Below are positions 1 through 40,320 of a stretch of 40,320 bases of DNA, piece by piece; within the stretch, counting starts at the first letter, position 1, and each line of letters opens with the position of its first letter. The DNA comes from Nitrosomonas sp. (GTDB taxonomy: Bacteria; Pseudomonadota; Gammaproteobacteria; Burkholderiales; Nitrosomonadaceae). The translations under genes were made by a program, and so were the position numbers. The stretch covers positions 14,689-55,008 of the forward strand of contig JAJSDU010000017.1 of assembly GCA_028577615.1 (NCBI GenBank). Reading direction: 5' to 3'. The notes under the pieces are model-generated. The model made no database searches. It was not told the DNA's origin and was given only the letters and a program-made list of their open reading frames with translations.

Positions 1-1634
1 ACCGCCAGCTGACGAATAGTCACCGAGCTATCCGGATTTGCCTGCGCAGTGCCGCTCTGACCGCCATAAGTCCAATTCACCGTTTCATTGGGCAGGAGCT
101 GGAATTGCGTTAGCCTGCGAATGGTGACATCAGTGGTAACAGGCAGGGGACCAAAGTATTCATTACCCAGAACTGGAAAATCAGGATCATGACTTGGACT
201 GCCATCCTGAGTCACCAGAACGCGTATCGGTATGGCGACATGACTGCGGTCTTCCGTCGTTGCCTTGCCATCCCATCTGAAATAACGGTTGATAACGCCC
301 CGCAATGCGCCGGAATGGATGATATTCCCGAACGTGTCATAATACTCTATCTCTGAATCGGCGGTGGAATTGGAAAACGCCGGAAAGGGACGGTTGCGGC
401 GCAACTGGCCCAGGTAAGCATCGATGTCCGCCGTCATCGTAGCCAGCGGAAACCACCAATCGTATAAGTACGGAGCCGGCTCGCCGGTAGAATGATCCCG
501 CTGATCCCAGGCGATCAGGTGACCAATGCCTTCATCCTGCAGTGTCTCAGAAAATGATTTGTTCGTTAAATCGCTGCGCTGGGCCACGCCCTTGAATGGA
601 ACCAGCTTGTCATTCTGGCCATATTCCTGATAAAAGAATAAATCTCTGAAATCTCTATTGGTCAGCGCGACGGCATTGGCATCGTATACATCCCATGCAT
701 TATCGCCATTCTCATCCAGCAGATTCAGATTTCTCGCGCCAAAGTATCTCTTCGCATGATCCTGTACCTGGCCGGCATTCAACCGGCTCAGCGCCACGGA
801 ACCGACATTGCCTTGAATGATATTGAAATGTCGGGCAAATTTCGAGGAAATCATGATGCCGCCAACCGCGCCCATCGATGAACCTTCAATATTAATGTTA
901 TCCAGATCAACGCCGGAAAAATGATTAATCACATAACTGAGTAAGTGCATAACCCTGCGCTGGGAATAGTTTTTCACCGTTCCCCCGGTCACCGCCTGAC
1001 CTTGTGGCAGCGGTAACGTGTCGCTGTATCCGGTCCACCAGGTGTTTCCCGGATCAGTTGTGGCTATGCCGAACAACAGGCCATTTCCCACGATCGGTGT
1101 TGCCGGATTGGGATCATATCCATGCAGTTTGATCAATAAAGGGTATTTCTGGCTTGCAGATGCCGAATTCGGTACGACCACATTCGCCTCGATTACCCTT
1201 CCGGCGAGTCCGGGCGGATCCAGGTAGGTATCCGTGGTGTATTTTAACCGGTATAACGTGGCCTGCCAGAGCGCCTCCGTGGAATCTATCACCGGCACCG
1301 GAGGGCTTATCGTATCATTGACCGTTACAGTAAACTGCACCGTGCTGCTGATTTCAGGCGCTTCGAGAATCACATCCCAGCTTTTGCCGCCCTGTATGAA
1401 ATCGGGCGTAAAGGAGAATTTACGATTCGCTTCGTTCCACACAGCACCGGGGGGCTTGTTTTTGATAAAAACACGGACGTTTGCAGGTGCTGTCACGGTA
1501 AACTCCAGCGTTTCTTCCTCGTTGACCTGCTGATGACCGGGGTTTTCTATCGCCGCCGCTGTGATATTGATCCCGCTCAGCAATAAAAAAATAAACAGTA
1601 TTGCAGAAAGTTTTAACTTCGAAAGTTTGCGCAT
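1..1634 (-). CDS. Secreted alpha/beta-hydrolase (esterase-like), partial
   Basis: The frame stays open from an ATG at 1634 down to base 1, so at least 544 residues are present and the C-terminus lies outside the window. An AGAGG ribosome-binding site precedes the ATG. Residues 1-28 form a signal peptide (basic N-terminus, hydrophobic core, ending TAAA). Residues ~30-107 look like an Ig/cadherin-like beta domain. From ~145 an alpha/beta-hydrolase or prolyl-oligopeptidase-like fold follows, with HG at 171-172 (oxyanion-type) and the nucleophile elbow GSSMG at 251-255, making Ser253 the probable nucleophile. The serine elbow is seen; an esterase or peptidase role in the periplasm or outside the cell is inference. 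The substrate is unknown. The acid and histidine of the triad cannot be assigned with confidence. Confidence 0.8.
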   Translation of the reverse strand, partial: MRKLSKLKLSAILFIFLLLSGINITAAAIENPGHQQVNEEETLEFTVTAPANVRVFIKNKPPGAVWNEANRKFSFTPDFIQGGKSWDVILEAPEISSTVQFTVTVNDTISPPVPVIDSTEALWQATLYRLKYTTDTYLDPPGLAGRVIEANVVVPNSASASQKYPLLIKLHGYDPNPATPIVGNGLLFGIATTDPGNTWWTGYSDTLPLPQGQAVTGGTVKNYSQRRVMHLLSYVINHFSGVDLDNINIEGSSMGAVGGIMISSKFARHFNIIQGNVGSVALSRLNAGQVQDHAKRYFGARNLNLLDENGDNAWDVYDANAVALTNRDFRDLFFYQEYGQNDKLVPFKGVAQRSDLTNKSFSETLQDEGIGHLIAWDQRDHSTGEPAPYLYDWWFPLATMTADIDAYLGQLRRNRPFPAFSNSTADSEIEYYDTFGNIIHSGALRGVINRYFRWDGKATTEDRSHVAIPIRVLVTQDGSPSHDPDFPVLGNEYFGPLPVTTDVTIRRLTQFQLLPNETVNWTYGGQSGTAQANPDSSVTIRQLA

Positions 1635-2176
1635 CTCGGATTGCCTCTGTTAAAGATCGCCGGATTCCTTAATCGCTATAAATTTCAACTGTAAACTGAG
1701 TCATAGCCGGAGAATGTTTCTCCTGAAGAAATAAGCGGGATGAGAACAATAAATCATCTTTTCCTTGAAAAATGAATGTACTGAAAGCTGACTCGGTAGT
1801 CAAACGTTATAATAATTAACCGAAAAATGATTGCATTCCAGTTCGGTCAGCACCATAGTTCAAATGCGGATGATCTGGCTGAGCATCCTGTTTCAGGATC
1901 GGAAGGATACCGGCGAGTTTACCGAGAAGCTGCTGCTGGCGCGCCGAACTTAATGATTTGCGGATAATCTAATTGAACTTCAATCGACCGATAGACAGGT
2001 GGCTGCCATGACAATACCGGTTTCCGGCATTCTTGATTCATTTCCGGTGGTGTTATGCTTGATGCTGTCCTTCCGGGCTTGTCTGATTGCGATGTAAAAG
2101 TCATTGAATTAATCGGCCAATCTCGGCTAAACTGACCGCCTTAAATTGATTCCCGTTTTCTCGCAGAGGTAAACCA
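1635..2176. other. Intergenic region, no convincing gene
   Basis: These 542 bases separate the hydrolase (leaving leftward) from the DUF2909-type gene (leaving rightward), so promoters for both are expected. I see only small structures. A 6-bp perfect hairpin (ATCCTG-ttt-CAGGAT) lies at 1885-1899 without a T tract. Frames of about 29 codons at 1864-1953 and ~2009-2098 have no recognisable product. The stretch from ~1850 to 2100 is more GC-rich than its flanks and could be a decayed gene fragment, but I cannot identify it. Confidence 0.4.
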
Positions 2177-2356
2177 TTGAAAATTCTAGCTGCTATTCTA
2201 TTTCTTGTGATCGTCTACAGCATGGCTTCAGCGCTGTACTACATGTATAAAGACACAGGAAACTCCACGCGCATGGTCAGATCGTTAAGTATTCGTATCG
2301 GTGTATCCATCGCATTGTTTGTGATTATGATGACGTACAGTTACTTTACCATGTAG
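2177..2356 (+). CDS. Small twin-transmembrane protein (DUF2909 type)
   Basis: A 59-residue protein starting at TTG 2177, chosen because an AGAGGT ribosome-binding site sits at 2165-2170, six bases upstream. It has a first membrane helix (residues ~2-22, KILAAILFLVIVYSMASALY), a short loop with MYKDTGNS and a basic RMVRSLSIR stretch, then a second helix (~41-58). This two-helix hairpin with a central D-x-G-x-S/T-x-R-M-V-R pattern matches the DUF2909 family as I remember it. That family is often found near cytochrome oxidase assembly genes (SURF1). None are present here, so the gene is separated from that context. Its function is not known; the location is the inner membrane. Confidence 0.78.
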   Translation: MKILAAILFLVIVYSMASALYYMYKDTGNSTRMVRSLSIRIGVSIALFVIMMTYSYFTM

Positions 2357-2552
2357 CTTATATACTCATACACATCGCGCTTCAATATTCGGTTTTTTAT
2401 GTCCCATATCTTGCCTTTTCCCATTGGGAGAAAGTGCACCGACCGGACTCTGAAGCGCGGTCACTACATCCAGTGCCGTTCTGTTTTTTTGTCCAGTCGT
2501 TTTAAAGCATCTATAAAAACGTCTTTCGTCGTCTTTCCGGAAACAGGGGCCA

Positions 2553-3779
2553 ATGAATAAATCCAGCGTGTCTGTGGATGTTGTCATTATTGGCGCAGGC
2601 GCGGCGGGGATGATGTGCGCAATCCAGGCCGGCAGGCGTGAGCGGTCTGTCGTGCTGGTGGATCATTCAACCAGACTTGCTGAAAAAATCCGCATCTCGG
2701 GCGGCGGACGCTGTAATTTTACCAATCTGCATGCGAAACCCGAGCATTTCCTGTCCGGTAATCCGCATTTCTGCCGTTCGGCGCTGGCCCGGTATACACC
2801 CCTGGATTTTGTCGCGCTGCTGAGAAAGCACGGCATACGCTACCATGAAAAAAAGCTCGGGCAGCTGTTTTGCGACGACAGTTCGCAGCAAATCATTGAT
2901 CTGCTCGTCAATGAATGCAATGATACCGGTGTGACATGGCAAATGCCCTGCAAGGTGCTGGATGTGACCTATATTGCGGACTACCAGACGAAGCAAGACA
3001 ATCCTTCGCGGTTTACCATCAAAACAGACCACAACACGTTGATGACGAATGCGCTGGTAATCGCCACCGGCGGTTTGTCGATACCGCAGATTGGCGCAAG
3101 CGATTTCGGTTACCGTCTGGCGAAACAGTTCGGCATTCCGGTAACGCCACTACGTCCCGGATTGGTGGGACTGACTTTTTCGCAGGATGATTTTTCCGGA
3201 TTCAGAGATATGGCCGGTATCGCTATCGAGGCTCAGGTCATCTGCGAAGGTATGGCATTCCGTGAAAACATTCTGCTGACGCACCGTGGACTCAGCGGTC
3301 CGGCGATCCTGCAGATTTCTTCGTACTGGAAACCAGGGACAGCGATTCATATTGATCTGCTGCCGCAACACGACTTGCAGACCATTCTTGAGCAGCACAG
3401 GAAGAGTCAGCAATTGCTGCCCAATCTGCTGGCCAACTATCTGCCGCGGCGGTTTGTGAAAATCTGGTTTGATGCTGTGCCGGCGCGGCGGATTCTTACT
3501 GCCAAGCCTGTCAGGCAGCATCGGGACAGTGAATTGCAGCAGATGGCAGGACAGTTGCATGACTGGCCGATTGTTCCGAGCGGCACGGTGGGTTACAAAA
3601 AAGCCGAAGTGACCGTGGGTGGTGTCGATACGCATGCCCTGTCTTCCAAAACCATGGAAGCCAGACAGGTTCCGGGGCTTTATTTTATCGGCGAAGTCGT
3701 CGATGTGACCGGACAACTCGGCGGCTTTAATTTTCAGTGGGCATGGTCATCCGGTTATGCAGCCGGTCAGTCGGTTTAG
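2553..3779 (+). CDS. BaiN/YhiN (HI0933)-family FAD-dependent oxidoreductase
   Basis: A 408-residue cytoplasmic flavoprotein of normal length for the HI0933-like family. The N-terminal Rossmann dinucleotide-binding motif GAGAAG is at residues 14-19. The family signature SGGGRCNFTN is at ~50-59. A second glycine-rich stretch (ATGGLSIPQIGASDFGY) lies near residue 171. The C-terminal GEVVDVTGQLGGFNFQWAWSSG is the typical FAD-contacting end. The family includes a bile-acid flavin reductase (BaiN), but most members have no known substrate and I infer none here. The ATG at 2553 follows a purine-rich CAGGGG stretch. It converges on ppk2 with a 28-base gap. Nothing in the neighbourhood suggests a pathway. 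Confidence 0.88.
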   Translation: MNKSSVSVDVVIIGAGAAGMMCAIQAGRRERSVVLVDHSTRLAEKIRISGGGRCNFTNLHAKPEHFLSGNPHFCRSALARYTPLDFVALLRKHGIRYHEKKLGQLFCDDSSQQIIDLLVNECNDTGVTWQMPCKVLDVTYIADYQTKQDNPSRFTIKTDHNTLMTNALVIATGGLSIPQIGASDFGYRLAKQFGIPVTPLRPGLVGLTFSQDDFSGFRDMAGIAIEAQVICEGMAFRENILLTHRGLSGPAILQISSYWKPGTAIHIDLLPQHDLQTILEQHRKSQQLLPNLLANYLPRRFVKIWFDAVPARRILTAKPVRQHRDSELQQMAGQLHDWPIVPSGTVGYKKAEVTVGGVDTHALSSKTMEARQVPGLYFIGEVVDVTGQLGGFNFQWAWSSGYAAGQSV

Positions 3780-3807
3780 GATCATGTGAGTTCGTGCGGG
3801 AATTCCA

Positions 3808-4566
3808 TCATGGCGCAATCAGTCCTTTCTGATAACTGGTGGCGTCGTATTCGAATACGACTGACGGATCGTAGATCAGCTTTCCCTCGTTCTTGCCCTG
3901 ATAGCTGACCTGACTCAGAAAGTGACGCATTACGTTAATGCGCGTAGTTTTCTTGCTGTCGCTGTGCGCGACATGCCACGGCGCGTAAACAAAATTGGTT
4001 TTTGCAAACATGGCGTCCCTGGCTTCGGAATAGGCGTCCCACATGACCTGTGCTTTTTTGTCGATGGGACTGATTTTCCATTGTGTGAGCGGGCTCTCTT
4101 TGCGCGCTCTAAGCCGTTTCGCCTGCTCCTGCTTGGAGATATCGAGATAGTATTTGCAGAAAATCAAATCGTCTTGTGTCAGTAAATATTCAAAGTGGCC
4201 GACTTCATCCATGAATCTCAGATATTCGTTCTCATGGCAGAAATTCATTACCCGTTCCACGCCTGCGCGGTTATACCAGCTGCGGTTAAAGAAAACGATT
4301 TCACCTGCAACGGGCAGATGCGGAACAAAACGTTGAAAATACCATGCGGTTTTTTCCCGGTCTGAAGGTGTGCCCAACGCAACGGTCCTGACTTCGCGCG
4401 GACTCAGATGTTCGCAGAAACGTTTGATGATGCCATCCTTGCCCGCCGCATCGCGACCTTCAAACAGAATGCAGACTTTTTTCCCTTTCTCGATCACGCT
4501 TTTGTGGAATTTGACGAGTTCAATCTGCAAATCACGCAATTCTTTTTTGTAGATTTTTTTGTCCAT
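3808..4566 (-). CDS. ppk2: Polyphosphate kinase 2 (PPK2, probably class I)
   Basis: A 252-residue single-domain PPK2. The Walker A motif EGRDAAGKDG is at ~36-45. The conserved NRSWYNRAGVERV motif follows the VPHLPVAGEIVFF strand, and the RARKESPLTQWKISPID segment corresponds to the lid region. Members transfer phosphate between polyphosphate and nucleoside diphosphates or monophosphates. The one-domain length and the NRSWYNRAGVERV form suggest the NDP-phosphorylating class I, but class assignment from motifs alone is uncertain. It is the second gene of a pair with the ychJ-like gene, starting 26 bases after that stop codon. It is probably cytoplasmic. Confidence 0.9.
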   Translation of the reverse strand: MDKKIYKKELRDLQIELVKFHKSVIEKGKKVCILFEGRDAAGKDGIIKRFCEHLSPREVRTVALGTPSDREKTAWYFQRFVPHLPVAGEIVFFNRSWYNRAGVERVMNFCHENEYLRFMDEVGHFEYLLTQDDLIFCKYYLDISKQEQAKRLRARKESPLTQWKISPIDKKAQVMWDAYSEARDAMFAKTNFVYAPWHVAHSDSKKTTRINVMRHFLSQVSYQGKNEGKLIYDPSVVFEYDATSYQKGLIAP

Positions 4567-4592
4567 ATCGAATCCCAGTTTTGCAATATTGT

Positions 4593-4997
4593 TCAGATCA
4601 TATCACCATCGACATAGAACCATCGTCCGTTCTCGCGTACAAAACGGCTGATTTCGTGCAGACGGTGCGCGCGACCGCCAACTTTGAAGCGCGCGACAAA
4701 TTCGATAGTCGCCTGATCCACAGACAACTGTTCATGGCATTTCACGGTCAGTCCCAGCCATCTGCGTCGCGGCTCGCTTGCGAAATCCAGTGCGTCAGGG
4801 CGCGTGTTGGCGTGCCATGTCGCCAGCAGATAATCCTCGCGTTCCAGCGTATAGGCCGTGTAGCGGGAACGCATGAGTGCTTCGGCATGATGCGGAATGT
4901 CTGCCTGCGACAGGTATTGCCCGCAACAGGCGGAGTAAGCCAATCCAGAGCCGCAGGGACAGTGGAATAATGCGGTCGTTGAGTTTTTCCTGTTCAT
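4593..4997 (-). CDS. ychJ: YchJ-family SEC-C motif protein
   Basis: A 134-residue protein with a zinc-binding SEC-C motif at the N-terminus: C-P-C-G-S-G then S-A-C-C-G at residues ~13-25. The YchJ middle domain follows, with the family signatures ALMRSRYTAYTL, DYLLATWH and FVARFKVGG, and a C-terminal GRWFYVDGD. The length is close to that of other YchJ/UPF0225 members, although those often carry a second C-terminal SEC-C motif that is absent here. Function is unknown; zinc binding is inferred from the cysteines. The gene is the first of a two-gene minus-strand unit with ppk2 and is divergent from dinB (100 bases apart). Confidence 0.87.
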   Translation of the reverse strand: MNRKNSTTALFHCPCGSGLAYSACCGQYLSQADIPHHAEALMRSRYTAYTLEREDYLLATWHANTRPDALDFASEPRRRWLGLTVKCHEQLSVDQATIEFVARFKVGGRAHRLHEISRFVRENGRWFYVDGDMI

Positions 4998-5097
4998 GAT
5001 TGAATGCGTAAATTCGTTCCGCCTGAAAGACTTTGTTGGATAATAGCACTGACCATCATTGACCTGAAGGCATTATACTGACAACTTTGCTTGGAAT

Positions 5098-6285
5098 ATG
5101 AGCAGCCCGGAATATAATGCAATGCAGCAAAGCTCGGTACAGCGCCGCATTGCGCATCTCGATATGGACGCATTCTATGCATCCGTGGAACTGCTGCGTT
5201 ACCCGGAATTGCGCGGCCAGCCCGTTGTCATCGGCGGGCGCAGCGAGCACCAGCCGATCGTGGGGGCGAACGGGCGGCGGCAGTTTTACCGGTTGCGCGA
5301 TTATGCCGGGCGCGGCGTGATCACGACCGCGACGTACGAGGCGCGCGCGTTTGGCGTATCCTCGGGCATGGGCGTGATGAGGGCCGCGCAACTCGCGCCT
5401 GATGCCGTTCTGTTGCCGGTCGATTTTGACGCGTACCGGCGCTACTCGCGTCAGTTCAAAGCGGTTGTCGCCGCTATCGCGCCACAGATAGAAAACACCG
5501 GCATAGACGAAATTTACATTGATCTCGGCAGCCTGCCCGAAGAAACGTCGCTGCTTGCGCAGCGTATCAAACAGGCCATCCGTGACGCTACCGGACTCAC
5601 CTGTTCAGTTGGTATCGCGCCGAACAAACTGCTGGCAAAAATCGGTTCGGATCTCAATAAGCCGGATGGCGTAACAATACTCAGCATGTCCGATATTCCC
5701 GGCCGGATCTGGCCGCTGCCGGTGCAGAAGATCAACGGTATCGGCCCCAAGGCGACGAAAAAGCTGGCTGCTTTGGGTATTCGGACCATTGCCGAGCTAG
5801 CGCAGGCTGATCCCGGGCTGCTCCAGTCGCATTTTGGACGCAGTTACGCCGCCTGGTTGCGTGATGTATCACTTGGTATCGATCACCGTCCGGTGGATAC
5901 CTGTTCAGAACCCAAGTCGATCAGCCGCGAAACGACTTTCGAACGCGACCTGCATCCGCGGCTTGACCGTGCGCTGTTATCGGAAATTTTTACGGCACTT
6001 TGCGAGCAGGTCGCCGCGGACTTGCAGCGCAAGAATTACATCGGACGGAGGATCGGTGTCAAACTGCGTTTTGAGGATTTTCACACCGTAACGCGCGATT
6101 TTACGCTGACGATGCACACGGCAGACGCCGGGCAGATACGCCGCGCCGCGAGAGAGTGCCTACGGCGGATTCCACTGACGAAAAAACTGCGCCTGCTGGG
6201 TGTGCGGGTCAGTTCGCTGCTGCTCGCCAGTACAGCGGCTGAGGAAGGTCATGCAATTCAACAGGAACTGCCGCTGTTTTTCTGA
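5098..6285 (+). CDS. dinB: DNA polymerase IV (Y-family translesion polymerase)
   Basis: A 395-residue Y-family polymerase. The palm metal-binding motif LDMDAFYASVE has Asp22, and GIDEIYID supplies Asp137/Glu138. The thumb/HhH region includes INGIGPKATKKLAALGI. The little-finger domain (~270-380) ends in QELPLF, a likely beta-clamp-binding motif. Between the first palm strand and the YEARAFGV fingers is an extra ~20 residues (SEHQPIVGANG...RDYAG) that E. coli DinB lacks. I recall the same insert in Burkholderia-type enzymes, so it is a lineage trait. An ATG at 5122 would remove eight residues and is an alternative start. I see no clear LexA box upstream. It acts in error-prone bypass of damaged templates. 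Confidence 0.93.
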   Translation: MSSPEYNAMQQSSVQRRIAHLDMDAFYASVELLRYPELRGQPVVIGGRSEHQPIVGANGRRQFYRLRDYAGRGVITTATYEARAFGVSSGMGVMRAAQLAPDAVLLPVDFDAYRRYSRQFKAVVAAIAPQIENTGIDEIYIDLGSLPEETSLLAQRIKQAIRDATGLTCSVGIAPNKLLAKIGSDLNKPDGVTILSMSDIPGRIWPLPVQKINGIGPKATKKLAALGIRTIAELAQADPGLLQSHFGRSYAAWLRDVSLGIDHRPVDTCSEPKSISRETTFERDLHPRLDRALLSEIFTALCEQVAADLQRKNYIGRRIGVKLRFEDFHTVTRDFTLTMHTADAGQIRRAARECLRRIPLTKKLRLLGVRVSSLLLASTAAEEGHAIQQELPLFF

Positions 6286-6330
6286 ACAGGAAATATACAC
6301 ATTGCATGTCAGAATCTTTTTCCTGTTCAG
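6282..6330 (+). terminator. Hairpin at the dinB stop codon
   Basis: A perfect 12-bp inverted repeat, CTGAACAGGAAA at 6282-6293 and TTTCCTGTTCAG at 6319-6330, with a 25-base loop. The left arm contains the dinB stop codon. Only three T residues follow the right arm, so this is a weak intrinsic terminator at best. It may instead protect the mRNA 3' end. Confidence 0.45.
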
Positions 6331-6338
6331 TTTGCTGA

Positions 6339-6583
6339 TTGAACCTAAAAACTTCAGTTGACTGTTAACCGGAATGACTAACAGCATGAATAAATGGGAT
6401 AATCTGGACAATATCCGTTCATCCAAATGGTGGATCACACTATGGGATTTATAGCACGCCGCTTTTTAATTCTGGCTGCGTTGCAATTCGTTGTAATAAC
6501 GCGTTATTACGCCTCATTGCTCCTTTCCGGAAATAAAAATCAACGCACTCTAAATCCCATTCAATTGATGTTTTTAGGTTGAA
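6339..6583. mobile_element. MITE-like element with terminal inverted repeats
   Basis: The 22 bases at 6340-6361 (core AACCTAAAAAC) reappear inverted at 6561-6582 with 19 of 22 matches, bounding about 245 bases with no long reading frame. Inside is a perfect 18-bp palindrome (GTAATAACGCGTTATTAC, 6493-6510). On the minus strand, an AAGGAG site leads into a 22-codon frame at 6449-6517. This layout of terminal repeats, short length and no transposase is typical of a miniature non-autonomous element. No clear target duplication is visible and I do not recognise the parent IS. It fills the gap between dinB and the phosphoesterase. Confidence 0.5.
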
Positions 6584-6599
6584 ATATTGTCATCAGAAA

Positions 6600-8237
6600 T
6601 CAGATTCTGGGTTCGACATGGCCGGTGCGATTCAGCGCATCTTTGGCGTCGCTCCAGTGGACGATATCGGTGACAAAGTAATCAAACGTGCGCGGCATGA
6701 TATCGCTTGTCTGATCAACGTAATTCACAATGTCCAGAATGAACAGCGCGCGTAATATGCCGCGGCGGCGATAGCCTTGCCGCTTCCTGAGCACGATCTG
6801 ATCACGCCAGGTGCCGAAGTTGATATACGTTGCAGGATGCTCGACGCCAAAATTGGGTTCTTCCTGCAGCGGCTGATGCGTGTGGCCTTCGCCGTGAATC
6901 TGAAAGTTATAGTGGCGGTATTGCGGCAGAAAGCTGGGAAATTTTTTCATCGTCGAAAAACGGACGTTGGGTTGATGCAGATTGTCAAAAAATGCCAGAA
7001 TTCGCATCAATACCGCGATTGACCTGATCTCCAGTCCATGTCCTATGGATTTCATGAATTCCAGAATGCGTCTGACCAGTTTCAGACCTTTGCCGCGCAG
7101 CTTTGTCGTCGATTGATAGGTAAAATCCCAGCCCAGCCATTCCATCACGCATTCGTACAACGTGTTCTCGATGATGGCGATGACTTCCGGCTTTTTGTTC
7201 TGCTTGCGCATGTCTGCGGTTTCGGTCAGTATTCTGCGCACTGCGGCGTAGGTCGGCCGGTAGAGATCCAGTTCGTCGAGAATACTGTCAAGCCGCGCGT
7301 CATGATGATTGATATCGTTGAGTTTTTTCTTGGTTTTGTAGATAAAGGTCGACAATACGCCCGCCGCGACCGTGTCGCCGAAGCAGGGCTCGAAAAAGGG
7401 CGAAAATCTCAATTGCTGCCAGGTTTCAAGCTGCCAGCCTTTGCTGGCGCTCCATCCGGGTTTTGGGCCTTCCGCCTTGATGTCGCGCGAATTCGCCGAA
7501 TCACGCCACTGGCCGTGCGTGGTAAAAAAACGGAAGCCGGTATCGCCATAATAGAACGGGCAATAGGGTGCCAGGGTTTTATCCAGAAACATGGCTTCAT
7601 CGCCGTACATGCGGCCAAGCATTTTGCGTTCTGTTTCAGAAATCGTTTCAACATTTATGCCCAGGCCGGTTTCATAGAAATACTTTAATGCGCCCTGAAC
7701 GCAGAAGAGTTCCTTGTCGTGATTGCCGACCGTGATGACTGTTTTGACGCGGATAGTCCTGGGCTGGCAGTCGCGTTTTAATTTGCTTTCCAGTTCGCGC
7801 AGCCACCTGAAAAAACTGGCGTGCCTTTCTTCAACGATATCCCTGATGATGGCATTGACTACGCTGGAGAATTCCGCATGCCGTTCGCGCTCCCACGGAT
7901 AAATCGGCGGCTCGTGCGCCGCCCACTTGCTGCTGCGGATCATGTCAATCACATCACCGTCCAGCACCAGCACAAATTCATCAATCTGATACGTGATGCA
8001 GCGTTGCCTGATGGCTTCATAAAACGCGTCCCACGTCGCGTCACTCAGGTTCTGCAACCCCACAGTGCCATCGGTCAAATGAATATCGCTGACCGTGACG
8101 CACAGCCGGTTGCCGCGATCTTCCGGAGGTTCATCGACTTCAAGCGTGCGCTGTTCGGTTGCGCCTAAGCCCACGGCTGAGCGCATTTTCTCAATGAAGT
8201 CGGCTGGTTTGAATTTATCGGTCAGACTGGAATACAT
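6600..8237 (-). CDS. Calcineurin-like metallophosphoesterase
   Basis: A 545-residue protein with the complete metallophosphoesterase motif set in order: SDIHLTDG (Asp51, His53), LDGDVID (Asp93/Asp95), GNHD (171-174), TTHGQW (His241) and a late GEGHTHQP (near 455). These are the residues that hold two metal ions in this superfamily. A long helical insert (~290-420) separates the THG and GHTH motifs, making it much longer than a minimal domain of ~250 residues. There is no signal peptide, so it is likely cytoplasmic or membrane-peripheral. The substrate is unknown. An AAGGAG site lies nine bases before the ATG, supporting the start. It is a single gene, divergent from the GNAT gene. Confidence 0.8.
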   Translation of the reverse strand: MYSSLTDKFKPADFIEKMRSAVGLGATEQRTLEVDEPPEDRGNRLCVTVSDIHLTDGTVGLQNLSDATWDAFYEAIRQRCITYQIDEFVLVLDGDVIDMIRSSKWAAHEPPIYPWERERHAEFSSVVNAIIRDIVEERHASFFRWLRELESKLKRDCQPRTIRVKTVITVGNHDKELFCVQGALKYFYETGLGINVETISETERKMLGRMYGDEAMFLDKTLAPYCPFYYGDTGFRFFTTHGQWRDSANSRDIKAEGPKPGWSASKGWQLETWQQLRFSPFFEPCFGDTVAAGVLSTFIYKTKKKLNDINHHDARLDSILDELDLYRPTYAAVRRILTETADMRKQNKKPEVIAIIENTLYECVMEWLGWDFTYQSTTKLRGKGLKLVRRILEFMKSIGHGLEIRSIAVLMRILAFFDNLHQPNVRFSTMKKFPSFLPQYRHYNFQIHGEGHTHQPLQEEPNFGVEHPATYINFGTWRDQIVLRKRQGYRRRGILRALFILDIVNYVDQTSDIMPRTFDYFVTDIVHWSDAKDALNRTGHVEPRI

Positions 8238-8457
8238 CGCTGGGGCTCCTTTTAATTTTTACGCAGGTACGTTTAAAAAATCATCAAAGTGCATGCCACA
8301 GGGATTAACGGGTATATTAATCTGATCGCGCGTTAACCCGGCAGTGCTTTTATTATGTGCAAAAGCCTGTCAGAATTTACCAGTTTTCAGGGGATCTGTG
8401 TGATCTGTTTCCCCGCTGGAAAAATGCATTCACATCACTGCGTTGCCGATTTTGCCT

Positions 8458-8895
8458 ATGGATCTCTATATTCGCCCCGCTCAGAAAGCCGATTATGACT
8501 GGTTGCTTGACCTGCACCATACCGTTTACCGGGAATTAATCATTGAGGAATTTGGCTACTGGGACGACGATGAGGAACTCGGCCTGTTTCTACAGGCATG
8601 GGAGAAAAGAAATATCGAGGTCATCCTGCAGCAGGGTGAAGCGGTGGGTATGTTCATTATTTTTCCCCAGCAGGATTATTTGTGGCTGGAGGAGATTCAG
8701 ATCAGTCCGCAATACCAGAATCAGGGTATAGGCAGCACGATTATTGCCCGATTGATTGTCAGGGCGCGCAAGCTGAATATGCCGTTGCGTCTTCGTGTGC
8801 TGCACGCCAACAAAGGCGCGCACCGCCTGTACCTGAAACTGGGGTTCCGGCCAATCAGCCGCGTGGAACATCATACGGTGCTGGAAATACAATAA
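8458..8895 (+). CDS. GNAT-family N-acetyltransferase
   Basis: A 145-residue acetyltransferase of standard single-domain length. The opening MDLYIRPAQKADYDWLLDLH is the usual beta1-alpha1 of GNAT proteins. The acetyl-CoA motif A is QISPQYQNQGIGSTII (Q-x-x-G-x-G). The C-terminal ANKGAHRLYLKLGFRPI is motif B with the conserved N-x-x-A-x-x-x-Y and GF. I chose ATG 8458; an in-frame TTG at 8443 would add five residues, and neither has a strong ribosome-binding site. The substrate is unknown. Its stop overlaps the ATG of a 27-residue mini-ORF (TAATG) that in turn overlaps the decarboxylase start, so an amine or amino-acid substrate is possible but unproven. Confidence 0.85.
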   Translation: MDLYIRPAQKADYDWLLDLHHTVYRELIIEEFGYWDDDEELGLFLQAWEKRNIEVILQQGEAVGMFIIFPQQDYLWLEEIQISPQYQNQGIGSTIIARLIVRARKLNMPLRLRVLHANKGAHRLYLKLGFRPISRVEHHTVLEIQ

Positions 8896-8978
8896 TGAGT
8901 ACTTCGAGCGTGCTGTACATTCATCATTGCATCGTTGCGCGCGCGGATTACGGACCAGATACCGGGGTGATGGCATGA
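8895..8978 (+). CDS. 27-residue mini-ORF linking GNAT and decarboxylase genes
   Basis: ATG 8895 shares its A with the GNAT stop (TAATG), and the TGA stop at 8976-8978 overlaps the decarboxylase ATG (ATGA). The peptide begins MSTSSVLYIHHCIVARADYG and has no recognised family. Exact overlap at both ends suggests translational coupling or a leader peptide, but chance is possible for so short a frame. There is no strong ribosome-binding site of its own apart from coupling. Confidence 0.35.
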   Translation: MSTSSVLYIHHCIVARADYGPDTGVMA

Positions 8979-10951
8979 AAAGGCCACTCAGCCGTGTTCT
9001 GGTGATCAATGATGAAATATTCATACTGAAAGCCTTCATCAAGGGATTGAACGCCGCCGCCAAATCCATCGAAAACCCCTTTGGCATTGTTTTCACCGGC
9101 GTGACAACAGCATGCGAAGCACTGGAATTGATCGAACAGGACGGTGACATTCAGGCGTTGATCATTGACGACAAGCTGTATAGTCTGTCCTCTGAAAACA
9201 GAGATGCACGCAATCTTCAGATAACTGCACTGGAATTGACACAGAAAATTTCCGCGCTGCGTCCTGAATTGAATATTTATGTGTTGATTGCGCAGGAACA
9301 GGAAGGCGAAGTGGTCGATGCGCTTTTTTCCGAAACCGTGGAAGGTTATTTCTACCGCGAGGAACGGGATTATCGTGGCATTTACCGTATTCTCAACGCC
9401 CAGATCCAGGAAAAAGCGCGCACGCCTTTCTATGATCAACTGAAGCATTACGTGCTGATGGCCAAGGACGCCTGGCATACACCGGGACATTCTTCCGGCG
9501 ATTCACTGCGTGACAGCCCCTGGGTCAGCGATTTCTACGAATTTATCGGTGAACACACCTTTCGCGCGGATTTGTCGGTGTCCGTGCCGATGCTCGATTC
9601 ACTGATGGAACCTGCCGGCGTGATCGCGGAGGCGCAGAAACTGGCGGCAAGGGCATTCGGTGCGCGGCGCACCTTTTTTGCGACGAATGGCACGTCGACC
9701 GCCAACAAAGTGATTTTCCAGACGCTGCTGGCGCCGGGCAACAAACTGCTGCTGGATCGCAACTGTCACAAATCGGTGCATCATGGTGTTATTCTGTCGG
9801 GTGCGCATCCGGTTTATCTGGATTCTTCGGTGAACAAAAAATTCAATATTTACGGGCCGGTACCCAGGAAAACGTTATTCGAAGCGATTGAGCAGCACGG
9901 CGATGCCCAGGCGCTGATTCTGACCAGTTGCACATACGACGGATTGCGTTACGATCTGCCGCCGATTATTCAGGCTGCGCACGCCAAAGGCATTAAAGTG
10001 ATCATAGACGAAGCATGGTATGGATTTGCGCGTTTCCACCCGGCTTTTCGTCCCACTGCGCTGGAGGCGGGCGCTGACTACGCGACGCAGAGTACGCACA
10101 AGGTTTTGTCGGCTTTCTCGCAGTCGAGCATGATTCATGTCAATGACCCGGATTTCAACGCGCATCTTTTCCGCGAAAATTTCAACATGCACACGTCCAC
10201 CAGTCCACAATACAGTATGATCGCGAGCCTGGATGTGGGACGCAAACAGGCTGTCATGGAAGGCTACAAATTGCTGGCGCGCACGCTCGAACTGTCCAGG
10301 GAATTGCGCGCGCGGATTAACGCCACCGGTGTGTTTCAGGTGCTGGAGCTTGCCGACCTGTTGCCGGACGAATTACAGAACGACAATATCCAGCTGGATC
10401 CGACGAAAGTGACCGTGGACATTTCGCGTTGCGGACTGACGGTGGAAGAGCTGATTCAGGAACTGTTCGAGCACTACAATATTCAAGTGGAGAAATCGAC
10501 GTTTAACACGCTCACGCTATTGCTGACGATCGGCACCACGCGAAGCAAGGTTTCACGGTTGTACGACGCGTTGATGCGTATCGCGCGCAAAAACCGCGCG
10601 CCGCGCCGTATTTACCGGACGGTGGAGATACCGTGTTTCACGGCGCTCAAATATTTGCCGCGCGATGCATTTTATTGTGGTGGCGAATTGGTGCCACTGG
10701 TGGATGAAAAAGACAGCATCAATCCGGATCTGGTTGAGCGGGTATGCGCGGATCAGATTACGCCGTACCCGCCCGGGATCCCGGTGCTGGTTCCCGGTCA
10801 GGTGATTACGCACGAAATAACGCGCTATCTGGTCGGCATGCTGCATTCGCAGAAACGCATCGAAATACATGGCATTGTTTATGATGGTTATCTACCCTGT
10901 ATCAGGCTGCTGACCGCAGCGGAAGAAAAAGACCTGAAAAGACTGATTTAG
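8975..10951 (+). CDS. PLP-dependent Orn/Lys/Arg decarboxylase (fold type I)
   Basis: A 658-residue protein from ATG 8975, chosen over an upstream in-frame TTG at 8927 because a GGGGTG site precedes it. The N-terminal ~130 residues (RVLVINDEIFILKAF...) form the response-regulator-like wing domain of this family. The central aminotransferase-like domain contains HTPGHSSGDS, the TNGTSTANK stretch, IIDEAWYGFARFHP and STHKVLS, where Lys376 should bind PLP. The C-terminal domain has PPGIPVLVPGQVI. The biodegradative E. coli enzymes are roughly 710-755 residues, so this one is shorter. It removes CO2 from a basic amino acid to give a polyamine or diamine; which one cannot be told from sequence. Confidence 0.88.
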   Translation: MKRPLSRVLVINDEIFILKAFIKGLNAAAKSIENPFGIVFTGVTTACEALELIEQDGDIQALIIDDKLYSLSSENRDARNLQITALELTQKISALRPELNIYVLIAQEQEGEVVDALFSETVEGYFYREERDYRGIYRILNAQIQEKARTPFYDQLKHYVLMAKDAWHTPGHSSGDSLRDSPWVSDFYEFIGEHTFRADLSVSVPMLDSLMEPAGVIAEAQKLAARAFGARRTFFATNGTSTANKVIFQTLLAPGNKLLLDRNCHKSVHHGVILSGAHPVYLDSSVNKKFNIYGPVPRKTLFEAIEQHGDAQALILTSCTYDGLRYDLPPIIQAAHAKGIKVIIDEAWYGFARFHPAFRPTALEAGADYATQSTHKVLSAFSQSSMIHVNDPDFNAHLFRENFNMHTSTSPQYSMIASLDVGRKQAVMEGYKLLARTLELSRELRARINATGVFQVLELADLLPDELQNDNIQLDPTKVTVDISRCGLTVEELIQELFEHYNIQVEKSTFNTLTLLLTIGTTRSKVSRLYDALMRIARKNRAPRRIYRTVEIPCFTALKYLPRDAFYCGGELVPLVDEKDSINPDLVERVCADQITPYPPGIPVLVPGQVITHEITRYLVGMLHSQKRIEIHGIVYDGYLPCIRLLTAAEEKDLKRLI

Positions 10952-11119
10952 TGCAAAAGGCCGTTACTGGGCCCGTTCGCCATGCAGGTTGAATACGAAA
11001 CAAAATATTTCCATCATCGATCAAACCGGTTCTTTATAATCCCGTAGCTTACTTTTCCTCGGCGGGAAAAGCATTGGTCTGAAATTCTGGGACGCGACAA
11101 ATAAAAAGAGAGTGGCATT

Positions 11120-12052
11120 ATGATCATTAAAGAAAAGGTTGCTTGGCTGCGGCTTTTGTTTTATTTCAGAGGAACCAGTTTTGAAAAGACCTGGCCGCGA
11201 ATCCTGGCGGTGACAGTCGTATCCGTCATCGTTACCTATGTGGAGTTGTACTACAACATTCAGAACTACACGCTGACGACGACGCCGTTTACGCTGATCG
11301 GTATCGCACTGGGCATTTTTCTGGGGTTTCGCAACAGTGCGGCTTATGACCGGTTCTGGGAGGGGCGCAAGCTGTGGGGGGCGCTGGTCAATACTGCGCG
11401 TACGCTTGCGCGGCAGGCGTATTCACTGATTGATGCGCGGCAGGATGACAAAGCGTTGATGGGTTTCCGGGAAAAGTTTGTCCGTCGGGTGATTGCATTT
11501 GTGCATGCTCTGCGCTGCCATTTACGCCATGAAGATCCGGCGGTGGATATTGAGAAATTTCTTTCACAGCAGGATTTCACGGCGGTGATTGCATCAACCC
11601 ACCGCCCGTTGGCCATTTTGCAGCAGCTTGGCCGCGATCTGGCCTATGCGCGCAATCAGGGCTGGCTGCATGAATTGAATGCGCCGTTTATCGATGCGCA
11701 GCTGGCTGAACTGTCAAACATTCTCGGCGCTTGCGAGCGCATCAACAATACGCCGATTCCGTTTACTTACAGCATATTGATTCATCGTATCGTAGCGGCA
11801 TATTGTTTTTTTCTGCCGTTCGGACTGGTTGAAGTCAGTGGTATCCTGACGCCGGCTGTTGTTTTATTCATTTCCTATGCGTTTCTTGAACTTGATGCGA
11901 TTGGCGATGAAATTGAAAATCCTTTTGGCAAAGATCCCAATGATCTGCCGCTATCCACTATTTCGCGCACCATAGAGAGCAATCTGCTGGAACTCATTGA
12001 CAGCCCGGAGCGTCCGGAACCACTCAAACCCGTGAATAATATCCTGTTGTGA
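11120..12052 (+). CDS. Bestrophin-family anion channel protein
   Basis: A 310-residue inner-membrane protein of the bestrophin/UPF0187 family. Near the N-terminus are FRGTSFEKTWPRIL and a membrane helix (~28-48). The signature FTLIGIALGIFLGFRNSAAYDRFWEGRKLWG (~76-106) is strongly conserved in the family. Two more hydrophobic helices lie at ~222-260, with the late ENPFGKDPNDLPL motif. Bacterial homologues form pentameric ion channels, anion- or cation-selective depending on the member, so selectivity here is open. An AGAGAGTGG purine run precedes the ATG. The gene stands alone and converges on the yadG-like ATPase gene. Confidence 0.87.
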   Translation: MIIKEKVAWLRLLFYFRGTSFEKTWPRILAVTVVSVIVTYVELYYNIQNYTLTTTPFTLIGIALGIFLGFRNSAAYDRFWEGRKLWGALVNTARTLARQAYSLIDARQDDKALMGFREKFVRRVIAFVHALRCHLRHEDPAVDIEKFLSQQDFTAVIASTHRPLAILQQLGRDLAYARNQGWLHELNAPFIDAQLAELSNILGACERINNTPIPFTYSILIHRIVAAYCFFLPFGLVEVSGILTPAVVLFISYAFLELDAIGDEIENPFGKDPNDLPLSTISRTIESNLLELIDSPERPEPLKPVNNILL

Positions 12053-12155
12053 CCTGGATACGTGAAATAATCAGTCGCGCAGGATGATCTGGCCGGCTCA
12101 AACTAAAAAATCTCCGGGAAAACCGGGCCGATTCAGGAACCAACCCCATGATTTT

Positions 12156-13061
12156 TCAACCATGACGATGCATCAAATTAACAAAAACATCTTCAAGATC
12201 GGGCTGCTGTAATTGCATTTCCAGAATCTGAACATGCGACTGGCGTAATTCGGTGAGTACCGCTTCGATCTGCGCGTACGCGTCGATTTTCAATTCGTGA
12301 AGACCATTGTGATAGCCAGTCTGTTTTTCCTGCACGGCGGCGGGCAACAGATCCGGCTGCAAACGCAGACGCAATGTATAACCTGCGGTCATGGCGGTAA
12401 TCAGCTGTTGCATGCTGTTTAGGGCGATAATTTTTCCTTGCTTCAGCATTGCCACACGGTTGCACAATGCTTCGGCCTCTTCCAGATAGTGCGTTGTCAA
12501 TACAATGGTATGTCCCGCCTTGTTGAGCTGGCGGATGAAATTCCAGAGTGATTGGCGCAGTTCCACATCCACGCCTGCCGTCGGTTCATCCAGAATGATG
12601 ACCGGCGGCTTGTGTACCAATGCCTGCGCCACCATGACGCGCCGTTTCATACCGCCAGACAGCGCGCGCATATTGACATCCGCTTTATCCGTCAGATCCA
12701 GCCGGTCGATAATTTCAGCGATCCAAGCGTTGTTTCCGCGAATACCATAATAACCCGATTGAATCTGAAGCGTTTCCCGAACGGTAAAGAACGGATCAAA
12801 AACCAGTTCCTGCGGCACCACGCCGAGCAGCCGCCGGGCCTCCCGATACTGTTGAATTACGTGCCGGCCCATGATGCGAACAGATCCGCTGTCGGCAATG
12901 GCCAATCCGGCAATGACGTTGATCAGCGTGGTTTTGCCAGCGCCATTGGGGCCCAGCAAGGCAAAGAACTCACCTTCGTGAATGTCGAGCTCGACGTGAT
13001 CAAGCGCGCAGACAGAACCGAAACACTTACATATCTGCTTGACTTCGATAGCGGTTGTCAT
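12156..13061 (-). CDS. ABC transporter ATP-binding protein, YadG type
   Basis: A 301-residue ABC ATPase. The Walker A is GPNGAGKTT, the Q-loop region VVPQELVFDPFFTV, the signature ALSGGMKRR, the Walker B VIILDEP, and the switch histidine is in TTHYLEEAE. The C-terminal ~80 residues are the accessory region usual for ABC-2 partners. The FDPFFTVRETL stretch is characteristic of YadG-like exporters. In many betaproteobacteria this gene follows mlaFEDCB and is followed at once by its YadH-type permease. Here it is the last gene of the unit, followed by the convergent bestrophin gene. A matching permease lies at 36402-37157. Confidence 0.9.
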   Translation of the reverse strand: MTTAIEVKQICKCFGSVCALDHVELDIHEGEFFALLGPNGAGKTTLINVIAGLAIADSGSVRIMGRHVIQQYREARRLLGVVPQELVFDPFFTVRETLQIQSGYYGIRGNNAWIAEIIDRLDLTDKADVNMRALSGGMKRRVMVAQALVHKPPVIILDEPTAGVDVELRQSLWNFIRQLNKAGHTIVLTTHYLEEAEALCNRVAMLKQGKIIALNSMQQLITAMTAGYTLRLRLQPDLLPAAVQEKQTGYHNGLHELKIDAYAQIEAVLTELRQSHVQILEMQLQQPDLEDVFVNLMHRHG

Positions 13062-13131
13062 TGATGAAACCGGGAAAAAGTATTGGTGCCGACAATTGAC
13101 CGGAGCGCAGACCAGGGGGTGTCAACACCCA

Positions 13132-13422
13132 CTAATGATCCGACACAGGAACTAAAATTGATGTGACGTCATAGAGTTGCATCAGACTTTCGAGGCTTGC
13201 CGGAAAATGAACGAACTTTAACCGGCAGTCTTTCCGGTCGGCCGCGCGCTGCCATTCAAGCAACATGCTGATAGTGGTTGAATCAACCTCGGTGACTTTC
13301 TGCAGATCAACGTACAGCAGATTGCTGTCCAGCAGTTCAATGCCCTGCCGTGTCAGGCCAGCGACGTTATGAACCGTCACGCCGCCTTCGACAACAAGCG
13401 TATTGCCATCGCGATATATCAT
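13132..13422 (-). CDS. mlaB: MlaB-like STAS-domain protein
   Basis: A 96-residue cytoplasmic STAS domain with the characteristic DLQKVTEVDSTTISMLLEW loop-helix, equivalent to the conserved D-S-[ST] region of MlaB. In the Mla pathway MlaB binds the MlaF ATPase and stabilises the MlaFEDB complex. The position, 53 bases after mlaC and in the order mlaF-E-D-C-B, supports the call more than the weak sequence signature alone. The ATG at 13422 is the first suitable start in frame. Confidence 0.85.
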   Translation of the reverse strand: MIYRDGNTLVVEGGVTVHNVAGLTRQGIELLDSNLLYVDLQKVTEVDSTTISMLLEWQRAADRKDCRLKFVHFPASLESLMQLYDVTSILVPVSDH

Positions 13423-13475
13423 GCTGTATCCATTATGCGTGATGATTCGCCTGAGAGAGTATACCGAGACTGCTG

Positions 13476-14102
13476 TTACCGGCTACCTTCGAGAGAACGA
13501 TTCTTATCCGCCAGGGTTTTTATCAGTCCATCAACGCCGCCCCTGCGGATTTGACTGCTGAACGAACCGCGATAATTCGTCACCAAACTGACTCCAGCGA
13601 CGGTAACGTCGTAGACTTTCCAGCCATCTGAACCCTTTTCCATACTGTAATCAATCGGCACAGGCTCTCTGCCTTGCTTCTGGAAAACCGTTGTCCTGAC
13701 TGTCGTATCACTGTTGTTACCAAGATTTGCAACCGGATTAACCTTGACGGTTTCATCGCGGTAGGTGGTCAGCGCATTCGAGTAGGTTCTGACCAGCAGT
13801 GTCCTGAATTCGTTTACAATCGTTTGTTGTTGTTCAGGTGTCGCGTCAGACCAGTGCTTTCCCATGGCCAGCCGCGTCATGCGGTTAAAGTTAAAATGCG
13901 GCAGAATCTTGATTTCGATCAGATCCAGCATTTTTTCCTTGTCACCATTTCTAAGCGCTTCATCCTGCTTAATAATATCAAGCACTTCACGAACGGTTTG
14001 GTCGACAAGCCGATCGGGCGCCATTGCCCATGCCGGGAACACGAGCAATTGAGCAAGCAATAAAACAACCCAGAAGATCATCACACGTGTGTATTTTTTC
14101 AT
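13476..14102 (-). CDS. mlaC: MlaC periplasmic phospholipid-binding protein
   Basis: A 208-residue protein with a signal peptide (basic MKKYTR, hydrophobic core ~8-24, ending PAWA). The body has the MlaC/Ttg2D fold: ILPHFNFNRMTRLAMGKHW, TPEQQQTIVNEFRTLLVRTYSNAL and GWKVYDVTVAGVSLVTNYRGSF, all strongly conserved in the family. It shuttles phospholipid through the periplasm between the outer membrane and the MlaFEDB complex. It lies between mlaD and mlaB. No mlaA (VacJ) is seen in the operon, although many betaproteobacteria have it close by. Confidence 0.93.
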   Translation of the reverse strand: MKKYTRVMIFWVVLLLAQLLVFPAWAMAPDRLVDQTVREVLDIIKQDEALRNGDKEKMLDLIEIKILPHFNFNRMTRLAMGKHWSDATPEQQQTIVNEFRTLLVRTYSNALTTYRDETVKVNPVANLGNNSDTTVRTTVFQKQGREPVPIDYSMEKGSDGWKVYDVTVAGVSLVTNYRGSFSSQIRRGGVDGLIKTLADKNRSLEGSR

Positions 14103-14171
14103 TGTTCCCTCACTTCTTCATTCCGTAATCGATATTGAATTAAAAAAACAGTTTTTTGAGAGCCCTGTGAG

Positions 14172-14642
14172 CTAAAAGTCATTATCTTCCGATGCCTTGT
14201 CAAACAGGAAGCGTCCGATCATTTCTTCCAGCACCATGGCGGAATTGGTTTTCATTATTGTATCACCTTCCTTGAGCATCGCTTCATCACCGCCCGCCGC
14301 AAGTCCAATATACTGCTCTCCCAGCAAACCGGCCGTCAGGATACTGGCAAACGTATCCCTGGGAAATTGATAGCGACTATCGATATTCATCGTTACAATC
14401 GCATCATACGTACTGGTGCTGAACTGAATATCGGCGACACGGCCAACCACTACGCCCGAGCTTTTAACCGGCGCCCGGATCTTGAGACCGCCGATGTTGT
14501 CAAAATTACCTTTAATAACATAGCTGTCTGCAATGCCATAAGTATCCAGATTGCCTACTTTCAGACTTAAAAACATCAATGCGGCAATGCCGGCCATCAC
14601 AAACAATCCTACCCAGAAATCCAATGTCCTGCGTTGTATCAC
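14172..14642 (-). CDS. mlaD: MlaD, MCE-domain lipid-binding subunit
   Basis: A 156-residue protein with one N-terminal membrane helix (DFWVGLFVMAGIAALMFLSL, ~8-27) and one MCE domain (~38-118). The domain carries the family motif GGLKIRAPVKSSGVVVGRV and AGLLGEQYIGL. MlaD forms a hexameric ring on the periplasmic side of the inner membrane, guiding lipid between MlaC and MlaE. The start is GTG 14642, one base after the mlaE stop, with AGAGGAA upstream, so translation is probably coupled. Confidence 0.93.
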   Translation of the reverse strand: MIQRRTLDFWVGLFVMAGIAALMFLSLKVGNLDTYGIADSYVIKGNFDNIGGLKIRAPVKSSGVVVGRVADIQFSTSTYDAIVTMNIDSRYQFPRDTFASILTAGLLGEQYIGLAAGGDEAMLKEGDTIMKTNSAMVLEEMIGRFLFDKASEDNDF

Positions 14643-14643
14643 T

Positions 14644-15438
14644 TTATATTCCTCTAAACATGAAAGCCGTCAGGATAAAATCAAGTCCCAGTATCACCAG
14701 CGAAGACGTCACCACGGTGCGCGTTGTTGCGCCTGATACGCCCTCGGCTGTTGGTGGTGAATCATATCCTTCAAAGACAGCAATAGCCGTTACCGCCACA
14801 CCGAAAAAACAGCTTTTAATAAAACCGTTGAGTATGTCAATCCTGAAATCAACGTTACTTTGCATCTGTGACCAGAATGAACCGGCGTCTACACCGATAA
14901 ACGTAACGGTAACGAGATACCCGCCGAATACGCCCATCACCGAAAAAATGGCTGCCAGAAACGGCATGGAAATCACGCCGGCCCAGAAACGCGGCGCAAC
15001 GACACGCGCCACCGGGTCGACGGCCATCATTCCCATTGCGGCCAATTGTTCTGTTGCTTTCATCAGGCCGATCTCGGCAGTAATCGCCGAGCCTGCGCGG
15101 CTGGCGAACAGCAGCGCGGCAACCACCGGCCCGAGTTCGCGTACCAGTGACAGCGCAACCAATGTGCCGACGGCTGATTCAGAGCCATATTTCTGCAATG
15201 TCTCGTAACCCTGTAAACCCAGTACCATGCCGACAAAAAGCCCCGATACCACGATGATGATCAGCGACAAAACACCGACATAATAAAGTTCGCGAATGAC
15301 CAGGCCGAAACGCCTGAAACTGGTTCCGGATTTTAGCAGCACCAGCAGAAAAAATCGTGTGGCATGCCCCAGCTGCCAGATACCTTCGGTGGTGCGGTGA
15401 CCGACGCCGCGAATACTCGCGGCAAGATGCTTAAACAA
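14644..15438 (-). CDS. mlaE: MlaE permease
   Basis: A 264-residue inner-membrane permease of the MlaE/YrbE family with five or six hydrophobic helices. Diagnostic segments are GLFVGMVLGLQGYETLQKYG, SLVRELGPVVAALLFASRAGSAITAEIGLM and EQLAAMGMMAVDPVARVVAPR. It overlaps mlaF by eight bases and is followed after one base by mlaD, so all three should be translated from one transcript. It forms the membrane core of the phospholipid transporter that keeps outer-membrane lipid asymmetry. Confidence 0.94.
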   Translation of the reverse strand: MFKHLAASIRGVGHRTTEGIWQLGHATRFFLLVLLKSGTSFRRFGLVIRELYYVGVLSLIIIVVSGLFVGMVLGLQGYETLQKYGSESAVGTLVALSLVRELGPVVAALLFASRAGSAITAEIGLMKATEQLAAMGMMAVDPVARVVAPRFWAGVISMPFLAAIFSVMGVFGGYLVTVTFIGVDAGSFWSQMQSNVDFRIDILNGFIKSCFFGVAVTAIAVFEGYDSPPTAEGVSGATTRTVVTSSLVILGLDFILTAFMFRGI

Positions 15439-16243
15439 GTGCTTTCTCCAGGTTTAAATCCCGGCGATAAGACTGCGCGGGATAATGAAAAGGCACAGGG
15501 CCGTCGACTTCGCCGTGTACGAACTGGTGAACAAACGGCGCTACGGAATCCCTGACCTCTGCCGGCGTGCCATGTGCGGCGATGACGCCATCCGCGATAA
15601 AGTAGACGTAATCGACAATTTTCAATGACTCCTGCACATCATGCGTCACAATGACCGATGTCATGCCAAGTGTGTCAGTCATGCGCCGGATCAGGCTGCC
15701 AATCACACCCAGCGATATCGGATCCAGTCCGGTGAATGGTTCGTCATACATGATCAGCATCGGATCGAGCGCAATCGAACGTGCCAGCGCTACGCGGCGC
15801 GCCATGCCGCCGGATAGTTCAGCCGGCATCAGATGGTGCGCGCCACGCAGACCTACAGCGTGCAGTTTCATCAGTACCAGATCGCGGATCATGGATTCCG
15901 GTAGATCGGTGTGTTCGCGCATTTGAAAAGCGACATTGTCAAACACGGACAGGTCGGTAAATAATGCGCCAAACTGAAACAACATGCCCATTTTGCGACG
16001 TATCTCGAACAGTGCGTCACGATCCAGTTGATGGACAACCTGACCGGAAACCTTGACATAGCCGGACGACGGAACAACTTCACCGCCAATCAGTCTCAGC
16101 AACGTCGTTTTTCCCGATCCGCTGCCGCCCATGATAGCGATCACCTGCCCACGCTTCATGGTCATGTTGATGCCTTTCAGAATCGGGCGCGTATTGTAGG
16201 AAAAATTCAGATCGCTGACTTCCACCAGAACTTCGGGTGTCAT
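15431..16243 (-). CDS. mlaF: MlaF ATPase
   Basis: A 270-residue ABC ATPase. The Walker A is GGSGSGKTT, the Q-loop region GMLFQFGALFTDLSVFDNVAF (typical for MlaF), the signature ELSGGMARR, the Walker B MLIMYDEPFTGLDP, and the switch is VTHDVQE. It is the first gene of the mla operon and powers MlaE. The last ~25 residues form the extension that clasps a neighbouring subunit in MlaF dimers. A 100-base gap to the upstream symporter stop leaves room for a promoter, but I could not pick one with confidence. Confidence 0.94.
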   Translation of the reverse strand: MTPEVLVEVSDLNFSYNTRPILKGINMTMKRGQVIAIMGGSGSGKTTLLRLIGGEVVPSSGYVKVSGQVVHQLDRDALFEIRRKMGMLFQFGALFTDLSVFDNVAFQMREHTDLPESMIRDLVLMKLHAVGLRGAHHLMPAELSGGMARRVALARSIALDPMLIMYDEPFTGLDPISLGVIGSLIRRMTDTLGMTSVIVTHDVQESLKIVDYVYFIADGVIAAHGTPAEVRDSVAPFVHQFVHGEVDGPVPFHYPAQSYRRDLNLEKALV

Positions 16244-16343
16244 AAGGCTATTCGCTCATTGGCGGAGAATGTGAATGGATATTGCTGATTCGAATACAGT
16301 TTGGAATTGCACATGGCGTTTCGCCCATCGGATTGAACAATAA

Positions 16344-17783
16344 TCATGGATGCGTGTTAATGTCCCGTAAATAAATGTGAAGATCTTTTTTGATTTCTGG
16401 TGCGAGCAGATACAATCCGATAATGTTCGGTATCGCCATGGCGAACACCATGGCATCGGTGAACAGGATGATATTCGACAATTGCGTCGCCGAACCGATG
16501 ACGATGAAAAAACAAAACAGGATTTTATAAATATTTTCAACGATGTCGTACTCGCCGAAAAGATAGGTTGCGCCTTTCAACCCGTAATAAGACCATGAAA
16601 TCATGGTTGAATAGGCGAACAGGAAAACAGTTGCCGATAACACAAAGGGAAACCAGGTTATCCCGGATTCAAATGCGCGCGATGTCAATGCCACGCCTTC
16701 CATGCCATCACTTTCGATATACGCACCTGAAATCACGATGACCAGCGCAGTGACCATACAAATCACCACAGTGTCGATAAACGGCCCGAGCATACCGACC
16801 ATACCCTGACTGACCGGTTGATCTGTTTTAACCGCGCTGTGCGCAATCGACGACGAACCCAGCCCCGCTTCATTGGAAAACGTCGCGCGCTGCACGCCCA
16901 TCAGCAAGGCGCCCATCAATGCGCCGATTCCCGCTTCCGGATAAAGCGCCATTTCCAGAATGGTCATCATCGCGCCGGGTATCGCGTCGTAATGTAAACC
17001 AATAACGAAGATACCGGCCACGATATAGATGATCGCCATCAGCGGCACGACACGGCTGGCCACGGCCGCAATCCATTTGATCCCGCCGATAATCACAAGG
17101 CCGACGAGTACGGCCATGAAAACACCGAACATCCAGCCTCTTTCTGACAAAACGCCGTTCTCACCGCCCGTTACAATCAAAGCCTGCTGATAGGCCTGAT
17201 TCGCCTGAAACAGGCCGCCTGCGCCAATCGCGCCGCCAACGCAGCACAACGCAAACAATCCCGCCATAAACCGGCCCAATCGCGGTTTTCCATATTGATC
17301 AAACGCGGCGCGCAAATAGTACATCGGCCCGCCTGAAATGGCTTCTGGATGTTTCTTGGATCCGTGCTGACGATACTTCACGCCCAGCGTAACTTCAATG
17401 AATTTCGTCGACATACCAAAAACACCCATCACCGCCATCCAGAATGCCGCTCCGGGCCCGCCGACAGAAATTGCCACTGCGACGCCCGCGATGTTGCCCA
17501 ATCCTACAGTGCCGGACAGCGAGGTCATCAGTGCCTGGAAACGATCAATCTGTCCATCGACGTTCTGATGATCATATTTGCCCTGCAATACCGCGATGCC
17601 ATGCGTAAAATATCGCACATTGATGAAGTTGAAATAAAACGTAAAGAAAAGCGCAGCGATCACCAGCCAGATCAATACCAGCTTAATTTCCAGTCCCAGC
17701 AGCGGTATGCTATAAAAAATGACCGACGCAACCGCGTTTGAAACGGGTTCAAAAGCAGTATCGATAATTCTGTCAATTTCCAT
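16344..17783 (-). CDS. Sodium:alanine symporter (AGCS family)
   Basis: A 479-residue polytopic membrane protein with about ten hydrophobic helices. The family signature is SGTVGLGNIAGVAVAISVGGPGAAFWM (~89-115), followed by GVKYRQHG and SGGPMYYL. The late QRATFSNEAGLGSSSIAHSA is another AGCS hallmark. Members bring in alanine, glycine or related amino acids with sodium. Near the C-terminus are AYSTMISWSYYGLKGATYLFG and the last helices. The start has a GGGAG site, about eleven bases upstream. It lies in the same direction as mlaF but 100 bases away, so co-transcription is possible but not shown. Confidence 0.92.
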   Translation of the reverse strand: MEIDRIIDTAFEPVSNAVASVIFYSIPLLGLEIKLVLIWLVIAALFFTFYFNFINVRYFTHGIAVLQGKYDHQNVDGQIDRFQALMTSLSGTVGLGNIAGVAVAISVGGPGAAFWMAVMGVFGMSTKFIEVTLGVKYRQHGSKKHPEAISGGPMYYLRAAFDQYGKPRLGRFMAGLFALCCVGGAIGAGGLFQANQAYQQALIVTGGENGVLSERGWMFGVFMAVLVGLVIIGGIKWIAAVASRVVPLMAIIYIVAGIFVIGLHYDAIPGAMMTILEMALYPEAGIGALMGALLMGVQRATFSNEAGLGSSSIAHSAVKTDQPVSQGMVGMLGPFIDTVVICMVTALVIVISGAYIESDGMEGVALTSRAFESGITWFPFVLSATVFLFAYSTMISWSYYGLKGATYLFGEYDIVENIYKILFCFFIVIGSATQLSNIILFTDAMVFAMAIPNIIGLYLLAPEIKKDLHIYLRDINTHP

Positions 17784-18138
17784 TAAATTTTAAAAACTCC
17801 CTGGCCTGGCGCTGCTGCAAGGCGTGTCTCACATTAAAACGTCTCCAATAAGATTCCGATAACGAAAAGCAAAGTTAGAAAGCGCTTTTTTCAGTGCATG
17901 TGTTTTGATTTATATATGCTTTAATGAAAACCTGATGCGCAGATTGCACGGTGTTCTGTGATCAAAGCGTAGTTTCAGCAGTGCGATGGTTTTATTTCAC
18001 TGATATGCGCTGCATGCTTCTCTTTGCCAGACTTAAAGCCCCGTAATTGTGCCATATTTTCAAGTCAAACGCATTTTTCGCGTATAACCATGATGAATAC
18101 AGACCATTACCTTATGGCAGAAAAGGATTAGCACTCAC
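17784..18138. other. Divergent intergenic region
   Basis: This 355-base A/T-rich gap lies between the symporter (minus) and the nuclease gene (plus), so it must hold both promoters. A TTGATT...TATATG/TTTAAT region at ~17907-17925 looks promoter-like, but spacing is ambiguous and I do not assign exact sites. I see no gene or clear repeat. Confidence 0.4.
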
Positions 18139-18993
18139 ATGAATACCACAATACGGAAACTGTATTGCCTTTTTATGGTGGTTGTATGTTGCCAACTGAT
18201 TGTGCAGCCGATGCTCAACGCAGAAATTTATCGCATCGTGGACGAATCAGGCAGGGTGCTTTATACGGACAAAGCAGCCGAGAATACCAGGAACATTCAA
18301 CAGACGGCCTTGCCCGTCCAGACATACCGGCGCCTGTATCCGGTCAAAAGTGTTTATGACGGCGACACGCTGATTCTGGGGAACAATCAGCGCGTCCGGC
18401 TGTTGGGCGTCAATACGCCTGAAATTGAAAGCCGTCATCGCCCCGGAGAACCTGGCGGTGTGGCAGCCCGGGAATGGTTGCACAATCAGGTCAGGAACCG
18501 ACAGGTTTATCTGGAATATGACCAGGAAAAAAAGGATAAATACAACCGTCAGCTTGCTCACGTGTTTCTGCCCGACGGCACTCACCTTAATCTGGAATTA
18601 ATCAAGCAGGGGCTGGCGTTCATGAGCATTGTTCCGCCTAATCTGCGTTACGCGGAAGCCTTCAGCCGCGCGCAGCAGCAGGCCGAAAAGCAAACGCTGG
18701 GCATCTGGCGCGAATCTGGCTATCAGGTGCGCTCACTGGATCAGATTGCATCCGGCGCGCGCGGCTGGCAGCGCTTTACCGGAATCCCGAAGCAAGTCCA
18801 GCAAAAACGGAGCTTTACCTACTTGGTTTTTGATGATCAGGTCAGCGTGCGCATCGCCAATGATCATCTGAGTCTTTTTCCCGCGCTGGAAAAGTATCTG
18901 GACAGGAATGTTGAAATTCGCGGATGGGTATCGCGCAGAAACAACCGATTTATGATATCCGTTCAGCATCCGAGCGCACTCATACTCCGCTGA
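18139..18993 (+). CDS. Secreted thermonuclease-like protein with DUF4124 domain
   Basis: A 284-residue protein with a signal peptide (~1-29). Residues 29-58 (AEIYRIVDESGRVLYTDKAA) form a short DUF4124-type domain. A staphylococcal-nuclease (SNase) domain follows at ~66-195, with VYDGDTL, VRLLGVNTPE (catalytic Arg and acidic metal ligand region), the YNRQLAHVFL segment and LNLELIKQGLA. The last ~75 residues (FTYLVFDDQVSVRI...WVSRRNNRFMISV) resemble a small OB-like beta domain. It probably cleaves nucleic acid in the periplasm or outside the cell. The domain combination is seen; whether the nuclease is active is inferred. Confidence 0.82.
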   Translation: MNTTIRKLYCLFMVVVCCQLIVQPMLNAEIYRIVDESGRVLYTDKAAENTRNIQQTALPVQTYRRLYPVKSVYDGDTLILGNNQRVRLLGVNTPEIESRHRPGEPGGVAAREWLHNQVRNRQVYLEYDQEKKDKYNRQLAHVFLPDGTHLNLELIKQGLAFMSIVPPNLRYAEAFSRAQQQAEKQTLGIWRESGYQVRSLDQIASGARGWQRFTGIPKQVQQKRSFTYLVFDDQVSVRIANDHLSLFPALEKYLDRNVEIRGWVSRRNNRFMISVQHPSALILR

Positions 18994-19137
18994 CGATCAT
19001 TCAGAATCAGTTCAGGTCTCGTTCAGGGGGTGCGGCGCAAAGCGGAACTGAACGAAAAAACAGAGCATACGCAAGTGTGCATATTCCGGGTTCGATTTCA
19101 ATGCAGTAAATTGCTCTTCAGTGAAGTCTTGAACAGA

Positions 19138-19824
19138 TCAGAAGCTGCCATACGGTGAGCGTTGTCTGCGCCAGCTGATTTTAGGAATAATCAGACCCAG
19201 CAGCAGTCCGCCGCTCAGCACCAGCGCGCCGGTAATAAACCAGTCTTTTTCATTACTGTTGCTTAACTCGCTGAACTGTTCCTGCAGCGTTTTAACCTGC
19301 GCTTTTGCCTCAGCCAGCTGCTGTTGCAGCTGTTTATTTTCGGCATCGATCGCCAGTACATTCGCCGCCCTGTTCTTGATTGCATCCAACTGTTCTTCCA
19401 CTGCTTTCTTTTCCGCTTCCAGAAGTGCTATGCGTTTATTGACATTGTCATATTCGATTTTTACGGTATTCAGCTGACCACGTATACTCGCATCCTTCGG
19501 TTCTGTCCGGGTGACTTGCTTGACCAGATTCTCCAGCTGCACGCGTGCAACCGGCTCACGTATCAGATAGCGTGTCAGTACCCAGCCTTCCGTGCCGGCG
19601 CTTGTCTGAACACGCACATAGCCATTGTCGACCTCCGGATCCAGTACGGTCAGCGCTGCGCCGCTTTTGAGCATGCGTATGATCGCGTGATTGCCGCTGG
19701 GCCCGGTGCGCAGCATCACTTCGAACTGATCGGTGACATAGCGCTGATCCGCATAGGCCAGCGCTGGCAATAGCACACAAACGGCGATAAAAAATTGCAG
19801 CATCGAAAGAAGTTTTCTTATCAT
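19138..19824 (-). CDS. Membrane-anchored SH3-domain protein (TIGR04211/YgiM-like)
   Basis: A 228-residue protein. A signal peptide is at ~1-25, then a bacterial SH3 domain (~28-90: YVTDQFEVMLRTGPSGNHAIIRMLKSG, GYVRVQTSAGTEGWVLTRYL). A long coiled coil rich in Glu/Lys/Gln follows (~95-185), then one membrane helix (~196-213) and a short basic tail. This order, SH3-coil-helix, is that of YgiM and the TIGR04211 family. Its function is unknown; it should span the periplasm from the inner membrane. It follows sdhA on the same strand after 260 bases, in the place where sdhB would be expected. Confidence 0.82.
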   Translation of the reverse strand: MIRKLLSMLQFFIAVCVLLPALAYADQRYVTDQFEVMLRTGPSGNHAIIRMLKSGAALTVLDPEVDNGYVRVQTSAGTEGWVLTRYLIREPVARVQLENLVKQVTRTEPKDASIRGQLNTVKIEYDNVNKRIALLEAEKKAVEEQLDAIKNRAANVLAIDAENKQLQQQLAEAKAQVKTLQEQFSELSNSNEKDWFITGALVLSGGLLLGLIIPKISWRRQRSPYGSF

Positions 19825-20084
19825 AAGCCAAGTATTCCAAATCGAATTAAAACAAGCGGGGATCGCTAAAAATCCATATGTTGTTACTATACGTCGTTGT
19901 TCATAAAAAATATTTCCTTATATATCAATCATATATTGTGTAAATATTTTTTATTCCCGCCTCATTTTGCTCAGTTTTTATTAAAAACGCTGAATTTTTA
20001 GAGGCACCCAAGCCTTGAAAACTCCGCCATGCAGAAATTCCGAGTAAAACCGGATCGAGCTGGCGACGCATTTGAGCACACACG
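19825..20084. other. Intergenic region downstream of sdhA
   Basis: These 260 bases hold no recognisable sdhB fragment. The part at ~19860-19960 is very A/T-rich and should contain the promoter of the SH3 gene. Reading leftward from the sdhA stop there is only a 42-codon frame without known product. Confidence 0.5.
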
Positions 20085-21848
20085 TTAATAGGTACGCTTT
20101 TTAGGCGGAAACGAGTCCACTGTCAGCGGTTTCAGCCGCACGGGCTTATAATCCAGACGCTGATCGTCACTAAAGAACAATGTGTGCTTCAGCCAATTGT
20201 CATCATCACGCTCAGGAAAATCATCACGTGCATGCGCACCGCGGCTTTCGCGCCGTGCTTCGGCTGAAAACATCGTGGCGACAGCGACTTCCTTCATGTT
20301 ATCCAGCTCCAGCGCTTCAATGCGTGCCGTATTAAATACTTTACTTTTGTCCTTGATTTCTGTCCGTCCAATCCGCTCGGCCACTGCCTTGATTTTTTCC
20401 ACACCTTGCAACAGGGTATCTTCAAACCGGAAAACGCCGCAATAAGTCTGCATGGTCTTACATAGCGCATCGGTTACCTGCGCGACATTCTCGCCATCCG
20501 TCTGGTTTTCCAGCCGCGCGAGCCGGCTTAACGATTTTTCCGCCGCGTCCGCAGGTAATGGTTTGTGATGCAGATTGTTTTTCAAATCCTCAATAATCTG
20601 ATTTGCCGCTGCCCGCCCGAAAACGACCAGATCCAGTAGGGAATTCGTGCCCAGACGGTTAGCGCCGTGTACGGAAACGCAGGCGCATTCCCCTACCGCA
20701 TAAAACCCTGTCACGACTTCCTCAGGTCCGGTTTTATAAGGCGCCACGACCTGGCCATAATAGTTGGTCGGTATTCCGCCCATCATATAATGCGCTGTCG
20801 GCACGACAGGTATCGGATCGTGAATTGGATCGGCATGCGCAAACTTGATTGCGAGCTCACGGATTCCCGGCAACCGCGACTTGATAATATCCGCACCCAG
20901 ATGATCCAGTTTCAGCAGCAGATGATCGTGATCGTCACCACAGCCGCGGCCTTCCTTGATTTCAAGGGTCATCGCGCGCGCCACCACATCACGACTGGCG
21001 AGATCCTTGGCATTGGGCGCATAACGTTCCATAAAGCGCTCGCCATCCCTGTTGATAAGATAGCCGCCTTCGCCGCGTACCGCCTCGCTGATCAATACGC
21101 CGACACCGTGAATTCCGGTGGGATGAAATTGCCAGAATTCCATGTCTTCGAGCGGAATACCGGCGCGCGCAGCCATGCCCAATCCATCGCCGGTATTGAT
21201 CAGCGCATTGGTATTCGCCTGAAAAATGCGGCCGCCGCCGCCCGTCGCGAACAATGTGGCTTTGGCCTGCAACAGCATGACCTCGCCGGTTTCCATTTCC
21301 ATCGCGGTAATACCGAGCACATCGCCCTGCGCATCACGAATCAGATCAAGCCCCATCCATTCCACAAAAAACTGGGTATTGGCGCTGACATTGCGTTGAT
21401 AAAGCGTATGCAGCAGCGCATGACCGGTGCGGTCTGCCGCCGCGCACGAGCGCGTCGCCTGTGCGCCGCCAAAGTTCTGCGACTGCCCGCCGAACGGGCG
21501 CTGATAAATCTTGCCGTTTTCCAGCCGGTCAAACGGCATACCGAAATGTTCCAGTTCGTACACCACTTCATTCGCCTGACGGCACATAAATTCGATAGCA
21601 TCCTGGTCGCCAAGATAATCCGAACCCTTTACCGTATCGTACATATGCCAGTGCCAGTTATCTTCTGTCACGTTGCCCAGTGACGCCGCGATACCGCCCT
21701 GCGCAGAAACCGTATGCGAGCGCGTGGGAAAAACTTTGGACAGCACCGCAACCTTGAGTCCGGCCTCGGAAAGCTGCAATGCCGCGCGCATGCCAGCTCC
21801 ACCTGCACCTACTATAACAACATCGAATTTTCTTTTTACGATTGCCAC
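20085..21848 (-). CDS. sdhA: Succinate dehydrogenase flavoprotein subunit
   Basis: A 587-residue protein from GTG 21848. This start sits one base after the sdhD stop and has GGAGC upstream; the longer frame up to 21899 lies inside sdhD. FAD-binding [11 protein letters not shown] is at the N-terminus. [10 protein letters not shown] carries the FAD-linking histidine. Active-site segments HPTGIHG and RGEGGYLIN, plus [15 protein letters not shown] and [20 protein letters not shown], are all present. It oxidises succinate to fumarate in the TCA cycle and passes electrons through SdhB to quinone. It is the last sdh gene here; no sdhB is present in the window. Confidence 0.96.
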
Positions 21849-21849
21849 A

Positions 21850-22203
21850 TCAGCTCCACAAAATTTCAGCTGTCCACACCAGGTAAGCCAGCAAAGCAAT
21901 AATCACCAGAATCTGCAGCGTCAGACGAACCGCCACCGGCTTGACATAGTCCATCAGCACATTGCGCACGCCTACCCACGCATGCCAGAACAGTGCGGCA
22001 AAAAACAGGAAAGTCGCGATACGCATCCATGAATGCCTGAAGATGCCGGACCAGGCTGTATGATCCTGGGGTGGATCAATGGCAATCACTGCCGCCAGCA
22101 CTGCAATGTAAACAACCATGAAGACGGCCGTGATACGCTGCGCCAGCCAGTCCCGCAGTCCATAATGCGCCCCTGTGACAATGCGACCGGATTGCTTTAC
22201 CAT
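21850..22203 (-). CDS. sdhD: Succinate dehydrogenase membrane anchor subunit
   Basis: A 117-residue protein from ATG 22203, which overlaps the sdhC stop by seven bases. The longer frame to 22254 lies within sdhC and is not expected. Three membrane helices are visible. Between them, [20 protein letters not shown] and the [16 protein letters not shown] stretch with the haem/quinone-site histidine and Asp-Tyr are typical of SdhD. It anchors the complex and helps form the ubiquinone site. Confidence 0.92.
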
Positions 22204-22586
22204 AACGCCACTCCGGTCAAAAGGGTCAGCAGAACGCTGATCGCCAGTACCCACTTACTGCTGGCGCGTGCCTGGGCAAGCTCGACACCGTAATGCAGAT
22301 CCAGCGCCAGATAACGAATGCCCGCGCACAAATGATGCAGAAAGAACCATACAAAAAAAACCAGCAACAGTTTCAGTATCGGATGTTGAGAAATCGTCTG
22401 TGCGGCCGCAAAGCTTTCGGGAGATTCCAGCAGCATGCGCAGTCCGTATAACAGTAATGGAATACCCGGAAAAAAAAGCAAAACACCGCTGATGCGATGC
22501 ATGATGGACACGATTGCCGGCAATGGCTGGGTGATCTTGAAAAGATCCAGGTGCCTGGGGCGTTTATGTTTTAATTTCGCTTCCAT
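22197..22586 (-). CDS. sdhC: Succinate dehydrogenase cytochrome b556 subunit
   Basis: A 129-residue protein from ATG 22586, which has an AAGG ribosome-binding site; the frame extends upstream to 22703 but that part lacks family similarity. It contains the SdhC signature RPRHLDLFKITQPLPAIVSIMHRISGV (Ser and Arg near the quinone site) and HHLCAGIRYLALDLHYG with the haem-ligand histidine. Three membrane helices are present. It is the first gene of the sdhCDA unit. The divergent putA start is about 225 bases away. Confidence 0.93.
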   Translation of the reverse strand: MEAKLKHKRPRHLDLFKITQPLPAIVSIMHRISGVLLFFPGIPLLLYGLRMLLESPESFAAAQTISQHPILKLLLVFFVWFFLHHLCAGIRYLALDLHYGVELAQARASSKWVLAISVLLTLLTGVALW

Positions 22587-22812
22587 GCGTGAGACCTTAA
22601 AATGATAGTTTCGGAGCTGGCCGCCTGCCCGGGAGTCTGCCGGATTCCTGGCTGCGCATTTCCGTATCAAGTTTAGTCTGTAATACAACATGACACAAGC
22701 CATAACTATCCGCCATAACTGCTCGTTGGATCACAATCGGATTGCGCCGATTTGACTGAGTCCAGAAATCGTGGACAATCCAGTGTTCATTCTCATGCAT
22801 GCGGGGATTCTT

Positions 22813-25800
22813 ATGAATTCAGATACGCTCAAAGCCGCCCGGCGCGCCATCAATCAAGCTTATCTCGCCAACGAAGCATCGGCAGTGCAGGATCTACTGG
22901 CGCAATTAACTGATTATCCGGCTGACACGGTTTCCAGATATGCTCAGGAACTGCTTGAGAAAATACGTCATAAACCACACCGGAACATGCCGCATTATGC
23001 CCGGCAGTCGATCACGCAGGCATTTCTGACCGAGTTTCAACTCAACAGCAATGAAGGCGTTGCGTTGATGACCATTGCCGAGGCCTTGTTGCGCATCCCG
23101 GACAAAGCCACACAGGATCGTTTTCTGACCGACAGGCTGAGCGCAGCGGATTGGCGTCCACCTGTGCATCACAGCGACTTATTAACCCGCATGGCAATTG
23201 AAGCGCTGGCTTTTTCCGGATCGCTGGAAAGGCGGCAGTTGCAGATGCAGACGACCCGGCAGCAGTTTCATCCGGTGATTGAAAGATTGCTACTGCGTTT
23301 GGGGCAGCCCGTGATACGCACTGCCATAAAAAAAGCAATGCATGTCCTGGGCGCGCAATTTGTATTTGCAGAAACTATGGAACAGGCCGTTTACAAATCC
23401 GCCAACGCAACCGGAAATGCCGATTATGTCATAAGCTATTCATTCGATATGCTCGGAGAAGCCGCGATTACGGCAGCAGACGCGGATCGTTATTTCGCCG
23501 CGTATCAGCAGGCCATTACGCAACTGGCGGCAAGCCATACATCTGACGCTGAAGATTCCGCCGTCCTTTACACAAGGCCAGGCATTTCCGTCAAACTTTC
23601 CGCGCTTTATCCGCGTTATGAACCGCTTCAGCACACGCATGCCGTACCTGAATTGACATTCAGACTGTCGCAGCTTGCAATTCAGGCGCGCAAGGCAGGT
23701 ATCACACTGACCATCGATGCTGAAGAGAGCGAACGCCTGGAAATGGCGCTGGATATTTTTGCGGCGGTTTTCATGCATCCAAAGCTGGATGACTGGCCTG
23801 GATTAGGACTGGCTGTACAGGCTTATCAGAAGAGTGCCGTTCATGTTATCCGCTGGCTTGAGCAACTGGCGAAATGCGGACAGCGCAGAATTCCTGTCAG
23901 GCTGGTCAAAGGCGCGTACTGGGACAGCGAAATCAAGCGTGCGCAGGAAAGCGGTCTGGACGGCTATCCCGTTTTTACCCGAAAATCGGCGACCGATATC
24001 AGCTATCTGGCCTGCGCGCAATTGCTGATCAATGCGTCGGATTACTTTTTTCCGCAATTCGCCACGCATAACGCGCATACCGTTGCCGCCATTATGCAGA
24101 TGGCGCAAGGACATCCCGGTTATGAATTTCAGCGATTGCACGGCATGGGCGATGCGTTGTATCAGGCCATTCAAGCGCATGTGGATCAGCCGATTTCCTG
24201 CCGCATCTATGCGCCCGTTGGCGGGCATCAGGATCTGTTGCCCTATCTGGTGCGGCGCTTGCTTGAGAACGGTGCAAATACCTCTTTTATCAATCAGGTC
24301 GAAAATCCGGATATTGCCATGGACGAAATCACCCGTGACCCGGTCGCTGTCTGGTTGAATGGGAAACAGGAAGGGTTGCCGTTACCCGCTGCGCTGTATG
24401 GCCGTCAGCGCCGTAACGCGCAAGGATTGAATCTGGCGGATCCGCAGATCCGGCAACAGATTCAGCAAGATCTGAACCAGCTTGCGGACAAATATCACCG
24501 GGCTGTGCCATGGATCGGCGGCAGGGCGCATGCAGGCCGGGCACAGGCGATTGCCGCCCCTTATGATCATCAGGAAATCGTTGGCGAAGCAGTCTACGGC
24601 GGTCGGGAGGCGACGGCCGATGCGCTGGATGCCGCCATCGCCGGCTTCGACAGCTGGCGATTGCAACCCGTTGAGCAGCGTGCAGCCTGCCTGCTGAAAA
24701 CCGCTGACCTGATGGAGCAACAGCGCATGGGTCTGGTATCGCTTTGCGTACGGGAAGGCGGGCGCACGATCAGAGATGCACTGGCCGAAGTACGTGAAGC
24801 GGTCGATTTTTGCCGCTACTACGCGGCGAACGCACTGGATTTGTTTAGCAAGCCCATCACGCTGCCAGGACCGACAGGAGAAATCAATCAACTGCGCTAT
24901 TCAGGGCGAGGCGTTTTTGTATGTATCAGTCCCTGGAATTTTCCGGTCGCCATATTTACCGGCCAAATCGCAGCGGCACTGGCTGCCGGTAATACGGTAA
25001 TCGCCAAGCCCGCAGAACGCACCACGCTGACCGCAATGGCGTGCGCGCGTATTTTTTATCAGGCCGGCATCCCGGAATCGGTATTGCATTTTCTGCCCGG
25101 CAAGGGCTCTGAAATCGGCCATCAGCTGATCGGAGACGACCGTGTCGCAGGCGTTGCCTTTACTGGTTCCACCGCAACCGCGCAGTGGATCAATCAGCAA
25201 TTATCCGGCCACCCGGTTATTGTTCCGTTCATCGCGGAAACCGGCGGCCAGAATGTGTTGATTGCCGACAGCTCCGCGCACAAGGAGCAATTGGTACAGG
25301 ATGCTGTGTTATCCGCGTTCAACAGCGCCGGACAACGCTGCTCGGCGCTGCGGGTATTGTTTGTGCCGCATGAAACCGCAGACCGGATCAAGGCGCTGCT
25401 GATCGGCGCAATGCAGCAGCTGCGGCTTGGCTCGCCCGCCGATTATGCCGTCGATATCGGGCCAGTCATCAGCACATCCGCAGTAACGCAACTCAAAGCC
25501 CATGTCAGCCGTATGCGCGCGAGGGGCAGCACAGTCTATCAACTACCCCTGTTTTCCGACGCCATTCATTTGTCGCGTGTACAAAGCGGTTATTTTTATC
25601 CGCCGACGTTGATCGAATTGCAGGCGATGCAACAGCTGCGCGAAGAAGTCTTTGGACCGGTGCTGCATCTTGTCCGCTATGCTTCCAATGAACTGAATGC
25701 CGTCATTGAAGCTGTCAACGCCAGCGGTTATGGACTGACGCTGGGCATTCACAGCCGTATTCAGCACACGATTGAAACCATCCGACAGCGCGCCCGGGTC

Positions 25801-25998
25801 GGTAATATCTACATCAATCGCAACATGATCGGCGCAGTGGTTGGCGTACAACCGTTTGGCGGCATGGGTTTATCCGGCACCGGCCCGAAAGCGGGCGGCC
25901 CGGATTATCTGCGCCGTTTTGCCGTGGAGCAGACGGTTACCGACAATGTCGCGGCATTCGGTGGCAATACCGGTCTCCTGATGCAGGATCTGCTTTAA
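22813..25998 (+). CDS. putA: Bifunctional proline dehydrogenase/P5C dehydrogenase PutA
   Basis: A 1061-residue protein from ATG 22813, chosen for its GGGG site at 22803-22806; GTG 22771 and ATG 22795 are in-frame alternatives. The N-terminal half is the FAD-dependent proline dehydrogenase barrel (RPGISVKLSALYPRYE, RLVKGAYWDSEIKRAQ, YATHNAH-like FATHNAH). The second half is the aldehyde dehydrogenase: SPWNFPVAIFTGQIAAAL, FTGSTATA, ETGGQN and GQRCSALR with the catalytic Cys843. It turns proline into glutamate in two steps. It starts directly in the alpha-helical domain, without the ribbon-helix-helix DNA-binding domain of E. coli PutA, so it should not be an autorepressor. Confidence 0.95.
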   Translation: MNSDTLKAARRAINQAYLANEASAVQDLLAQLTDYPADTVSRYAQELLEKIRHKPHRNMPHYARQSITQAFLTEFQLNSNEGVALMTIAEALLRIPDKATQDRFLTDRLSAADWRPPVHHSDLLTRMAIEALAFSGSLERRQLQMQTTRQQFHPVIERLLLRLGQPVIRTAIKKAMHVLGAQFVFAETMEQAVYKSANATGNADYVISYSFDMLGEAAITAADADRYFAAYQQAITQLAASHTSDAEDSAVLYTRPGISVKLSALYPRYEPLQHTHAVPELTFRLSQLAIQARKAGITLTIDAEESERLEMALDIFAAVFMHPKLDDWPGLGLAVQAYQKSAVHVIRWLEQLAKCGQRRIPVRLVKGAYWDSEIKRAQESGLDGYPVFTRKSATDISYLACAQLLINASDYFFPQFATHNAHTVAAIMQMAQGHPGYEFQRLHGMGDALYQAIQAHVDQPISCRIYAPVGGHQDLLPYLVRRLLENGANTSFINQVENPDIAMDEITRDPVAVWLNGKQEGLPLPAALYGRQRRNAQGLNLADPQIRQQIQQDLNQLADKYHRAVPWIGGRAHAGRAQAIAAPYDHQEIVGEAVYGGREATADALDAAIAGFDSWRLQPVEQRAACLLKTADLMEQQRMGLVSLCVREGGRTIRDALAEVREAVDFCRYYAANALDLFSKPITLPGPTGEINQLRYSGRGVFVCISPWNFPVAIFTGQIAAALAAGNTVIAKPAERTTLTAMACARIFYQAGIPESVLHFLPGKGSEIGHQLIGDDRVAGVAFTGSTATAQWINQQLSGHPVIVPFIAETGGQNVLIADSSAHKEQLVQDAVLSAFNSAGQRCSALRVLFVPHETADRIKALLIGAMQQLRLGSPADYAVDIGPVISTSAVTQLKAHVSRMRARGSTVYQLPLFSDAIHLSRVQSGYFYPPTLIELQAMQQLREEVFGPVLHLVRYASNELNAVIEAVNASGYGLTLGIHSRIQHTIETIRQRARVGNIYINRNMIGAVVGVQPFGGMGLSGTGPKAGGPDYLRRFAVEQTVTDNVAAFGGNTGLLMQDLL

Positions 25999-26171
25999 CA
26001 AAATGGCATGGATCCAGTAAATCATGTCAGAACTGGACAAGAATCAACTTTCGCTTTCCCGGTGTTGCTGACCAAGTATCCAATAATTGCCGTTTTCCTT
26101 TTATGTCTCAAGAAACTTAAATGCATATCGCCTTTTGTTTTTTTGTTACATACTAAACAGACTAGGCATCA

Positions 26172-26549
26172 TCAGAACATGCGAGCACCTTGGATCAAAC
26201 GACAATCATTCGGACTACATCCTATGCTTGCACCAGAAGTATCATTTGGGTTATACCAAATGGTCAGTTTTTTTTGCAAAGCGAACGCAGTGGAAAGAAT
26301 GCTCAGCATGCGATTAGCTTCTCCCTCATTATTTACGCCGAGCGCAAACCACTGGATAGCGCCATTTGCAGGTGAACATTTTACATGGATTCGCTTTCCC
26401 GGAAATGTAGCAACATCGACCGGATTACACGTAAACTCGGCTGCAAGTGCGATTTTTGGAAATGACATACCTGATGCAAAAAAAATGAAAGCAGCCAGCA
26501 TTACATATCGATGAAATTGAAATTTACTGGGTAATGTACTTTTCTTCAT
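26172..26549 (-). CDS. Small exported four-cysteine protein, unknown
   Basis: A 125-residue protein from ATG 26549, which has a strong AAAGGAG site; an ATG 13 codons upstream is less likely. A signal peptide covers ~1-36 (MKKSTLPSKFQFHRYVMLAA... ending ALAA). The mature part of ~89 residues has four cysteines (FTC, VKC, IGC, NDC), suggesting two disulfides in the periplasm. The GCSPNDCRLIQG end has the look of a small beta-rich domain. I do not recognise the family. It is the last gene of a three-gene unit with the two amine-oxidase-like genes, 48 bases after the preceding stop, which suggests a shared role. Confidence 0.72.
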   Translation of the reverse strand: MKKSTLPSKFQFHRYVMLAAFIFFASGMSFPKIALAAEFTCNPVDVATFPGKRIHVKCSPANGAIQWFALGVNNEGEANRMLSILSTAFALQKKLTIWYNPNDTSGASIGCSPNDCRLIQGARMF

Positions 26550-26597
26550 TTTAGGTTCTCCTTTTATGAATCTACGAGTGAGTCTCAACTACTTCCC

Positions 26598-27704
26598 TTA
26601 ACGCAAAGGCATTTGAATCAATTGCAGAATCTTTGCATGAATATTATTACTGCGACGCTTAAGCTCGCGCTCCGTGTAATGCAAAGGCATTTGAGTCAAT
26701 TGAAGAATTTCAGCCGTTCTTGAAACTACATCGATTGTCAAACCGGTGGAATGCCATTCAGGATTATCTTCGTCAGCCTGAGTCCACTGATGTGACAAAT
26801 GTCCAACAGCCCAAAACACAATGTCTTTACCATTCACATCTTCACCCGGAAGCCATTCCGGATTTTTGTAACCAAGATGTTCATCCCAGTCAAATATCCA
26901 CCCCTCATCTTCACTGCTGTGATAGCGGCGCACTCCCATATCCTTACTGCTGAAATGGAACCATGGACTACCTCCTTCATCACGCAGTTCGTTGGACGGA
27001 GCACGAATTAACACATGACTGTTTGAGCCCGGCTTATTGATTGTCCATGCGATTGATTTGTCATCGGCTAATTTCCAGGAATTCCATTCCTCAGGGTATT
27101 TAAAAACCTCTACTGAATTGTTGTTCTTTGTGCGAATCCGCCATACTTCGTTTGAATTGCCTTCAACGTCGAAATCAAGCCGCCAATAAGGGTGATGCTT
27201 GTGGTCAAGCCCGTGACCATCCTCGTTGCCGTCCTTATCGCATGACCAGCCGCTGCTATAGACTACCGGCTCGAGTCTGCCGGATTTGTGAAAATACCAA
27301 GCCTGATAAATATCATAGCCACCTATTTCAGCAAAGATCGCTATTTCAAATATCTGATCATCGAAAACCCTGCCGATGACGGGTGTTAATTGACCTGGCA
27401 AAAAACTGATATTTCCCTCGTGTATACGATCACGATAAGGTCCGCAGCCATCTCCCAAACTGCTGCTATCTCCTCGGTATTTAACCCGGATGACAGGCAG
27501 ACTGCCTTTATGCAGTATTTTGGTGCCATTCCACCGGACATTTTTTATTACGAGCCCTTCCTTGTTTTCATCCCCAATTTCCCACTCAAAACTCCAGTTT
27601 CCCCAATTCATACTGCCTGTCGAAGGAAGAGGCGGAATCAATTGAGCATAGACAGGTATCGAAACCAACCATAGACATAACAGGAGAATCTGAATTAATC
27701 GCAT
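26598..27704 (-). CDS. Exported copper-amine-oxidase-like catalytic-domain protein
   Basis: A 368-residue protein with an excellent AAAGGAGG site and a signal peptide (1-20, ending VYA). The rest resembles the C-terminal beta-sandwich of copper amine oxidases: GLVIKNVRWNG (~50), IGGYDIYQAWYFHKSGRLEP (~127-146), DHKHHPYWRLDFDVEG (~167-182) and IVFWAVGHLSHQW..EDNPEW (~295-317). His168/His170 and His302 or His305 match the copper-ligand positions. Tyr130 aligns with the topaquinone tyrosine, but the usual N-Y-[DE] is G-Y-D. The protein is about half the normal length and lacks N-terminal domains. The family call is mine from remembered motifs. Activity and cofactor formation are uncertain. Confidence 0.6.
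   Translation of the reverse strand: MRLIQILLLCLWLVSIPVYAQLIPPLPSTGSMNWGNWSFEWEIGDENKEGLVIKNVRWNGTKILHKGSLPVIRVKYRGDSSSLGDGCGPYRDRIHEGNISFLPGQLTPVIGRVFDDQIFEIAIFAEIGGYDIYQAWYFHKSGRLEPVVYSSGWSCDKDGNEDGHGLDHKHHPYWRLDFDVEGNSNEVWRIRTKNNNSVEVFKYPEEWNSWKLADDKSIAWTINKPGSNSHVLIRAPSNELRDEGGSPWFHFSSKDMGVRRYHSSEDEGWIFDWDEHLGYKNPEWLPGEDVNGKDIVFWAVGHLSHQWTQADEDNPEWHSTGLTIDVVSRTAEILQLTQMPLHYTERELKRRSNNIHAKILQLIQMPLR
26603..26708. repeat. In-frame direct repeat at gene 3' end
   Basis: Twenty-eight bases at 26603-26630 recur at 26681-26708 with two mismatches, with a period of 78 bases (26 codons). Both copies encode ILQL-T/I-QMPL at the C-terminus of the amine-oxidase-like protein. This looks like a recent short duplication that extended the reading frame. 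Confidence 0.85.
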
Positions 27705-27737
27705 TTTTCCTCCTTTACAAAGACAAAGGATTCGTAA

Positions 27738-28451
27738 TTACTGCCGAGTTGACTTCGCTTTTACGACTTGCTCGAGTGTCATATCCACTATCGCCCAGAA
27801 AACGCTCGATTTTTTATCTTCCTTGTAAAAAAGCAGATATAGATGACGGTTTCTGTTTTCGCTCGGGGTTTGGATACCGCGGACGGTTAAGCCGCCCACA
27901 ATATCTTTGTATCGTGGATCTTTCTGCACAATCCCGGCAGCAGCATTTACTTCTTCGTGCGATTCAGGCGGCTGGTAACTTTCGGGCATTTGTTGAACTT
28001 CAATCACCTTGTCGCCTATCATGCGAACTTTAAGCGCCCGGTTGTTCGAATAGCTATAGAATTCAATCCATAACATGTCGGGTTGGGCCCTCTCCTTTAC
28101 GGGAGAGGCTTCTCCTCCACCAATGACGACAAAACGCTTTCCAAGGGCTTCAGTAACTCTTGTGTCAAGCTGGGAATTACTTAGAGCTTCAGCTCGCACC
28201 TCTGAAGCTGGCCGCATGCTTCGCGCTTCAAATGCTGGCAGCACACCTTCGCGGAGTTTTATTTCTCTAAGTTGTGGTGGGAACCCCTTTTTGTGTTCAG
28301 GGGTAATGGTTTTGTGAATTGATGGGAATTCCCCACGCTTGTATTGCTCCAGATATGGAGCTTCTTCTAGGGTTTCTTCTGATTGCAAGTATCCAGTAGC
28401 CGGGGTAAACAACACAATGATCGCCAGACAGAATCTAAACATGATCTTCAC
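27738..28451 (-). CDS. Exported protein, amine-oxidase N-domain-like
   Basis: A 237-residue protein with an AGGTGAAG site and a signal peptide (~1-20). Residues ~50-110 are low in similarity to anything I know. The C-terminal ~100 residues (IGDKVIEVQQMPESYQPPESHEEVNAAAGIVQKDP, ~145-178, then RHLYLLFYKED...VDMTLEQVV) resemble the small N2/N3 domains of copper amine oxidases, where an E-x-x-x-A helix is followed by a strand pair ending in VD-x-T-x-x-x-V. That would make it the missing N-terminal half of the protein encoded 33 bases downstream. This is inference from pattern and position, not a firm match. Confidence 0.5.
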   Translation of the reverse strand: MKIMFRFCLAIIVLFTPATGYLQSEETLEEAPYLEQYKRGEFPSIHKTITPEHKKGFPPQLREIKLREGVLPAFEARSMRPASEVRAEALSNSQLDTRVTEALGKRFVVIGGGEASPVKERAQPDMLWIEFYSYSNNRALKVRMIGDKVIEVQQMPESYQPPESHEEVNAAAGIVQKDPRYKDIVGGLTVRGIQTPSENRNRHLYLLFYKEDKKSSVFWAIVDMTLEQVVKAKSTRQ

Positions 28452-28769
28452 CTAGCTTTTTGGTTTGGATTGAAAAATTTATACGCCGTTACTTTGTTGA
28501 TGTCAATAACTTTTGCTGCTGACACTGCTTTTGTAGAATGAGATTTTTACAGGATTTCTTATGATTTGCTAATGCATTGTTTATATTGTTTTAAGATTTC
28601 ATGGGATAGGGTTTTGAAAAAGTGTATCCTATATGCGATATCAACTATTTATTGCCGAATCGGATAGAATGGCAGCTTCCAAAGCGCCAGTAACGGAAGA
28701 AACCCTGAAGTGCATCCTATACCTATGATCAACGGAAATGCATCAATCCATTTTCTCACGTTTTATTGA
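28452..28769. other. Divergent A/T-rich intergenic region
   Basis: These 318 bases separate the amine-oxidase-like cassette (minus) from the efflux operon (plus) and should hold both promoters. The part from ~28500 to 28640 is very A/T-rich, including TTTATATTGTTTTAAGATTTC. I see no gene, repeat or regulator recognition site that I could name. Confidence 0.4.
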
Positions 28770-30188
28770 ATGAAATTCAATCCTCAACGACGAAAGACAT
28801 TTACGGCGATTCTGTTGTCGAGTTTGTTCCTGACTGCCTGCGCATTGGGTCCGGATTATCAGCGCCCGAACATTGAAGTGAACGAACAGTTCCGGATGAA
28901 TCAACATGAAGGCGCATCGATTGCTACGCTGAACTGGTGGGAACTCCTGCACGACGAAACGCTGCAAAAACTGATTCTCCAGGCGCTGATTAATAATCAG
29001 GATCTTAAGCAGGCTGCCGCCCTGGTTGATGAATTCCATGCGCGTTCGAATATCGCGCGGATGGATTTCCTGCCTAACTTGGAAGGCAGGGCAAACGCGC
29101 CCTTTTTCGGTACATTGGGTGGATTCTCCCGGGCTGGCTTTCCCACTGATTTCAATTATTTCGGCAATGCCGCGCTGAACTGGGAGATCGATGTGTGGGG
29201 CAGAATCCGCCGGGCGACTGAAGCGGCCCGCGCCGACCTGTTTGCCCGGGAAGAGAACCGCCGGGCAATCATTCTCACGTTGGTCAGCGCCGTCGCGCAG
29301 ACTTATTTCGACCTGTTGCAGTTCGACATGCAACATGAAATCGCGCTTCGCGCATTGTCTTCCTGGGAGGAGTCAGCCGCCATTTCCCGGGCGCAGCTGG
29401 AAAGTGGCCTGATATCACGGCTCGATCTGGATCAGTTTGAAGCCGAGCGCGCCAATGCTGCTGCGCTGGTGGCGGAGTTTGAACGGTTGATTGTGCAAAA
29501 GGAAAATGAACTGAATGTGTTGTTAGGGAAAAATCCGGCGCCAATCGTAAGAACGCATACGCTGGCACAGCAATCCATACCGCCCGAAATTCCGGCTGGA
29601 TTGCCCTCCGAATTGCTGGAGCGGCGGCCGGATATATTGCAGGCCGAGCAGGCACTGACCGCTGCAACGGCTCGTGTCGGCATGACAAAGGCCATGCGTC
29701 TGCCACGTTTCTCGATCACCGGGTTTATGGGTGTGGCCAGTCCGGCACTGTCCAACCTGTTACTGTCGGATGCGGATTTCGGCACGGGCGGCATAGGACT
29801 TGCCACACCCTTGTTTAACGCCGCCAGCCTCGGTTTCGAACAACGCGCAGCCGAAGCCCAGGTCAGGCAGGCGCTGGCGCATTACAGGCAGACAGTACTG
29901 GCCGCCTTCAGGGAAGTCGAGGATGCGTTGATCACGATCCGCACATCCCGTGATCAGCGCAGGGCCAGGCAGCGGCAGGTTGAAGCGCTGCAATCCGCGT
30001 TGCATATCGCGGATTTGCGATATAAAGGTGGTATTACCAGCTATGTCGATGTGCTGCTCGCCAAGCGCAATTTGTTTCAGGCGGAATTCTCGCTGACCGA
30101 ATCGCACCGTCTGCATCTGGTTTCGATCGTTCAACTCTACAGAGCGCTCGGCGGCGGCTGGAATCCCGGAGATCAATATGAAGAATAG
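28770..30188 (+). CDS. RND efflux outer-membrane lipoprotein (NodT/OprM type)
   Basis: A 472-residue outer-membrane factor. The lipoprotein signal ends in LTAC with Cys24 as the acylated residue, followed by ALGPDYQRP, which is near-universal in this family. Two repeats of the outer-membrane efflux domain follow: FGNAALNWEIDVWGRIRR in the first, ELLERRPDILQAEQALTAATARVGMTKAMRLP in the second. It forms the trimeric channel through the outer membrane for the pump encoded downstream. It is the first gene of the operon, which is unusual since the adaptor gene often comes first. Its stop lies within the start of the next gene. Confidence 0.92.
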   Translation: MKFNPQRRKTFTAILLSSLFLTACALGPDYQRPNIEVNEQFRMNQHEGASIATLNWWELLHDETLQKLILQALINNQDLKQAAALVDEFHARSNIARMDFLPNLEGRANAPFFGTLGGFSRAGFPTDFNYFGNAALNWEIDVWGRIRRATEAARADLFAREENRRAIILTLVSAVAQTYFDLLQFDMQHEIALRALSSWEESAAISRAQLESGLISRLDLDQFEAERANAAALVAEFERLIVQKENELNVLLGKNPAPIVRTHTLAQQSIPPEIPAGLPSELLERRPDILQAEQALTAATARVGMTKAMRLPRFSITGFMGVASPALSNLLLSDADFGTGGIGLATPLFNAASLGFEQRAAEAQVRQALAHYRQTVLAAFREVEDALITIRTSRDQRRARQRQVEALQSALHIADLRYKGGITSYVDVLLAKRNLFQAEFSLTESHRLHLVSIVQLYRALGGGWNPGDQYEE

Positions 30189-31494
30189 CGCATTCCACCC
30201 GAATTCCCCTGTTTGCACACGCACAAACCGTAAAAGAGAACTGGATGACACGATGACGAATACCCGAACACCGCCGGATCTGGCGCAATCACGCAATTAT
30301 TATACGCCGTTAGTAATCCGGGCGGTGTGGCTGGCGGTATTGGTGGCAGCTGTAGCCCTGATCGCAACCGGCTGTACCGCCGACCAGCCCGTGGATGCAC
30401 CTTTGCCACCGCCGGAAGTGGAAGTGATTACCGTTACCGCGCAAACGGTTCCGGATGAACCCGAATTTATCGGACGTACCGAAGCCTTTCGCCCTGTTGA
30501 AATCAGACCGCAGGTTTCGGGTATCATCAAGGAAGTGTATTTCACGGAAGGCCGGAATGTTAAAAAAGGAGACAAACTCTATCTGATCGACCCCGTGCCA
30601 TTCAATGCGGTTTACCAGGCCATGCGCGCGAAAGTGGCGCAGCATCGGGCGCGCCTGGTGCAGGTCAAGCAGAATCTGGCGCGCGTGCAGCCGCTGCTCG
30701 AACAGCAGGCCGTCAGTCAGAAGGATGTCGATGATGCGATTGCGGACGTGCGCAGTGAAGAAGCCGCGCTGGAAGCCGCGCAGAATGATCTGGTCAAAGC
30801 CAGATTCGATTTCGACAATACGCGAATTGAGGCACCCGTTGACGGCCGCATCGGCCGCAGTCATTTTTACGAAGGCCAGCTGGTTTCGGCGCAGACCACG
30901 TTGTTGACCGTCATCGATCAGCTCAACCCGATGTATGTCAGCGTCAACGTACCGGAAAGCTATCTTCTGCGGCGGCGCAAGGAACTCGCGGAAAAAAAGG
31001 TTGAACGGCCGGATCTGTATCAATTACGCGGCATCATGACTTTCGCCGACGGCAGCGTATATGCCGAAGAGGGTGTGCTGGATTTCACCGCGGTGACAAT
31101 ACGACCCGAAACCGGCACACTGCATGGCCGATTCAAATTTCCCAATCCGTCCGGCTATTTTGTGCCGGGAATGTCGGATTTTCTGCCGGGACAGTTTGTC
31201 AGCGTTCGCCTGATCGGTTATGTCCGGCCGAACGCCATACTGATTCCGCAGCGCGCGGTACAGCATGGCGTCAACGGCACATTTGTCTATGTCATCGACG
31301 AGCAGAATACCGTCGAACTGCGCCCGGTCAAGGCCAGCATGTGGTACGACAACGACTGGCTGATCGAAAGCGGCGTCAGCCCGGGCGAACAGGTCATGGT
31401 CGCGGGTTTTCATCGCGTTCAGCCCGGGGTGCAGGTCACGGTCATTACGAGCGCTGTTTCCGATGTATCTCCAGGTAAGCAGGAAACACCATGA
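30178..31494 (+). CDS. RND efflux periplasmic adaptor (membrane-fusion) protein
   Basis: A 438-residue adaptor from ATG 30178, which has a GGAG site and overlaps the preceding gene by 11 bases. An in-frame ATG at 30253 would give a more normal N-terminus before the lipobox LIATGC (Cys66). The lipoyl-like half motif RPQVSGIIKEVYFTEGRNVKKGDKLYLIDP, a long alpha-helical hairpin (~145-215), the matching half IEAPVDGRIGRSHFYEGQLV and a beta-barrel with FLPGQFVSVRLIG are in the usual order. It joins the inner-membrane pump to the outer-membrane channel. The next gene starts at the overlapping ATGA. Confidence 0.92.
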   Translation: MKNSAFHPNSPVCTRTNRKRELDDTMTNTRTPPDLAQSRNYYTPLVIRAVWLAVLVAAVALIATGCTADQPVDAPLPPPEVEVITVTAQTVPDEPEFIGRTEAFRPVEIRPQVSGIIKEVYFTEGRNVKKGDKLYLIDPVPFNAVYQAMRAKVAQHRARLVQVKQNLARVQPLLEQQAVSQKDVDDAIADVRSEEAALEAAQNDLVKARFDFDNTRIEAPVDGRIGRSHFYEGQLVSAQTTLLTVIDQLNPMYVSVNVPESYLLRRRKELAEKKVERPDLYQLRGIMTFADGSVYAEEGVLDFTAVTIRPETGTLHGRFKFPNPSGYFVPGMSDFLPGQFVSVRLIGYVRPNAILIPQRAVQHGVNGTFVYVIDEQNTVELRPVKASMWYDNDWLIESGVSPGEQVMVAGFHRVQPGVQVTVITSAVSDVSPGKQETP

Positions 31495-34400
31495 ATCCAC
31501 GGTTTTTTATTGAACGTCCGGTTTTTGCATCGGTACTATCCATTCTGATCGTCATCGCCGGACTGGTTTCGTCACAGAAATTGCCTGTGGCGCAATTCCC
31601 GCAGATTGCGCCGCCGATGATACAAATCGAGGCGGACTACCCGGGGGCAAGCGCGGAGGTTGTCGCCGAATCGGTCGCGCGCCCGATCGAAGTACAGCTG
31701 CCGGGTATCGACAATCTGCTCTATTACGATTCGACCAGTACGAACGACGGCCATATGGTGATGCGGTTGACCTTCGAAATCGGAACGGATGTGGATATCG
31801 CGCAGGTTCAGACACAGAACCGCCAGAAACTGGCTGAGCCGCAACTCCCCGATGAAGTGATTCGCCAGGGCATTACCGTCAAGAAAATGTCGCCCAATCT
31901 GCTCTCGGTCGTCGCGCTCAATTCCACCGACCCGAAACATGACCCTGTTTTTATTTCCAATTACGCTCTGATCCAAGTGCTCGACAACATCAAACGGATA
32001 CCGGGCGTGGGCGATGCGGTGGTCTACGGCGCGCAGAATTACGCCATGCGACTGATTCTGGATCCCGTGCGCATGGCGCAACTCAATATCACGCCGACTG
32101 AAATCGCTAATGTTGTGCGCGAACAGAACCGGGATTTCCCGGCGGGCAGAATCGGGCGCGAGCCGATCGCAAAACGAACCGAGTTGACAATTCCGGTAAT
32201 CACGCGCGGCCGTATGAGCGAGGTCGGGGAATTCGAGGAAATGATTATCCGCGCCTACCCGGACGGTTCCATGGTGCGCATGCGCGATGTCGCACGCGTT
32301 GAACTCGGCGCGCAATCCTATGATCTGGAAGGGCGTTGGAATGGCATTACCAACACATTTCTGCTGACCTTTCTGGCGCCCGGCGCCAATGCGCTTGAAA
32401 CCGTCAAACATGTGCGTGAGGAAATGGCCAGACTGGCCAGTGGATTTCCGACAGGCATGTCGTACGATGTACCCTATGATACGACGCAATTTATCGAGGT
32501 GTCGATCAACGAGGTGTTTAAAACACTGATCGAAGCATCCATTCTCGTGATTCTGGTGGTATTCCTGTTTCTGCAAAGCTGGCGCGCAACGCTGATACCG
32601 GCGGTTGCCGTGCCCATTTCGCTGATCGGCGCGCTGGCGGGCATGCATGCGCTGGGGTTTTCGATCAATACACTGACGCTGTTCGGCATGGTGCTCGCGA
32701 TCGGCATTGTCGTGGACGACGCCATTATCGTTGTGGAGAATGTTGAGCGCAATATCACTAAAGGCGGACTGTCACCGAAAGACGCGGCGATCAAGGCGAT
32801 GAATGAGGTTACCGGAGCGATCATCGCCTCGGTGCTGGTGCTGGCCGCAGTATTCGTTCCCGTCACCTTTCTGGAAGGTATCACCGGGCAGCTGTATCAG
32901 CAATTTGCCGCCACGATAGCCATTTCAGTCGCCATTTCCGGTTTTGTCGCGCTGACGCTGAGCCCTGCGCTGTGCGCCCTGGTGCTCAAGCCCGGTCATG
33001 GCGCGCCGAAAGGTTTCTGGAAACTGTTTGACCGCTTTTTTGACTGGACGCAGATGCGTTATGTCGGTTCGGTCGATGTCATCATCAGGCGATGGTTTGT
33101 CGCACTTGCCGTTTTCGCCCTGCTGATTGTCATTGCGGCCGGGTTGTTCAAAACCATTCCGAAAAGTTTTTTGCCCGAGGAAGATCAGGGTTATTTCATT
33201 ACCATCTTTCACCTGCCAGAAGGCGCGTCAAAATCCAGAACCATCGAAGTCGTCGAAAAAATTGAAGACTATTTCAAAGCCAATTCCGCAGTTCATTCTA
33301 CTGATGTGCTGGCCGGTCAGAATTTTGTGTTCAATACGCGCGGTTCGAATCAGGCAACCATGTTTGTGCCATTACATCACTGGGATGAGCGGCAGCATCC
33401 GGATCAACAGGCTCCGGGACTGATCGCCGCGGCATTCGGGGAATTCGCAAAAATTCCCGATGCGCTGATACTCGCGTTTAATCCACCTGCAATACCGGGT
33501 CTGGGCGCTACCGGCGGATTCTCATTGCAACTGCTGGATCCGACCGGACGTGACTTCACTGAATTCGCCGCTGCAGCACAGGCATTTGCAGCCAGAGCAA
33601 CCGAGCATCCCGCAATTGCCAAGGCCAGCACCAATTTCCATATCAACACGCCGCGTCTTTACGCGCAGGTCGATCGCGAGCGGGCCAAGTCTCTCGGCGT
33701 GCCGATTTCCGAAGTTTTCGATACCATGCAGGCTTATTTCGGCAATATGTATATCAATGATTTTGTCAAATTTGGCCGGGTTTACCGCGTGCAGACCGAA
33801 GCGCCGCCGGAATTCCGTTCCAGCCCTGAGGACATTAGCAAGATTTTCGTGCGCACCCGGAACAATGTCGAGCAGACCATGATTCCGCTGGATACCATTG
33901 TTTCCACTTATTTCAGCAGCGGCCCTGATCCGGTCACGCACTTTAACGGATTCAACGCCGCGCTCGTGCTCGGTGCAGCCGCGCCTGGCTACAGTTCGGG
34001 GCAGGCCATCGAAGCACTCGAACAACTGGCCGATGAAATACTTAAGCCGAACGGTTATGCCATTGGCTGGGACGGTATATCCCTGCAGGAAAAAAAGGCT
34101 GGCGGCCAATCAACCATCATTTTTGCATTTGCATTGCTCATGGTTTTTCTGGTACTGGCCGCGCTCTATGAAAACTGGTCGGTGCCGATGGCGGTGATTC
34201 TGATCATACCGTTCGGTGTGCTCGGTGCGCTGCTGGCGATCTGGATGCGGGAACTGACCAACGACATCTATTTCCAGATCGGATTGATTACGCTGATCGG
34301 ACTGTCGGCAAAGAACGCCATATTGATCGTGGAATTCGCCAATCAACGTTACGCCGCAGGCATGCCGCTTGTAAAAGCCACGCTTGAGGCCGCGCGCCTG

Positions 34401-34613
34401 CGTTTCCGTCCGATTATCATGACATCGATGGCATTTATCCTCGGCGTATTGCCGCTTGTGCTGGCCTCCGGTGCGGGCGCAGCCAGCCGGCATTCGATCG
34501 GAACCGGCGTATTCGGCGGCATGCTGGCGGCGACATTCCTGGCGATTTTTTTCGTGCCGCTGTTTTTTGTCATTACCGCGCGGTTGTCACGCAAAGCAAA
34601 AAGCCGTGACTGA
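31491..34613 (+). CDS. RND multidrug efflux pump, inner-membrane (AcrB-like HAE1)
   Basis: A 1040-residue pump of normal length. It has twelve membrane helices in two halves and two large periplasmic loops. The proton-relay aspartates lie in GIVVDDAIIVVENVERN (helix 4) and the relay lysine in GLSAKNAILIVEFA (helix 10). The N-terminus MNPRFFIERPVFASVLSILIVIAGL is typical of HAE1 pumps. It exports hydrophobic or amphipathic compounds using proton influx; the substrate range is not predictable here. Its start overlaps the adaptor gene by four bases. No regulator gene sits beside the operon. Confidence 0.95.
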   Translation: MNPRFFIERPVFASVLSILIVIAGLVSSQKLPVAQFPQIAPPMIQIEADYPGASAEVVAESVARPIEVQLPGIDNLLYYDSTSTNDGHMVMRLTFEIGTDVDIAQVQTQNRQKLAEPQLPDEVIRQGITVKKMSPNLLSVVALNSTDPKHDPVFISNYALIQVLDNIKRIPGVGDAVVYGAQNYAMRLILDPVRMAQLNITPTEIANVVREQNRDFPAGRIGREPIAKRTELTIPVITRGRMSEVGEFEEMIIRAYPDGSMVRMRDVARVELGAQSYDLEGRWNGITNTFLLTFLAPGANALETVKHVREEMARLASGFPTGMSYDVPYDTTQFIEVSINEVFKTLIEASILVILVVFLFLQSWRATLIPAVAVPISLIGALAGMHALGFSINTLTLFGMVLAIGIVVDDAIIVVENVERNITKGGLSPKDAAIKAMNEVTGAIIASVLVLAAVFVPVTFLEGITGQLYQQFAATIAISVAISGFVALTLSPALCALVLKPGHGAPKGFWKLFDRFFDWTQMRYVGSVDVIIRRWFVALAVFALLIVIAAGLFKTIPKSFLPEEDQGYFITIFHLPEGASKSRTIEVVEKIEDYFKANSAVHSTDVLAGQNFVFNTRGSNQATMFVPLHHWDERQHPDQQAPGLIAAAFGEFAKIPDALILAFNPPAIPGLGATGGFSLQLLDPTGRDFTEFAAAAQAFAARATEHPAIAKASTNFHINTPRLYAQVDRERAKSLGVPISEVFDTMQAYFGNMYINDFVKFGRVYRVQTEAPPEFRSSPEDISKIFVRTRNNVEQTMIPLDTIVSTYFSSGPDPVTHFNGFNAALVLGAAAPGYSSGQAIEALEQLADEILKPNGYAIGWDGISLQEKKAGGQSTIIFAFALLMVFLVLAALYENWSVPMAVILIIPFGVLGALLAIWMRELTNDIYFQIGLITLIGLSAKNAILIVEFANQRYAAGMPLVKATLEAARLRFRPIIMTSMAFILGVLPLVLASGAGAASRHSIGTGVFGGMLAATFLAIFFVPLFFVITARLSRKAKSRD

Positions 34614-34925
34614 TTCATTGCATCAAATATCAAAGGACGCTGTGTTGCATTCCTCGGTTTCTGTATGTATCAGCGCGTGCGTTTGCTCAAGCAATCGGAC
34701 AATTCTATTTGTTGGCAGCACAGTTTCTTTGTAGAGAATAACGAACAAACTGTCCGAGCGTGTAACAATGGTAGTGCATGATCTGTCTGAATCGCACAAA
34801 ATCCAGTCTGCTGTCTGACGGAATAGGGCTTTGACTTAATCCGGATAAGTCAGCAATTACAGTGAAAAGCTAAAGCCAAACGGATACTATATTATTGTCC
34901 GCATAAAACATTCACGAGTAACGCT
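34614..34925. other. Intergenic region with an inverted repeat
   Basis: These 312 bases follow the pump gene. A TCGGACA at 34695-34701 pairs with TGTCCGA at 34751-34757, and the flanking bases (TTTGTT and AACAAA) continue the symmetry imperfectly, as in a degraded pair of terminal repeats. No T tract follows, so it is not a clear terminator. The last ~60 bases should hold the promoter of the downstream gene. Confidence 0.4.
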
Positions 34926-36389
34926 ATGGATCTACTGATTTACAGTCTTTCAACGATGCTGGGTCTGGTTATTATCGGCATGATCGTTTTCTGGTTCATC
35001 CAGGACATCACCCAGAAAAAGCATTCTGTGCTGCGGAATTATCCCGTGATTGGTCGCTTGCGCTTTTTCTTCGAACAACAGGGGAAATATTTCCGGCAAT
35101 ATTTTTTTTCCGATGACCGTGATGAAATGCCGTTCAACCGGGCCACGCGCAACTGGATCTACCGGCATTCAAAAAACAAGGGTGGATTGGTCGGGTTTGG
35201 CTCCACGATGGATTTACGCGAACCGGGTTCGATTATTTTCGTGAACGCCGCTTTTCCGATACTCGAAGAAGACCAGCTTCCGACACCGTCACTGCTGATC
35301 GGCGAAGGTTATACTGAACAGCCGTTTGAAGCGAGGTCCATTGTCAATATCAGTGGCATGAGTTTCGGCGCCATTTCCAAACCGGCTGTGCGCGCTTTAT
35401 CGCTGGGCGCTGCCCAGGCCAGCTGCTGGTTTAATACCGGAGAAGGCGGTCTGGCGCCTTATCACCAGGAAGGCGCGTGCGACATTATCATGCAGATCGG
35501 CACGGCAAAATACGGCATTCGTGACGCGCACGGCAATTTTTCATCCGAACGCGCGAAAGAATTGGGGAAAATCGTCAAGGCATTTGAAATCAAACTGTCA
35601 CAGGGTGCCAAACCAGGTAAGGGCGGGTTATTACCGGGTAACAAGATTACTGAAGAAATTGCATCCATTCGTGGTATTCCGGCATTCCAGGACTCCATTA
35701 GCCCGAACCGTCATATTGATATCCATAATATTGAGCAGTTGCTTGAGAAAATCAATTATCTGCGCGAATTGACCGGACGCCCGGTGGGTATTAAAACCGC
35801 GATTGGCGGTTGGCACTTCATCAACGAGCTCTGCGAGTGGATTGTCCGCAAAGGATTGGATTATGCCCCCGACTTTATCACGATTGATGGCGGTGAAGGC
35901 GGCAGTGGCGCCGCACCGCAGTCATTGATGGATCACGTCAGCCTGCCGATCGCCGAAGCATTACCGCGCGTTGTTGATTCTTTGATTGAATCTGGATTGA
36001 AAGAACGTATCCGCATTGTCGCTGCCGGAAAACTGGTTACCGCCGCACATGGCGCATGGGCGCTCTGCGCCGGAGCGGACTTTGTCAATACCGCACGTGG
36101 CTTCATGTTTTCCCTGGGTTGTATACAAGCCATGCGCTGTCATAAAAACACTTGCCCGACCGGTATCACGACGCATAATCCCCGCTTGCAGAACGGTCTT
36201 GTTGTTGAAGAAAAATACCTGCGTGTGGCTAATTATGCCCGGAATTTCAACAAGGAAATCAATATGATTGCGCATTCCTGCGGCCTGCGGCATGCGCGCG
36301 AATTCCGGCGCGAACATATCCGCATCGTCGAAACCGCAGGCAAGAGCATTGCGATGAATATGCTCTATCCGTACCCCGAACCGAAATAG
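34926..36389 (+). CDS. Membrane-anchored FMN-binding glutamate-synthase-like protein
   Basis: A 487-residue protein with one N-terminal membrane helix (~5-26) followed by a cytoplasmic glutamate-synthase central/FMN domain. Motifs include ISGMSFGAISKPAVRALSLGA, GEGGLAPYH, SQGAKPGKGGLLPG, ITIDGGEGGSGAAP and CHKNTCPTGITTHN, the last matching the Fe-S/FMN region of GltB. It lacks the glutaminase (amidotransferase) and GXGXG domains of true glutamate synthase, so it cannot make glutamate from glutamine on its own. Stand-alone versions are widespread and their reaction is unclear. It ends 12 bases before the convergent permease gene. Confidence 0.87.
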   Translation: MDLLIYSLSTMLGLVIIGMIVFWFIQDITQKKHSVLRNYPVIGRLRFFFEQQGKYFRQYFFSDDRDEMPFNRATRNWIYRHSKNKGGLVGFGSTMDLREPGSIIFVNAAFPILEEDQLPTPSLLIGEGYTEQPFEARSIVNISGMSFGAISKPAVRALSLGAAQASCWFNTGEGGLAPYHQEGACDIIMQIGTAKYGIRDAHGNFSSERAKELGKIVKAFEIKLSQGAKPGKGGLLPGNKITEEIASIRGIPAFQDSISPNRHIDIHNIEQLLEKINYLRELTGRPVGIKTAIGGWHFINELCEWIVRKGLDYAPDFITIDGGEGGSGAAPQSLMDHVSLPIAEALPRVVDSLIESGLKERIRIVAAGKLVTAAHGAWALCAGADFVNTARGFMFSLGCIQAMRCHKNTCPTGITTHNPRLQNGLVVEEKYLRVANYARNFNKEINMIAHSCGLRHAREFRREHIRIVETAGKSIAMNMLYPYPEPK

Positions 36390-36401
36390 GGTAATGGGAA
36401 A

Positions 36402-37157
36402 TCAGTGCCGCAGCTTATAACCGCTTCTGAGCATCACCAGGGTCAACGTGGACAACGCGGCGAAACAGGTAGTCACGACAAGAAAGCTCAGATAGGGCGA
36501 AACATCCGATGCACCGAAAAAACCGTAGCGGAATCCGTCGATCAGGTAAAAAAATGGATTCAGGTAAGACAGAAATTCCCAGATCGCTGGCAGGGAATGA
36601 ATCGAATAAAACACGCCCGATAAAAATGTCAGGGGCATGATAATAAAATTCTGGAACGCCGCCAGCTGATCAAATTTGTCCGCCCAGATACCCGCAATAA
36701 CACCCAGCGCTCCCAGCAATGCGCTGCCTGTCAAGGCAAACAGAAAGACCCACGTCAATTGAAAAAACGGAATTGCAAAAAACAGCCACGCCGCCAGATA
36801 AACACCCGCACCAACCAGAAAACCGCGCATAACGGACGCCAGGATATATGCCAGAAAAATCTCCAGGTAAGTCAGTGGTGACAGCAATAGAAAGACAATA
36901 TTCCCGCTGATTTTGGATTGAATCATGCTCGACGATGCATTGGCGAACGCATTCTGCATCATTGCCATCATGACCAATCCCGGAACCAGAAAAACAGAAT
37001 AGGAAATGCCTGGATAAACTTGAATACGTCCTTCCAGCACATGAAAAAATATCAACAGATACAGCAGTGTTGATACGACAGGCGCCGCAATAGTCTGGAA
37101 ACCGACTTTCCAGAATCGCAGCAGTTCCTTATATAGCAATGTTAAGAAGCCAGTCAT
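36402..37157 (-). CDS. ABC-2 type permease, YadH-like
   Basis: A 251-residue integral membrane protein with six hydrophobic helices. It is the ABC-2 permease type: LLYKELLRFWKVGFQTIAAPVVSTLLYLLIFF at the N-terminus, the MQNAFANASSSMIQSKISGNIVFLLLSPLTYLEI stretch and the late FLSYLNPFFYLIDGFRYGFFG motif are typical of YadH. Such a permease needs an ATPase partner, and none is adjacent. The YadG-type ATPase at 12156-13061 is the likely partner. The gene stands alone, downstream of ~300 bases of uncertain sequence and a region rich in IS remnants. Confidence 0.88.
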   Translation of the reverse strand: MTGFLTLLYKELLRFWKVGFQTIAAPVVSTLLYLLIFFHVLEGRIQVYPGISYSVFLVPGLVMMAMMQNAFANASSSMIQSKISGNIVFLLLSPLTYLEIFLAYILASVMRGFLVGAGVYLAAWLFFAIPFFQLTWVFLFALTGSALLGALGVIAGIWADKFDQLAAFQNFIIMPLTFLSGVFYSIHSLPAIWEFLSYLNPFFYLIDGFRYGFFGASDVSPYLSFLVVTTCFAALSTLTLVMLRSGYKLRH

Positions 37158-37460
37158 TAAAATGATGGAAATGGGCCATGGAGCATGGCAATGGCGATTA
37201 CGCGCAGCAGCATTGTCTTATAGTGTGTGTATTGGCCATGTTGTCCTTTATTACAGGCAACTGGATTGCTGAATTAGACCTCACAAGCTTTTATCAGTCA
37301 ATCGCCACTGCTATCACAAAACAGGTCATCAGATTTTCCATGCGCAGATCTTTTGCCTTTTTGCATGGAAGCCGATTGTAAAGCATCGCAAGCAGCTTAA
37401 ATATAATTTTTTCTTCGACAAAGATAATGGATTCTTCCCATCTTTGAAAAAGAAGAAACA
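37158..37460. other. Intergenic region, no clear gene
   Basis: Upstream of the permease and downstream of the porin remnant. A 67-codon frame lies at 37178-37381 on the plus strand but has no recognised family, no clear ribosome-binding site and a composition unlike the neighbours. The permease promoter is probably here. Confidence 0.35.
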
Positions 37461-37634
37461 CTAAAACTTGAAAGTTACCTGGGTATAACCGTAATCGGTA
37501 TCCCGGCTCCCCGCACCGTTAGCCGCTTTGTCAAAATAATTACCTTTGAATAAATGCTTATAATCGATATCAAAATTCATGTGTTTCCAGTAACTGAATG
37601 TGGGATTCCATCTCAGATTCAAATCGCGTACAAA
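37461..37634 (-). pseudogene. 3' end of an alginate-export-type beta-barrel porin
   Basis: A 57-codon open remnant, stop at 37461, ending YTQVTFKF, an aromatic C-terminus expected of an outer-membrane beta-barrel. The segment NFDIDYKHLFKGNYFDKA resembles the end of alginate-export-family porins (the family identification is a pattern match). The frame ends upstream at a stop at 37635-37637, next to an IS5-type end at 37641. The rest of the gene is not in the window, so this is a truncated gene, not a functional one. Confidence 0.6.
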
Positions 37635-37640
37635 TTATCC

Positions 37641-37997
37641 GAGACCTTTGCACGGTAAAAATGGCGCCAGGCAGGCGAAAATAATATAATTACGCTTTTA
37701 TTCATAAGGTTATTTATCGTTGGTTTAAGTCTGGCCGATAGTTTTGTTACTCGAAGAACACGTAAAGGCAATTTCCTGAACCAGATAGGCCAGTTGATCG
37801 ACTGGGTGCCCATCGAAGAAACAATCGCACAGTACTATACGCCGGTATCCGATGCCACGGACCGCCCTGCTTATCTCAGTGATGAATCGGTTGAAGACAT
37901 GGCCAACGCCAACCGGCATGACAGTCAACCCATGCTGGCGCTGCTGGGTAAAGCTGGAATCGAGCCGGGTTGCCGGTTCCACGCTGACAAAGCTTAT
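37641..37997 (+). pseudogene. IS5-family transposase remnant, internally deleted
   Basis: It begins with a GAGACCTTTGCACGG end typical of IS5-group elements. From ~37711 a broken reading frame gives LFIVGLSLADSFVTRRTRKGNFLNQIGQLIDWVPIEET, the N-terminus of an IS5-type transposase. It then jumps through RPAY to LSDESVEDMANAN and to RHDSQPMLALLGKAGIEPG and HADKAY. The missing spans indicate two in-frame internal deletions, judged from my memory of the full protein. It stops at the IS3 end at 37998. It cannot encode an active enzyme. Confidence 0.72.
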
Positions 37998-38343
37998 TGA
38001 AGTGGTCAAGTGTTTTGTGACAACCCAGTTAAATGACCTTTTTCAGTTTTGCCATATCAGCTTCAAATTGTATTGGGCTTCTATAATCCAGATAAGAATG
38101 TAGTCGATGGCTGTTATAGAACATGGATATGTAATTCAATATATCCTGTTGCGCTTCATATCGTGTTTGATAGTGACGCCATTGCACCCGTTCTCGTTTT
38201 AAGCTTCCAAAGAAGCTTTCCGCAATTGCATTATCCCAACAATTTCCCAGACGACTCATGCTGCCAATAAAACCGTATTCTTTCAGTAGGTTACTGTATG
38301 CTTTGCTGGCATATTGGGTGGATTCAACCGGTCTTCGCAACAC
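37998..38343 (-). pseudogene. IS3-family orfB 3' remnant with one IS end
   Basis: The minus-strand frame 38343-38029 encodes the end of an IS3-type integrase: QYASKAYSNLLKEYGF, GNCWDNAIAESFFGSLKRERV (with the catalytic Glu) and HRLHSYLDYRSPIQFE. The upstream half, including two catalytic Asp residues, is missing; similarity starts at about 38315. The terminal TGAAGTGGTCAAG begins at 37998 and is the probable IS right end. It inserted into or recombined with the IS5 remnant and is cut on the other side by the IS30 element. Confidence 0.78.
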
Positions 38344-38363
38344 GTTTGATCATGGAGGTATTT

Positions 38364-39212
38364 ATGGGACGACCGGCGGGATGGGTGCGAAAGTTGACGA
38401 AGAGAGGGGCGATGCGCTCGTCAGGTGCGCCGTTACTTCGCAGCGAGATTGAGCGGCTATTTTGGGAGCTGATTGCAACCGGGATAACAAGTGAGAAAGC
38501 GGCAGAGGCCGTTGGTGTATCGTCAGCGGTGGGCGCCCGCTGGCTCCGTTATCGTGGCGGGATGCCATTATTCATGTCTAATCCCATATCCGGAAGATAC
38601 TTGTCATTCGTTGAACGAGAAGAGATTGGACTGCTGCGAGCGCAAAGTATTGGCGTGCGTGAGATTGCTCGCCGCCTTGAGCGAAGTCCGTCGACAATTT
38701 CACGGGAGCTGACTTGTAATGCTGCGACTCGTAGCAGTCGGCTTGAGTATCGCGCTTCAGTCGCATAGTGGAAGGCGGAACTGGTTGCCAAGAGACCGGA
38801 AACGGCGAAACTGGTGACAAACCCTGGATTGCGCCAATATGTTCAAGACCGCTTGGAAGGGAAGATTCATGGCGCTGATGGGCGTAAAATTGCGGGGCCT
38901 CAACAGGCACTGTTCATAGGACGAAATAAGCCACATCGTGGTGACCGTAAATGGGTCAAAGGCTGGTCGCCTGAACAGATTGCCAATCGGTTACTGCTAG
39001 ACTTCCCAGAGGACAAATCTATGCGCATCTCTCAAGAAGCCATCTATCAGGCTCTTTACATTCAAGGTCGAGGTGCTCTCAAACGCGAGTTGGTGAGTTG
39101 TCTGCGCACGAGACGAGTGTTGCGCGCACCGAGAGCCAGGGCACAAGCTAAAGCGTGGGCTCATGTCAACGAAGATGTCATGATTTCTAGCCGCCCTGCA
39201 GAGATAGAAAAT
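38364..39212 (+). pseudogene. IS30-family transposase with internal stop, truncated
   Basis: ATG 38364 follows a GGAGG site at 38354-38358. The frame contains a helix-turn-helix region (LSFVEREEIGLLRAQSIGVREIARRLERSPSTISREL), typical of IS30. It then hits an amber stop at 38766-38768, where a CAG (Gln) would be expected, and continues in the same frame through WKAELVAKRPETAKLV, WVKGWSPEQIANRLL and EAIYQALYIQGRGAL. It ends at SSRPAEIEN, just before the conserved GHWEGDLI catalytic region. The truncation point coincides with the 28-bp inverted repeat. It is not functional. Confidence 0.82.
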
Positions 39213-39285
39213 TGAATCGCCCCGGGTTTACAAGAGACTCTATTCTCTCACGAATTCGAGTCTCTTGTAAACCCGGGGCGATTCA
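39213..39285. repeat. Perfect 28-bp inverted repeat of IS3-type ends
   Basis: TGAATCGCCCCGGGTTTACA... at 39213-39240 is an exact inverted copy of 39258-39285, with 17 bases between (containing GAATTC). TGAATCGCCCCGGGTTT resembles terminal repeats of one IS3 subgroup. The two ends face as in an intact IS, so this looks like an element that lost its whole interior. No clear target duplication flanks it. The hairpin could form a very stable structure in RNA. Confidence 0.8.
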
Positions 39286-39303
39286 CTAAGTTCTGATAGA
39301 TAT

Positions 39304-39420
39304 CAAGGGATTGATTTATCATGGTGATAAAGGGGGTTCAGTATCGATCTATTCGATAACGGAGCGTCCGGCTGAGGCAACATTGAAGTTTCTGTTGGCA
39401 GTGCCGGAGATTCTTTATGG
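39304..39420 (+). pseudogene. IS3-family orfB scrap, frameshifted
   Basis: GLIYHGDKGGSVSIYSITERPAEA is a degraded copy of the IS3 orfB region HSDRGSQYVSI-YTERLAEAG that holds the second catalytic Asp. After this the expected VSVGS-GDS continues only in another frame (from ~39391), so a one-base frameshift is present. Only ~40 codons survive. It lies directly upstream of the rRNA promoter region. The rest up to ~39560 has no further recognisable coding sequence, apart from a short inverted repeat TCTGTCCG/CGGACAGA at 39472-39524. Confidence 0.65.
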
Positions 39421-39578
39421 CAGGTTCGAGAGCAGATCTATCCGCCTTGTTCTAAAACTTCCTGCAGTCATTCTGTCCGTTTCATCTGAAATCCTCCCCG
39501 GATTCCATATTAAAACCGGACAGATCATTTGCTATAAGTCGGGATAATATTGTTCTCTACAAAAACAACAATAAACTG

Positions 39579-39607
39579 TTGCTCAATTTTTTTTAAGTGG
39601 GTATAAT
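39579..39607 (+). promoter_or_regulatory. Predicted sigma-70 promoter of the rRNA operon
   Basis: A TTGCTC -35-like hexamer at 39579-39584 and a perfect TATAAT at 39602-39607 are separated by 17 bases, about 220 bases before 16S. Transcription would begin near 39614. The sequence upstream of -35 is A/T-rich and could act as an UP element. Confidence 0.65.
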
Positions 39608-39646
39608 TCCGTTTCTTTGTTGCTGAGCGTCATTTGCAACAAAAAA

Positions 39647-39658
39647 TGTTCTTTAAAA
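39647..39658 (+). promoter_or_regulatory. rRNA boxA antitermination site
   Basis: TGTTCTTTAAAA closely matches the boxA consensus TGCTCTTTAACA and lies in the leader between the promoter and 16S, where the Nus-factor antitermination complex assembles. Confidence 0.7.
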
Positions 39659-39827
39659 ATAGAGACAATCGATAGGTGTGAGTACTTAGGCTTGTAGATG
39701 TCAAGCTTTGTGTTTGACGTTGAAGATAATTAAGCAATATAGATGTACTAAGTACTCGCGAGACAGAGGTGAGATTTCTTTAAAGGAATCACACATAAAA
39801 CGTCAAGCGAAGTTTTAAGACAGAATT

Positions 39828-40320
<493 letters not shown>

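Follow-up and report, generated by a model that had tools for sequence, protein, structure and literature searches.

Two neighboring genes of a Nitrosomonas sp., encoding the proteins P0001 and P0002, probably specify an exported amine oxidase, dependent on copper and a quinone, in the form of two subunits; enzymes of this class (copper amine oxidases, CAOs) are normally one long protein. The genes lie within a stretch of 40,320 nucleotides, which was analyzed as a whole and is referred to here as the window. We computed the predicted folds of both proteins, their conserved pairing or fusion in other genomes, the conservation of the ligand and cofactor residues, and the extent of the extra DNA that carries the genes, and we infer that the two chains most likely act together, after export, as a quinone amine oxidase that would release ammonia from amines. 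The genes and their surroundings are as follows.

22771 to 25998, plus strand: putA, flanking gene, named by eye.
26172 to 26549, minus strand: P0003, 125 amino acids, with a signal-like lead and four cysteines; a passenger or optional accessory.
26598 to 27704, minus strand: P0002, 368 amino acids, with a signal-like lead and a predicted CAO catalytic domain without N2/N3.
26599 to 26708, minus strand: direct repeat of 32 nucleotides in the part encoding the P0002 C terminus, the copies lying 78 nucleotides apart.
27738 to 28442, minus strand: P0001, 234 amino acids, with a signal-like lead and two predicted tandem N2/N3-type domains at residues ~80 to 231.
28770 to 30188, plus strand: outer-membrane efflux gene on the opposite flank, named by eye.

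The open reading frames (ORFs) for P0001, P0002, and P0003 follow one another on the minus strand where the initial annotation had located three consecutive genes, and they are separated by gaps of 33 nucleotides (P0001/P0002) and 48 nucleotides (P0002/P0003). The better start of P0001 is the ATG at 28442, with a GTG (28451) sitting 9 nucleotides upstream, and that of P0003 is the ATG at 26549. Good ribosome-binding sites had been claimed for all three genes; we found strong sites ahead of P0002 (AAAGGAGGAAAAATG) and P0003 (AAAAGGAGAACCTAAAATG), whereas the site ahead of P0001 is weaker. The proposal of a signal peptide on each gene agrees with the predicted hydrophobic N-terminal lead of all three products, for which the Kyte-Doolittle 12-mer maxima were 2.57 (P0001), 2.84 (P0002), and 2.25 (P0003), compared with 1.38, 1.62, and 1.53, respectively, beyond the lead. 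The three-gene stretch, which had been described as an A/T-rich island, does have a lower G+C content (0.42–0.45) than its near flanks (0.55–0.59), but values down to ~0.435 occur in other parts of the window too. A promoter scan (5 found versus 5.9 expected in shuffles) and terminator-like sites (seven found versus 2.8 expected, all on the plus strand) were set aside, and a defense-system reading of the locus was dropped.

Relatives of the pair were collected by scanning contigs with the pattern HH[PNV]YWR[LF][DE], which gave 154 stretches and 128 relatives. The best 80 of the 128 were kept and, together with L003, L004, L030, and L031, make up the 84 related loci; these four, like the window, were found without the scan pattern, and the 84 loci plus the window form the 85 rows of our alignment. 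The canonical CAOs used for comparison derive from 13 ORFs of the 17 loci L009–L025, of which nine were left once the wrong frames (L010, L013, L020, and L021) had been dropped. P0002 matches the Pfam family PF01179 (Cu_amine_oxid) with an E-value of 1.9e-9 and 37.3 bits, against a curated cut-off of 27, as do all 49 of the P0002 family rows scanned. When a profile of these 49 rows (out of 85) was compared with the PDB, 35 distinct sequences were retrieved (best E-value 4.5e-16), all of which are amine, diamine, or lysyl oxidases by name, bar 3pgb, a putative uncharacterized protein that appears as an amine oxidase in the fold-match listing. The AlphaFold2 model of P0002 (pLDDT 78.9, pTM 0.83) has AGAO, the phenylethylamine oxidase of Arthrobacter globiformis, as its best PDB match (1.3e-16), and CAOs account for 50 of the 50 matches listed. 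We conclude that P0002, whose likeness to CAOs far exceeds chance, is, by family profile and predicted fold, a CAO catalytic domain, in keeping with the catalytic beta-sandwich that the middle gene had been thought to resemble.

The upstream gene had been likened to the N2/N3 domains of CAOs, a likeness that is seen with the family profile and the predicted fold and not in a single-sequence search, in which P0001 gave no match to Pfam, NCBIfam, or PADLOC. With hhalign, the P0001 family aligned, in register, with the pre-catalytic region (N2/N3) of the nine canonical CAOs (75%, 2.5e-5, residues 76–231), compared with 0.1% for the canonical catalytic domain as the control, and the N-terminal part of the fused relatives (see below) reached 98.7% against the P0001 family and 86% against the canonical pre-catalytic region. 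The Pfam family AGAO-like_N2 was matched by one of 48 P0001 family rows with the best E-value of that scan (4.9e-4), and 11 other Pfam families scored 0.0055 or worse. The AlphaFold2 model of P0001 (pLDDT 80.2, pTM 0.66) consists of two helix-plus-four-strand units, with pLDDT block means of at least 92 across residues 81–230 except for 111–120 (71), and every one of its top 36 hits in the PDB is a CAO chain (2.3e-5 to 1.6e-3). Because the P0001 family profile found a marginal CAO match in the PDB (0.066), mixed with unrelated ones (0.075 and 0.26), it is hhalign, the Pfam match in one of 48 rows, and the fold that carry the N2/N3 assignment. The two-unit fold agrees with the view, expressed in the excerpt of PMC3382800 consulted, that D2 and D3 are small alpha/beta domains thought to derive from a duplication. 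Overall, profile and modeled structure indicate that P0001 consists of two domains in tandem and is a partner of the N2/N3 type.

The active-site candidates of P0002, with their conservation in the 85 rows, are listed here.

27315 to 27317, minus strand: Tyr130, candidate quinone precursor, 85 of 85 rows, aligned with the topaquinone (TPQ) tyrosine of AGAO.
27195 to 27203, minus strand: His168-x-His170, candidate copper ligands, 84 of 85 and 85 of 85 rows.
26790 to 26792, minus strand: His305, candidate third copper ligand, 80 of 85 rows, in the alignment column of the third AGAO histidine.
27429 to 27431, minus strand: Asp92, possible catalytic base, 84 of 85 rows (one row truncated), in a Y-x-D context as in AGAO.

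Both G-Y-D at residues 129–131 and H-x-H at 168–170, reported previously, are present, and His168, His170, and His305 are the putative counterparts of the three copper histidines of AGAO. His302 and His305 had both been put forward as third ligand; it is His305 that aligns with the third copper histidine, and His302 (79 of 85 rows) is just a further conserved residue. The exceptions in the His305 column are two truncated rows, an Asp in L030 and L031, and an Arg in L110, which in this alignment has Arg at the His168 column as well; the exceptions across the active-site columns include the truncated rows L091 and L081. The invariance of His170 is partly one of choice because this residue lies within the scan pattern, which also fixes Arg175. 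Tyr76 occurs in 84 of 85 family rows, and all nine canonical rows likewise have Tyr at this position; its putative counterpart in AGAO, Tyr284, bonds TPQ (PMC9491219, in the portion consulted). Our alignments did not place Asp92 on the canonical base aspartate, and it is its invariance and Y-x-D context that suggest a catalytic base.

The surroundings of Tyr130 depart from those of known CAOs. The preceding residue is E in 42 rows, W in 27, A in 8, R in 3, G in 2, and Q, H, and N in 1 each, and the following one is H in 50, R in 29, D in 2, K in 2, and Q and M in 1 each, whereas the cofactor tyrosine has N before and D after it in nine of nine canonical rows. The family thus reads G-Y-D, E-Y-H, W-Y-R, and others in place of N-Y-[DE]; in P0002 itself (E-I-G-G-Y-D versus the consensus T-x-x-N-Y-[DE]), Tyr and Asp are kept and Thr and Asn are not. 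His171, Tyr173, and Trp174 occur in 85 of 85 family rows and none of the nine canonical rows, figures of which five pattern-free rows alone count as evidence for a family marker because the pattern selected the other 80 loci. In the ten family rows listed, Tyr130 and His168 are 29–38 residues apart (50–58 in canonical rows) and His170 and His305 118–138 (156–163 in canonical rows), and because the inter-motif loops are shorter than canonical, the beta-hairpin arms of the canonical homodimer may be absent. According to the part of PMC9491219 at hand, AGAO N381A still makes TPQ, about 180-fold slower, and loss of the motif Asn cuts kcat about 160-fold; in HPAO-1, the excerpt of PMC3382800 gives 5–10% TPQ left upon change of this Asn to Ala. 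Since the reported losses of Asn slow TPQ formation and do not abolish it, TPQ would be possible in P0002 with some compensation, or another cofactor may be used.

It is unlikely, in our estimate, that P0002 is a copper enzyme that uses the CAO scaffold for a different cofactor or reaction, in which Tyr130 would be modified otherwise or act as a redox tyrosine beside the copper. The neighbors of Tyr130, non-canonical in almost all rows (Asn in one of 85), would fit such an enzyme, as would the His, Tyr, and Trp after H-x-H common to the pattern-free window, L003, L004, L030, and L031, and the cost of Asn loss in the known CAOs (PMC3382800 and PMC9491219, both as excerpted); however, the copper ligands, the precursor tyrosine, and Tyr76 (the match of the TPQ-contacting tyrosine) are kept, and these are what TPQ formation needs. 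We consider it rather improbable that P0002 is a non-enzymatic derivative, i.e. a copper-binding or structural protein that retains the fold. Although the cofactor tyrosine has lost its consensus surroundings, Asp replaces the third His in L030 and L031, and likeness by Foldseek or sequence does not demonstrate activity, the presence of Tyr130 in all 85 rows and of Asp92 and Tyr76 in 84 would be needless for a mere copper binder.

We return to the quinone amine oxidase and to the pairing of its two putative chains. The catalytic ORF is present in all 84 related loci. In 59 of them the N-terminal partner is encoded by a gene of its own next door, in 24 it forms the front part of the same chain, and in one a contig edge prevents a decision; the labels of L093, L102, and L111 were assigned by hand, overriding the automatic call. 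In L030, L031, L064, L072, L075, L077, L084, and L086, the start of the catalytic ORF (chosen as the one nearest to the partner stop) overlaps the partner stop by 4 nucleotides. A hidden Markov model (HMM) of the main-clade split partners alone detected the L030 partner (3.5e-5) and the fused N termini (L101, 2.5e-11, and others) and, up to an E-value of 10, missed the L031, L102, and L111 partner ORFs; the L031 partner is linked to the family via that of L030, and the partner ORFs of L102 and L111 are alike and weakly match L031 and L030 (7.5e-6 and 9.3e-5). The idea of a CAO split over two chains, with N2/N3-type P0001 and catalytic P0002 in separate genes, thus stands, and the pair does recur in other genomes. 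That P0001 and P0002 are independent proteins merely sharing an operon, as the signal-like lead on each might suggest, is very improbable, given that the partner is adjacent or fused, in the same order, in every one of the 83 loci where no contig edge intervenes and that the best match of both window proteins in the locus set lies in the same genome, that of Methylibium.

By record title, the best 80 loci belong to Nitrospirota (40), Actinomycetota (14), Pseudomonadota (9), Acidobacteriota (7), Bacillota (6), Bacteroidota (2), Bdellovibrionota (1), and Rhodothermota (1), shares that are not prevalences because the loci were ranked by likeness to the window; L040, tallied as Pseudomonadota, groups among Nitrospira in our tree. 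The two-gene arrangement recurs in many other bacteria, many of them nitrite oxidizers. A pattern-independent profile search of 398 genomes of the phylum gave matches in 20, of which three are family members (the genome studied here, G213, and G450) and 17 are partial matches in long, canonical-looking frames. The tree, a quick one, was built from 66 rows: the nine canonical ones plus 57 of the 85 family rows, after thinning of Nitrospira and omission of L081, L091, and L108. L102 and L111 were unlabeled in it, and SH-aLRT was the sole support measure. Family and canonical rows are separated, and the window groups with Methylibium (support 100) within a 21-row split clade (99). The labels split, fused, and canonical change three times overall on the tree, in which the fused Nocardia L076 sits amid split relatives; the tree program warned of long branches meeting where the fused group adjoins the canonical ones, and either fusion or splitting may have come first. 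The separated form has been kept in several phyla and apparently re-fused once.

A hydrophobic lead was detected in the tested stretch of 44 of the 59 split catalytic ORFs. The 15 that failed include all eight Actinomycetota as well as L030 and L031, in which a lead is nevertheless visible by eye. We predict export of the pair here and in Nitrospira, though, given these failures, probably not everywhere. Ten of 59 partners pass a strict lipobox pattern, on account of which we claim no family-wide lipoprotein anchoring, and many more have a cysteine after the lead by eye.

P0002 is carried by one of the 61 relatives searched (its own genome) and by none of the 60 others, 36 of which are of the same genus; no second PF01179 match was found in its own genome. 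Among the relatives examined, the putA and efflux genes of the close relative G002 are nearest to those of the window (91% and 94%), and in G002 they are adjacent. The DNA between them in the window is as follows.

25998 to ~28528, no strand assigned: DNA of ~2.5 kb without counterpart in G002, by BLAST and finer alignment, the right edge being approximate.

BLAST similarity to G002 stops at 25997 and restarts at 28722, and finer alignment on the efflux-gene side traced degraded similarity back to ~28529 (score 73, with 40 as the highest among 200 shuffles); toward putA, it found no similarity above shuffles (26 versus 33). In G002, the ~2.5 kb are replaced by ~80 bases, which we read as a probable gain here rather than a loss in G002 because the DNA is absent from the other relatives. 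No repeats marking a mobile element were seen at the ends of the extra DNA. Among 300 genomes sampled from the order, a clear family member was present in this one only, and one further genome gave a weak partial match (4.1e-4) in a 768-residue frame taken for a canonical CAO. The host is probably an ammonia oxidizer because a fragment of an AmoB-type gene (PF04744, 228 bits) lies at one of its contig ends, and the absence from relatives suggests that the gene pair reached it by horizontal transfer.

The claim that does not survive is that of a three-gene cassette. P0003 has no family assignment by Pfam or NCBIfam, and no relatives of it were found among ORFs of at least 60 residues in the 84 related loci, in the 60 related genomes, in the other 397 genomes of the phylum sample, or on the plasmids searched; viral contigs held no relatives of P0002, A2, or P0003. 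An order sample of 399 genomes yielded two confident P0003 relatives (2e-13 and 5e-11) and 16 further matches at 0.006 to 0.05, eight of these with internal stops. Both confident relatives keep the four cysteines and lie directly upstream of a different, exported-looking protein of 702 or 807 residues (the one scanned had no Pfam match), and no CAO was found among the ORFs listed beside them. Matches of P0003 to antibody chains in the PDB (0.049 to 1) were taken as chance. We regard P0003 as either a passenger or an optional accessory.

In the mechanism that we propose, the three histidines of the P0002 beta-sandwich would bind one copper, copper and O2 would convert Tyr130 to TPQ or a close variant, and the quinone would oxidize a primary amine to an aldehyde, ammonia, and H2O2. 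P0001 would provide the N2/N3 domains, probably docking onto P0002 after export of both, and may help form the amine channel. Complex formation, the copper and TPQ content, amine oxidation, the substrate, and the role are all parts of what we infer. In HPAO-1, positions 155 and 156 lie in D2. Both are among the channel residues in the excerpt of PMC3382800. Ammonia freed outside the cytoplasm, near the host's own monooxygenase, could feed host metabolism. The part of a 2023 survey of 70 nitrifier genomes consulted (PMC10753782) reports that most are without genes for polyamine and methylamine metabolism and that these compounds are ammonium sources for nitrifiers only if degraded or oxidized extracellularly; if our reading is true, an extracellular route from amine to ammonia would be a capability for which most nitrifiers reportedly have no genes. 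The same text names Candidatus Nitrospira defluvii among strains without polyamine catabolism, yet its genome record includes the pair (L066), which makes a direct test possible. The pair may thus bear on the use of organic nitrogen by nitrifiers, and a naturally separated CAO lets one probe the role of N2/N3 and quinone formation without the motif asparagine. The wider idea of an as yet undescribed class of two-chain copper quinoproteins that spans phyla, has its own active-site signature near the cofactor tyrosine, and lets nitrifiers free ammonia from amines and polyamines outside the cytoplasm is a tentative one that we hold to be possible but doubtful.

We found no description of a two-chain, split, heterodimeric, heteromeric, or truncated CAO and no paper on a secreted amine oxidase operon in Nitrospira, a provisional result because most subscription papers were outside the scope of the literature search. 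As far as the excerpts go, the survey of beta-proteobacterial copper proteins lists the Pfam domain and has nothing on this pair (PMC6769254), the 2025 CuAO tree of life was built on plants and animals (PMC12058724), and in the CAO structures described a single chain carries D2, D3, and the catalytic domain (PMC3382800). The pair of Methylibium rhizosphaerae (L032) likewise consists of two genes with signal-like leads, reads G-Y-D, and has a catalytic domain 54% identical to that of P0002, and that of Ca. N. defluvii (L066) shares the two genes and the leads and differs by E-Y-H; in both, unlike here, a P0003 relative was not found and a cysteine follows the partner lead, lipoprotein-like by eye. 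The fused relatives (e.g. P0004 of a Variovorax plasmid and L087–L092 of Bacillota) have the same N-terminal part followed by the catalytic part but are one chain of ~530–580 residues, and the aligned ones read W-Y-R at the cofactor tyrosine. Finally, P0001 and P0002 share with the one-chain AGAO the predicted catalytic fold, the three copper histidines, the precursor and TPQ-contacting tyrosines, and N2/N3-type domains, and they differ from it in being two chains, in having G-Y-D for N-Y-D, in their shorter inter-motif loops, and in the residues that follow H-x-H.

Some catalytic parts of the copper amine oxidase relatives, the counterparts of P0002, continue into a C-terminal extension, as at the following loci.

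L003 5998-8067: catalytic part with C-terminal extension
L043 7974-10397: catalytic part with C-terminal extension
L060 7974-9212: catalytic part with C-terminal extension

The L003 extension is made up of repeats, with a weak Pfam match to FG-GAP. At L030 and L031 (genomes G213 and G450), the third copper histidine, a candidate ligand aligned with His305 of P0002, is replaced by aspartate in the catalytic part of the split pair. By eye, an ORF upstream of this pair resembles the end of a multihaem cytochrome; the part of it that was scanned gave no Pfam matches.

In two genomes, relatives of P0003, the exported four-cysteine protein, sit beside a large protein that looks exported and is 702 or 807 amino acids long.

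L174 4954-7695: P0003 relative and large exported-looking neighbour
L175 4758-7671: P0003 relative and large exported-looking neighbour

In the window itself, short ORFs at 38029-39215 resemble, by eye, remnants of insertion-sequence transposases.

Among the fused relatives, that on a Variovorax plasmid (L004 5296-9077) is followed by a gene with a galactose oxidase-like annotation, and the fused ORF of Brevibacillus (L093 5221-8864) has a second ORF of the family immediately upstream.
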